From Tremella fuciformis (lineage: Eukaryota > Basidiomycota > Tremellomycetes > Tremellales > Tremellaceae), in assembly GCA_032768795.1 (NCBI GenBank), contig CP136495.1:1304501-1368500 (forward strand): DNA of 64,000 nt, read 5' to 3'. Position 1 is the stretch's first letter. The number at the start of each line of letters is the position of its first letter. The notes below the pieces were generated by a model. The model saw only the letters and a list, made by a program, of their open reading frames with translations, did not search any database and had not been told where the DNA came from. Both the position numbers and the translations under genes were made by a program. Below, in pieces: positions 1-64,000 of this stretch.

Positions 1-17
1 CGGGCCCGTCAACTACG

Positions 18-2672
18 ATGCAGCGGCAAGATTCCGCTACAGCAGCCATTGCTGCTGTCCTCGACGACCCTATACCAGATGTGCAACCCGACCAAAGCAC
101 CCCGGCGCCCGCTGCTCCAGCCCCGCGCCGGGCTTACAACAGAAAGCCAAAGACGGGAGAACGCACGCTAGCGTACACGAGCGCGTTCGTCCCGGGGATG
201 TGAGAGCTTGATGTGTCTACTCGACGGTGAGCTGATTGCAGGTACAACATCAAGAACCCAGCTGGCGATTACTTGGCAAAGGAGTCAAATGTGGAAGTGG
301 TCAGGCAGATCAGCCAGCTCAAGATCAAGCGTCGAAAGGAGTCGGTAGAGGCCGAGAGACAGCGCCTGATCGCGGAAAGCCAGGAGCTGCCAGAGGTGAA
401 CCCCCGTGCAGCAATAGTCACATCCGAGCTCACCCACAGGTCGTCAATCCCCTCACCAACATCCTCATCATCCACCCGGGCTCGAGAAACCTACGGATAG
501 GACGGGCAAACGACTTTTACCCGAAGGAAGTGCCCAATTGCATTGCGAGACCGAGGAAATCTTTGAGTCAGGGCAGCGAGCCCTCTATACCAGGAAGTCG
601 AGCGAAACGGTCAGGAGATGTCCATGATGATGCGAGAGATACGAAGAAAGCGAAGAACAGTCCGGACTCGAAGGCGAATGGTCATGCCAATGGTGACGGT
701 CTTGATGAGGTATGCAGCCCAATTTGTGTTGAAGAGCCTTCATGCTGACCTACAGGCCGATCAGAAGATCGGATACTTGCGCGACTACCTCAAATCACGG
801 TTAGCAGCGAATCGACTGGCGACCGATTGGCGGGAAGGAAGTAGAGTCAAGGCCAGCAATTCAAAGGTCAGGCCGGAGCCCATACCCGAGCACAACGACC
901 CGTATCGGATAGACTGGACCGAGCCAAATGGCAAGCCGTACTTCATCGGCCAGGAGGCGAGTCCTTTGCTGATTGATGTGTTTCACTGATCGACAGGCAT
1001 TGCAACTGCCGGAGTCGGCAGGCTGTTCCGTGCGGTATCCGATACTTGGTCGAGGACTCAACCTCCGTGACTGGTCCCATAAGCAGCTCTTGATGGATGA
1101 CATGGCCCTCATCTTGCAGGAGTCGTTGAAGCAGGAGCTCAACATTCTGCCCCGAGATTTCAATGTCAGTCAAACTGGCTGACCAGATATCCCAGGCTTA
1201 TATCAGCGCTTCGCCGTGGTACTGATTGTACCTGATCACGGGGACCGGCCATACATCCAGGAGTTCACACGGCTACTTATGGGAGAGATGGGATTCCGGG
1301 AAATCGCCGTACATCAGGAGGCGCTCTGCGCCGTGTTCAGCGCTGGGATGTCCAGCGCTTGTGTGGTGGACGTTGGTGCTTCTCGGACGTCTGTTACTTG
1401 CGTAGACGAGGGTGTTGTATCAGCGGACTCCAGGTGAGCTGAATTTCGGTCGATGTCCCCAGCTTGACAGACAGATTGACACTCAACTATGGCGGGGACG
1501 ATATCACACTCGCATTGGTCGAGATGCTTCAGCGCTCCGCATTTCCGTACAAGGAACTTCAACTGGCACAAAGCCAGCAATGGAAGATGATGGACAACCT
1601 GAAAATCAAGACCTGCACTCTTGAAGAGGTACGTCGTCTTGCGAGTTCCCGACACACATTGACGGGCAGCACCTGGTTGCCAGCACACCATGGGATTTTT
1701 ACGTCCTCCACACTACAGGCTTGACTCAGAAATACATCTTCCGAACATACGATGAGAACATTCTGGCCCCTTTGGTGGGCTCTACCCCATATGACTGCTG
1801 TAATCTCACCGGTCTAGGTGTTCTTTGACACTCGCTTGATCGATTTTGACGATAAACGACCAATCGGTCCGGCCGCACAATCCGACGAGGTTGACGACTT
1901 GCTCTACTCCCTTTACCAGCCGCTTGAGTGCCCCTATGGGCAAGTGACGGTGGCCATGCGAGCAGTATCAGCGCATCTCGTGGCCATGTATGCGCCGCCA
2001 GCTCCACCTGCAGCGTCAATTCCCGACACGCTTCAAATACAAGAGCCGAAAGACGAAAGCACCTCCCAGGCGCCCGAGGCAAAGCCAAACGGCGCTTCTG
2101 CTGCCGCCGCCTCCCCCGCAGCCACCAGCGGCGAAGCAACCCTCGCACCACCCGCTCAGCCCGCCGGAGCGGCCGGGCTCGTCTCCGAGACGCCCACTCC
2201 AGCGCCGGAAGCTCCTCCTGCTGCACCGACCTTGGACTTTTCCGTCGTACCCGATCCCGCTATCTTCGCCGAATCAGCCAAGTCGCCGCTCGACGGCGCC
2301 ATTGCCGCCTCGATCGCTGCCGTCGGGAACGAGAGCAAAGTGCGCGCGGCGGCCAGCAACATTTTACTCATAGGTGGCGGAAGTGCCATGAAGGGTATCA
2401 GGCCGTTCATTGCCGAGAGGTGCGTTGTCTCACCTCTTTTACGGCCAGTGACTGACATGATGAGGCTGCCGAGTCTCCTTCGTAGTCGAGGGCAGAGCGT
2501 AGATAATGTCTCCCTTCTCCCCCCGCCTCGGAATGTCAACCCGAGGTTTGTCAGTTGGAAGGGCGCCTCGGTTATGTGCAACATCGACGGTCTGCAGGAT
2601 ATGTGGATTGGCAGAGATGAGTGGGAGGCTCTTGGGGACAGGGCGTTGCAGAACAGATGCCCATTCCTCTGA
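18..2672 (+). CDS. ARP8: Actin-related protein 8, INO80 chromatin-remodelling subunit
   Basis: Arp8 is a nuclear actin-related subunit of the INO80 remodeller that helps bind nucleosomes and linker DNA. The spliced product carries the hallmark stretch NILIIHPGSRNLRIGRAN (near base 450), then DYLKSRLAANRLATDWREGS, the actin-fold segments RFAVVLIVPDHGDRPYIQEF and LTLNYGGDDITLALVEML, and ends in GGGSAMKGIRPFIAER and WKGASVMCNIDGLQDMWI. Frame continuity supports introns at 200-241, after base 395, before 760 and at 957-996, then several more up to base 2450. The 957-996 intron has a GC donor (GCGAGT). A proline/alanine-rich low-complexity insert (about 1990-2290) sits in the actin fold, as expected of the divergent nuclear Arps. 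The first ATG opens a frame with a basic AYNRKPKTGERT stretch and is taken as the start. The identification is firm; individual exon edges are hand-placed. Confidence 0.9.
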
Positions 2673-3312
2673 GAAACTAACCCATGTCGCGTCATGTTGC
2701 AGTTACGTGGTGCGACCAGGTACAGGCATGAGCTAGTTCACAATGCATATGACGTGGCAACATGATGATGCGCAGGCGTGTGAGGATGCTGTTGTATCAT
2801 ACAAATTGATGAATCGCCCATGGTGCACTGATGCTGTCGATCTGACTCGAGGCTTGATGAGAACTTGTGCTGCTTATGCGATGAGTGCGATGAATCTTGG
2901 TCGAATGACTGTTTGAAAAGCGGCACGTATGTAGCGTGGCGAATGCAATAGACAGAGGCGGAAAAGACCACAGAGGAGGGTTGGTGATTGCGATATGCGA
3001 ATGGCGTGTTTGCACAGAATGACAGGTACGTGGGCAGGAAGAAAGACACAGTGTACTTGGCCAATGAAGCGGCACGGTTGATCAAACGTACTCCGAGACG
3101 TAGCCCGAAGACTGGTTGTAAGAGTATGACTCGCTCTGTGTCATTGATGGCGTCGACGGATCAGCTGCTGATCAGAAGACTCCAATGCGGCGAAAGGCGC
3201 TCACGCCGAGGCGGAAACCACCAGTTTGAGGCCTCCCCTCCGTGTCGGGACAACTCGTCTTCCTACACAATGAGAATCTCGGACTGTTGGTTGTGAGTGA
3301 ATGTGCGCATAC
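2673..3312. other. Convergent intergenic region
   Basis: This 640-bp stretch lies between the stop codons of ARP8 and the Mei2-like gene. Short open frames occur on both strands, but none has a recognisable motif or a consistent exon chain. It presumably holds the two 3' untranslated regions. I see no RNA gene. Confidence 0.5.
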
Positions 3313-5944
3313 CTCAAATACTTGCTCTCGTTGGCCTTGGAGCGGGCCAGACGAGCTGTTTACTTAGCAGCAGACAATTTGTCAGAGCGATATGTCTCAC
3401 TGGAAGAAGACCGGACGCCACTGCTCATGCACCCTCATTACGACAGACCCGCGGAATTTGGTGATCAAGTCTTGCTTGCCCCTTTCATGTCAGCGGAAGG
3501 TGCTGATGGAGGTCTTACTGTGTGTCCGCATAAGAGATCTGCAAGACTTTCTCGCTCGAATACATATTCCACTTCTTGCCAACTTTCAGGCAAATGAAGC
3601 GGTACAGCGCCTGAGTGCTCGTAAAGTTGATAAATCCGTACCCGAGGTTGCAACCATTGTGGAAATCGAACCGCAGATAGACGAAATCGAAACCGCCTGG
3701 CACAACCTACAGTTCAGTCATCGTTCCTCAGCCAGACAAAGAACAGCCGATACTCACCGCCTCGAGAATTTTTATGAGCTCGTCGCGTGAAAGTCTGTTC
3801 TAGTGCGGGATCAGGAACAGCCATTGCGCACGGTTCGTACTGACTGGCACATCCTTGATCATGATAGTGGTCCGGGGATCCTGTCCGAATTTCACTCGTT
3901 GAGGGAAGACCATATTCTCTGAGGAGACGATGAATCGGCTCGCGCTCCTTCTCGGGACCGGAGTGAGCCGCTCGGCCTCTCTTTGCCTGAACTGATAGCC
4001 CAGTTCACGACCTGGAACTCTGACGCCGACAGGTCGAGGAATAAGACTCTTGTGGACGGCTGGACGGCAAGGCACTGTCTGATTGAGCGTCCAGCTCATT
4101 GGACCTAGATCTTGTCCTCGTTGCCCCTCAATCTTTGGAATAGACTGAATTGGACCGAAGACGTCGCATCCAGCAATGGGAGCGTCGCTGGGGAGCTGTG
4201 GGGTCATGCCAGAGAGAACGTTGATCCGCCGAGATTGCTTCGGGTTGGCGCCGGCAGCAGATGCAGGTGGGAATCTCCGGGAGAAAGGCTCGCCGAATGA
4301 TGGGGCGAAGTGTGCGTGAAGCACGCTATTCTCAAAATTGACACCGTCAAGACATTTGACTGCCTGAGAGGCGTGTCGGCAGTCCCAGTATTCAGCAAGG
4401 AAGATCTTGATGTTCAGCAAAATCCAGCACGTCTCATGACCAACTTTTTCGCTTTGAGCCAGGTGAATTATGCTGTACACTGGACCGATCTTCTCCAGGG
4501 CGCTCTGCAGATAAGCTCTGTGATTGCACACATAGCAGTAATCCGAGCTCGCTCACTCTCATGTTGCTCAGTTTGACCGGAACCTCAAGCTCGATGCGGA
4601 TGCAGGGCTCGGACTCATCGAATACCTGCCGCCACTCTTCAAGCTCGTTTACCAGCTTCTGGATGAGCCAACTTTCCTTACAATCTCTGCAAGAAAATCT
4701 CACGTGCTCTGCGGCCATCTTCTCGATTTGACTGCACGCGAGACGTACGGGTGACGTGCCGCCCAGGAGAACTTGTGGGCCGGAGTGGAAGTATGTTACA
4801 ACGCTCCAAGCTTCGCGCGGGTCATGGAAGGCCACGACGATCTGTCATTAGAGTTCCCTCGAGCGAGCCAGCCACGAACCCACGGAACCAGTCTCAGCGA
4901 GCCCTTTGACAATGATAGCGCGAAATTCGGCATGTCTCTGTCTGTCAGTGGTACTGCCTGTCTGTATCAGCGGGAGAGCGACCTTGATGAGTTGCTTCAG
5001 CTGGAAGGGAGTAGCCGTGCGGGGTAAGCCGGAAATCTGGGAGCCTTCAGACGTCTGCCACTTCCCCAAAAAACTCACCATTATGTATCGGCCCAGGGCA
5101 TGAGCCGCTTCGGCATCATCAGGCGAGAGACATGCCGTCTGTCTCTTGGGTCCCGGGCACGACTCGCTTTCCGCGAAACATGCTCCCTGTGGTGCTGTGG
5201 CGAACCAACCCATGTCGCTAACATTGCTTGGAGAGCTCTGCATCCAGGGAACAGCGCTGTCAGGCAAGGCGTAGGTTCCAGTCTGGGGAGTGCGCAGCTC
5301 GAACGTGGTACTCGACGATGGGGTGGTTACATTTTGCCCGAAGATCGCGGGGGAGGCGTTCAGATCTGACCAGGCTTTCTATACGCATAAGCATGGGCCG
5401 TTGCCAAGGGATTTGTTGGTCTACCTGCGTTGGTCCCGGAGTGCTCGGCGAGTTGTCCAGGTTGAGGTTAGAAATGTCTGGTAGAGCCAATTCGGTCATA
5501 CACGGCTTGAAAACGTTCACGTTGGGATTCAGCTGGGATTGTGAGGTACGTCAAAGGGCTTCAAAAAAAGTCTTGCTCACCTTTGGAAGTCGAGAGCTGA
5601 CCCGTTCCCCGGGCGTCAACTCTCTGACAGGTCGCTGTAAAACAGGTGTCACGGGGCTGTGGGAGTTTGAGCGCAAACTGGGAATTAGGGCCACAGCGAG
5701 CGGAGTGATCAGAGACGAACGTGAACGCCGTGCTCTCGGAAGAGTCCCCAGAGGCACTGCGCCGCGAAGTGGCAGAAGACCTTGAAGGGCTCTGGGGGGT
5801 CAGCCCGTCAAATCAAGGTTCACCGCCTCGACACTGCGGGGCATGACAACGAGGTGGCGAGGAATTCCAAGCAAAAGTGAGGATGTCACTCACGAACATC
5901 GTACGATGATAATTTGTCAATGTTGAGCCGGGATGACTCATCAT
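3313..5944 (-). CDS. Mei2-like RNA-binding protein
   Basis: Mei2 proteins are RNA-binding regulators, best known for promoting meiosis in fission yeast. Their diagnostic part is a C-terminal RRM unlike ordinary RRMs. Here it is rebuilt across four introns: RTTIMIKDVP (near 3860) joins NRLSRDELIKILEA, then FDFVYLRFDFHNGCNLGYGF and INFTSTQALYRF (3590-3700), then SYADTQGQDLITKF, and finally WRPVFF before a short basic tail. A weaker upstream RRM-like region lies at 4300-4830. The N-terminal half is low in recognisable sequence and rich in serine and proline. The start at 5944 (MMSHPGSTLTNYHRTMF) is the first ATG that joins onward through a canonical intron, but 5' exons are uncertain. The C-terminal domain identification is strong. 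Whether it acts in meiosis here cannot be told from sequence. Confidence 0.8.
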
Positions 5945-6569
5945 ACCCAGCACGAGCTTTGCTTGCGATCTAGATGGATGACAGGCAAAAAGGCGTTTGG
6001 GGGCCGCTGTCCAACGAGCACTGCAGCGTCGCAGCTCTCGCAGAAGGCCTAGTGCAGGACGAAGCAGCAATGGTAGTGGCAGACGGGCTTCAGAAGATGG
6101 TGGCGAAGATGTGAGCAAGGAAAGAAGAGTAAGAAGTGAGAAGAACGAGCAGTGAGAGATGACGAGGTGAGAAAAGAAAAGTCATACGCGAGAGTGGAGA
6201 TCAAAGGAGTCCCTGAATGATCGAGTGAATGCACACAAAGCGGGGAAATAGAGGTCTGTGCGCTCGGCTACTGACAAAATCCTCGGTCGCCCTCGATGCA
6301 ACTGAAAGCTTGAAGAACAAAGGAAAGGCGAGCTGAATGGGTACCGAGCAAGAGCCTTATGCCATGTCGATGCACGTGTAAGTGCATGTGAGTAGTCATG
6401 CCTGATGAGATGCGATGAGATGCGATGAGGGCGGCTGCGCCTTGTCTGCAAAGACATCGCGAACTGGAGGGCCGAGCGTCAGGCTTGTAGAAGATTCAGT
6501 CGCGGATTTCTCTTTGCGCTTTATCGTCATCGTGCATCTGCCCGAGGGGAAGACCGATGGTGCGGGCCA
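5945..6569. other. Intergenic region upstream of the Mei2-like gene
   Basis: This 625-bp stretch lies between the SRP72 stop and the Mei2-like start; both genes run leftward. It should hold the SRP72 3' UTR and the Mei2-like promoter. It contains a short tandem repeat, GATGAGATGC, around 6406-6430. No gene is seen. Confidence 0.5.
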
Positions 6570-7757
6570 TTACTTCTTGCCTTTCTTCTTCTTGCCACCG
6601 CCGCCACCACCGCCGCCGCCGCCGCCGGCGCCAGAAGGATGGGCGGTACTGCCTTGAGTGAAGCCAGTCCCCATGCTCTCTTTAGCGCCCTTCTTCTTGC
6701 TCATCGCGGTGATGTAGGATTGGCGCTGTCTCAATGGAATCCACCGCTCGGGCTGAAGGATCAGCCGCGAATCGGCAGGAGAGATCTGATACCCACATCG
6801 AGATTGGTCAATTTGCCTTCGACAGCGCCCTTTGGCAGCTTGTGACGCCTCTTCTTCTCTTTGGTCTCTTTCTTCAATACGCCCTTGGTCTGAGCAGGAA
6901 GTACAACCTTCTTTGGTGCAGCCGAAGTGCTGGATCCTGTCCCGCCGGTGGCCCATCCAGCAGGAAGTGAAGGGACCTGGGTCTCGAGATCGGCACCAGA
7001 GGACGAGGGAATTTGAGAATGGAAGCCGTGTGAGAGGAATTCGAGGTGCGCAGAAGTTGCAGAGAGATTGGTAATGATGTCTGGCTGCTCAGGCGAGGAC
7101 TATCCGTCAGTATGATGGCACCTCGGCCGAACGAGGGGATCCTCACAACGTCGACAGAGCCGAGAAGATCGTCGTAAAGCTGTTGAGCTCGCTCATACTC
7201 ACCCAACCGGTATCGCTAGCCATCAGCACTGCGCGAAGATGGCGTTCAGTCCAGTAAGGAGGAGTGACACTGACAATCTGCGCTTCCAGATGCATCTCCC
7301 TCCTACCCTTGTCCGTCCTGCCTTCCAGCACTTGCAAAGCCTCCTTCTCCCTGTGTAGGCGGTACAAGCAGTATGCGCGTTCGAACTGCAGACTCTTCTT
7401 GGCATCGGGTCGGGATATCACAAGGTCCAGGGCAGAAGGGTAGTCGTCCGTGTGCAAGTGGAGGAAAAGCAATGTCTGGAAGGCGGCGTCGGACTTGGCA
7501 TCGAGATTGAGGACTGATCATTAGCTTCAGAAAGCTCAATCCACAGGCTAGCTCGTTTAAGCAAGGAATGCGAGCCTCACTCTTCTTGCACGTCTTGATG
7601 GCGTTCTGAAAGTACCCATCGTTCACCTGGTCGGTAAGGGCTCTGTACAGCTGCGGCAAGCGTTCCGCAGCGGGACGCGGAGGGCGAGGTGTAAAGGTCC
7701 GCTTCTTGGCCGGCTCTGCCGTAGGCGCAGAGGCACCTGCAGGTCGTTTTGACGCCA
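6570..7757 (-). CDS. SRP72: Signal recognition particle subunit SRP72, short form
   Basis: SRP72 is the tetratricopeptide protein that binds SRP68 and the 7S RNA in the signal recognition particle. The N-terminal part reads MASKRPAGAS, LPQLYRALTDQVNDGYFQNA, then FERAYCLYRLHREKEAL, RYRLGEYERAQQLYDDLL and PDIITNLSATSAHLEF, which tracks the family's first repeats. The C-terminal part has a lysine-rich tract and then PERWIPLRQRQSY, the family RNA-binding signature, ending in a glycine run and GKKKKGKK. I place introns at about 7580-7520, 7280-7205, 7145-7095 and 6800-6760; all join in frame. The product is roughly 345 residues against 550-670 usually, because the central TPR block is absent. It is otherwise an open, spliceable gene, so it may be a shortened functional form, a damaged copy or an assembly deletion. 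Confidence 0.8.
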
Positions 7758-7935
7758 TGGTGACCCTTGAACAAGAAAGAGGCGATTCCAGAAGCCAACT
7801 GGCAACGGGTCCAACGGACTCGGGGAAACAACGCGATGTCAGGCTCACCTGCTTACCCCACCTTTTCCCCACCCGCCATCTCGACAAGTGCCGCTTTCAC
7901 TTGGCATTGCATTTTCGCTAGCCCTCCCGAAATCA
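7758..7935. promoter_or_regulatory. Divergent promoter of SRP72 and the RmlD-like gene
   Basis: Only 178 bp separate the SRP72 start from the A of the ancestral start codon of the RmlD-like gene, so one short region must have served both. The mini-Helitron at 7936-8618 now separates it from the RmlD-like coding region by 683 bp. The promoter role is inferred from gene layout only. Confidence 0.55.
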
Positions 7936-8618
7936 TCAGCGTAGCTCTTACGGGGCGAATTTCTGCGGGTGTCCCTGGAACGAAAACGGTAAATGGGGGA
8001 ATTAAATAAGAAAATTCCGGCCATTCTGATTTCATCAGCACAATCCTAATATGCATTGTGTCCTTGCCAAATTGCCTTTCATCAGAGAATAAAGATCTAT
8101 GCATGAGGCTGATGCATGGAATGATCTCTGTAGCAGAACCAATCGCCTACATAGCTACTGCCATACCCTGCCCTATCATTGCACCAAAATGGTTACAATA
8201 GCGCAAGTCTGACAAGACTGCAATAGGCTTGCCAGGTGGCAGCTGTGACATAGCCCCTGTGACCAGCTTGGCATGCCTATGATCATCTGATCAGCCTAGC
8301 ATGCCCAACAAGCACTTGCGCATCTCTTGATGAAGTGCTTTAGCTTGCAACTAATCAATGTTCTACAGTACATCCGGCTTTGCCGGATGCTTGACCCGTA
8401 AGGGCTGCGATGGCTGCGCCGCTAGGCGCAAGGGGGGGTCTTGGGGGGGTGTCCCACCCCCCCATGTCTAACGGAACCAAAGAACAAGGAATTGCATTAG
8501 GTTTTCCAAATTGCCTGAGAACCAATAACTTGAATACCTGATTAGAAATTCAGAGCTAAAAAAGAATTGAAATAACGAGCTACGCCCTATCGCGCACTTT
8601 CCTGCACGATCTACCTAG
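7936..8618 (+). mobile_element. Non-autonomous mini-Helitron, copy A
   Basis: This 683-bp element begins with TCAGCGTAGCTCTTACGG and ends in CTAG. Eight to ten bases before the end is a stem-loop (8590-8596 pairing with 8603-8609, one mismatch, six-base loop), the usual Helitron terminator. It is flanked by A at 7935 and T at 8619, the Helitron target dinucleotide, and there is no target duplication. Two further copies of the same length lie inverted at 26366-27048 and 27049-27731, and I see no differences between them. The first 80 or so bases resemble the 5' end of the autonomous element at 27745-34293, which probably supplies its transposase. It has no convincing coding capacity. Its insertion splits the ATG of the next gene. 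Confidence 0.93.
8371..8463 (+). other. Structured GC-rich core of the mini-Helitron
   Basis: This block holds a perfect 8-bp hairpin (CATCCGGC, three T, GCCGGATG at 8371-8389), a repeated GGCTGCG, two runs of seven G (8432-8449) and a G7/C7 foldback ending near 8463. The same block is present in copies B and C. The structures are seen in the sequence; any role, such as a folded RNA or a replication block, is conjecture. Confidence 0.6.
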
Positions 8619-9951
8619 TGTCGAAAACGGTCGTTGTTACTGGTACGGTCAGCTGCCATATCGCCACGGCTCAGCTGATGGTGCAGGAGCCAGTGGGCTG
8701 CTCGGGCGGGCGGTCGCTGCAGAGTTCGCTGCCAAGGGCGACAAAGGTATGCCGCGAAGCACCCAGCTGGGTATGCCGCTGAGAACAGTCATCAAGCTTG
8801 CGTGGACCCGTGCAGACAAAGACAAGAGCTACACCAAGCTCGACCTTACTGACGAGGCTGCGGCCGAGGCTTTCTTCTCCCAGAACAAGGTGGACGGTCA
8901 GTTCCTTCCTCACAGGCCGTGCTCCAGCTGACCAGCAGTCGTCGTACATTGTCAGCTACCGTCGATTTTGCGCTCAGCGTAGCTGATGGCAGGCGCCGCG
9001 GAGCGAAGGCCAGACGTAGCAGAGGCGGTAAGTCAGCCTTCCTGATCGACGCACCTCAGCTGAACACCAGAACCCTGAGCTGGTCAAGCAGGTCAGCTGC
9101 CGCTTTATACATGGCCGGAGCAAGCTGAGTGTCAGATCAACGTCGACGTGCCCCTCCGTCTTGCATCGATGGCGAAGAAGCACGACTTTGAGCTCCTCTT
9201 CATCTCCACGGACTACGTTTTCGACGGCAAGAAGTGAGCGAAACCAACATGTCGCCATCGGCGAATCTGACCACAGCCCGCCTTATGAGGTTGATGCGCC
9301 GACGAGCCCGCTGCAGTCTTACGGCCAGTCCAAGGTGGATGCCGAGCAGGCCATTCTTAGCGTCAGATCACAAGGGTCGCGCTCGACCATCCTCCGCATA
9401 CCGCTCTTGTCAGCTGGACAGAGATTTCTTCGTCAAAGCTGACGCATAGGTACGGCAAGACAGAGTACAATGCAGAATCTGCCGTCAACATCATCCGCGA
9501 TGGTCCGCTTCGGTGCCTTGGTGAAAGTCCCAGCTGACGATCAGTGGTCGAGGACCAGAGCGGCAAGACGTACAAAATGGATCATGTTCAGTCCCGTTTC
9601 CCTACGAATGTAGAAGACGTGGCTCGGGTACTACACGACCTCGCTCGTCAGCTGCACACTGGCCCATCCTCGGAGCAGAAGCTGACGGTAGACCTGGACA
9701 AGGAGCTGCCGGCCATCGTGCACTACTGCTCGCCCGCACCTGCCGTGACAAAGTATGACATCACAGTCATCATTGCCGATGCGCTTGGTCTCCCGCATAC
9801 GCATGTGATCAAGGAGACGACCGTCCCCGCTGGCGCCACGTCCCGACCCGAGAACTCGCAGCTGAGCACGAAGAGCCTAAAGGAGCTCGGCGTAGACACT
9901 AGTGAGAAGGTGCCGTTTGCGGATTGGTGGAAGGCATACGTGAAGCAGTAG
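8619..9951 (+). CDS. RmlD/MAT2B-like NAD(P)-binding reductase, start codon split by a Helitron
   Basis: This is an extended short-chain dehydrogenase of the RmlD family, closest in outline to the beta (regulatory) subunit of methionine adenosyltransferase. Joining exons over short introns (8648-8686, 8747-8788, 9092-9135, 9409-9449 and others) gives SKTVVVTGTGASGLLGRAVA with the Rossmann TGxxGxLG motif, then LLFISTDYVFDGKK, the catalytic YGQSK (YxxxK), STILRIPLLYGKTEYNAES, and SRFPTNVEDVARVLHDLARQ near the end. The N-terminus should read ATG TCG AAA ACG, but only TG TCG AAA ACG is present here; the A lies at 7935 on the far side of the Helitron. The Helitron's final G makes an in-frame GTG. 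No in-frame ATG lies between the upstream stop (8573-8575) and this point, and the next internal methionine would lose the Rossmann fold. It is probably silenced or weakly translated. Confidence 0.85.
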
Positions 9952-10092
9952 AGTGTCGTACAATAAGGGAACAAGATCTGAATGCATTGCATAGACATAC
10001 AAAATGCTAGTGATGGCTGGTCAATGGGATTATGGAAGGAGACCGGAAAGCGGGACGAGACAGCAAAACTCGGTTGGCTTGCGCTCAGACGA

Positions 10093-12490
10093 TCAGGCAG
10101 CCTGAGGCCGCGGCTTGGGCTTGGACTTGGGCACCACGATCTTCTGCGGTCGTTCCTTTGGCGCGCCCTTGCCCTTGGACGACTTGATGCCCTTGGTCTT
10201 GAGCAGGTGTTTGCGTTTGCTCGCTGCGCGTCAGCACGACCCCCGATTCCTTTCAAGCATGAGTTTGGCTCACCATCGATGAGGTCCCGATCTTCCGCCT
10301 CGTCGAACGTCGTCTTCGTCTCTTCTACCTTCACGCCCTCGTCGTTCAAGATCATCTGCGGCGCATCCTCGTCCTCCGCCTCGGCCGACTCGCCCGTGGT
10401 TTTCTTCAGCCGCTTGCCGACCTTGATCTTGGCAACGAAGAACCCATCCATGTTGTGTTTGTGAGGGTAATACTGCTGCTCAGCTTCATTCGTAGAGAAA
10501 GCAGTAGCTGAGCGCACCCTCCGCGTCAAGCTCAGGCTCGAGTGGAACGTCTTTCCCTCGAACGCCTTGAAGCCCTCCACGCCAAACTCCAGTCCTGTCT
10601 CGACGAGCTTGCAGTGCGGCCGTTTGCGCAGGGCGTAGTCCACCACAGCCTCGTCCTCGTCTACCGTCACTGAGCACGTGGAGTATACGACGTAGCCACC
10701 GGTGGACGAGTTCGGGTTGACCGAGTCGAGCGCGCATAGCAAAAGCTGTTTTTGCAGATGAGCCAGAAGCTGGAAGTCACGCTCGGTCTGCATCGTCAGT
10801 AATAGCTCGATTGGCAGATAATGGAGCATACCTTGTTCACCTTGACGCTTTGGTCCTTCGAGATGACACCCGTGCCCGAACAAGGGGCATCGAGCAGGAC
10901 CCGGTCAAATCCACCCATGACCTTCGGAAACTCCCGTGCGTCGTAGTTGCACACAACAACATTCTTGCACCCCATTCGATGCACGTTCGCCGTCAGACTC
11001 TTCGTTCGCTGTTTGTTCGAGTCATTCGCGAACACAATACCGGTATTTTGCAGCAGCGCGGAGATGTAGGTCGTCTTGCCGCCAGGCGCCGAGGCCATGT
11101 CGAGGATCCGTTCGTCCGGCTGAGGCGCAAGGGCGATGACCGGCAAGAAGGAGGATGCAGACTGCAGCATGTAGTGACCAGCGAGATATTCGGGCGTGGC
11201 GCCGACTGGTACCGGCGACTCAAAGACCTGCAAGCCCACTTTGGACCACTTGCCAATGGGCTCGAGATTCACGCCTCTGTTGATGAGGTTTTGCGCCAGG
11301 TCTCGCCGCCGTGTTCGGAGTGTGTTCGCCCGTATGGTGACGGGTCGTGGCGACTCGTTGGCTTCGAAGAATGCAATAGCCTGTCTGGTCAGCCTGCTCC
11401 ACTGCCTGGAAGAGTATGTGACGACCCACCTCGTCCACTGTGAACAACTTCATGAGCTTCTCCACCAGGAACAGGTTGTACCCGAAGTAGGTTGCAATAT
11501 CGTGTTGCAGCTGGAGCAGGTGATCACTACGTGATCGGCCTGGAAGCCCTTTCGAGGTCTTGTCGTCCTTGCCTGCACAAACTCCCACCAGCCAGCGCAT
11601 CCGGCTCTCCACCTCCTTCAGGCTCGTCCCTGCCTCGTAGTCTTCCTGCTCCCCACCGCGATCCACCGCCGGCAATGAGAAGCCTTCGTCCTCCAGATCG
11701 TCCTCGAGGTTGGTCGATATAGGTCCGCCCTCTTCATCTGTGGGAATAGGATTTGGCCGCATATGAGGGGGCAGCTCATCGTCCGAAGCCATCTCGGCAT
11801 CCTCGTCCTCGTCTCCTGACGACGCGAACGCCGAGTCTGCCTCCTCATCCTCAGACATGTCTTCATCTTCCAGATCGAATTCGTCCTCCTCTGCTTCCTC
11901 CAGTAGCTCATCGTCTGAAGGTGCCTCATCAAGGTCGAACATGTGCTGCCCTTGAGGGAGAGACTCCGCACCATCCTCCGCCTCGTCCTCTTCATCGTCG
12001 GAGAAGACTAGTTGCTTTGCAGGACCCGAGGCAACCTCATCCTCATCTTCGTCCTCGTCATCATCGGATCTACAGATCAGCTGAAAGCTTCTTTGATAGT
12101 ACTCCACTTACCTCGCAGGTCTCTTGGCTTTTCCTTTGCCCACTTTCTTCACTTTCACAGTCTCTTCTTCATCCTCATCCGCTGACAGCTCCCTGATGAT
12201 CAGCTTAACTTCCGCACTATGGGTCGGACAGACCCTTGCTGAAGAGCATCCTCCAGGTCACTATCGTCTTCATCTACGACATCCACAGCTTTCGTGCGCT
12301 TCTGAAGCACTTTGCGCTGTCTGTCCTTCGATGATTTGGCCCCGACACCTTTAGCAGCCTTGAAGCTTTTGCGACCGTCCGGTGTCGACGGAGCCTTGCG
12401 CTTGCCTTTGTCCCCCTTGCGAACGCGATCCAAGTCGGATCCTGGCAGAGGCGCCGGAGCGGCCTGCTTGTTCCTTGCTCTTCTGCCCAT
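10093..12490 (-). CDS. NOP2: 25S rRNA cytosine-C5 methyltransferase, nucleolar Nop2
   Basis: Nop2 (NSUN1 family) methylates a cytosine of large-subunit rRNA using S-adenosylmethionine and is needed for 60S ribosome assembly in the nucleolus. The N-terminal third is charged: MGRRARNKQ at the start, a basic stretch, then long Asp/Glu-rich tracts (11700-12100). The catalytic core reads [20 protein letters not shown] (SAM motif I), [30 protein letters not shown] (with its PCSGTG cysteine) and [20 protein letters not shown] (the TCS nucleophile). It ends in a lysine/proline-rich tail, [11 protein letters not shown]. Introns interrupt near 12080-12200, 11420, 10800-10835 and 10215-10275. It is divergent from ARO1 with 245 bp between the starts. 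Confidence 0.93.
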
Positions 12491-12735
12491 CTTACTTGGC
12501 AGCGTTGTTCAACAGACTGATTGTGGCTGCAGCTGCACGGGTGGACGTCCTCCATCGCAACTTTTCCGGGTATGCGAGTGACGTGGATTATTCTCGTCGG
12601 AGACGTGCCTGGAGCTCCGGACCGGAAAGTTGTCCGTGGGCAAGAGCGAGTCAACGTTCGAAAATACGGTCAAAGCGAGCGGTTGACATCTCTGCTCTTG
12701 CGAGAGCTGCACAGCCAGGGGAGAGGCTTGACACC
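12491..12735. promoter_or_regulatory. Divergent NOP2/ARO1 promoter
   Basis: The two start codons face away from each other across 245 bp. I could not identify a specific factor site with confidence. Sharing is inferred from spacing. Confidence 0.5.
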
Positions 12736-15700
12736 ATGTCAGACCTCGTGGCAGACGTTCTCAAAGTCTCCATTCTGGGGAGAGAATCGATACATGTCGG
12801 CTTTCATCTCATTCCTCACATCTTCGGGACCATCCTGTCCACTCTCCCCTCCTCGACCTACGCCTTGGTAACGGATACGAATCTTTCCGCTCTTTACCTC
12901 TCCGACCTGAGGCAAGCCTTCGAGAAAGCAGCCAAAGATGCGAAGAGCTCGGCACGGTTCTTGACCTACGAGGTCGCACCTGGAGAACAGGCGAAGAGCC
13001 GCCAGGTGAAAGCCGAGATTGAGGATTGGTTGTTGGAGAATAGGTGTACCAGAGATACGGTCATCCTGGCATTTGGCGGTGGAGTCATCGGCGATCTCAC
13101 TGGATTCGTCGCTGCGACTTTGTAAGCTTTCTTGCTAGATAATGGAGACATCCGCTGATCCAAAGCATGCGAGGAGTCAAGTTTGTCCAGATACCCACCA
13201 CACTCCTTGCAATGGTCGATTCGTCGGTGGGCGGGAAGACAGCCATCGATACGCCTCACGGCAAGAACCTCATTGGATCCTTCTGGCAACCGTCGTACAT
13301 CTTCGTCGACCTTGCATTCCTCACCTCGCTACCACCTCGAGAGATCGCCAACGGCATGGCAGAGGTCGTCAAGACCGCTGCAATCTGGAAGGACGATGAC
13401 TTCGCAGATTTGGAGTCCTCTGCGGAGCAGATCATGGCCGCCGCATCCACGAAACCTGCAACGCCGGGCGCTGGCCGATCGGCTGCTGATCGGTCGACCG
13501 CTCAGAGTCTATTGCTCAAGGTTGTCACCGGGTCAATCTACGTCAAAGCGCATATTGTGACCATCGACGAACGAGAAACCGGCTTGCGCAATCTCGTAAA
13601 CTTCGGTCACACCATCGGACATGCCATAGAGGCTGTCCTGACACCTGCCATGCTGCACGGCGAATGTGTCGCAATTGGCATGATCCTGGAAGCGGAAGTC
13701 GCACGGCAGCTCGGCGTCTTGAGCCAAGTCGCCGTTGGCCGCCTTACTCGCTGTCTTCAGGCTTATGGCTTGCCTGTTTCGATGAGCGACCGAAGGGTCA
13801 CATCGCTACCTGCGTCAAGTGGCCTTGGCGTTGAGAGACTGCTCGACATCATGAAGATCGACAAGAAGAACTCTGGACCCGCGAAGAAGATCGTGCTGCT
13901 CTCCCGCATCGGCAAGACGTATGAGGAGAAGGCGACGGAGGTGAAGGATGATGTCATCCGCAATGTGCTCTGTGAGGCGGTCACAATCCGCTCGGCTGTC
14001 CCCAGCAAGTCACCTGTCGTTATGGCGACCCCTGGCAGCAAGAGTATCTCAAACCGAGCCTTGATTCTCGCTGCGCTGGGCAAGGGCACCTGCCGGATCC
14101 GCAACCTGCTCCACTCGGTCGATACCGCAGTGATGATGGGTGCTCTCGCAGAATTGAAGGTCAGTACGCTCGCTGCATCTGAGCAGTACGCGCTGATCAT
14201 GCAGGGTGCGAACTTTGGCTGGGAAGACGGAGGCGACACCATCGTCGTTGAAGGGGGAGAAGGGCGGCTCTCCGCTCCTCCCAAGGGCAAGGAGATCTTC
14301 CTTAACAACGCTGGCACGGCTGCTCGCTTCCTGACCACTGTCGCTACACTGGTTTCTGCCAAGCATGCCCATGCCACTTCCCACACATCAACGATTGTCA
14401 CCGGGAACGCGCGCATGAAGCAACGGCCAATCGGTCCCCTGGTCGACGCCCTCCGTGCGAATGGCTCCTCTATCGAGTATGTCGAGGGCGAGGGATGTCC
14501 TCCGCTGGATATCAAGACAGACGGTCTGCGCGGGGGTCACATGCAGCTTGCTGCCAGCGTGTCGAGCCAATACGTTTCCTCCATTCTCCTTTGCGCTCCC
14601 TATGCCCAGGAGCCCATCACCCTAGAGCTGACCGGTGGCGCCGTCATCTCTCAGCCATACATCGATATGACGACAGCAATGATGGCCGAGTTCGGCATCC
14701 AGGTCAAGCGACAGACCGACTCTACCGGCAAATTGCTCGATGTTTATGAGATTCCGAAGGGCTGCTATACCAATCCAGCCGAGTATGATGTCGAGTCCGA
14801 CGCATCCTCTGCCACGTATCCCCTGGCCATCGCCGCCATAACCGGCACGACATGCACCATCTCCAACATCGGCTCGAACTCTCTACAGGGTGATGCCAGA
14901 TTCGCGAAGGAAGTCCTGGAGCCCATGGGATGTGCCGTCGAGCAGACTGCTACCTCCACCAAGGTCACTGGACCACCCATTGGTCAGCTTCGCGCACTTG
15001 GGAGCGTCGACATGGAGCCCATGACCGACGCATTCTTGACAGCTAGCGTTCTGGCTGCCGTTGCCAACAAGCCTTGTCTCCCTGAGCGCAAGGTCGACGG
15101 ACTGCCAGACACTTCGAGCAGAATTTATGGCATAGCCAATCAGCGGGTGAAGGAGTGCAATCGTATCAAGGCAATGAGGGACCAGCTTGGTTAGTTTTGT
15201 CTATTCGCGTCGCTGGCCCAGCTGATCTCTCCAGCCAAATTTGGCGTCAAGACCGATGAGTTCGACGACGGCATCATTATCTTTGGCCAGGACCACACGA
15301 CTCTGGCCAATGGAGCCAGCGTTTTCTGTTACGATGACCACCGTGTTGCCATGGCCTTCGCCGTGCTTGCTTGCATCGTCGATAAGACTGTGATCGAAGA
15401 GAGGCGTTGCGTGGAGAAGACGTGGCCAAACTTCTTCGACGATCTGCAGAACAAGATTGGAATTGAGTCTGCGGGCGTCGAGCTCGAATCGCAGGCAGGC
15501 GCATCGACATCGGGCTCAGCACAGAGCGCCAAGGCGAAAGCACAGCCAACCTTTATCATCGGCATGCGCGGTGCGGGCAAGACTTACGTGGGTCGCCTCG
15601 CTGCCTCGGTGCTCGGATGCCCCTACACGGATTCCGACGAAGTGTTTGTCGAGCAAACCACCATGTCTGCGCATGACTATGTGGCTCAGCACGGATGGCC

Positions 15701-17732
15701 GGCCTTCAGAACGAAAGAGACTGAACTCCTCCGCCAGTTCATCGACCAACACGCTGGCGAGCACATCATCATCTCCCTTGGAGGCGGTGTCGTAGAAACG
15801 CTGGCCGCACGAGAATTGCTCAAGCAGCACATCGCAAAAGGTGGCAACGTTGTTCATGTCACTCGGGAAGTCGAGGCTATCGAAGACTTTCTCACGTCGA
15901 TCGGCGATACGTCCGCACGACCAAATTATGGCGAGCCGTTCGCCGAGGTCTACAAGCGGAGGGAGCCTTGGTTCCGAGAGTGCTCCAACTACGAGTTCTA
16001 CAACACCTTCGAGCCGCTGGCTGGACAGACTCAGGGAGATCACGAACGTGCTATGCGCGCAGAGGTCAAGCGCTTCTTCCGCTTCATCAGCGGCTTGAGC
16101 TCGAATCGCCCCCGAATCAGCTCCGACAACCCGACCGCCTTCCTCTCGTTGACCTTCCCGGACATCAAGCCGGCTTTGGCAAACATCGCTGAGCTTACCG
16201 AGGGCGCAGATGCCATCGAGCTTCGAGTCGACCTTCTCAGCCCTACAGGGAAGGCCCCGACAAGTCCTGGCCTACCTCCCCTTCAGTACGTCGCAAAACA
16301 GCTTTCCGAACTCCGCTTGGTGACCGACTTGCCGGTCGTCTACTCTGTGCGATCGAAAGACCAGGGAGGCTTCGCTGCTTCCGACGATGCTGAAGGTTAT
16401 GCTGCCGCCGTCGAGCTCGGTCTGCGATGTGCTTGCGAGTTTGTCGATCTCGAATTGGCCTGGCCTGTTCCCATCCTCGACCGCATCATTAGCCAAAAGC
16501 GGCACTCGTCCATCATCGCATCGTGGCACGACTGGACAGGCAAGATGAAATGGGACGGGCACGAGGTCAAAGACAAGTACCGCCAATGCGCCAAGTACGG
16601 TGACATCGTCAAGATTGTCGGCACAGCCACAAGCCCTGCCGACAACGCGGCCCTGCAGCTGTTCGCAGAAGCTATATCTGCGAAAGCCGACTCCAAACCT
16701 CTTTTGGCGATCAACATGGGCGCCCTAGGCCAGCTGTCGCGCGTCACTAACAACATCTTGACTCCCATCACGCACCCCTCTCTCCCCTCGCGAGCGGCAC
16801 CTGGCCAACTTTCCGCGACCGAGATCCTACGAGCTCGTCACTTGATCGGTCTGCTGCCTTCCAAGCAGTTCTACATCGCTGGGTACCCGATATCGCACTC
16901 GATGTCTCCGACATTGCACAATGCTGGGTTCCAAGCTCGCGGATACCCCCACGTATACTCGCGCCTTGAGGCCGCCGATATCGACGAGGCCTTCTTGAAG
17001 GTCATGCAGGCTCCGGACTTTGGTGGGATGTCGACCACAATGCCCCTCAAGCTGAAGATCATCGAGCACCTCGATTCGGTCTCGCCCGACGCACAGCTGC
17101 TCGGTGCGGTCAACACGGTCATTCCTACCGATACCCCGACGGGCAGGAAGTTTCACGGGGAGAACACCGACTGGCAAGCCATCCACGAGGCGGCTTTGAC
17201 CAACCTGGACCCAGCCCTCGTCGCCTCTGGAGAATTCGAGGGCCTCGTCATTGGCGCGGGAGGTACATGCCGCGCGGCGCTCATGGCTCTGCACACCCTC
17301 GGCGCGCGCAAGGTCTACTTGTTCAACCGGACCCCTGCCAATGCCGAAAAAGTCAAAGCGACCTTCCCACCCGAGTTCAACATCGAGGTCATCGGCGACT
17401 TGTCGGCACTCCCCACCGAGCCTCGGGTGGTCGTGTCGACCGTCCCGGGCGAGTCGCTCACTCTTTCGCGCGACGCCGAGGGCATCTTCCTTCCCGAGTC
17501 AGTCATGTCGGCCAAGGAGGGCGTGGCGATCGACCTCGCATACAAGCCGTACCAGACCGCTTTGATCGACTTGGTCGACAAGAAGCAGGGCTGGAAGGGC
17601 GTGAGGGGGATTGAGATCTTGTGTCTGCAGGGATTCATTCAGCACAGCCTGTGGATGGGCAAGAAGGCGCCCAAGGACAAGATCAGGAAGACGGTCATGG
17701 AGGCGTACCGCGGGGTGCACGGCAAAGCATAG
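12736..17732 (+). CDS. ARO1: Pentafunctional AROM polypeptide of the shikimate pathway
   Basis: AROM carries out steps two to six of aromatic amino acid synthesis in the cytosol. Three exons (12736-13121, 13166-15189, 15235-17732) give about 1635 residues. Domains in order: 3-dehydroquinate synthase ([16 protein letters not shown], residues about 110-130; [20 protein letters not shown]), EPSP synthase ([27 protein letters not shown] near 509), shikimate kinase ([14 protein letters not shown] near 910, the Walker A loop), type I dehydroquinase ([14 protein letters not shown] near 1230) and shikimate dehydrogenase ([20 protein letters not shown] near 1475; [10 protein letters not shown]). All five are present and intact, as in other fungi. 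ATG 12736 starts [15 protein letters not shown], which matches the usual beginning of the first domain. Confidence 0.97.
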
Positions 17733-17988
17733 TGTGACCAGGGGGGAGTATCATTGCATGCATCTAGCATTTGTTCTGCGCTGCGGGCTATAATCCCTTC
17801 CCGACCCTTTCCAGTCTTCCGTGCTCCCTTGTCGACTGACGGAGCAGTGTTCACTTTGTGCAGCTACAGTACTTGCTCGCATATTGGAGCAGGCCTGCCT
17901 GTGCGCGAGGGCAAGTTCGCTGCAGTGAATCCACTCGAAACCGTCTCACCTCTCGTAGCGACCGGCAGATGTGCCTCCTAGCGACGAC

Positions 17989-18712
17989 ATGTCCCCTGAG
18001 CCCCGACATGTTGCGCTGGCAATCATCTACGACCCGACTCGCAGCAAAGTTCTCATGATCACCTCGCGAGCCCATCCGCACTTATGGATCTGTGCGTCGG
18101 CCATCCCACAGCAACGCTGTCCCGGTCATAGACGGCGGAGTTGCTGACGCCAGTGCCGAAAGGAGGAATCGAGGCGGGTGAGACGTCCGGCCAAGCTGCC
18201 GTGCGCGAGGCATGGGAAGAGGGTGGGCATACCCCTGTGCACTGCGTACTCTGCTGCTCAGCAGAGGACAGAGTCGGGCATGACTGACGCCCAGCCGGGA
18301 CATCCGAATCGCTTCCTCCGCCTGCTGACTCGGACGAGATCCTCTCTCTATCGCTGGAATCGAAGAAAGGCAGAGAATCGATATGGCACGTCCAAGTGCT
18401 CGACACGCGCGCCGAAGATCTCTGCGCCGAGTGGTACGTCTCGCCCAGTACCAGCCGCGAGGGGCGACTGACACGCCGCCCAGGCCGGAATCGCACCAGC
18501 GTCAGAGAGCATGGGTATCGTTGCCAGACGCGCTGGAGAGGATACACCAGTGGAGCGTGGACCCCGGTGCGTCAGCGACGCTGGACGAGACTACAGAGGT
18601 GCTCCGTGATGTTGGAGCGGAAGCGGGGAAGAGCAGCAAGAAGAAGCGCGCTAAAGGTGGCGCGATGGAACTTGCGCTCAGTACGTTCATGCAGGTGCGC
18701 GGCTTAGCATGA
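17989..18712 (+). CDS. Nudix hydrolase, diphosphoinositol polyphosphate phosphohydrolase type
   Basis: Small Nudix enzymes of this type cleave inositol pyrophosphates and diadenosine polyphosphates. Exon 1 runs MSPEPRHVALAIIYDPTRSK to HPHLWI, and the next exon supplies LPKGGIEAGETSGQAAVREA followed by WEE. That gives the Nudix box G(x5)E(x7)REUxEE with all key residues. The family-typical LPKGGIE supports the Aps1/Ddp1 assignment over a mutT-like one. A later exon ends in a basic patch, KSSKKKRAKGG, and a short helix. I infer two or three introns from about 18093 to 18470. The ATG at 17989 is the only one giving the N-terminal beta strand. Confidence 0.8.
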
Positions 18713-19367
18713 GTGGCTTCGTACATGTTGCACTGCACAGATTGCATTGAGTCATGGACTCATGTCTCGAGACGAACGGTGAGACATGACTGCATATGAT
18801 GGATCGGATGGAGCGCCAAGATGATGAGGGCCGATGAAATCCGGGGCAATTGTGGGCGGAGCTCCGGCGATGACCCCCCTTTTCATCTCGCCAGCAAGCA
18901 TCGAGCAGCAGCATGGTGTAGCCTGACCGCCGACTGACCGATACACCGACCAACACGACTCCCTCCTTCAGACGCGCAGCTTCTCACGACCACCACAACT
19001 GCAGCCATAGTCGCTCTCGCCACTGTCCACTAGTCGCTCGAGTCTTGGCGAATCCGGCACCCCCGTGCTCATTGCGGCAACTGTGGTTGGTCTGACGTAT
19101 TCGCCTTCCGACTCGTCCAGCCTTACTCTCCTCTCTCCATCTGATCTCTCACCTGCACCATCGTCCATCAGACTCTTGATTGTCCTCATTGCCCTCTTTT
19201 GATCGCCCAAAGCCGAAACGCCTAGCAAGGACATCCTTTGGCCCTTCCACAATCGCACATCAAACATCACCTCACACCACACCATCGTGTCACCGCTCGA
19301 CCCCGTCGAGCTCTACAACATCACCAAGCTGTTGTCCCTGTTCCTCTGGACCGTATCGCCGGGCGAG
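18713..19367. other. Intergenic region
   Basis: This 655-bp stretch lies between the Nudix stop and the next start. The last 200 bp before 19368 are pyrimidine-rich and look like a promoter and 5' UTR. No gene or repeat is recognised. Confidence 0.45.
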
Positions 19368-20136
19368 ATGAGCGCCCCGATCCCCACCCCCGGCTCGGCC
19401 GCAGGCGCAGGCGCGGGCCCACGCACAAAATCGCCCTCGGCGGCATCGTCGCCGTCGCCGTTCTACACTCCGGCCAGCACCCCGCCAGCCGCGTCGTCGT
19501 TCACTGAAGCGCGGCTGCAGCAGCTTCTGGCGGGCTTCGAGCATGCGCAGCGCGAGATGGCCTCCGGGCCTGGGGGCACGGCGAAAAAGTGGGGCGAGAC
19601 CGACGGGAGGCGAGGATCCTACTCTGCCGGCGAGCGTGAGTACTCAACGCGACACAAGTGGTGACTATGCTGATGGTGGCTTAGACTTGCCTACGCCGCC
19701 TGACTCGCGTCGGCCCTCTTTCCTCGCTGGGTTCCGGCCCGCCTTCACGCCGCTCACTCCTGCCCACCCTGCGCCGGCATCGCAGCCCGCCTCGCCCCGC
19801 CTCCCACCGGCCGACCGGCCCAAGTCGGCCCTCTCCTCTCACCCACACTTGGCGGCACTGTCACTCTCCAAGCTTGAAGACAAAGACGCCGGAGCGGCCG
19901 TCCCGCCCCCCGCCCCGCCGGGAGGGACCACGATGCTGAGGAGCAAATCGGTCACTCTGCCCGGCCAAAAGGCCGGCTTCCTCAGCGGCCTCAGTCGTGC
20001 TGCGCCCCAACCGCCGCCGCCCAAACTCGAGACGGCAGCGAAGAGCGAGCCGGCCGTACCGCAGCTCGCGGCTGTTCGGGCCGAGGAGCAGCGGCATTTC
20101 GATCCCAGCAAAGAGCCCAGGCTGTTGATGCTCTAG
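19368..20136 (+). CDS. Unrecognised proline/serine/alanine-rich protein
   Basis: I do not recognise this gene. Two exons are joined over a canonical intron at 19636-19684 (GTGAGT donor, TAG acceptor). They give about 240 residues starting MSAPIPTPGS and ending EPRLLML. One helical stretch, SFTEARLQQLLAGFEHAQRE (about residues 44-63), stands out from otherwise disordered sequence rich in P, S, A and SP/TP pairs. KSVTLPGQKAGFLSGL looks like a short linear motif. Codon use is strongly GC3-biased like the neighbours and the frame is open throughout, so it is likely real. Disorder and SP/TP sites would suit a phosphorylated adaptor, but that is conjecture. Confidence 0.6.
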
Positions 20137-20397
20137 CGCCCAGCACCTCATGAAAGCAGTCTGACCAGACGGTGTAGCGTAGCCTTTTCTTCCCCCGTGT
20201 TGTGCATATTTGTACCGGTCACTATCTTAGACATTCTCAGCGGCCGTCTGCACGTCTGCGTGTATTGCCTCGTAGCCCGACCATGTCGGCCATGTCATGT
20301 ATAAATGCAATTCCAAGCCACAATTTCGTTGCTCAATCGATCACACAGTGCGTCTCATACAACCCGGAATGCATGGCGAGGCGTTACAGAATTAAGT

Positions 20398-21520
20398 CTA
20401 AGCGAGGATCTGACCATCAGCTCTGACACTCCATGCAACCAGGGTACAGCTGACCGCAAGCAGGATGACCGCGACCACAATGACGAGTATGACCAGCAGA
20501 CATGCCATTCTCCGCCCGGCTTTGCGCTGATACTCGTGAGCGGTCATCAACTCCTCAGCCGCATCCGAGGTATTTTGCCCAACAGACACGATGTTGCTCT
20601 CGATGTTGTCTGCCATCAGCTTGTGTCAACGGGACGGGAAGCTGCACCAACCGATGAGACCGCCTTGCTCTGATACGATTGTGCCGAGGTCTCGGAAGAT
20701 GTCGTTCAGCTCGTGCATGCCGCTCTCTATCTCTCGGATTTCGGCCTCTCGCTCGGCGATGAGAGTCTCCTGGAACTCGAGCTCTTGTGCGGAGACCCTA
20801 GGTATCAGCATGCCCGGATCAAAAGATGATTTTCATGTAGACGCACTGCGGGGCCTGCGCCTGAGTCTGCACCTGCTCCAGCTCGACCGACGTGCGAGGC
20901 TCGTCGTGTCTGGGAGTCAGCGGCAATCCCACAAGATCGCAGCATTGAGGCGACCCACTCTGCCTCCTCGACCAGCCTATCGACCTGCCGCTTCTGCGTC
21001 TCGACAAACGTCCGCTGCTTCTCCACCGAGCTGCGCTGCACCCGCTGAAACGCCTGCAGCGCCGTGGCAAACTCCTTCGACAGCTTGGTCTGTATCGGCT
21101 TGCGCGCCCCCTGCCCCGGACCACCCGCCGGGAACGCCGCAAGCTTCTTGACGTCCTCGGTCGAGTGCTTGACCATCTCGCGCGTCGCCTCGGTCAGATT
21201 ATGCCTACAGTCAGCTCACCCCCGTCCTGCCGAGGAGAGGAGCGCACAGGCTCGTGCGTAATGCCTGGCCGTCCAGCGGTCCGCCCAGCTTGTCGACGGC
21301 CTTCTGGATGCCCTGCACATTGCTCTGGATCTTGAAGATCTGGATCGAGACGCTGTCTTTCAACCCGGTGAACGCGGTATCTGGATCTGCCAGTTAGTTG
21401 GCTCGTTTCCAGGAAGGCGGGCTAGGCCGAGAAGGCGAGAGTGAGGGTCTACGCACCCGCCTGTGAGCCCCGCAAGAGGGGCTGGGACGCCTCGCCCCGC
21501 TCGAGATCGTTGAAACTCAT
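20398..21520 (-). CDS. Endosomal/vacuolar syntaxin, Pep12/Vam3 type
   Basis: This is a Qa-SNARE for fusion at endosomes or vacuoles. The start MSFNDLERGEASQPLL is typical of the Pep12/Vam3/syntaxin-7 group. The N-terminal three-helix domain includes VSIQIFKIQSNVQGIQKAVD and TEDVKKLAAF. The SNARE helix reads LIAEREAEIREIESGMHELN, DIFRDLGTIVSEQGGLI, then DNIESNI and ELMTAHEYQRKAGRR; the glutamine in SEQGGLID is the zero-layer residue. A single C-terminal membrane span follows (MACLLVILVIVVAVILLA). About five introns interrupt it. The last, 20410-20454, is 45 nt, a multiple of three with no stop, so retention would add 15 residues to a luminal tail that otherwise ends ILA. Confidence 0.88.
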
Positions 21521-21714
21521 CTCCGCGGCATGTGATGTAGGGCGAGAACGGTATGTGAGATGTAGAAGGATTGGGAGGATGGAGGTATGGTGTCAAAGGA
21601 AAGTCGGATTCGGGCTCGAGGCGGTGGCAACTCCGGTTGACCAGGGTTGATGCCGACCTGGCTCGTCGTTTCATTCCATGGACCACTTGGTGACCATGCA
21701 GAGGTACAGATAAG
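21521..21714. promoter_or_regulatory. Divergent promoter, syntaxin and dynactin subunit
   Basis: A 194-bp gap separates two start codons that point away from each other. No specific site is identified. Confidence 0.45.
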
Positions 21715-22433
21715 ATGCCGCCCAGACCAGCGTGAGTCCCTCTCTAATCCGTGCACCTGGTTCAGTATGCATCGGGGACGCTGACGCGTCGCAGCAGTAG
21801 CCGCAGCGACCAGCTCACCGCGCACTCGACCGCGCTCGTGTGTCAAGACGCCGACATTCGCGGCACCGTGACCATCGGCGCCGGCGCGGTCGTGCATCCC
21901 AAAGCGGCCATCTACGGCCTGGGAGGGGGGGTCGTGCTCGGCGCCGACTGCGTCGTCGAGGAGGGCGCGACCCTCGTGAATCGCACGCGGGAGGTCATGG
22001 TCATTGGGCGCGGGTGTCACTTTATGGTCGGGTGCAGTGCGTCTCCCCTTCTCCCAACTGCCCACCAATGGTTCAGAATATAAGCTGACCCTGCCGCAGG
22101 GGTGGATGCGCCGAGCGTGGGCGACTGCAATACGTTCCACCCGCGGAGCAAGGTGTCTTCTGCCGTGCGTGTAGCGGACCACTGTTCTTTCGGTACGCCC
22201 CTCCCCCCTCCTTCCTTCCCTGCTGAGAGTGAGGGCTGGGCTGATGGACGGTAGGCGCTGGAACTGTGACGCTCGACGGCGATGTCCCCTCGTGCACCGT
22301 CGTCTATGGCGCCGAGTCCCTCCGCCGGAAATGGGATCGCTCGACAGAGAACGCCGAAGCCAACGTGCGCACGAGACACCTCGAGTACCTGCGGGACATG
22401 CTGCCAAAGTACAATCGACTCCGGGTGGTATAG
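21715..22433 (+). CDS. Dynactin subunit 6 (p27)-like left-handed beta-helix protein
   Basis: Dynactin p27 caps the pointed end of the dynactin filament with p25 and helps the dynein motor choose cargo. After a short first exon (MPPRPA) the sequence shows hexapeptide repeats of a left-handed beta helix: DADIRGTVTIGAGAVVHPKA, VLGADCVVEEGATLVNR, VDAPSVGDCNTFHPRSKVSS and CSFGAGTVTLDGDVPSCTVV. It ends in a helix, TRHLEYLRDMLPKYNRLRVV, which also fits p27. Introns lie near 21732, 22037-22100 and 22193-22253. Length is about 180 residues, as expected. A gamma-class carbonic anhydrase-like protein is the main alternative, but the metal-binding histidines are not evident. Confidence 0.82.
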
Positions 22434-22529
22434 CAGCAACGGAGGAGTGCGAGATACCATGCATCACGATACCCGTGTCCAACAATGCTCAATGCTAAGG
22501 ATGAATGATGCTCAGATGCGTGGTGTGTA

Positions 22530-24988
22530 TCAACTACAGATGATGTCGCGTCGAGGCGCCAGGAGGTACGTCCCGCGACACCTTGGCCAGCTCTTTCCAA
22601 AAGGTCCGACTTGGCTCCCCCTTACACTCCAGCTGTCGACATCAGCAAGAACTCCCGCAGCGAGCCAGACGCTCACCTCGGTATAGACCGACCACCGCTC
22701 GATGTTGAGCATCATATCGCGTGATCGGACCGTCCGTAAAACCACCCCAGGTTCCGCAGACGACGCCACTTCAGTCACTTCAACCTCTTCGTCTGCTTCC
22801 AGCTCGAAAAGCACCTCGTCCTGGCCTGGCTGGCCGTGACAGATCGTCAAGGGTCTGACAGCGTTAGCCCGCCTCGCCTGGTTGTCCTGGTTGCCAATCG
22901 CGTCCGAGAAGAATTTGGTGATGCCCTCGTCGACTGCGCTATCGACTTGAATCATGGCACTGCGGACGGTGCAGCGGGCATCGACGGGTCGGTCTGGGAA
23001 GAGCAAGTCGGTCTCCACGCAAGTCTCAAGCTGAGCGTCGATGTGCACTCCCGTGGAGACGGGTGGCATTGATGCTGACTCGCCTTCGATTTGGACTGCG
23101 GCTTCCGGTTCATCCGCGATCGATCCCGATTCATCAACTCCTTGACCCGCTTCGGCCTCGTCGTGCTTGGCGAGCATTGCATCAAGCTGCGCCTGCCAGC
23201 TGTCCACATCGACCGGCGCAGTGGGAGCTTCGGGGATCGTCTGCGGGGGAGCAGGATGCGTGTATGTGAAGGTGAGACGAAGCGTCTGTTCAGCATCCGT
23301 GCGGCGATATCGCAATCGTCGTTGTTTCTGGGGTGGAGTCGTCAAAGGGAAATGTATCATAGCGGGTGTCAGGCTGATAATGGTGAGCTTAGCCTAGCCC
23401 AAGATGCGCCGGGGAGCTCACCCAGGCACAAAGAAGGATCGAGGGAGTCGTTTTGCAATGATATGTCCAACTGCATCGAGAGCGACTTGCTCACTATGAT
23501 CCGTAGAGAATGCAGTTGTCGCCGGCGAGGGAAACAAGACCTGTCCAAATCTGCCCGGTCAGCCTGGCACGATACCAGTTGACTGCCTCACCTGATGGTC
23601 ACAGTGTCCTCCTGACTCTCGGTAGGGGAAGCGAACACATCTCTCAGCTGCTCCGGCACTGCCGTCTCTTTGCCTGTAGCCGGGCGTAATATCCGAGTCG
23701 TCGCGACGTCCATCTCCTGGTTGACCAGTTCAATCTCCTTCTTCGCCGGCTTTGCCTCCCATCCCTCGACTCGGCGCAATCGAAGCAGGATCTTGTCCCG
23801 GCTGGTGGCATGCTCGTACCACGGGATGAGGGTGGATGGGGGGTAATGATGGGGCGAAAAGGTGTATCGATGGCCCGGGAGATCCTGAGGTGTGGCAGGA
23901 GTCGCCGTAGCCAGGGCTCGCTGAGCAGAGTATCTGCTCAGCTCATTCGTCGCCGTATGGAGCAGGGCCAAAGCGCGTTGGATGTCGGGATGTATCCGCC
24001 CAGAAAGACGGTACTGCCCGCTTGGCAGTTGCTCGATGTAGACACCACAAGCAGACGACACAGAGCTGAACAGCTCTGGCTGGGGTTCGGCAGCGCCCAG
24101 CTCATCCGCGTCGATGTCAAATGTCCGAATAGCCTGCTCGTCAGCTGACCTGTGGTGTCCAATGCCAGAGTTGCCACAGCTGACTTCACGATGTTCCTGC
24201 ATAAACCTCGCGATCTCGTCCAGCACCGCCTCTTGCCCCACCACCCGCAGAGTCGTCTTCCCCAGTGCTGTCGTAGGGCCGGGGACGACGGCAAACGACG
24301 TATCTCGCGCTTTCCCAGCGATGACCTTGAGCCTGCGGTCCCGCATGACCAGGAACAGCTCGGCGGCAGTGAGGTCAAAGTCCCTCTGACCAGCAGGCGC
24401 ACGCTCGACCTCCTCTCGCTCTCGCTCCTGCAGGATCTTTGGGTCCTCCCACCCCCACGCCCGGAGGATCTGCCTGATTCTGTCCGCCTTGACCGTGCGG
24501 TAAGTCAGGTGCACACCCATGTCCCTCGCAAGCGGGATCAGCTGGTTCTTGTTAAACGCGCGGTCGATGGCGGCAAACGATTTGGTGTAACGCGTGGCAT
24601 ACTTGGATCTGCTCAGCCCGTCCGGGCTACCCTTGGGCCGCTTGAGCAGTAGGTCGGACAGGGAGGGCGGGGTGTTGGTAAGTGGGCCGGTCGAGGAGCC
24701 GGCCACTGGTGCAGAGGGCGCGGAGCGTTGTGCGTCGTGCAGGGCCGCGGCAATCCGCTTGGCCTTGTCCAGAGCTCGAGATCTCGCGCTACGTGGGGCA
24801 TTGCGCAGCTTTTGCGAGGTACTACGCGGGGAAGGGTCGGATGATGGTGAAGGAGGGATGTCCTGATGGACAGTGGAGGGTATTTCGATGGGTTCTGGGG
24901 CCTCTCGGCGCGCTACAGCAGCTGCGTATCGCCTTGAAGAGCTCGCCAAAGACCCGACGACGGGTCTTGCTGCTCTTGTTGCCCACAT
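22530..24988 (-). CDS. SLS1: SLS1-like mitochondrial inner-membrane protein
   Basis: Sls1 links mitochondrial transcription and translation at the inner membrane. The start MWATRAARPVVGSLASSSRR at 24988 is a good mitochondrial presequence: basic, no acids, hydroxylated. The conserved Sls1 N-terminal block reads YATRYTKSFAAIDRAFNKNQ, LIPLARDMGVHLTYRTVKAD and QILRAWGWED. A KH-like segment follows (LRVVGQEAVLDEIARFMQEH), then a variable C-terminal half joined over two introns (about 23590-23550 and 23420-23375) to HFPLTTPPQKQ and an end at 22530. An in-frame ATG 120 bases upstream exists but would spoil the presequence. An inverted-repeat transposon begins 127 bp upstream of the start and may have displaced promoter elements. 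Confidence 0.8.
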
Positions 24989-25114
24989 CTCGCCGCCGTA
25001 CACCTCCTCTCTTCCCAATGGACACTCTTGATCTGAAATTTCCATCTCGGTCGTCACCAGCGAGACCAAGCTCGGCCGACCACGTGCCTGAATGGGGGGT
25101 TCAAACATCTTGCC

Positions 25115-25122
25115 AGCAAACT
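25115..25122. repeat. Target site duplication, left copy (AGCAAACT)
   Basis: These eight bases lie directly outside the left terminal inverted repeat and recur exactly at 34437-34444 outside the right one. Eight bp fits Mutator-like or hAT transposons. Confidence 0.85.
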
Positions 25123-25176
25123 GAGTCCCGCTTGGGGCACGACGCGGTTCTTTTCAGCACACGACGCCTTACGTAA
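25123..25176 (+). repeat. Left terminal inverted repeat of the island
   Basis: This 54-bp repeat starts GAGTCCCGCTTGGGGCAC and ends in the palindrome TTACGTAA. It matches the reverse complement of 34383-34436 at 53 of 54 positions; the one difference is at 25145. Inside it the two ends stop matching abruptly, so the repeat length is well defined. Confidence 0.9.
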
Positions 25177-25560
25177 AGCCACAGACCGCCACAGTCGGCG
25201 GTCGCCGCCCAAGGCCATAATGCCGAAAGGCCGAGAATGCCTCGTGCACGGACGCGTCGATATCGCCGAAATGCCGCTCAGCCCTGAACTGACCACCACT
25301 GCTCACCGTCATCTTGTCGTTGTATCTCAACATCACCGCCGTCATCCTGCTCGATATCGCTCGCACACGTCTCAAGCACCGTCCAGGCGTTCTCATCGAC
25401 GCTCTTTACCCCCCCACGCTCTTTTACCGCTCAAGAAAGGCCCAAAATCTCGAGAAACGACCATCGACAAACACCTTGCCCCGGCCACCCAACCAGCCCC
25501 CCCCATCATTCACCTCCATCCACCGCATCTCGACAGCTATCGCTCTGCCGCTCTTACAGC
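25177..25560. other. Left arm of the TIR transposon, upstream of the FAR1-type gene
   Basis: This 384-bp stretch holds CCGAAA-containing repeats at first (25220-25280), then a long pyrimidine-rich tract up to the ATG at 25561. It is presumably the promoter and 5' UTR of the FAR1-type gene. No coding frame in it is convincing. Confidence 0.45.
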
Positions 25561-26274
25561 ATGGTCTCACAGACCCAGAGCACCCTTGGTCCAAGCCTCA
25601 CTCTTCCCGGATCAGTCTTTGGTGAGTTGTCGCTGTTCTCATGTCGGTCATTGTTGACATCAGCGGGACAACTCTTTTTGACCCCAAACACCCCTTCTTA
25701 TCGGATCCCCCCACCTCTGTCACCGCCCCGCATCCCACCGCACCGAGATACCAACGGTTCCTCGGGCTCGCAGTCTGACAGCGACACAGACGCCATCGCC
25801 CCTTCCCTCTCCTCGGCGTCGGACGATCTTGACGATGTATCCGAGGCCGACACCGAGACATCCGAAGACGCCCCTTACAGCTCTGGAAGCGACTTTGAGG
25901 AGGCCGAAGATCTTCCTGTCCTTACCCACCCTCCCTATCGAACCGCTCTCGGTGTTCGCTTTCTATCCCGCTCGTCCCTCCTTGCCGACATCCAGTCCTT
26001 CGCCAAAGCCAACGGGTTCGGGGTCACCATTACCCGGTCGAGCAACAAGAGGGTGGGCTACCAATACATGCAGCTCAAATGCGTTCATGGTGGTCGTCCT
26101 GGCACCCACCGGAAGGACTATGAGAAGCAGAGAAGGCGGACGATCTGGGCTAGGCAGAAGGACTGTCCTTTCTTCATTTATGCCCGGAACCATGGCGGCA
26201 CCGATGTCTTCGGCACACCCAATGAGGAGGACTGGCGGATCGACATTGAGACCCAATGCGATGACCGACATTGA
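25561..26274 (+). CDS. FAR1-type DNA-binding domain protein of a TIR transposon
   Basis: The predicted protein has about 223 residues after removal of a 42-nt intron (25622-25663, GTGAGT donor, CAG acceptor); retention would also keep the frame. The N-terminal half is disordered and very acidic (SDSDTDAIAP; DDLDDVSEADTETSEDAP). The C-terminal half is a FAR1/WRKY-GCM1-type zinc-binding fold: FLSRSSLLADIQSFAKANGF, GVTITRSSNKRVGYQ, LKCVHGGRPG, then KDCPFFIYAR with the second cysteine, and DWRIDIETQC. There is no transposase or SWIM domain. It lies wholly inside the inverted-repeat element, so it probably travels with it. It may bind the element's ends or act as a domesticated regulator. Confidence 0.7.
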   Translation: MVSQTQSTLGPSLTLPGSVFGELSLFSCRSLLTSAGQLFLTPNTPSYRIPPPLSPPRIPPHRDTNGSSGSQSDSDTDAIAPSLSSASDDLDDVSEADTETSEDAPYSSGSDFEEAEDLPVLTHPPYRTALGVRFLSRSSLLADIQSFAKANGFGVTITRSSNKRVGYQYMQLKCVHGGRPGTHRKDYEKQRRRTIWARQKDCPFFIYARNHGGTDVFGTPNEEDWRIDIETQCDDRH

Positions 26275-26365
26275 TAGAGTAGGGAATGACCTGTTGTAGA
26301 GCTCTGAGTGTTGTATGCATGCATGCATGGCGGTAACAGAGCATCTTGGTGATGAGCAGTCTGAA

Positions 26366-27048
26366 CTAGGTAGATCGTGCAGGAAAGTGCGCGATAGGGC
26401 GTAGCTCGTTATTTCAATTCTTTTTTAGCTCTGAATTTCTAATCAGGTATTCAAGTTATTGGTTCTCAGGCAATTTGGAAAACCTAATGCAATTCCTTGT
26501 TCTTTGGTTCCGTTAGACATGGGGGGGTGGGACACCCCCCCAAGACCCCCCCTTGCGCCTAGCGGCGCAGCCATCGCAGCCCTTACGGGTCAAGCATCCG
26601 GCAAAGCCGGATGTACTGTAGAACATTGATTAGTTGCAAGCTAAAGCACTTCATCAAGAGATGCGCAAGTGCTTGTTGGGCATGCTAGGCTGATCAGATG
26701 ATCATAGGCATGCCAAGCTGGTCACAGGGGCTATGTCACAGCTGCCACCTGGCAAGCCTATTGCAGTCTTGTCAGACTTGCGCTATTGTAACCATTTTGG
26801 TGCAATGATAGGGCAGGGTATGGCAGTAGCTATGTAGGCGATTGGTTCTGCTACAGAGATCATTCCATGCATCAGCCTCATGCATAGATCTTTATTCTCT
26901 GATGAAAGGCAATTTGGCAAGGACACAATGCATATTAGGATTGTGCTGATGAAATCAGAATGGCCGGAATTTTCTTATTTAATTCCCCCATTTACCGTTT
27001 TCGTTCCAGGGACACCCGCAGAAATTCGCCCCGTAAGAGCTACGCTGA
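26366..27048 (-). mobile_element. Non-autonomous mini-Helitron, copy B
   Basis: This is a 683-bp copy of the element at 7936-8618 in the opposite orientation, with the same CTAG end (26366-26369, followed on its own strand by T) and the same TC start. Its 5' TC directly abuts the CTAG of copy C, so it has no A on that side. I see no base differences from copies A and C. Confidence 0.93.
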
Positions 27049-27731
27049 CTAGGTAGATCGTGCAGGAAAGTGCGCGATAGGGCGTAGCTCGTTATTTCAA
27101 TTCTTTTTTAGCTCTGAATTTCTAATCAGGTATTCAAGTTATTGGTTCTCAGGCAATTTGGAAAACCTAATGCAATTCCTTGTTCTTTGGTTCCGTTAGA
27201 CATGGGGGGGTGGGACACCCCCCCAAGACCCCCCCTTGCGCCTAGCGGCGCAGCCATCGCAGCCCTTACGGGTCAAGCATCCGGCAAAGCCGGATGTACT
27301 GTAGAACATTGATTAGTTGCAAGCTAAAGCACTTCATCAAGAGATGCGCAAGTGCTTGTTGGGCATGCTAGGCTGATCAGATGATCATAGGCATGCCAAG
27401 CTGGTCACAGGGGCTATGTCACAGCTGCCACCTGGCAAGCCTATTGCAGTCTTGTCAGACTTGCGCTATTGTAACCATTTTGGTGCAATGATAGGGCAGG
27501 GTATGGCAGTAGCTATGTAGGCGATTGGTTCTGCTACAGAGATCATTCCATGCATCAGCCTCATGCATAGATCTTTATTCTCTGATGAAAGGCAATTTGG
27601 CAAGGACACAATGCATATTAGGATTGTGCTGATGAAATCAGAATGGCCGGAATTTTCTTATTTAATTCCCCCATTTACCGTTTTCGTTCCAGGGACACCC
27701 GCAGAAATTCGCCCCGTAAGAGCTACGCTGA
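27049..27731 (-). mobile_element. Non-autonomous mini-Helitron, copy C
   Basis: This second 683-bp unit is head to tail with copy B. On its own strand it is preceded by A (27732) and its CTAG is followed by the T of copy B's TC. Thirteen bases (27732-27744) separate it from the autonomous Helitron. Confidence 0.93.
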
Positions 27732-27840
27732 TGAAAGAGAGCGACTAGGTAAATCGGCGGTGGCGCGTCGCCGATGGGGCGTAGCTCTGACTCCGGAAAA
27801 TTTTGGACTTTTCATCTCTCATCTGTACATCTACATCAGA

Positions 27841-28376
27841 ATGGCTTTCCAGTCAGCTTTGTTCAAAAAAGCACTCAGGCAGCACCAGAGAGAGCAAAAA
27901 AAGCGACATCCCAACCCTCATGATGAGCACAAGCATTCCTGCTCTCAACAAAGCCGCCCACAGCCAGTCAGACACTCTCCCTATCACCCACCCCAGCAAC
28001 AATCCTACCTGCCTCCTGGGTCAGGCAAAGTCAATGGAGAGAAGAAGCCATGGGTGCCCAAAAGACCTGTTGTGAAGTCCTTGTGAGTCAGGCTCTCTCT
28101 TGGCATGACACAAAGCTGACTTGTAGCTTCAATGGTCCAGTCACCAATCCCCAGACCTTCAGATTGCCCTTGTGGAAAAGTAGGATGCTGGATTGGCTGA
28201 GGAAGATGAGAACACTCAGAGGAGGAGAAAGCCCACCTGGAACTCCTCTCTTCACTCCTCCCCCCACCCCTGAGCCTCCTACCTGGTCAGATCCCCCAAC
28301 TCCTGCTGCTGATGATCCTGTGTGGGATGATTACAGACAGGAGATGGAGGCAGATAGAGGTAGTGTTAGTAGCTAG
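27841..28376 (+). CDS. Second, accessory gene of the autonomous Helitron
   Basis: I do not recognise this protein. Two exons (27841-28082 and 28127-28376) flank a 44-nt intron with GTGAGT, a GCTGAC branch site and a TAG acceptor, giving 163 residues. The unspliced frame stops at once, so the intron supports a real gene. The N-terminal part is basic and rich in His, Gln and Pro (KKALRQHQREQKKRH; HPPQQQSYLPPG); the middle has PVTNPQTFRLPLWKSRMLDW; the C-terminal part is proline-rich and acidic (TPPPTPEPPTWSDPPTPAAD). It lies in the 3' part of the Helitron, opposite in strand and convergent to the Rep-helicase gene. A nucleic-acid or protein-binding helper role would suit the composition, but that is conjecture. 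Confidence 0.65.
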
Positions 28377-28507
28377 AGAGAGCACAATGACATGCATACA
28401 CCCCATGAACTTGAGATTCAGCTGATGCATCAAACACTCAGAGTCATGCTTGATCAACTTTTATTCAGTCTACCTATGCATTGTCATTCATCTTTTTCTC
28501 TATACAT

Positions 28508-31500
28508 TTATTCTGTCATCTGAAGCATCTGACGTCTAGACGCATCCCTTGCTGCCAATACACGTCCTGATACTCCCCCCCTTCTACTCTCTGTGTTCAA
28601 GCTGTTCAATCTTGCCCAATCAAAGCCTGGCTTGAAAGCAAGGCCCTCCAGAGATCTTGCTCTTGAGATTGCCACAAATGTCAATCCCGTTGAGAAGTCG
28701 GCTGAACCAAGATCAATCACTGCCTTGTCCAGCGTCATACCCTGTGATTTGTGTATGGTGATAGCAAATGCAAGCTGCAGTGGCAGCTGGCGTCGAGAGC
28801 ACCGCTGCCCGTTTGTTGTCTCCCATCTGGCTGTATGGGGCACAATGGGAACCAGTGGTATGTTGTCTGTGGTGTGCCAGGGTGTTGGTCCAGTGTAGGA
28901 TGGGAAGGCGACCATGACCACAGAAGGAACAGATTGATGAGGAGGCTCAGATGGTGAGAGCCCAATCTGATATACTGTGCCCCTGGTGCCATTGACCAAT
29001 CCCTGCTCGATCCAGAGGTTGCGAGAAAGCATGACTTGAGCACCAATCATGAGGAAGACAGCAGGAGCAAGCCCCTGTGCCTGTTCCTCTGAAGCCTGGG
29101 CTGCTCCTACCCCTGTGTGCTGAGCCAGAGAGCGCAGTACAGGCTGTCCAGAGCGAGCCAAAGTGTGTAGGTTGATCTCGGAGACACTCTGCTTTGTTGC
29201 ACAAAGACATACAGCATCTTGAAAGGCCTGCTGAGATGCCGGGGAAAGGTTCCCCCAGAAGCGAGAGGACAGAAGGGTGTAGTCCTCCTGTTGAGGTGTC
29301 CCGGTGTGCAGGCGAGCAAGGGTTGCTTTGAAGGCAGTGGTGGTAGGGTCGGAGCCTTCCTGCCTCATAACAGCATCAAGCTGAACGCTCTCAGTGAAAG
29401 CAAGGTAGATATCTCGGCCAATGTTGCTGAGCCTGCCTAGATAGGAGGTTTTTGTCGAGCGTGCAGTGTTGTACAGTGGAGTGTCTCCCACAGGGGGCAG
29501 TTGACCAAAGTCGCCAATGAGCAGGACAGACAGACCGGCAAAGGGCAAGTACGCTGTCGACGGAAAGATTTGACCAAGAGCAAGGTTGATTCTCCCCAAG
29601 GCCGCCCTTCCAACCATGCTTTTCTCATCAATGATGAGGTATCGTGTCCCATGCCACTCTTCCTGGAGGCTGGCAAGCTTTCCCTCTCCAAGCTTGTCAT
29701 GACTTTCCTCTATTGAGCCTCCAAGACCAAGGGCAGCATGGTATGTTGAACCAGCAATGTTGAATGCCGCCACACCCGTGGGGGCAAGCCGGCGGACAAT
29801 GGGATTTGTGCTGAAGTCGAGATTGTTGTGCTGCCCAGATTGGAGCCCTTGAAGAGCTTGGGATATGGCGTCAATGAGGAAGGATTTGCCTGTTCCTGCT
29901 GTCCCATCGATGTTGAGGAGTATTTGAGGGACTGACTCTCCAGAGAGCAGACGGTTGGCATGGCGCAAGACCTTGTCAAAGATGAGGCGCTGTGTGGTGT
30001 TGAGTAGTTGGGGATCGACAGTGTTGCGAGCTACAGAAGGCTGAGACTGCTTGGTCAGCTCACAGTATGCAGTGGATTGTAGGCCACTGCTCACCTTCTT
30101 GCGTTCGGTTTCTAAGTAGCTTGCCCTCTCTCCTATACCATCTGATCCCCACTCCCTCCCCACTGCTTCCCAATCGTGGGAAGTATCAATATCACGTGCT
30201 CCAAGCAGTGGCCCATTCCACCCATCTTCATCAAACTGAGGGCCCATTCCAGCCAGAACTTGCCAGTCATCAAGCTCGTGGTCATTGACTTCTTCACCCT
30301 CAGAAAACTCTGAGTCACTGTCGTTTTCATTGTCACCCTGTTGTTGACGGATGGGTCGCTTGGGCAATGTGTCTTGGTGCCCCTCTGGGTGGTCCTCAGT
30401 ACAGCGAGAAAAAGCTTCTGTCCAGGATTCGTCATCAAGCTTGAGCTCTGAAGGGTGTCGATGAGGATGGTGGAGTAGTAACTTTGCCCGGCACCAGTTT
30501 TGGTGATCCTCAGACTGAGGGTCTGATGGATAATACAGCGGCCAGAGAATGATGATCTTTGGGTGCTTCCTTCGAGTGGCGTTGCGACCTTGTTTCCGGT
30601 AGAATTGAAACCATTCGTACAGGCTGATGCCCTCATGCTCTGGCTGGCGTGCCAAGTAGGCATCGTGCCAGTCTTGCTCCTCCACACCTTGGTCCAGTCC
30701 CTCATCTTCCTGCCTCTGCCTCAGGCGTCTCTGTCTCTTTTCCAGTATGCAGAGTGTGCCAAACTCTCGTGATGCAGACATCATATGTCGACCAAAGAGC
30801 TGATGACAGACTTCCTGAGCACTGTAATCCCTCTCGGTGACAATGCGGCTGAGCATCTTCTGGAAGACAATTCGTGAAGATGTTTCTTGCTCCAGGCGGG
30901 TTGAGATAGCCTGCATTATCTCGCCAAAGTTGTTGGATGGTTTTTCGCATTTTGAAGCATACTTGGAGATGTAGGAGGCAACTGCACGGGGATCTGTGCA
31001 TGGACTGATGTCGGAGTTGGCTCGCCATCCCAGTGCAGTGACTGCATTGTAACTGTTGAGGTGGGTGTCGTTGCGTGGTGTGATGAGTTGCTTGTTTCTG
31101 TTGGGATTGACAACCAGTCGGAGTTCTGTCTCCAGCTCCTTGGGGAACTTGAAGCGACAGACAAGCGGACTGTTGGGAGGAGATCCTTTTGGGCGGCGAA
31201 GACAATAGGCAGTGCACCTCGTGTGCCTCTGGACACGGTTGAGCATCTGTGCCAGATCTTTGAAGCGAAAGATGATTTCGTCGCTACTGTGGGCAGAGGG
31301 GTGCTTTGGATGAGGCGGAATGTCCTCTCCAGGATTGATGGTTGACACTCTGGTGGACCAGAAGTCAAGGAATTCCTGGACACTGTCCGGATTGTTGATA
31401 TCAAGGGTGTCTGGGGATGGCGCCCCCTTGAGCCAAACCAGTCCATGGACATGGCTGGAGCCTCGATTTTGCCATTCAAAGCGATACCACCAGTCCTCTA

Positions 31501-34021
31501 TTCCAAGCAGGGGTTTGAGGACCTTGGCCAAGAACAGCTCAAATCTTCGATAGAACCAGCAAGCTGCAATTGCTGGGTTCTCATTGACGTTCTTGGCATT
31601 GATGCGTTGTCGATCAGGTTCGCTCATAGTTGGTAGCGCTTGGTCCGGCATGTGGACGTGGAGATCTGGCCACTGAAGATCCGCAGCTGAGAATGTGATG
31701 AAAGCATGTGGAGTGCCCAGTTGACGGATCATTGCAGCAAGATTGCGACTCTGCTGTGCCCAGTAGGGTGGTGTTCCGGTTAAGGTGGCTGCTGATCGTC
31801 GCACTCGAGATGCCAGCTGCTTGGCTGGGTCGGACACCATGGCAGCAATGTCTGCAGCAGAGAGGGCTCGGTCCTCTTCATTCCGGCTGACATAGAAGCA
31901 GGAGAGCCGTTTTGCTCGCCACCTCATGATGCAGTTGAAGGCATAATAGCTGACTGTCAGCTTGGCTTAATGCTGAGAGATGCACTCACCGGAATCGAGG
32001 GTGTTTTGCAAACCTTCCATCCTGATAGTAGAGCAGGTGACGGAAGTAGTCTGAATCACGTATTGTGGTAGGCCGTTGTTGATGCAGATCCCCCTGGCCG
32101 GTGGGGAAGAGGAAGGGGAAGGCCTTGGTGAGGAATGGGTTGCTGATGTCGTGCTCATTGATTGGAGTGGAATGCAGCACAGGTCCAGTGAGGAGCAGGG
32201 GTGCTGGTGGTCCTCCATCCACCACCTGTTCCAGTGCTTCCCGGATCTCCTCCACAATATTGTTGCCTTCTCCAAGGTTTGGTATAGCCAGCTCTGGCAA
32301 GCTTGTCTCCTCTGCTGACTCCTGCTCAACTGGCCCAGTGTCAGGCTCAGGTGCGCTGTACTGCACCTCCTCCAAGTTGACAGACCGCAGCTGATGGAAG
32401 ACAGAACCGTTTTCAGGAAGGGAATTGATTGCTTCCCAGTTGATCTCGACATTCTGAAAGGCTGGATGGAAGTGTTGTAGTGCTTGCAGGTTTGCGAGAA
32501 TGCGTGACCGCTGGACTTGGAACTCTGGTCGGCGTGCAAAATCCTCTGAGGGATTGGCAGCGTTGGCGGGGGCTTGGGCATTTGTCGGCTTGATGATGAG
32601 AACATCAAGGTCGGTGACGGTGAGGGGAAGTCGAGAGAGGAATCTGCCACTGTCATGGGCATAGAGACAGGTGTGGCCTCCGTATTTGGTTTGTCCACCA
32701 CCAACGCGCCATGTTTGAAGCAGCACATGGTAGGGAGAGAGGAGCATCTCTTCCACCTGTGAGGGCAAGTCAGGGACTGCTCTGCCAGCTGCACGGCACA
32801 GTTCCTGCAGAGAAGGACCTGTGAAGTCAGTCATGAGAAGCACATACAATCCTGGACACTGACCTGGATCCATACAGTTGGCAGATGTCCATTTCTCCCC
32901 ATCAATTTGACAACGTGAACATTTACCCTGTTGGACCTTGAGTCCAAACCATTTCTCATTGCAGTTCTCGCAAGTCTCCATCGTCTCAGCTGCCATTGCT
33001 GAGTGGAAGTCCCCAATACACCCAATGGCAGCTTCAGAGAGGCAGATGTCGTCAAGATCGTTGGGTGTTGCAGGAATGGGCAGGAAGGCATTGCCCAGCA
33101 TGTCGACTGAGAGGGATGACTGAGTTGACTGTTGTCGACGATGATAGGCTGCTCTGGAGGATTCGCGACAGGTGCTGCAAGTCTTGAAGCGGCGAGAGGC
33201 TGTCCCTGCTTGGAGAAACTCGGAATGTTCTTTCCAGGTCTTGCACTTGAAGCAGCGTGACTGTCCAGCATGGCGATCCAGGCGTGGTGGTGGGGCTGGT
33301 GGCTGTTCTGTGACTCGGTGTGCAGCACCTTGAGGCGGGCTGGGCGGAGTGGCGTAGGGCAGTTGAGGTGCACGTCTGGTTCGTGTGGGGCGGCCAAGCT
33401 CTACAGGATGTAGATCCTGGTTGCGACGTGGTGTTGGTGAGGTGACCTCATGGCGCGGGCGTGGAAGACCTCTCTGTGTACCAGGCGTAGGCTGAGAGCC
33501 TGGGGTGACTGGTGGCAATGGCCGGGTTGTGCGAGTGGGTGTGCCTGGCGCTGATTGGGAGTGATGCTGCTCCAAGCAAGATTGGCATGTGTTGCGTGGG
33601 CGACCTCGATTGTCTCGAAATCGAGGAGTGGCAAAGGTGAAGCCACATTTGATGCACTCAGCATGACCATGCCGTGACCGGGGTGTTGCAAGTGGGACTG
33701 GCGGTTGTTTGCGACAGAAGGAGCATGTTTTGAAGAAGTCGCTGCTGCCCCGCCCTGAAGAAGCCTTCCGAAAGTGATCACCATTGAGAGTTGTGTGCTG
33801 ACCCAAACAGCGTTGGCCTCGAGAGCAGTGCATTGCTGCAATATCTGGGACTTTCTGCATCAGTATGTGCATGCATCGCTTGAAGGCAAAGCTCACATTG
33901 ATGTTATGGACAAGCCAACACTTGATCATGCATCAACTTGCAAGAAGTTCAGCTGTACTCATCAGCCCATGCATGCATGACAGAAGAATGGGCGACTTAC
34001 AGTGGGTCCAAAGTTAGGCAT
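28508..34021 (-). CDS. Helitron Rep-helicase (rolling-circle transposase)
   Basis: Three exons (34021-34001, 33854-31990, 31949-28508) give about 1775 residues. The last intron is certain from [16 protein letters not shown] across the join; the first exon (MPNFGPT) is my best model. The N-terminal region has several Cys-rich fingers: CSFCRK, CIKCGF with CQSC, CFKCKT with CSTC, and CENCNE with CSRC. The Rep part has [14 protein letters not shown], the HUH motif in [14 protein letters not shown] (histidines near 795 and 797) and the paired tyrosines of [11 protein letters not shown]. The Pif1/SF1 helicase has [15 protein letters not shown] (Walker A), [12 protein letters not shown] (Walker B), [14 protein letters not shown] and [19 protein letters not shown]. 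Together these nick, unwind and transfer one strand. All motifs look intact. Confidence 0.93.
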
Positions 34022-34320
34022 GCAATAGGAAGTGAGAAGATTAGGTGTGCAAGGCAAGCCAGGCAGCCTGAAATCTCTAAGTGCTCCGGAATTTCTTTAT
34101 TTGATCCCCCCACATAAACAGTCAAACTGCCAGGGCTTCGCCAGATTTGAGTAGAGAGGGGGATGAGGATGAAAATTCAAAGTCCCCTCCACCCTTATAC
34201 CCAGCCTGCCGGAAAATTTTTATTTGGCCCCCCCACTTACCGTTTTCGTTCCAGGGACACCCGCAGAATTCAGCACCGTAAGAGCTACGCTGATGAACTG
34301 GGTGTCCGAAAGGAGCTTGT

Positions 34321-34370
34321 CACGTGCCCAACACGTGGCTATCACGTGCAAAGAACGTGTTCGCCACGTG
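34321..34370 (+). repeat. CACGTG array with an 11-bp period
   Basis: CACGTG occurs at 34321, 34332, 34343 and 34365, with AACGTG (one change) at 34354. The five sites are spaced exactly 11 bp apart, about one helical turn, so a bound factor would face the same side of the DNA each time. The array sits between the Helitron insertion and the right inverted repeat, in the arm of the TIR transposon. CACGTG is the classic bHLH E-box; FAR1-type factors are another candidate binder. Confidence 0.85.
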
Positions 34371-34382
34371 AGGTCGCTGCGG

Positions 34383-34436
34383 TTACGTAAGGCGTCGTGT
34401 GCTGAAAAGAACCACGTCGTGCCCCAAGCGGGACTC
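34383..34436 (-). repeat. Right terminal inverted repeat of the island
   Basis: This is the reverse complement of 25123-25176 with one difference in 54 bases. It begins with TTACGTAA and ends GCGGGACTC, directly followed by the second AGCAAACT (34437-34444). Confidence 0.9.
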
Positions 34437-34444
34437 AGCAAACT
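34437..34444. repeat. Target site duplication, right copy (AGCAAACT)
   Basis: These bases match the eight at 25115-25122 exactly and lie directly outside the right inverted repeat. The empty site would read CCAGCAAACTCTCT. Confidence 0.85.
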
Positions 34445-34479
34445 CTCTGCTCTATGGCCCAAGATGCATGCGACAGAGA

Positions 34480-36278
34480 TCAGATGATGTATTTGTACGG
34501 GTTCAACAGGCCTTTCGGGTCGAACATCTTCTTGATCTGCCTCATCATGTCCACGCTGGTCTCCGACTTCGAGTAGCCGATGTAAGGAGCCTTCATCACG
34601 CCGAGGCCGTGCTCAGCCGAGATGGACCCAGCGTTTTCGGCTACGCGTCAGCATCAGAATTGACGCGCAAGACGAGAAGACTCACAGACAAGCTCATAGA
34701 TGTAGGGCTCGATAGCCTCTTGTATTTCGTCCGAGAACTTGCGAGCGACAATGTTGAGATGCAAGTTGCCTCAGAGATCAACGACAAATTTTAACAGATT
34801 GGGATCCCGAACTCACCATCACCCATGTGACCATATCCGATAACACCAAAGACGTCCCCTGAGCCGTCCTCCTTGTAGAGGCCCTTCTCTCCCAGACGCG
34901 TCTTCATCGTCTCCACCAGCCCGTACATCTTCTGCACCGGCACGCTCAGGTCGTACTTGTAGACCTTTCCAATCTTCCCTATGCTCTCGGTAATGCCCTC
35001 ACGCAGCTCCCACAGCGACTTAGCCTGGGTCTCGTCCTGGGCCAGCACACCGTCAAGGACCATCTCATTCCCCATGAGGTGCTCCAGAAGGTCGGCGACC
35101 TTTCCCTCGTCATGCTCGGCGTTCGAGCCGCCCGTCTCGATCAAGCAGTAAAAGTCGCCCTCGGTTTCGAACACCTTCTTCGAGCCTCCATTGTGCTCCT
35201 GGTGCTGCTTGACAAACCCGTACGATCCCTTGTCGAAGAACTCGAATGCGGAGAGGATCTCCCCTAAGCGTGACTTGGCCTCGCCAAACACCTTCTGTAC
35301 CGCCTCGTATGACTCGCAGGAGAAGACGGCGACGTTGGTTGCTTTTGGGCGACGAGGACACAAGATGGAGATGGCGGTGATGATACCAATGGTACCCTCG
35401 GAGCCGATGAAGAGCTGCTTGAGATCGTAGCCTGCATGTCAGCATGATGTGGGAGAACATCCTCATCAACACTCGCCAGTATTGTCCTTCCTCAGCTTGC
35501 TCAGGCCATTCCAGATCGTGCCGTCGGGCAGGACGACCTCGAGACCAAGAACGCTGCCACGCAGACTGCCCCATCGGAGAAGTCGCAGGCCACCAGCGTT
35601 CGCAGCGACGTTGCCACCAATCTGGCACGAGCCCTTGGCGCCCAAGTCCAGGGGGAAGATGAAGCCTCGCTCTGCCAGGTAATTATCTGCCGACTCAAGG
35701 ATGACACCCGCATCGGCGACGAAGATACCCGAGACCTCGTCGAAAGAGCGGACCTGGTTCATGTTGGCTGTCGAAATGATGATCTCGTCGTGTACGGGGT
35801 TTGAGCCCCCTGCATGGCATCAGCGATATCATGGTGAAGGGGACTCACCGACCAGACCCGTGTTGCCACCCTGAGGGACGACGGCCAGACCCTGTTCGTA
35901 GCAATACGCCATGACTTTGCTGAGCTCCTCGGTCGTCTTGGGTTTGACGACGATCGGGCCGTTTCCGTGGTACTTGCCCATCCAATCCGAGTTGTACCCG
36001 TCCAGCTCGTCGGACTTGGCCGAGTTGTCGAGCGTCGAAAGCAGCGATGCCGGGGACGACAGCAGCGTGCGAAGGTGCTTGACGTGCTCGGCGGTAGGCT
36101 TGGTGAAGCTTTCAGATCGCGCAGGGATGTGCGAGGCGTAGCGAACATGACGAGCAACCGGACTGCAGTTTGGAGTTTTGCCGACTACGACTCGAGGGAG
36201 CGGGCTGGACAGGCTAGAGCTGGATGCGCGGGGCAGCGAGGCCGTGGCTCGGCGCAGCGATGAGCGCATGACCGACAT
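34480..36278 (-). CDS. DLD2: D-2-hydroxyglutarate dehydrogenase, mitochondrial
   Basis: This FAD enzyme oxidises D-2-hydroxyglutarate (and often D-lactate) to 2-oxoglutarate. The start [20 protein letters not shown] is a mitochondrial presequence. The FAD-binding domain shows [71 protein letters not shown] and [20 protein letters not shown]. The C-terminal domain has [75 protein letters not shown] and LLNPYKYI. These fit D2HGDH better than D-lactate dehydrogenase. One intron (35432-35476) uses a GC donor. The Helitron-filled transposon lies 35 bp past the stop, so its 3' UTR may run into it. It is followed upstream by CYB2 and KGD1. Confidence 0.88.
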
Positions 36279-36530
36279 GCTGAGCAGAGAGAAGCGCGAA
36301 GATGAGATGAGATCGAAAAAGAAGGGCGATGATCTACAGGCTACAGGCGATGGTACAAGACGGCAAGCGACGGCAAATTCGGTGAGCAACTATTTGTTGG
36401 GCACTTTGACTTCCGCCCGGCGTTGCCCGGCCCGGGCTTGGGGAAAAAGATGCTCTACAGTCCGAGATCGGCTTTCTCGTTCAGCTCGCATCGTGCATCG
36501 CACAATTGGCACTGTGTTGGCTAATTATGC

Positions 36531-38556
36531 TCATTCCTTGACTTCCACCATGGATGGGCGCAACTGATCTAACCGATTCACACCAAGCAATCGCATCGTC
36601 AGTTGGATCTCCGATTCCAGTACTAAGGATAAGCGAGGGCAGCCGTAGTTCGCAAGAATACTCACTCTTCACCGCATGCTCTACTCCCTCGACACCGGCG
36701 ATACTCTGAGCGTATAGGAAGCCTCTGCCCACGCCGACTGCCTCGGCACCCAGACATAACGCCTTGACAACGTCGGTGCCCCTGTTGACTCCCCCATCCA
36801 CGAAGATGTGAAACGGCCGCTCTTCCTTTCCTGTGGCTTGGGCATCTGGTGGGTGCAGCTCTTCCGGTCGCTCGATGCACGCCTTGGTACATCCAGTCGG
36901 TCCCCGGTACTCCGACCTGAGGAGATGAGGGGCATATTTGCGTATCTCCAACAAGACCCCCAGACTCGGCCGAGTCGTGTCTAATTGTCGGCCACCGTGG
37001 TTCGAGATCAAGATGCCCTCTGCGCCCTTCTCGTATGCCATCAACGCGTCCTCGACGCTCTGTACGCCTTTGACGATGATTGGGAGAGTAGACTTTGAGC
37101 GTATCCATTTGATGTCGTCCCAATTGAGATCCGGGTCGACGCCGGCAAACATGGCCTGCGATACGCCCTGTGTGTCGCCCGATTTCTCGCTGACACCGCC
37201 TGAGGGACCTTCGAACTCTCCCTTGAGACGCAAGTCTTGCTCTCGCTTCCCGCCTACCGGTGCATCCCCCGTGATGAAGATCGCATCCATGCCTACATTG
37301 TTGATCTTCGCAATGAGATCCTCGGCGATGTTCCGCTTGCGATTGACGTAGAGCTGAAAGAAGAGAGGTTGAGATGGTGCACGAGCCGCGATCATCTCGT
37401 CGATGGAGCAAGACGCATTGGAGGAGATCTAAGCATAAGGCGACGCCCGAAATGGGTTCAGGAGCATCACGTACGACTTGAATGATGCCGGTGTTATGGG
37501 CACCCTTGGTCAGGTTCACCTCTCCATCGGGATGTCCAAGCTTGGCCATCGCAGCGGGCGAGATGAAAACGGGGATCGAGCTGGGTTTACCAAGGATAGT
37601 AGTGGTCGCATCCACCTCTGCTACCTTGCGGAGGATACGAGGCCGAAACAGAACCTTCCTGTAGGCATCTGCGTTTGCCTGCTTGGCTCATCTGTCAGCG
37701 CATCCTTCTTTGTCCGGGCTCGAACTCACTCCACGAGTCATCCCCTGCCGAGTTGTAATAGGCCCAGGCAACCTTGCTCAACAACGGCTCGGCAAAGTGC
37801 TCGAAGTCCTTCATGTTGATGATGACCCCAAGCCCTCTCTCTTCCATCGCCTCTCGCTCCCTCTTTATCCTCTCGTTCTCTTCCTCCTCGCCTTTGGACA
37901 CCTTGAGCCGGATCTCCGCCTTCTCTTCCTCGGATGCCGCATCGGCATCCAGTCGCCCCAGATGATGTACGTTCGGTGGGATGTTATCCTCTTCGAGCTG
38001 ATCTGATGGGTGTCGAGGCTTGAAGATGGGAGTGACGTCTTTTGAGCGATTCGATTTAATGATGTCCGGCCCGCCGGGATGATCGTCGATCCATTCAGTC
38101 ATGCTGGCCCTCAGCACTCGTCAACGAGCTAACTCCCAACTCACTCATATACCTCGCCATTGATGATGACCCAATACCGATCGTCGTCCTTGTGCTTTAG
38201 GACATCGGCGACGGACACCGTCCGTCCGTTGGGTTTGCCCTGTTTCTGAGCCGCATCGAGCGCATGTGCTTTGATGGGATGCGAGCCGGGCAGGTCATGC
38301 GTATCTGGGTCTTCCGAGTCGAGCCGTACCCGAGTCCAGTACATGTATGCCTGAGAGTAAGCACAGGACCTCTGGAGACTGCGGCACTTACCGGGAGAGC
38401 AATGCCAGCTGCAGCCCATGCTAAGGGTCGATAACTCGCTCTGGTCATCGGACCAGCCGCAGTCGAGGCAGATCGGCATATTGGCCGATGCGCATGGCCA
38501 GCCGCGGCTCTGGATGCGCTCGCCAACGAAAAGAGCAGCATCCGACCGCGGGACAT
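36531..38556 (-). CDS. CYB2: L-lactate dehydrogenase (cytochrome b2), mitochondrial
   Basis: Cytochrome b2 oxidises L-lactate to pyruvate in the intermembrane space and hands electrons to cytochrome c. MSRGRMLLFSLASASRAAAG at 38556 is the presequence, and AWAAAGIALP begins a second sorting segment. A cytochrome b5 domain follows: SVADVLKHKDDDRYWVIING, then WIDDHPGGPDIIKSN with the HPGG haem ligand. The FMN barrel shows VFISPAAMAKLGHPDGEVNL, LYVNRKRNIAEDLIAKINNV, DAIFITGDAPVGGKREQDLR, IIVKGVQSVEDALMAYEKGA, GILISNHGGRQLDT (active-site histidine) and IFVDGGVNRGTDVVKALCLG. The last exon encodes ILESEIQLTMRLLGVNRL, joined through an intron ending near 36625. Length is about 590 residues, as usual. 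It is divergent from KGD1. Confidence 0.92.
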
Positions 38557-39263
38557 GGCTGCGATGCCCAAGTCGGCGAGAAGAACGTTACAGAGCAGAG
38601 AGATACATGCAAGCCTACTTCTGTACGAGCATCCAGTCTGATGACGAAAGAGCAACGCCGAAGCCACGAGTTCAACAGATGGTCGTGCCTGGAATGCTCT
38701 GGACCTATCATCTCGCTTTCATTGCGGCGACGACGGCGACGACGTAGGGTTCTGGCAAGTTGATTCGTGCTCAATATCAGCGAGAGCCGAGCTCAGGTGA
38801 TATGCTATGCATGTCCCATATGCGTCGTCGCTATCTCTTTGTGGCCACCAGACTTGACACCCAACTTCGAATGATGGCCTGATTCGTCGCCGGCTGAGTC
38901 CGCCTGACTGGAGCTTAGTGATTCCGAATTTTGTTCGCTGCACCTTGCGGGCCGTAAGCTCTGTCGCTCTACGAGTAGACATGAGATGCGTCGACCAGTT
39001 GGAATGCAATGTAGACGCTGCTGAAGAGAGAGACGGATCTGACGGAGTAGCCACGGTCGGCGGTGATCCGAAAAGTCCGAGGAACGGCCGACCCGGCTTT
39101 CCGCCTTAAGCGAAATAACTCTCTCTCCTCCCACCACTCTCTGACGTCGCGACTCAAACCTCAACATCGTCTCTCTCTTTCCCCTCAACGTCTTCTCGCT
39201 CTCGACTCTCCAGAACACAGGTCGAGACTAGCACTCGATCGACCATCACCCTCTTCGGGCAAC
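38557..39263. promoter_or_regulatory. Divergent CYB2/KGD1 promoter region
   Basis: The 707-bp gap separates two mitochondrial respiratory genes reading outward. The KGD1 side ends in a long CT-rich leader (39110-39230). Short frames here have no family motifs. Co-regulation by carbon source is plausible for these functions but not shown. Confidence 0.5.
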
Positions 39264-42200
39264 ATGCTCCGCACCGTCCCTCGCGCGTTGCGAACGCGCC
39301 CGTCACCATGGCCCCGCACCGCAAGAACATTGTGCACATCGGCGATCCGCCAGGCCGACTCGAAGCGATCGTACGCCACTGAGACCGCCATCCCACCGAG
39401 TCCCAATGACATCTTTGCCAATGGCGCAAATTCCTACTATGCAGAAGAGTAGGTGTATCACTCCTTTCTTGGGTGGATACTGACGTGACAGGATGTACCG
39501 AAATTGGAAGGAAGACCCCAAATCTGTCCACGTCTCTTGGGCTGCCTACTTCCAAGGCCTTGACAAGGGTCTTCCCTCTTCCTCCGCCTACACTCCTCCG
39601 CCAGGCTATGGCACTGTGCCACATCCTGCCGGTGGCAGCCCCGCCCTCGAGATCCGCGGAGGCGGTGATGTCACCGACTACCTCAAGGTGAGTCACGTCG
39701 TTTGGTCCCCAGGATCACGCTGAGACTAGGTGCAACTTCTTATCCGAGCTTACCAGGTTCGAGGACACCACATCGCCAACCTTGACCCCCTTCACATCTC
39801 TGACGCCGACCTCGACGGCCGCACACCTCCTGAATTGACGCTTGAGCACTACGGCTGGACTGAGGACGATCTGAAGAAGGAGTTCCAGATCACCTCTGGC
39901 ATCCTGCCCCGATTCCTCGACCATGTTCCCGACAACAAGATGACTCTTGGCCAGATCATTGACGAGCTGAAGAAGATGTACTCCTCCCACATCGGTGTGC
40001 AGTACATACACATTGCCGACCGTGGAGAATGTGACTGGATCCGGGAGAGGATCGAGGTGCCGCAGCAGTGGAAGTACACTACCGAGGAGAAGCGGATGAT
40101 CCTCGACCGGACAATGTGGTCCGAGCTCTTCGAAAAGTTCATTGCCTCCAAATTCCCTAATGAGAAGCGTTTCGGTCTCGAAGGCTGCGAGAGCTTGGTA
40201 CCCGGCATGAAAGCCCTCATCGACCGCTCTGTCGACCACGGCGTAAAATCGATCGTAATGGGCATGCCTCATCGTGGTCGACTGAATGTCCTCGGAAATG
40301 TCATTCGAAAACCCATCGAGGCAATTCTGAACGAGTTCACAGGCGCACCAGGCGCGGATGACGGAGGTGGTGATGTCAAATACCACCTTGGCGCCAACTA
40401 CGTCCGACCAACACCATCAGGAAAGAAGGTGTCCTTGTCACTTGTCGCCAACCCATCGCATCTGGAAGCCGAGGACCCCGTTGTTCTCGGCAAGACCCGA
40501 GCCATCCAGCACTTCGAGGGCGATGAAACCGACCACGGATCCGCCATGGGCGTGCTCCTGCACGGTGATGCCGCTTTCGCTGGCCAGGGTGTTGTCTACG
40601 AGACGATGGGCATGCACGACCTCCAGAGCTACGGCACCGGCGGTACGATCCACCTCATTGTCAACAACCAGATCGGTTTCACCACCGACCCGCGCTTCTC
40701 GCGATCGACTCCTTACCCATCGGACATTGCCAAGTCCATCGACGCACCCATCTTCCACGTCAACGGCGACGATGTCGAAGCCGTCAACTTTGTCTGCACC
40801 CTCGCCGCCGACTGGCGTGCGACCTTCAAGAAGGATGTCGTCATTGACATTGTCTGCTACCGCCGTTACGGTCACAACGAGACCGACCAACCTTCCTTCA
40901 CCCAACCCAAAATGTACAAGGCTATCCAGAAACAGCCGACCGTCCTCACCCTTTACACCGACAAGCTCGTCAAGGAGGGCACTTTTACCGAGAAGGAGGT
41001 TGATGAGCACCGTGAATGGGTGTGGGGAATGCTCGAGAAGGCTTACGACGGCTCCAAGGAGTACAAGCCTTCTCCCCGAGAGTGGCTTTCGTCCTCATGG
41101 GAGGGCTTCCCGACACCCAAAGAGCTGGCCGAGAACGTCCTTCCTCACCACCCGACTGGCACTGACGAGCACACTCTGAAGCGTGTCGGCGAGGTGATCT
41201 CCACTTTCCCTGAGGGCTTCACACCCCACCGAAACCTGGCGAGAATCATCACTACCCGAGGAAAGACCGTACAGGAGGGCCAGAACATCGACTGGTCCAC
41301 GGCCGAGGCCCTGGCCTTTGGCGCTCTCTGCCTCGAGGGCACTCACGTGCGTGTTTCCGGCCAGGATGTCGAGCGTGGCACCTTCTCTCAGCGTCATGCT
41401 GTCGTCCACGACCAGGAGAACGAGTCGACCTACATTGCTCTTCAGCATCTCGGCAGTGAGCAGGGATCGTTCACCGTCACCAACTCGCATCTGTCCGAGT
41501 ACGGTACTCTTGGTTTCGAGCTTGGCTACTCGCTTGTCTCGCCCAACAGTCTGACCATCTGGGAGGCTCAATTCGGTGACTTTGCGTGAGTGTTGCAGGG
41601 ATCCTTTCGAGTCATTGCTGATAAACAGCAACAACGCCCAGTGTATCATCGACCAGTTCATCGCTGCCGGTGAGCGCAAATGGTTGCAGCGCACCGGTCT
41701 CGTCATGAACCTGCCTCACGGCTACGATGGACAGGGTCCCGAGCACTCTTCTGGCCGCATGGAGCGCTTCCTCCAGTTGTGCGATGACGAACCCCGTATT
41801 TACCCTTCGCCCGAGAAGCTCGACAGACAACACCAGGACTGCAACATGCAGGTCGTCTACCCCACCACACCCGCCAACTACTTCCACGTTCTTCGCCGTC
41901 AGAACAAGCGCGAATTCCGCAAACCCTTGATCCTCTTCTTCTCGAAATCCCTCTTGCGCCACCCCAACGCCCGGTCTACACTCGAGGAGATGACTGGCGA
42001 GACCCACTTCCAGCGCTACCTTCCCGACCCACACCCCGAGAACCTCGTCAAGCCAGAGGAGATCCGCAGGCACATCCTCTGCACAGGTCAGGTCTACTAT
42101 CAGCTCCTCAAGGAGCGCGAGGAGAAGGGCATCAACGATGTCATTATCTCGCGTGTCGAGCAGCTTAGCCCGTTGCCGTACGAGCTCATCACGCCCCATC

Positions 42201-42460
42201 TCGACCAATACCCGAACGCCGACCTCGTCTGGGCACAGGAAGAGCCTTTGAACAACGGCGCATGGACCTACGTCCAGCCCAGGTTGATCACCATCCTCCA
42301 GAACACCGAGAACCACAAGGGCAAGGTGCCCATCTACGCCGGCCGAAAACCGAGCAGTTCCGTCGCGACGGGCAGCAAGCTCGCGCACAAGGCCGAGGTG
42401 GAGATGATCAACGACATGGCGTTCAACCCGGAGAACAAGCAGATGATCCCGGGACAGTAA
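39264..42460 (+). CDS. KGD1: 2-oxoglutarate dehydrogenase E1 component, mitochondrial
   Basis: E1 decarboxylates 2-oxoglutarate with thiamine diphosphate in the TCA cycle. Exons 39264-39448, 39492-39687, 39730-41585 and 41629-42460 give 1022 residues, the usual size. [20 protein letters not shown] is the presequence. Recognisable blocks are [159 protein letters not shown], and near the end [16 protein letters not shown] and [13 protein letters not shown]. All cofactor-binding regions are intact. It lies head to head with CYB2, and D2HGDH is the next gene beyond. Confidence 0.96.
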
Positions 42461-42658
42461 ACGTCGATTGCGCGAGAAGTGTTAATGAATAACAGGCGAC
42501 AATGTTTGCCATTCAGTCTTTTGTGTGTACCATCCTTGAAAGCAGTGAGCGAAATGCATACTCTACAATGCTCAGCATACAAGTGATTGTGACGTGTGGC
42601 AGACATAACTACTGATTGCAACTACCAGGACGATTGGTGGAGCCGATGATGATGAGCC

Positions 42659-44196
42659 TCAGGCAGATCCGCGCAGGGTGCTGAAGAACTCCTGGATATC
42701 CTCCTTGGTGACCGTTTCGCCTCGGGCCGCTCGGTCAGCCAAGAGCGTCTGCAACCCGTCCCTAGTCATCAGCCACGTCCTTCAGAATTAAGTTGTCTCA
42801 CTTCATACGGGCATAGCCATGTACCGCTTCGATCGCCTGGACTCTGGGCAGGCTCCCAATGACTCGCGAAGTGACTTGATCGAGGGTCTCCTCGTCCTCT
42901 GGCGCCGTATCCCGCGGCGGCTCGTAGATCTCCTCGTCGACCAGCGGGAATGGCAGAGATGCAATCGTCTCGGCCTGACTCGTCAGCCGATGACCCAAGT
43001 GAAATAGAGAGGCTCACGTCAAGCGAAGACTTGAGTTGCTCTCGAATACCATCGGCGAGAAAGATGTCACCCTTGCCCTTCCTACTCTCCCAGGTCCATC
43101 TTAGAGCCTCGGTGTCTCCCCCTTCGATCTTGACTCGCTTCGAGCGTTCAGACTGACTCGACTCGTCGATAGGAGCGCTGCGTTTCTCGCCAGTCTTCTC
43201 GTTTCCCTCTAGCTCTGCCTCGACCGCACTCGAGGTCGCAAGTATCTCAGAGGCGAGTCGTCCTATCACTTTGTAGCCGGCCGAGTCTCCATCTGGCTCG
43301 ATCACCATCCATCCTTCTTTGCCTGCCCGGTCGCGCAGGTAGGAATTCCCCTCGACGCACGCGGCGCATATGAGCCCGTCGTAGCTCTCGCTTGGTATGA
43401 GGACCTCATTCTCGTCATCATCATCTTCGGCTGCCTGGTCCGATGGACCGTTCGCTTCGGTCTTGGTAATTGCTGCGCGAGGAGCGTTAGGCTGCCGCAA
43501 GTTCAGACAGGATTCATGGAACCAGTCCTGTCACGTCAGCCACTTGTTCATGTGGGCGGGGCTAGGGAATCGACTGTCATGTTCAGAGTAGAGGAGGGGC
43601 GAGGAGAGACCCACCTCGCACCCCATGCAATTCAGCATCGCCTCGGTTTCCGTTTCCGCATCATACTCTCTGCCGCATCGACAAAACTCGCCCTTGAAGT
43701 TCTTGGAGTACCTGTTCTCCTCGTTGCGCTCCTGCGGCTGTCGCTCGGGAGGTGTCAATGCACACCGCCGCCTCCTGCGGCTCGACGCGGAAGTCGAGCT
43801 TTCTGCGTCGGCCGATTCGGCAGACGTAGGGCAGTCGCAGCGGAAATGACGTCTCGTCCACAGCTCTACCAGCTTGTGCTCTGCCCGTGAGCTGCTCGTC
43901 GTTGCTAGCAACTGCATCTCACCAGAGTGACAGGAGATGGAGCAGCCGTAGCACACGCCGACATCTACGGCCTGCTCTTTCGAGCAATCCAGGCAGCTCC
44001 AGACCGACTGCCGCAGGTACCCCTTGGCGTAGGTACATTCGTCGAAAGCGTAAGGCAGAGCTTCCCGGGCTTCCTCGGCGAGCCGTTCTTGTGTCTCGAG
44101 CAGGTGCTGCATGGTGATCTCGCTCGCTGGAGGGCGGGAAGCCAGGTACCCAGAAGGCAGCATCGTGAATCTCTCGGTGGGAGAGGCTGCGGTCAT
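42659..44196 (-). CDS. UBR7: UBR7-like protein with UBR box and PHD finger
   Basis: UBR7 (Mlo2 in fission yeast) is a putative ubiquitin ligase or histone reader of the nucleus. The N-terminal UBR box reads CTYAKGYLRQSVWSCLDC, VCYGCSISCHSGE and RRHFRCDCPT, giving the Cys/His set for zinc. A PHD-type finger follows: FKGEFCRCGREYD, AMLNCMGCE, then, across an intron, DWFHESCLNL, with further cysteines in GLICAACVEG. An acidic tract (DDDDENEV) and a basic KRVKIEGG segment come before the C-terminal helix, DGLQTLLADRAARGETVTKE. Introns lie near 43610-43530, 43018-42975 and 42800-42750. The UBR-then-PHD order defines this family. Confidence 0.85.
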
Positions 44197-44433
44197 GATG
44201 CGGTTCCGGTAGCTGCTCTCTGCGAGCTCAGCAGCGTTGAGATTGTTGGTCTAGCGACAGAGTGGACTCTTCGGGAACGCGTAGATCCCAACACCGAGAA
44301 GGTGGAGGCGGTGATCGCCGGCAGGTCTGGGGGAATTTGATCCCGCTCGTTGCTCGAATGTGAAAGGCTCTCCTTCATATTGCCACCTTGTAGACACTCC
44401 TCACGGTGAGGAGGGCGTATAATCAACCAAGTC

Positions 44434-47400
44434 ATGGCTCGCTCCCCTCGTCGGTCTCGCTCTCCCGAGCCTAGGCGCTCGTCTCACAGGAGCGGATACC
44501 GGAGTCCGTCGCCCGCCGGTGGTGACCGCGGAGGAAGAGACGGTCGAGATTCAAGGTATGATCGCCCTCACGCGAGCTCGTCGAGAAGGCCTGACGATCG
44601 GTACGACCGGGAACGAGACCGTGATAGGGATGCGTACAGGCATCGCGACGACCGCGACCGAGATCGTGACCGGGAAAGAGACAGGGACAGGTCTCATCGA
44701 GACAGAGACGCAGACAGGAGTAGAGACCACGACCGGGACCGACCCAGAGAGAGGGAGAGGGACCGGGAGAGGGGACATGATGATCGTGACAGACGCCGAC
44801 CCGATGATCATGAGGAGCGTAGGAGGCTAGAAAGGGATGATAGGCGTCGAGATGAGCGGGATGATCGCCGTCCCCCAGTCTCGTCGTCTCCTCGCCGACC
44901 CGCGCACTCGCCACCTCGAGAGCGACCTCGTACCCGGTCACCCGAGCGGTATCCGCCCCGACCTCCGCCTGGCATGTCCCCTACTTTGAGGGGCGCACTC
45001 GCAGGGTCGATGTCGCCAAATGCCTCGCCTGGTCCGCAGACTGAGGAGGAAAAGCAGAGGCTGAAGAGGGAGAGGCTGGAGGCTTGGAAGAAGCAGCGAG
45101 AGCAACAGAAGCTCAAGGAGGGAGCCAAGGCTTCAGCGACCCCCGAGCCCGCTGATATCAAGCCAGTCATCCCTCCTGCTGCCAGCTCGTCCGCCAAAGG
45201 TCAGTCCTGCGCCTTTTTGCGAGAGATAGAGGCGCTGACACGCTCAGGTGGGCTTCCTGCAAAACCCACCGGATCAGCGTTCTCGTTCTCAGCTCCCGCT
45301 CTGAGTCGGATTGGTCTGCCATTGAAGCCGACAGTCAAACGATTTTCGGCCGCTTTGGACGATGAAGATGGCCCGGAACGCAAGCTGCAAAAGCTAGATC
45401 TGCCGGAGGTCAACCCCGAGCTCCAGACGGGCGACGCAATCGGCGAGGAAGCCATCGGAGGCGACCTCGCTGCGGAAGAGGTCGAAGATCACGAAAAGCC
45501 CGACGTCAAGATGGAGACGGACGGCGACAACGAGTCAGAGGTCAAGCCTGACATGAAAATGGAAGTCGAGGAAGAGGAAGAGGAGGATCCCTTGGACGCT
45601 TTCATGCGGCAAAACTCGACCGAGGTGAAGAAGACAAACATCGCCGATGCGAAACGGCTTGGTCTCAATACTCTCGGGCCGGAGAGTGATGATGAAGATG
45701 AGCCAGTGATCAAGAGCAAAGCGGACGAGGAGATGGAAAAGGCCGAGGCGCTCTTGGCACTTGCTGCCAGCAAGACGAGAAAGAAGGATCTGCCGACACC
45801 GGATCATGCCAATATCAAGTACGAACCGTTCCGCAAAGCCTTCTACTCGGCGCCTGTAGAAGTGCTGGACCTCAACGAGGAGGAAACCGAGAATATGCGC
45901 TTGATGATGGACGGCATCAAAATCCGAGGTGTGGATGCGCCTCGACCGGTGTCCAATTGGGGAGCTTTTGGTCTGCCTACCGGATGTCTCGATGTCATCC
46001 GGGCGAAAGGCTGGGATGCACCCACCCCCATTCAGGCGCAAGCGATCCCTGCAATCATGTCAGGAAGAGATGTCATCGGTATCGCCAAGACTGGGTCCGG
46101 AAAGACCATCGCATTCCTTCTCCCGCTCTTCCGGCATGTGAAGGATCAACGGCCCGTTTCTGGCTCCGAAGGACCGATAGCCATTGTCATGTCGCCCACG
46201 CGGGAGCTGGCACTCCAGATCTACACTGAATGTAAGGCCTTCCTGAAGGTCCTGAATTTGCGGGTCGCATGTTGTGTCGGCGGTGTGACCATCAGCGAGG
46301 ACATCGCCGCTATGAAGAAAGGAGCCGAGGTTGTTGTCTGCACTCCAGGGCGGATGATCGATCTTCTGACTGCGAATAACGGACGAGTCACCAACGTCAA
46401 GCGTACGACATATCTAGTGCTAGACGAGGCGGACCGGATGTTCGACATGGGTTTCGAGCCTCAGGTCATGAAGATTATCAACAACACTCGGCCCGACGCT
46501 CAAAAAGTGCTCTTCTCGGCCACATTCCCGAAGACCATGGAGTCGCTCGCCAGGCGAATTCTGCAGAGGCCTTTGGAGATTACTGTCGGTGGACGGTCTG
46601 TTGTCGCGCCTGAGGTCGACCAGCGGGTGGAAGTGCGCGATGCCGATACCAAGTTCACCAGGCTTCTGGAAATCCTCGGCGAGATGGGTCAACAAGATGA
46701 GGATCCAGACTCCGAAGAGATGCGCACTCTCATCTTTGTGGACAGGCAGGAGGGTGCGGACGATCTGTTCCGCGAGCTGTTGCAGCGAGGATACGTATGT
46801 ACCTCGCTGCACGGCGGCAAAGAGCAAGTGGACCGAGAGGAGGCCCTCAAGAACTTCAAGAACGGAGACGTGCCAATGATCATCGCGACATCGGTCGCTG
46901 CTAGAGGTTTGGATGTCAAGGAACTCAAACTCGTCATTGTATTTTTTCCCCATCGCATTTCAGTTGAACAGTGCTGATTCCACACAGAACTATGACGCGC
47001 CAAACCACATGGAGGACTACGTACATCGAGCTGGACGTACGGGCCGAGCGGGGAACAAGGGCACTTGCATCACCTTCATCTCCCCTGACCAGGACAAATT
47101 CTCGGTCGACATTGTCCGAGCACTCGAGGCTAGTAATGCCTACATATCGCCTGAGCTCAAAGCGATGTCGGATGGTCAGTTGGCTTCTCCCCGTGCTGAT
47201 TGCAAGACTGATGTAGTAGGATACTTGCAGAAGATCAAGGCTGGATTGGCCAAAGCCGCTAGCTCTGGCTACCGTGGCAAAGGTCTGGAGCGAATCGAGC
47301 GAAGACGAGAGGAGAAGGATCGCGCGGAGAAGCACACGTACGGAGACACTTCCGAGGCCCTATCTCTGGCATCTCGCGAAGGAGCTGTCATTCCGTACAA

Positions 47401-48046
47401 ACCCAAAACGACGGCCGAGTGGAAGCCGCCCGCAAACGCTCACAGCTCCGAGCAGGATTACACCTTCTCGGAAATCGTCGTCGACATTGTCAACGGTCCT
47501 GCGCCGGACAAGGTTTTCAATCCGCTCATCACTGGCAAGGGCAAGCAGACAATGGCTCAGCAAACCATGGCGGCCTTGGAGCGCGCACGAAAAGAGGGTC
47601 GACTGGCGGATGTGCAGACGCTCACCAAGATCACGCAAAAGCTCATGGCGTCCATCGAATTGACCAAAGCCGAGAAGCTTGGTCTGGCAGCTGCTGTGGA
47701 TCCGCCGAAAAAGACAAAAGACCCCGATGCGACCGACTGGCATGCCATCTTCCCGATCAACGACTTCCCGCAAAAGGCGCGGTGGAAGGCGACCAACAAA
47801 GAGCAGATGACCCTGTTGGCGGAGATCTCGGGCGCCAGTGTCACCATGCGTGGTGTGTACTACCCGCCAGGGGAAGAGCCGCCTCCTGGTGGAGAACCGA
47901 AGCTGCACTTGCTGATCGAGTCCAACGACGAGATGAAGGTGCGCCGGGCGGTGGAGGAGATCAGGAGGAACATTGTCGAGGCGTCGGTAGCGGCGCTGAA
48001 CAACGCCGACCGGAACGTGACGGCCGGTGGGCGGTATACGATATGA
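44434..48046 (+). CDS. PRP5: DEAD-box RNA helicase Prp5 (DDX46), pre-mRNA splicing
   Basis: Prp5 remodels U2 snRNP and proofreads its pairing with the intron branch site. Exons 44434-45199, 45248-46938, 46988-47174 and 47220-48046 give 1156 residues. The first 180 residues are an extreme Arg/Asp/Ser tract (repeats of ERDRDRD type). Next come [20 protein letters not shown], an acidic region with [16 protein letters not shown] (the DPLD motif of Prp5), and [20 protein letters not shown]. Helicase motifs: [68 protein letters not shown] and [16 protein letters not shown]-like C-terminal part ends GRYTI. The 48-nt first intron is a multiple of three without a stop. Confidence 0.94.
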
Positions 48047-48196
48047 GGCATGCATGTCTTGTTCGTGGGCGTCGACTGTCGGGGAATAGGTTCTTGCAGC
48101 TAGCCCACAGCAGTCGTAGTTGTTTGATCGCAGTGAGAGGCTGTCAGGACTGTTTGCTCTGCCGCTCATAGAAGGAATGCTGGAGAGCGTCTCGCA

Positions 48197-48654
48197 TCAA
48201 TCGTACACATGTATGAGCGCGTAGCCCCCAATCCAGAACAACAAAAAGCCCAAGAGGTTCTCCTGCCCTATACCAGCTACAGCCAGCCATCCCCGCCAGC
48301 GACTCGCCTGCCCCGTGGTCGTGCCGCCGCTCTGCGCCTGCGGCACGTACAGCTCGGGCCTGAAGCCGCACTTGACGCCCGCGATGATGATGCCAGAGAA
48401 CGCGGCCGTCGCTAGGTACAGCAGGAACCCGGCGTAGTTGGTCAGGCCGAGGATGCCAGCTATGAGTCCGGAGAAGCATGCTGACAGCTGTCTTATTAGC
48501 CATGGCTGCCGTGTCCGAAACAGGGGAAGAGAAGACGTACGGTCGCTAGGGTTGAGAGGACGCGGGCGTTGTGCGCTACGGAGGCGGGGTGTAGTGGGGA
48601 GGCGAGGGGGTCTATACGCGCGAATGCGGTTGGTGGGGGTGGGCCGGCGTTCAT
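48197..48654 (-). CDS. EMC6: ER membrane protein complex subunit 6
   Basis: Emc6 is a core membrane subunit of the complex that inserts tail-anchored and multi-pass proteins into the ER membrane. Two exons give about 130 residues: MNAGPPPPTAFARIDPLASP and ASVAHNARVLSTLAT, then LSACFSGLIAGILGLTNYAG, FLLYLATAAFSGIIIAGVKC, and after a polar loop ENLLGFLLFWIGGYALIHVYD. Three hydrophobic segments and the LTNYAGFLLY motif are the family signature. The intron runs from GTACGT near 48541 to an acceptor before CTGTCAG near 48490. PRP5 converges on it with 150 bp between stops. Confidence 0.9.
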
Positions 48655-48850
48655 CTTGCCCCTCGTTGCCGCTTGTGATGTGCTGGTAGGTGGTGGATGT
48701 TACAGAAGGGTAGATGGACGGATGGTAGACCGAGATGTGTTTCGGATCCGAACCAAAAGTCGGATCAACGAGTGACGAGTGTTCTTGCTTCTGCACATAC
48801 ACCTTACCCTCCTAACGAATACGAGCGAGTCCTCGATAGACTCGCCAATC

Positions 48851-50368
48851 ATGGCACAGCGGCCGACATGGGTGGTCAAAGACCTAGCAGACCTGCTGGG
48901 GCTCGGTATGTCCCCGCCCCTCTGCTTGACATCACCACTCCGCATCCAGAGGCTGACGAGAAGACGACGAGTCGGTCAAGCAGATGCTCCTGCCCGACCT
49001 GGAATCGTACACGTCCGAAGTCCGCCTCCGTACACATCTAGTGGACCTCCTCGGGCCCAGTGCGCCAGCCAAGACCTTCATCACCAAATACCTCGCACTG
49101 CGCTTCCCGTCCATCGCTTCTGGCTCCTCTCTCCCCGGACCTGCGGCCGACCCGCCGCCCTCGCTCAAAGCTGCTCCGTCCGCGTCCAGCAGCACCATCT
49201 CGGACGCGCTACATGACGCTTTCGGGCCGGGCGGCAAGGTGTACCAGAAGAACAGGGACGCCGACGACGCATCGTGGATGTCTCGCGGCGGTAGCGCAGG
49301 GGGAAAGGCCCGATCTGGGCAGGGCTCGGGGTCGCACACTCCCAGTTATCAGGTGCCGAGACAGCGGCTCGGTGGTGCAGTGAGCATCATCAAGAAGCTC
49401 TCGTCTGCCCCGCGGCCCGACGGCTCGCAGGGCCCAGCGGCGGGCGCATCGGTGTCCAAGGGGAAAGGGAAAGGCAAGGGGTCCGAGAAGATATGGGACA
49501 AGGAGAAGTCGCGCGAGGTCAAGCGCCTCGAAGGGATCCTGGGCGATCTGAAGACGCTCCAGGAGGGCGAAGGGAGGGTGCAGCCCGATCCGACTCGCCA
49601 GGACTGTTTCTGCCAGGGTGAGCATCCCTTCATTATCCGCCGGCATGGCTTTGCTGTGCTCAGACACCAGCTCGCGTCCATACGCTGTCTGTGTACACGC
49701 CCAACTGCCCGAAGTGCGGTTTCATCATATGCCACGTGCACCCCTCGCACCTCCCGTGCCCGTCGTGCCGCCGCACACTCATGTCGCCCGCCCAGCTGGC
49801 GCGGCTCATCCTGCTCGTCGAGGGTCAGGTGGCACAGCAAGTGGCCAAGGAGGCTGCGGCAGAGGAAGAAGCCGAGCGCGAGCGGCGGGAGCGGCTCCTG
49901 GCCGAGTCAGGCGGCGGGGCATTCCCGACGCTTGGTGGCTCGCGGCCTGCTTCGACGCAGCCTCAGGTCGACAGTGCGCGCAAGGTGTTGACGATAGGCC
50001 GGCCAGGTGGCGGCAAGGGCAAAGCGACCCTAACGACGACGACGTATCGGCCCCAATCTAGCCCCGGGGCGTCAAGAGCGCCCACGCCCCCGCCGAGCGA
50101 TATCGTCCCTCGGCCCAGGGAGGGGCCGGCGGACGCGGCGAAAGTGGAGAAAGAGCTGCGGAAGGTGCTGGGGTGGCGAGAGGAAGAGGACCGCCCGTGG
50201 GGGAACATGAAGGACGTCAAGAGCGGCCAGGCGTGGGAGTACAAGGACCAAGGGGGCATGGCGGACGTGCTGGATGAAGAGCGGGTCGGGCGGAGGCGCG
50301 CGAAGAAGGGCAAGATGAAGGGGCTCGGGCCGGACGGGCGGGCGGTGGTGGGTGCGAGCGCAGCGTGA
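48851..50368 (+). CDS. RQT4: TRIP4/Rqt4-type zinc-finger protein
   Basis: Proteins of this family (ASC-1 subunit TRIP4 in animals, Rqt4 in yeast) belong to the helicase complex that splits collided ribosomes. The start is MAQRPTWVVKDLADLLGL. After an intron (48908 to about 48964) come SVKQMLLPDLESYTSEVRLR and THLVDLLGPSAPAKTFITKY, the N-terminal domain. The C2HC5 zinc finger is formed across a second intron (about 49617-49670): DCFCQARVHTLSVYTPNCPK, then CGFIICHVHPSHLPCPSCRR. A long charged, proline-rich C-terminal part ends KGLGPDGRAVVGASAA, with KVLGWREEEDRPWGNMKDVK near 50160-50220. The finger and the N-terminal domain make the assignment firm; the length of about 460 residues is normal. 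Confidence 0.85.
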
Positions 50369-50501
50369 GCCCCGCACCTTCAGCTTCAGCTTCAAGTATG
50401 AGCTACACTCCGACATGCATGACGCGGCATGCGGGTCTATGTCTTCTGTCTGTCTAGTCTGTCTATTGGTCTTTGCGTGATCGTGATCGGCACAGCCAGC
50501 A

Positions 50502-52476
50502 TCACTTGAACTTGCCTTTCGGCAGGAGCTGACATCGGTCCAGCTCGAAACATCTCTCCCTGATCCCGGGATGCAGAGGCGGCACAGCTCCGCCTGTCTT
50601 TGTCAGCGCTTCGGCGAGCATGGCGTCCAGGTCCCAAGACAGGTAGGCGCGGAGGTGCCGGAGGGCATAGTCGGACTTCATATCGGGGGGAATGCTGATA
50701 TCAGCCACTACTCCCCTTTGCCTCGAATGGGACAGTCGACTCACTAGCGCTCAATGGGGGTGGTCGATGCTTGGCGCACGGCCTCGCACAAGTCGGTATA
50801 GTTGTGCGAGTAATATGAGTAGACGTACGGCGGGCCCAGGGCCATCGCGGGGCCGTGCTGCATGAGGCCTTCGTACTTTCCCCAGCCGGCCATGGACGGT
50901 TTGGTCGGTGTAAAGTAGGGCAGGACGACGGGTGTGCCCTGACATCTGGCACGTCAGCTCTGCCGTGAACCGGCTACACTGCGCTCCTGAGCCTGCCCAC
51001 TCACAGGGCCGTATACACCGACGGGCTGATGAGCGGCGCGCCCAGCCCGACCATCGCCCGCACGTCGCCTACCAATTCCTCGTACTGCTCCCGCGTCTGC
51101 TTGCCCCGGCTGCTCAATCCGGGCGGGAGCGGATGTCCCTCCTCTACCGCCGCAGTGAGCACCAGGTCGTACGGCACCAGCGGGTCTGCCGCCAGGTCGC
51201 TCCAGAACTTGCGCGGCGTCGCGCTGCCCCAGTCAAAGTACGCCGAGCGCTTGGCGAGGAGCAGCACCGAGGCGTTGCGCTCCGCCTGGGGCGTGAAGGG
51301 CAGCGGAAGGCAGTCGGCCTCGATCGAGTACGGGAGGTGGGTGTGCCCCGGCAGCGGCCAGGGCGTGAGTTGGAACTGGCCGCCGAGGGGGTGCCACGCC
51401 CACTCGCCGTCGGACTGCAGGCCCCACCAGTAGTCGTTGTTCGAGTACTCGCGCGGCTTGCTGCCCCACTATCGGTCAGCTTGTTGATGTTCATGTATAT
51501 GCGAGCTGTGGAGACGCACGTAGTCGACGACGTGTAGCTTGTGGATCGGGATCTGGCCTCGCTCTTCTATCGGGACCATTTCCAGGCTCTCCCCACGTTC
51601 GGGCACCACGTAGTGCTCGCTCGTTATACAGCGCGGATCGCTGACGCACGAGACGGTCTCGGTGTCGGAGTTCCACAGCACCCGACTGCCGTCAGCACTC
51701 TTCAGATACACTATCACTGCTGGCCCGGGACTCACTACACGTCCGGCAGCATCTCGGCCACCTCTATCCAGTTCTGATACGGGCCCACGAGCGCCAAGTA
51801 CATGCCCAGCTCGGTGAGCTGCCTATACTGGCTCATCAGCCACGACTTAACTCGTCAAAGGGGTGATTCACCACCGATGTCTGCCAGATCGTCTCGCCGC
51901 TCGTTGCCCCCGTCGACACTTCTGCCGTATACCACCATCCGCTGATGATCAAGGGCCTGTCTGGGCATTCCAGCTTGTCGGCGTGGTCGTCCGGCAGGAA
52001 GCAGCGGGCGAGCGCGGCGAACGTGCGAAGGTTGTGCGGGCGAGTAAAGTACCAGTGCTGGCTGACGCTTGGGTCAGCCCCTGCCTGTCGGCCTGGATAG
52101 CATCTCACTGCTCGGCCTTCTCTTCGCGCTCCAAGACACGCATCACCTGGCGATACTGCCTCGCCCTCAGGCAGGCGGGAGGATCCCTCTCTTCGGGTGA
52201 CGACGGATCCCATCCCCTACACTCGGTCGAGTGGTGCACGGGGAAGGTGTCGCTGTCGATCGGGTTGGACGGCCATGTCTTGTACGAGCTGAACGCGGCC
52301 GGTAGCTGGACCAAATGCTCGAGACCACTTTGCGCCGCCGGGCGCCACTGCCGCCATTTCGATCCCGCCCTGCTGCTCTGCGAGCTTTGCAGGATGATGG
52401 CGCCCGCCGAGGTGAACAGGGCGGCGAGAAGCAGGCCAGTGAGCCGCCGCCGGGTCAGGATTGGCATGGTGAGCAT
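50502..52476 (-). CDS. Type II membrane glycosyltransferase, GT18-like
   Basis: The N-terminus MLTMPILTRRRLTGLLLAAL with a hydrophobic segment (about residues 12-28) predicts a Golgi signal anchor. The lumenal part is spread over several short introns. The C-terminal domain has DYWWGLQSDGEWAWHP, TPVVLPYFTPTKPSMAGWGK, YEGLMQHGPAMALGPPYVYS, YYSHNYTDLCEAVRQA and LHPGIRERCFELDRCQL. The order of a nucleotide-sugar domain, a PPYVY segment and a terminal cysteine-containing helix resembles family GT18 (the MGAT5-like N-acetylglucosaminyltransferases found in basidiomycetes). I am confident it is a secretory-pathway transferase, less so of the family. The second ATG at 52467 is an equally good start. 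Confidence 0.6.
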
Positions 52477-53617
52477 TGGGAGCGGTCAGAGTGGTGAGAT
52501 GGAATGGTATCTTTAACATGGCTGCGCACTGTGTGATGATGCGAGCTGTGCGGTGGGCGTGGACGCGCTGCATAGGGAAGAGGGAAGGGAGGGATGGGCG
52601 TCGGTGCCAAAGGCAGGGAACAACGTTTCATCTCGCCATCAAGGGTGTCTGTTGTACCCCCAACAACGTCCTCCGAGGCGACACTTCTTCTGACCGAGGA
52701 GATGAGAGCCGAGGTAGACAGCGGGTCTTTGACGCGTATAGACTCTGCGCACGGTCAGCCGCGACTATTGTTGTGATGTCCATCAGTCTCATCTCTAGAC
52801 GAGTTGGGGCTCTTCGCCTCAGGCTTGAAGCTCGATACACAGTGCGAAGCAAGTCGAGGGGGCTCAGTCATCGTATCGGAGCTGCTCCTCCGACTTTGAC
52901 ACTATTCTTGTCACATCATGAAGAATGTTTCGAGTTGAATAGACCGAATAGCTAGAGCGTTAGTCGCCTGACCTCTTTACATGCCTTTTTCAGGGAAACG
53001 CTCGTCACCGGAATAGGCCCGACACCCAGGGTAAAAGCCACATGGCCTGGCATGGCCATAGACAACCCTCGGCCGGCCAGGCGCGGAGAGGTGACGCAGG
53101 CAGAAGACTCGGTAGACTGCAGCCTAGCGCTCATCTCTTTTTCTCTCTCGACAGCATCGACCATCACTGCTGGTCATAGACACCGACGACAGCAGGTCAC
53201 AAGCATCGACAACGAGGCTCTGCCCCCTTCCGGCCTCGCTCCTCTTTCACCCTTTGATAGCGACCACGACCCAGGAGGGACCCTTCTGACGACACAATCG
53301 GGCTGTGCCGGATTGCCGAACCAACCTCCCACTCTCAAAGGTCATTCAGCCTTTCACCGTTTTCATCCTCTGTTTCACCTTTCCCATCCTCGTCGGGCTC
53401 ACGCTTGGTGAGCTCATCACACACGACGACCCGCAGGTGCATGACCTCATACTCGAGTTGGGCTACATAGCATCGTCCGCGATCGTGATCCTCGGTCTCG
53501 CACAAAGCATCTCGGGGGCATACCCCTTTGCACGCCTCTCCACCTCACACTTGGCGCTCAGCATCTCTCTAGACTCGCATCGCAAGTACCTGCGTCAGCA
53601 CCACCACAGCTACCACC
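52477..53617. other. Divergent intergenic region, GT18-like gene and SIP5
   Basis: This 1.1-kb stretch separates outward-reading starts. The half next to SIP5 is pyrimidine-rich. A frame at 53305-53600 encodes a hydrophobic run (FTVFILCFTFPILVGLTL), but it overlaps the likely 5' UTR, has no family match I know and no intron support. No repeat was recognised. Confidence 0.45.
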
Positions 53618-55705
53618 ATGGGCAACGCCTCGTCCCAGCCCAACGCGGGCCAGTCGGGCTCCCACACTCCCGCCTCGGGCAACGACGCCCGACCCCTTTC
53701 TGGACCCGCAGCCACCGCATCCGCCTCATCTCAGCCCGTCCCCACCCCCGCCCGACCGACACTGCCTGGCGGCGCGCTGGGTGCGGCAGGCTTCCACTCG
53801 GGTATCACACCTCCCGCCCGGACCCCCTCGCCGCCCTGCCCCTCGACACCGCTGCTTCTTCCCCACGCGGGCCACTTCTCCCCCCAGAACCCACATGCGC
53901 TGTCGCTGCCGCAGGCGCATGATTATTCCAAGACCGTCGTTACCAAGCTCATTTCTGAGGGCCGGCTCGCCCCGTTCTACAGAGGCTTCGAGGACTGGGA
54001 AGAGGATTGGACGGAAGAGGATGTCGGCCGTATATTGTGCGAGGTCAGGGAGAAGGACTACGAGGAAGGAGTCGAGAACAGTGTCACAGCGCGCATGAAG
54101 GAGGAGCGCGAGGGCGGTGCCGGCGCTGTCGGCAGCGTTGTCAAGAAAATCGGTATTCACAAGGGCAGAGAGGCCAAGCTTGCCGAGGACCTTGACGAGA
54201 GGGACAGGCGCGAGAAGAAGGCTTATCTCGGTGCCACGGAGTGCCCTATCTGTTTCCTGGTCAGCTGCTCGGTCATCGTGACTGACTCAGAGCTGACAGA
54301 CAGAACTACCCTCCCAACATCAACACCTCGAGATGCTGCCAACAGCCAATCTGCACAGAGTGTTTCGTACAGATTAAACGAAGCGAGCCGAGTATCACCC
54401 ACCTCGAGTCCGAGCCAGCATGTTGTCCGTTCTGCGTAGAGACCGACTTTGGCGTCATATACGAACGCCCCATCGAGCTTCCCACATCAACATCAGAGTC
54501 CGCGCTGGCCACCTCGCCAGAAGCTAGCACTTCGGCTGTCTCACAGGCATTGAGCATGCTCTCGGAAGAAGGGGAATTGAGTGTGGGGATCGGGATGGCT
54601 CCTAAACAACAAGAGACCATGAGACGAAAGAGCGTCAGCTCGAAAGCCCCGGAGGTGGTGCTTATAGATCAAATTCGGCCTGACTGGGAACACAAGCTCA
54701 ACTCCGTCAAAGCTGCGGCTGCTAGAAGAGCATCGAGGCGGATCATCATGCGTCAAGTGGGCGATCGGCTCATACCCATTGGCTATACCTCGTCTCGCGC
54801 TCCGGGACAAGCCGATTTTAGCATGAGCATCGGGCAAAGTGGCAGCGGCAGTGGGGATGACAATGGTTCGAGGCGGAGGAGAGGGGGGTCGAATCGCGAG
54901 CGCGAGCTTGAAGAGGTCAGTTGCGTGGCATCAAACATTTCGCGAAACTGAAAATCAGCTCATGATTGCCGAGGCTATGCGTTTGTCTTTGGTCGATCAC
55001 GAAGAGCATCTACGAAAGATGGCACGCAAGTCATCTATCGGAAGCGGATCCAGCACGCCGGTCCCTCAGCTCGGCGAGTCCTCGTCCCGTCGTGGCTCAG
55101 GAGGATTCGGTTCCAGCCTCAAGCCACCGAAAGAGCCGGGAACCGCTTCGAAGTTCTTCTCCAAGCTGTCCTCCGGCAACCGGTCCCGAGCAGGCTCGAC
55201 TGCATCTGGCAAAAATGTGTCATTTGCGGCGCCCAGTCCACTCAATCCGTCCTTCCCCAACACGGAACGGCCCAGTCCAGTACCTGGCCCATCGGCGTCA
55301 AGCAGTGGGTCGGCTGGCTCTGGTGTCTCGCCAGGCAGCTCCAACCCAGCTTTGGCGACCATCAACACCGTTCCTGCTCCCGCACCTATTTCTTTGGCCC
55401 CAAGTGCTCCTTCACCAACTACAGCACGCACCCCTCCAGCAAGTCTCACGCCTGCTGCACCCGTTGCATCCGCTCCGGTGACTACGCTTGCCAATCACAA
55501 TACCACTGCGGCTGGAGGCACTGGCGCCTCATCAGCCGGCCTTCCGAGAATTAGCATGGATATGCCTGCTCTCACACCAGCAAAGGTGACCGAGTCATCA
55601 ACGAAACATCAGGAGGTGGCCGGCAGCGATTCGTTCGATGACGACTCGGTAGAGGACCAAGTGCCGACGATGCCATCATATGCACGGCTGGACAGCGGCA
55701 TATGA
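53618..55705 (+). CDS. SIP5: SIP5-like protein (Snf1-interacting protein 5 family)
   Basis: Sip5 was found in yeast as a partner of the Snf1 kinase and its phosphatase Reg1-Glc7. The start MGNASSQPNAG is a possible N-myristoylation site (glycine 2). The conserved middle reads FYRGFEDWEEDWTEEDVGRI, LDERDRREKKAYLGATECPI and, across an intron (54260-54303), CFLNYPPNINTSRCCQQPIC, TECFVQIKR and EPACCPFCVETDFG, a RING-like set of cysteines. A second intron near 54916-54958 leads to LMIAEAMRLSLVDHEEHLRK, a UIM-like helix. The C-terminal 230 residues are serine/proline-rich and disordered. The RING-like and helix blocks in this order define the family. Confidence 0.85.
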
Positions 55706-56160
55706 TCACTTTGCGTACGCCCCAACGAATGTAGCCAAGACACTCAGTCGGTCCACATCACCATCAAAATACATGAGAGCCACACCCGCCAAGTCTAGCA
55801 TGTTGTGCTTTTTCCAGTTCATGTCGTAGCCCACCACTTTTCCGGTCAGTACACTAGATCATTTCCCCTTTCTTGCGCCTGCATTCCGGGTCATCCTCTC
55901 GCTGCTGCTCGATCCATGATCCATGATTCATTCCATGTACGATGATGTATGCACAGTGTCGATCCGAATCGTCTGCCACCTAGTAATGTAACTCGCGACA
56001 TTAGGGGAGGATCGCTGACGTCATAATGATCCTTTTTGGTTCCGTGGATCCAATCCAACATGAACGATGCCATTGGTCGTGAACGATGCTGTACTATACC
56101 TTGACGTCTGCGCATCGCTCTCTCGTTCGTCTCTCCGACTAAACGAGCAAGTATACACGA
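55706..56160. other. Intergenic region
   Basis: This 455-bp stretch lies between the SIP5 stop and the next start, on the same strand. It should contain a 3' UTR and a promoter. No gene, RNA or repeat was recognised. Confidence 0.45.
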
Positions 56161-57116
56161 TGGCTCTTCTGCGTCTGCGACTCTCGGCCGTGCGCCCGGC
56201 GCGTCTTCCGACTCGTCTCGCCGTGCCCGCGGTGAGGTACTCGAGCTCAAAGCACGACAACGATCCCGATGTGCGTCTCCCTCCCTCTACGGGCAACATC
56301 GCTCGAGAGTGTGGTGGTGTTGGGGAAGGTAGCTGACATTAGGTGCTGGCGAGGGAGAAGGCGCGCAACTTGTCTGGCACCCAGCATAGCTCTGTATGTG
56401 TCTCTCCCTTTTCACCCAGTCACGGGAAGGCGCGAGGAGGAGCTGATGAGAAGGCGCCGCACCCTTCGAGCCCTGGCTGGAATGAGAACTTGGCTGTGAG
56501 TTGCGCTCGTACGCTCAGCATGATGAAAAGCTGATCCGTAGTCGGACGCCGAGGCGAATATCAAGGTGGGCCTGCTTGTCTGTCTCTCATCCTGCTCTCA
56601 ACGGGTACAGTGCCAGGGCGACGGCGATGCCGCATCGTCGCCTCTGAGCAGCTGAATCAAGCTGGCCTCGCTCCCCGGTCTGCCTCATGTGAACGGCTCA
56701 CTAACTCCAGGCCGACCAGTTTGGCCCGGACGGTAAACCGGGGAAGGACCTGCAGGACGCGACGATTGCGCGTGAGTCTGAGCGGACAAGGATGTCCGAT
56801 TTCTCGAGATCGTAGCTGATAGACAGAAACTCATAAACACCACCATGATGAGGAGGCTGGGATGCATGCGGGTGCGAAACACCACCGGGCCAAGCATAAC
56901 CCCGAGCAGACCGCCTCGGAGGATGCGGTGAGTGCCCGAACCTTTCCTCTATCCTCCTACCCCTGTTCCCGTCAACGACGGGACACCTGGACATACACCT
57001 TGATCTCCAAATCCCGCTGGACTTCTCTTTGCACTAGCTGCTCTCCCTGCTGGCAGCCAAGTCTGTTGGAGACGTCGCTGACAGTCCAGGTCAAGGCGGA
57101 CCGAGGGGACCACTAG
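56161..57116 (+). CDS. Small conserved fungal mitochondrial protein
   Basis: Seven short exons joined over six introns give about 120 residues. The start MALLRLRLSAVRPARLPTRL with AVPAVRYSSSKH is a clear mitochondrial presequence. The mature part reads VLAREKARNLSGTQHS, KAPHPSSPGWNENLA, SDAEANIK, ADQFGPDGKPGKDLQDATI, a His-rich stretch with HHRAKHNP and a final VKADRGDH. The APGWNE-like and SDAEA-K-D pattern recurs in unnamed small mitochondrial proteins of many fungi, as far as I recall; no function is known to me. The chain of micro-exons that all join in frame is good evidence it is real. Confidence 0.7.
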
Positions 57117-57477
57117 GCGTCAATGTCATCGAATGTGTGAAGGACGACATGTGAGCAGTGTGATGTAGGCAGCAGAAGCAGCATGTAGCAATCAATGAAT
57201 GGCATATTACACTCTGGGCGTGCCACCCACCATCCCAGCCATCCTGCTGCGTGGTGTTAGTTACGTTAGTAGCAGAGCGGGTGACCAGGTGATCATTGAC
57301 CGGCTATGGTGAATAGTTTACCGGGCGTCGTGTTGGGTGAATGGCCACTTTTCAATTGGCCAAAGATCAACGTCTCTCTTACCCGATCCATCTTCAACTC
57401 ACCTTTGTACTCAAACATTACATTACCGTAGCCTAGCATAGTCCCTCGTTCCCATAGACATCAGAACTACACGCAAG
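57117..57477. other. Intergenic region upstream of the b5-acyl-CoA dehydrogenase gene
   Basis: This 361-bp stretch is AT-richer than its surroundings and presumably holds a 3' UTR and a promoter. Nothing else is seen. Confidence 0.45.
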
Positions 57478-59501
57478 ATGGCAACGCAAACAGAGAGCCT
57501 GCGCGCACTGACCAACGACGAGGTGGCCAAGGCGAGTCTCCCTCGTGCCCTTTGCCCTCCATGGTGCCGGTTAGCCGGTGCACCCCACAACAACGACGAC
57601 AGTGGGAGACGGAGCTGACTCGCAGCATAACAAAGAGGGCGACCTATGGGTCGTCATAGATTCCATCGTCTATGATCTCAGCAAATTCGGCGCCATGCAC
57701 CCTGGGGGTATTGGTGTCTTGCTCGATCCCGAGGTGGCGGGGCAGGACGCGACCACCGTCTTCTACGGCCTGTGAGCTGTTCTCCTCTTACATACTGGAC
57801 TGTCAATGCGGTAGCGTAACCCGTTGACTGACGAGCAGCCACCGCTCGGAAATCCTCCAGCGCCCGCAGTATCAGCGCCTCCGGATCGGCCAGATCGAGG
57901 GCCAGAAACCCAGAGTCATGCCGCCCATCCCGGGCGCCATCTCGCTCATACCGTATGCGGAGCCGACGTGGCTCACGCCCGAGTTCAAGAGCCCGTATTT
58001 CAAGGAATCTCACAGGGCATTACAACGAGGTCAGCTGCCAGGTCTTTGGTGCTTAAGCTTGGGTCAGCTGACAGGCAGAGATGCGCAAATTCATCGACGA
58101 GGTCGTCTACCCCGACGCGCAGCTCTGCGAGGAGAATGGCAAGCGCGCCTCGAAGCAGGTGCTCGAGGCCATGGCGTCAGCTTCCATATCCTGCCAATGG
58201 CTCAGCTGACGCGTCAGGCAGAACAAGATGAACCGCATGCGTCTCGGGCCCGGCAAGCACCTCCACGGCCACGTCCTCATGGGCGGCGTCAAGGGCGAGG
58301 ACTTTGACTACTTCCACGAGCTCGTGGTCAACCAAGAGCTCGTCCGCGTCTTTGCGCGCGGCTATGGTGATGGGCTGCAGGCTGGCATGGTCATCGGTCT
58401 CCCGCCAGTCATGAACTTTGCCAAAGAGCCCCTGCGGTCGAAAGTGCTGGAAGAGGTCTTTAGCGGGCAAAAGGTCAGTTGTCCGGCTTGGAGGGGGTGA
58501 CAGCTGACGCTCAGAACATCTGTCTGGCCATCTCCGAGGCGTTTGCCGGCTCGGACGTCGCTGGGCTCAGGACCACCGCCACCAAGAGCGAAGACGGCAA
58601 GACGTGGACGATCAACGGCACCAAGAAATGGATCACCGGCGGCATGCACTCGGACTACTTCACCGTCGGCTGCAAGACCGATGGCGGGCTCACTGTCTTC
58701 CTTGTCCCTCGCGGCGAGGGCGTCGAGACGAAGCAGATCAAGACGTCGTATTCGACCGCAGCCGGCACGGCGTACATCACCTTTGATAATGTCAAAGTCC
58801 CCGCCGAGAACATGCTCGGGCCGGAAGATGGCGGCCTCTTGGTCATTTTGTCAAACTTCAACGTGGGTCTCTCAGCTGACCTGCATGAGTATAGCTGAGC
58901 AGTAGCACGAGCGCTGGGTTATGTGCTGTGCGTCGGCGCGAAGCTCGCGATCGATTGTTGAAGAGTGCCTCAAGTGGGGAGCGCAGCGATATGTCTTTGG
59001 CAAGCCCCTTCTCTCACAGGCTGTCATCCGATACAAGTCAGCTTCCTCTGCGATCCCAGGTCAGAGCTGACGTCCAGGCTCGCAGGCATGATTGCCAAAG
59101 TCGAGGCGACGCAGGCTTGGCTAGAACAGGTGACATACCAGATGTGCAACATGGTTAGCAGAAGCATTGCCCCAGAAGTGCAGTGCTGATTCCAGTCCTA
59201 CAAGGAGCAGTCGCGCAACCTCGCTGGGCAGATCGCCTTTCTCAAGATGCAGTCCACGCGCTTCGCCGGGGAGATTGGCGATGACGCCGTGCAGATCTTT
59301 GGCGGACGCGCTTTGACCAAGACGGGCATGGGCAAGTTCATCGAGCAGTTCCAGCGCACGCAGAAGTTTGATGCGATCTTGGGTGGGGCCGAGGATGTCT
59401 TGGGCGACCTGGGTGTCCGGCAGGCGTGGGTCTCTACTGGGTCGCGGGATGGTTTGCTGATGGCCAGGATGAGGAAGATGCCAAAAGAAGTCCGGCTCTG
59501 A
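57478..59501 (+). CDS. Acyl-CoA dehydrogenase with N-terminal cytochrome b5 domain
   Basis: This fusion couples a haem domain to a flavin dehydrogenase of acyl-CoA oxidation. The b5 part is [11 protein letters not shown], then [20 protein letters not shown] and [20 protein letters not shown], with the HPGG haem ligand. The dehydrogenase part, over about nine introns, reads [96 protein letters not shown], and [21 protein letters not shown] last 42-nt intron joins RQA to [10 protein letters not shown]. There is no presequence; the C-terminal VRL is at best a weak peroxisomal signal, so location is open. Several introns here have complementary ends. Confidence 0.9.
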
Positions 59502-59648
59502 GCTGCTGCTCGCGTCGGCTCGAAACCATCAGTCTTGTAGTCCCTATCGCCTCTTGTGTAGTCTCAGCCGTTTTGATTCCTTCACGCTCTGTTGTCTTAT
59601 ATGCGACGCATGGTGCATGTATCGTCTGTACTGTCCGCGCCGTGCGGG

Positions 59649-60625
59649 CTATCTCCCCAGAATTTCTTCGCGGTCCATTACTTTTGGATCTAGCTTGATT
59701 AGGATGACAGTACGTTGGGGATATTGGTCGGTGGGTACAGTATGCGCTGTGACTCGTGCAGGCTGGCCTCAGCTCCCACCTTGGTGTCTCCTCAAGAGGG
59801 TGGCTCACCACGTCCAGGCCATCCAGGACACCCTCCACGAGTCCAGCTGTGAATGCCTCGCAGGACAACTGGGACATATCTTTGGGTATACTGATGTGCT
59901 GTGTCAATGGCGGCGCGTTGGTCGTCAACATATCTGCGCTTCAGCCCAACCTCAGCCGGCCCGCCAGTCGGCCACTCGTGACCGAAGCCGACTCACACTC
60001 GTCTTCCCCCTCGACCGACCGCTCGAGCCCGTCAGCCGGGCGCCCGAACACGTAGCGGTACACGTGGGTATGCACGAATTGCAAGATGGGTATGAGGCGA
60101 TGTTCCCGCTTGGGGTCTTTGGATGGCGCGGCGAGCGTGGTGCGGAGTAAGAGGAGGGAGAGGATGCGCTGTCCGGCGGCGTAGCCGATACTGGAGAGTC
60201 TGGGATCAGGTCGAGCACAACACCCGGCCTGGGACTGCTTCCAGAACCGACAGACCTCGGACTGCATCAACGACCTCGGACTGCGTCCTCGGTGGCACTC
60301 ACCTCCGCTCCAGGTCCGTCACGCTGTCCACCCTGCTCTGGCTATACGCCACCACCTCGGCAAAGAGAAACGCCCACGCCGCGCCGCCCACCTCGTCCCC
60401 GCGCGTCTTGTTCAGCGGCCGGTCGAGGATGTTGGCCTGCTGCTGCTGCTGGGCGCTGCTGCTCGGCCCCGCGTGGCTGGACGACGAAGACGGGTAGACG
60501 TGCTGCAGGCCGGAGGGGTCCCGCCGCGGCGGGGGGATGGACGTGTGGTGCGAGGCGAGCGGGGAGGGCGTGCTGGGGGACGAGGCGGATGTCGCGGACG
60601 GGAGCGAGTAGCGCGTGCTGGCCAT
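59649..60625 (-). CDS. TRS31: TRAPP complex subunit Trs31 (TRAPPC5)
   Basis: Trs31 is a Bet3-family core subunit of the TRAPP tethering complexes, which activate Rab1/Ypt1 at the Golgi. The disordered start [20 protein letters not shown] precedes the fold: [59 protein letters not shown] and [20 protein letters not shown], then [20 protein letters not shown] and [14 protein letters not shown]. An intron (46 nt) then leads to [20 protein letters not shown] and [17 protein letters not shown]. The family-typical VTAH and RT-ILIK blocks confirm the last exon, which lies in a different frame from the previous one. Confidence 0.9.
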
Positions 60626-61615
60626 GGCTGGCGAGTCTTGCCAGTCTGGGCGCCGCAGAGTGAGCTCCGAGATGCGCGACTGGATTCTGGGGTTGGCGAG
60701 GTGGGCGGTGCCGACTGCGAAGGTGGTCTGTGCTTCTTGCTCCTTCTTCGACTGCTCCGTGCTAAGCGAGCGGGTGCACTGCACTGCGAGGTGGAGCGAG
60801 TGACGTCGACGACGAGCTGTTCTTGTCTTGTGAGTGCGGCCCCGTTTCTATACTGAGCAGGAATGATGTGACGCCTTGCACGAATAGAACATCTCGTCTG
60901 TCTGTTCAATGGTGGTGGAGGTTCTCTCTGCACTTACTTTGTGCCACTGGCTAGAAATCCTCCGCATAACTTAGGCAGCCTCCGATCGCCCACTAGACCT
61001 TAGCACCGAGCTTGTCCATCTGATGGGCAGCGCTTGGCCAGACCGGTCCATCCTTCAGGTCGACCACCGTGACACTGTAGCCACTACCAGCTAGCTCCAG
61101 CGACACCACCAAGCTCGCATCGACCACTGGTACAGCATCGAGCACTGGTATTGGGATTAGGATCGGGACAAAGGGATTGCGACTACTCTGGTAATAGGAA
61201 TTAGGATAGCCGCAGTAGCCGTGCCACACCTAGTTACTCTCACCTAACCACCACACACACCCTGAGCCCCTCACTCCCCCTCCCACTCACTCTCGCTCAC
61301 TCACCCACTCGTCATCCCACATCTCATCGCTCACACTCCAAAGCACCCCTCGCCCATGATCCGCTGAGGCGAGGACGACGCTCTGCATCTTCCCCCGACC
61401 ACACGCCCCGGCGTCCACCCCCTCCAGCTCTTAGCTCTGCCTCTGACCGATCAAGCCGGCTCCCGCCGCGCGTCAACCAACGTCCGACAGACCGACCGCC
61501 GACAACCGAAGTCGAGCCAATTGCGCCCGACACAGACACCGACACCGATACCCCCCTCCCTCCCCCCTCTTCCTCTTTCTTCCACGCCAGGACCGCCCCT
61601 CAGTCATCGCCCGCC
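60626..61615. other. Divergent intergenic region, TRS31 and PPZ1
   Basis: This 990-bp stretch lies between outward-reading starts. From 61220 to 61610 it is a strongly pyrimidine-rich leader of PPZ1. A 78-codon minus-strand frame at 60993-61229 has no known motif and no intron. I regard the region as promoter and UTRs. Confidence 0.45.
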
Positions 61616-63435
61616 ATGGGCCAGTCACCGTCCAAGAAGATGGGCCGCACCCGGTCAAAGGAGCTATCCGCCAACGACCTCGCTGACGCCATCGCCAACA
61701 CCACCATCTCCTCCCCTCCCTCCGCGTCCCCTTCCGACGGCGCGCTCCCCCTGCCCGTAGGTGGCGGCTCCCTCTCCACGCCGCGGGCCAACGGGCGCGG
61801 CACCTCGCGCACACCTACCAGCGCCGTCGCCGGCGCGAGGAGCGGGTCCATCTCGTCCATGGGCTCGAATCGCCCGTCGTCCATGGCGGAATCCTCCTCC
61901 TCGCGGCCCCAGTCGGCACTGGCCGTACCGCCCTCGCCGTCCATCGCGACCAGCCAGCTCTCGCCGGCGCCTTCAAAGGCATCCCTCGCAGCTTCACCCC
62001 CCGGGCCTGGGCCCGCCGGTGCCGCAGGTGCACATCAGCATGCACCCCATGTGGGCCAGCGGCCCGCCTCGCCCCCACCCGCCCCGTCCACCTCCAACTC
62101 TCCCCTCCCACCGGGCCACATGGCCCGCGAGTCCATCGCATCCCTCTCGCCGGGCGCGGCGCTCAGCACGACCATTAGCAGAGGCAGCATGACCAGCGGC
62201 ACCGGCATCCCGGCCATGGACCTCGATAACATGATCAGCAGGCTGCTCGAGGCGGGCTACAGCGGCAAGGTCACCAAGAGCCCGCCGCTCAAGAATGCGG
62301 AGATCGCCAGCGTGTGCGCGGTCGCGCGCGAGGTCTTTCTGAGTCAGCCGACACTTATCGAGTTGAGTCCTCCCGTCAAAATTGTCGGAGACGTACATGG
62401 TCAGGTGAGCAATTTTCCCCTCCCTTCCTAGCCCGCACGCACACACACATGATGTCATTCTGACCGCAAGTATGCCGACCTCATACGCATGTTTGAGATG
62501 TGCGGCTTTCCCCCGCAAGCGAATTACCTCTTCCTCGGCGACTATGTCGATCGCGGCAAACAGTCCCTCGAAACGATCCTCCTCCTGCTCTGCTACAAGA
62601 TCAAGTTTCCCGAGAACTTCTTCCTCCTGCGCGGCAACCACGAGTGTGCGAATGTCACGCGGGTCTATGGATTCTACGACGAGTGCAAGCGCCGCACAAA
62701 CATCAAGACGTGGAAGACATTCATCGATGTCTTCAACGCCTTGCCCATTGCCTCTATCGTTGCGAGCAAAATCTTCTGTGTGCATGGGGGTCTTAGCCCG
62801 AGCTTAAAGAGCATGGACGATATCAGAAGAATCCAGAGACCAACAGGTCAGCTTGGTCACTGGTCCCGAAGACGCAGCTGACGAAGAAGACGTGCCTGAC
62901 TTTGGACTGCTTAACGATCTTGTATGGTCTGATCCTTCGGACACGACCCTTGATTGGGAGGACAATGAACGCGGAGTATCGTACTGTTATGGCAAGAGTG
63001 TCATCAACGCCTTTCTCGCCACACATGTGAGTCAGCTCACATGTTCGACAGTTGCGAGCTGATGTTCAGGACATGGACTTGATATGTCGCGCACACATGG
63101 TGGTGGAAGACGGATACGAGTTCTACAACGACCGGACACTGGTGACTGTCTTCTCGGCACCGAACTACTGCGGCGAGTTCGATGTGAGTCTCTTGTCGTC
63201 AGGTCTTGGCCCAGCTCACGGCGCAGAACTTTGGCGCGGTCATGTCTGTGTCTGAAGACTTGTTGTGCTCGTTTGAGCTTCTCAAGCCGCTCGATGGTGC
63301 GGCACTAAAGAAGGAGATGACAAAGTCGAAACGGAAATCGTGCGTCTGATATTGGCCAGATGATTATCGCTAACGGGCAGACTACAAAATCACCAATCTC
63401 CCCCAAATAACCCAGTAGGACCGCAATCATTCTAG
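61616..63435 (+). CDS. PPZ1: Serine/threonine protein phosphatase PPZ
   Basis: PPZ phosphatases are fungal PP1-like enzymes that regulate cation transport and cell integrity and are inhibited by Hal3. The start [20 protein letters not shown] fits the family, with glycine 2 for N-myristoylation, and is followed by about 200 residues of Ser/Pro-rich sequence. The catalytic domain opens [20 protein letters not shown] and has [10 protein letters not shown] (metal site GDxHG), [75 protein letters not shown] and [10 protein letters not shown]. Five introns interrupt the domain; the 62847-62886 intron has complementary ends. The final short exon gives [18 protein letters not shown]; without that splice the protein would end at KRKSCV. 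Confidence 0.92.
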
Positions 63436-64000
63436 TCTGGCATTCGCTCTTCGTATCTTGGTCGTTCTTTCTTTCCGGGACAATCCGTTACCAGTGCACC
63501 CTATACACATCGCCCATCGTTCTAATGCAATCACAAGACAAAGTACGCATACAACACGGCGCCAAGACCTTTCTCCCTCATTTCGGCTCACACACACTCA
63601 CTCACACAACACCCGTCATCTTTCCGCCGTCCGCCAAGCACGAGCATGACGAAATGTACAATATCGCTTTGGAGCGCCCCGTGGCAGATACAGGCAAGCG
63701 CTCTTCCAAACCCAAGAGCCAAGAAAGCAGAGCAGCCCCGGACAGTGAAGGGCAGAGAGGAGCGGTGAGATTTGGGCATCAGGGCCTTGATTCGGATCTT
63801 GAACTGTTTGTGCATGACGCTGGGCCATTGGTCATTGGGCCGAGGACTGTAACACCTAGTTGGCTATCTATGCACGCGTTGTCATCGTACACACCCTTCA
63901 TAAAAATGCCACGCCGGGTGAATCCCCGATATTCCCGAAAGCGGACTAGGGATTAGAGTTGATTCGGGCAGAGCCTCGGGCATGACGGGGATGGAGGTTC
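63436..64000. other. Region beyond PPZ1 to the window edge
   Basis: The last 565 bp hold the PPZ1 3' UTR and perhaps the end of a neighbouring gene. A 143-codon plus-strand frame (63525-63956) and overlapping minus-strand frames exist. None shows a family motif, so no gene is called. Confidence 0.4.

What the first reader, a model, noticed from the sequence alone, without database searches (positions are those of the whole stretch)
7935..8621. Helitron inserted exactly between the A and the T of a start codon
Mini-Helitron A (7936-8618) has A at 7935 and TGTCGAAAACGG from 8619. Removing it restores ATG TCG AAA ACG, giving MSKTVVVTG, the normal start of an RmlD/MAT2B-like Rossmann protein, directly downstream of a compact divergent promoter. 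With the element present there is no in-frame ATG between the upstream stop (8573-8575) and the Rossmann motif. The only replacement is a GTG made from the Helitron's own last G, or another near-cognate codon. Because Helitrons require an A-T target, every ATG is a legal site; this is a clean case of a start codon used that way. It raises the question of whether the gene is lost, uses non-AUG initiation, or gained a new leader from the element.
Basis: partly seen in the sequence, partly recalled or inferred. Interest (0 to 1): 0.9.

Follow-up and report, generated by a model that had tools for sequence, protein, structure and literature searches.

The report
Recent Helitron splits one start codon
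A small, recently multiplied jumping element has landed inside the start codon of a conserved enzyme-like gene in a fungus, probably silencing it; the element usually lands just upstream of genes, so a hit like this is expected now and then.

Summary
Window 7936-8618 is a 683-bp non-autonomous Helitron (5' TCAG, 3' hairpin, CTAG) between A7935 and T8619. Joined flanks read ATG TCG AAA ACG. Orthologues (P0010 MSKSVVVTG, P0015 MSKQVAVTG) support that ATG as the start of a MAT2B/RmlD-like gene whose body is intact; one locus was found in this assembly.

The target is TNN^T, not strictly A^T: T at -3 in 64 of 64 compared copies, A at -1 in 37. A nested copy shows a G^T insertion with no base gained or lost.

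The family looks young (190 exact 3' ends; 63 of 64 gap-free copies identical). In an unselected set, 37 of 43 copies lie upstream of a predicted gene and 4 inside one; 209 of 300 matched control sites lie inside genes. A crude model predicts about 1.7 start-codon hits among 64 copies; one is well supported.

Most likely the allele is null or strongly reduced: GTG8618 replaces the ATG in poorer context, below 16 ATGs in the element, and the terminal AG is a weak splice acceptor. GTG/ACG rescue is possible, untested.

The parts
7936..8618 (+). Non-autonomous Helitron copy (called E here): 5' TCAGCGTAGC, 3' hairpin, CTAG
   Evidence: repeat unit, exact nested boundaries.
7933..7935 (+). Left target flank TCA; A7935 is the A of the split start codon
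   Evidence: T at -3 in 64 of 64 copies compared.
8619..8620 (+). T and G of the split start codon
   Evidence: orthologue register.
8618..8620 (+). GTG formed from the element's last G and the stranded TG; in frame with the gene
8573..8575 (+). In-frame TAA inside the element upstream of GTG8618
8619..9951 (+). MAT2B/RmlD-like gene body; about 10 exons, introns 39-44 nt, no frame break by my homology-guided splicing
   Evidence: 62% identity to P0001; RmlD_sub_bind 3.1e-54; last intron 9503-9544.
7836..7838 (+). Upstream in-frame ATG, open to A7935; probably 5' leader, possible alternative start
   Evidence: most listed homologues have no such leader.
6570..7758 (-). SRP72-like neighbour on the other side of the divergent promoter (predicted model)
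8589..8610 (+). 3' subterminal hairpin, 8 nt before the end
   Evidence: RNA.fold of the last 60 nt, -6.6 kcal/mol; coordinates.
27745..34293 (-). Autonomous relative (called B here) encoding a Rep-helicase; first 86 bp 87% identical to E
26366..27731 (-). Two further identical E copies in direct tandem

Best explanation
A young non-autonomous Helitron, mobilised in trans by the RepHel of its autonomous relative B, inserts at TNN^T sites mostly just upstream of genes. One copy fell into TCA^TG at the start of the MAT2B/RmlD-like gene. The AUG is gone. The native promoter now reads into 683 bp with 16 ATGs before reaching a GUG that replaces the AUG in poorer context. The gene body is still intact because the insertion is recent. 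The allele is most likely null or strongly reduced. Shown: boundaries, homology, target rule in the copies compared, copy number, upstream placement (on predicted gene models). Inferred: RepHel as the mobiliser, recency, loss of expression.
For: Element and empty-site logic; orthologous starts; 63 of 64 gap-free full-length copies identical, one with a single mismatch, two more with small indels; RepHel with Helitron_like_N and PIF1 and 47 equal-scoring matches; 37 of 43 unselected copies upstream of a predicted gene and 4 of 43 inside one, against 209 of 300 matched control sites inside genes; ATG count and in-frame codons; one locus of the gene found.
Against: No expression data. The gene body has no frame break, which also fits a gene still in use. 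Near-cognate starts (ACG, AUU, CUG) are used in Cryptococcus (PMC7049704, passages), so a low-level product is possible. Upstream placement could partly reflect selection; it rests on a home-made gene finder, trained partly on the same flanks and validated on few genes, with controls from this 64-kb window only.
Confidence: 0.72

Rival explanations
1. The gene survives by non-AUG initiation: a transcript starting in the element's AT-rich tail, after its last ATG (8464), initiates at GUG8618 or at in-frame ACG8582/ACG8606, giving the old protein with at most a short new leader.
For: Last 150 bp of the element is 39% GC against 48% for the whole; no ATG after 8464 in the element; gene body intact; near-cognate starts known in a related genus (PMC7049704, passages).
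Against: GTG context has C at -3 where the ATG had A; 'GUG' has 0 occurrences in the main text of PMC7049704; no test for a promoter in the tail was made.
Confidence: 0.13
2. The true start is the in-frame ATG at 7836, so the element hit an internal Met codon and not the start.
For: Frame open from 7836 to 7935; gene finder chose it on the joined flanks.
Against: 109 of 120 listed homologues have the glycine motif within 12 residues of their start, 2 with MSK in exact register. Reading from 7836 into the element would meet TAA at 8007 (read by eye), so the gene would be broken anyway.
Confidence: 0.08
3. The element is spliced out or supplies an upstream coding exon, its terminal CTAG acting as 3' splice site.
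For: AG lies exactly at the element's end; five combinations of an ATG with a donor scoring above 0 would be in frame.
Against: 81% of window AGs score at least as high as the terminal AG (-0.83); the best in-frame donor scores 1.88 against 2.25-6.44 for eight of this gene's own donors (which were seeds of the scoring matrix); introns would be 170-650 nt against a median of 44. Donors scoring 0 or less were not examined.
Confidence: 0.04
4. The junction is an assembly error.
For: Highly repeated element; no reads available here.
Against: Non-repeat flanks on both sides, exact boundaries, TNN^T rule obeyed.
Confidence: 0.03

Closest known systems
Canonical Helitron (Helitron1), e.g. Helraiser/Helibat1 (PMC4778049, passages seen)
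   Same: 5' TC, 3' CTAG, 3' hairpin, no target duplication, RepHel partner; Helraiser insertions are enriched in promoters (2.5-fold; 7.3-fold for the 500 most expressed genes).
   Different: Helraiser went into AT in all but 46 of 1,751 sites; here A at -1 in 37 of 64 copies, with T at -3 in 64 of 64.
FoHeli1/FoHeli2 of Fusarium oxysporum (PMC5148889, passages seen)
   Same: FoHeli1 starts TCAG; reported target has a fixed T upstream: TNAT^A in the text, TNAT^T in a figure legend.
   Different: FoHeli1/2 end in ATTTT with inverted repeats; here CTAG, with T on the right.
HELPO1/HELPO2 of Pleurotus ostreatus (PMC4289320, passages seen)
   Same: Basidiomycete Helitrons with CT[A/T]G end and RepHel; AT-rich flanks reported.
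   Different: AT target given as the general rule in its background section; no start-codon case in the passages seen.
Xuan/Feng pair of wheat (PMC13286980, passages seen)
   Same: Non-autonomous element moved in trans by an autonomous relative.
   Different: Marked AT preference reported.

Membership tests
Canonical Helitron (non-autonomous) | 5' TC terminus | tested here: met
   TCAGCG in all 64 gap-free full-length copies and in the three others with a 5' end.
Canonical Helitron (non-autonomous) | 3' CTRR terminus | tested here: met
   CTAG; 190 exact 3' ends followed by T (CTAG and T were part of the pattern). Boundary confirmed by nesting.
Canonical Helitron (non-autonomous) | Subterminal 3' hairpin | tested here: met
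   7 pairs with one mismatch, 6-nt loop, 8 nt to the end.
Canonical Helitron (non-autonomous) | No target-site duplication | tested here: met
   One nested E copy at E123/124; B at E114/115 by coordinates.
Canonical Helitron (non-autonomous) | Insertion between A and T | tested here: not met
   Met at this copy; in the family A at -1 in 37 of 64, G 14, T 13. Helraiser itself is not absolute, so I file this as a variant.
Canonical Helitron (non-autonomous) | RepHel-encoding relative with similar ends | tested here: met
   B at 27745-34293: Helitron_like_N 3e-30, PIF1 1.2e-19, first 86 bp 87% identical.
Helitron2 / FoHeli type | T-rich 3' terminus | tested here: not met
   3' end is CTACCTAG.
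Helitron2 / FoHeli type | Terminal inverted repeats | not tested
   No separate search for inverted repeats was made.
MAT2B / RmlD_sub_bind SDR | RmlD_sub_bind domain and N-terminal Rossmann glycine motif | tested here: met
   PF04321 3.1e-54; VTGASGLLG.
MAT2B / RmlD_sub_bind SDR | Regulatory partner of S-adenosylmethionine synthetase, or reductase activity | not testable with these tools
   Names come from homologue records only.

The most novel reading that the evidence does not exclude
A Helitron family with a TNN^T target and a strong bias to the region just upstream of genes repeatedly breaks ATG trinucleotides, and in this gene it has exchanged AUG for a functioning GUG (or in-element ACG) start, the element's own tail acting as promoter and leader.
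Probability: 0.1. Interest if true: 0.65.

Novelty: new variant of a known kind. Interest (0 to 1): 0.42.

Why it matters
It is a clean natural start-codon hit by a Helitron whose copies are still almost free of differences, so it allows a test of what happens to a gene soon after losing its AUG. The larger value is the family: many near-identical copies with known boundaries, a target rule (T at -3) that departs from the textbook AT rule, and placement mostly upstream of genes, which bears on how Helitron transposases choose their sites.

Tried and rejected
Set aside: two further apparent start-codon hits. L018 reads MSYVKSHLPPDS-MGVTFSTLWSRLF...; the ARF-like family normally starts at MG (recalled, not tested), so the element probably sits 36 nt upstream of the real start. 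L022 reads MSDLQLPSS..., but the predictor put the start at an in-frame ATG 79 nt upstream of the junction. Neither was checked by homology, so they are not excluded.

Rejected: orientation bias relative to the nearest downstream gene (23 of 37 same sense, p 0.19; non-divergent 14 of 22, p 0.29).

Led nowhere: codon scores at junction ATGs, too weak for short first exons; the MAT2B-like case itself scored negative. The first two gene-finder runs failed (error; runaway introns). Rfam and tRNA scans of the window found nothing. Literature: searches for Helitron + start codon + insertion (15 of 94 papers listed), Helitron + start codon + disrupt + ATG (10 of 19 listed) and transposon + 'inserted into the start' + start codon (1 paper) listed no title that describes a Helitron splitting a start codon. 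No paper of these three listings was opened, and the library is open-access only, so this is weak evidence of absence.

Full report
What is there. The element at 7936-8618 is flanked by A7935 and T8619. Its 3' end carries a hairpin (8589-8610) and CTAG. The similarity search of the assembly (28.14 Mb, 11 contigs) listed 42 full-length identical matches, all on C1, with only 40 of 242 candidates scored. A 22-base pattern ending in CTAG|T has 190 exact matches, and A plus the 5' end has 120; only the first 100 places of each were shown. Three identical copies lie in this window: 7936-8618 and a tandem pair at 26366-27731.

The gene. Splicing the window from 8618 onward gives VSKTVVVTGASGLLGRAV..., with introns of 39-44 nt and no frame break once a last intron (9503-9544) is included. 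The exon edges were chosen by eye to fit the protein family. The protein matches RmlD_sub_bind and, best, Cryptococcus and Kwoniella proteins at about 60% identity (P0001 62%). Of the 120 homologues listed (of 2889 hits), 115 match my glycine-motif expression and 109 have it within 12 residues of the start. Six have longer leaders (P0021, P0030, P0032, P0046, P0053, P0083). Five do not match the expression, of which P0023 and P0026 visibly begin downstream of the motif. P0010 (MSKSVVVTG) and P0015 (MSKQVAVTG) have the same register as the empty-site ATG. Only one locus of the gene was found in the assembly, with a 128-residue query.

The organism is inferred to be close to Tremella. The top homologues are Tremellomycetes. 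An 8.65-Mb contig C1 and 28.1 Mb in total resemble Tremella fuciformis, whose largest core chromosome group averages 8.45 Mb (passages of PMC13066641). No direct identification was made.

Target rule. Among 64 distinct full-length copies compared without gaps, -3 is T in 64; -1 is A 37, G 14, T 13, C 0; -2 is C 30, T 21, G 7, A 6. In the unselected 43 among them, -3 is T in 43 and -1 is A 26, T 9, G 8. Six ends were left out of this count: a copy broken by the nested insertion (L009), one with extra internal DNA (L017), one broken by B (L023), a 46-bp 3' fragment (L030) and two with small indels (L033, L038). The three of these whose 5' end was found (L017, L033, L038) also have T at -3. The T at +1 was required by the patterns that brought most copies, so it is not independent evidence. 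Thirty loci were fetched for having TG after CTAG, so +2 is biased. The pair in L067 share flanks and are not independent. The autonomous relative has T at -3 at 5 of 5 5' ends held.

That the element is exactly 683 bp, and that the T belongs to the target, is shown by one copy nested in another (L009: left TATGCATTG, right TGTCCTTGCC..., equal to element positions 115-123 and 124-683), which is a G^T insertion. B at the same place starts exactly after position 114 if it has the 6549 bp of the window's B. Both ends of an inserted copy recreate TNN^T (CTAG^T on the right, TNN^TCAG on the left), which would explain the tandem copies (inference).

Breaking ATG is common, breaking a start codon is not. 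Of the 64 copies, 28 are TCA^T, which splits an ATG on the opposite strand, 12 are A^TG on the element's strand, and 29 are one or the other; in the unselected 43 it is 18. Genome-wide 32 matches to CTGCACGATCTACCTAG|TG were found, of which 30 were fetched (its pattern is shorter than that, so it is not strictly a subset of the 190). Only the MAT2B-like case is a start codon with homology support.

Where copies lie. I wrote a small gene finder trained on the window and the fetched flanks. It found the MAT2B-like, SRP72-like and RepHel regions, but for the MAT2B-like gene it chose the ATG at 7836 and kept intron 2. The unselected set is the 43 full-length copies with CTAG|T on C1 from 0.23 to 6.66 Mb (44 ends in the list, one a broken copy). 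It gives 37 upstream of at least one predicted gene, 2 not upstream, 2 in predicted exons and 2 in predicted introns; three of these last four are within 85 nt of a predicted start. Control sites matched for the four target bases, drawn from this window: 172 exon, 34 intron, 3 start, 48 upstream, 43 downstream of 300. Inside-gene, 4 of 43 against 209 of 300: Fisher p 2e-14. By the nearest-gene definition used for the control, 33 of 43 are upstream against 48 of 300 (with the four TG copies on C1 added by hand). The control comes from one window and the predictions are hardly validated, so the size of the effect is rough, and selection cannot be separated from targeting. A weighted count of legal sites at start codons against the 100 nt upstream, from 24 predicted genes and 8 copies within 100 nt, gives about 1.7 expected start-codon hits among 64 copies and 5.1 among 190. 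Since the 64 include copies fetched for TG, the comparison is loose. One good case is in line with, or below, expectation.

Fate of the gene. The empty-site context had A at -3; GTG8618 has C at -3. The element carries 16 ATGs on the sense strand, the last at 8464. Gene prediction with the element in place starts at 8773, inside intron 2, losing the Rossmann glycine motif. Splicing rescue is weak: the terminal AG scores -0.83 and 81% of window AGs score at least as high; in-frame donors exist but are weak and far away. Near-cognate starts ACG, AUU and CUG are reported in Cryptococcus (passages of PMC7049704). Best reading: null or strongly reduced allele, confidence 0.72.

The mover. B (27745-34293, minus strand) has a 1139-aa ORF with Helitron_like_N and PIF1 helicase, and 58 nt upstream of it a 647-aa ORF with DUF6570. 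PF14214 has 70 matches in the assembly, 47 of them with the same score and a 1152-aa open frame (counted by hand); their DNA identity was not compared. That this RepHel moves E is inferred from shared ends.

Known context. Helraiser insertions favour promoters and open chromatin, with AT targets in all but 46 of 1,751 (passages of PMC4778049). FoHeli1/2 are said to use TNAT^A in the text and TNAT^T in a legend (passages of PMC5148889). Upstream bias is therefore not new in kind. The strict T at -3 with a relaxed -1 in a CTAG-ended Helitron was not seen in the passages I had.

Noticed in passing
window 27745-34293 (-): Autonomous Helitron with RepHel; 47 of 70 PF14214 matches in the assembly share its score and a 1152-aa open frame, which suggests a recent burst.
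   Followed up: partly
window 31986-33929 (-): 647-aa ORF with DUF6570 next to the RepHel ORF, 58 nt away, possibly one gene with an intron.
   Followed up: no
L009 and L023: The 3' end of the autonomous element is followed by TATGCATTG of a mini-element (from position 115) at two loci, as if the compound had moved as a unit or the site is a hot spot.
   Followed up: partly
L067: Two mini-elements separated by a 14-bp unit that also precedes the first copy: element plus flank seems duplicated in tandem.
   Followed up: no
window 7836-7935: In-frame ATG upstream of the split start codon with 33 open codons; could give a second, longer protein form in an empty-site strain.
   Followed up: partly
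window 8643-9544: Introns of the MAT2B-like gene are near-uniform in length (39-44 nt), and three of the eight listed start GTCAGC, several carrying AGCTGA; possibly a trace of intron spread.
   Followed up: no
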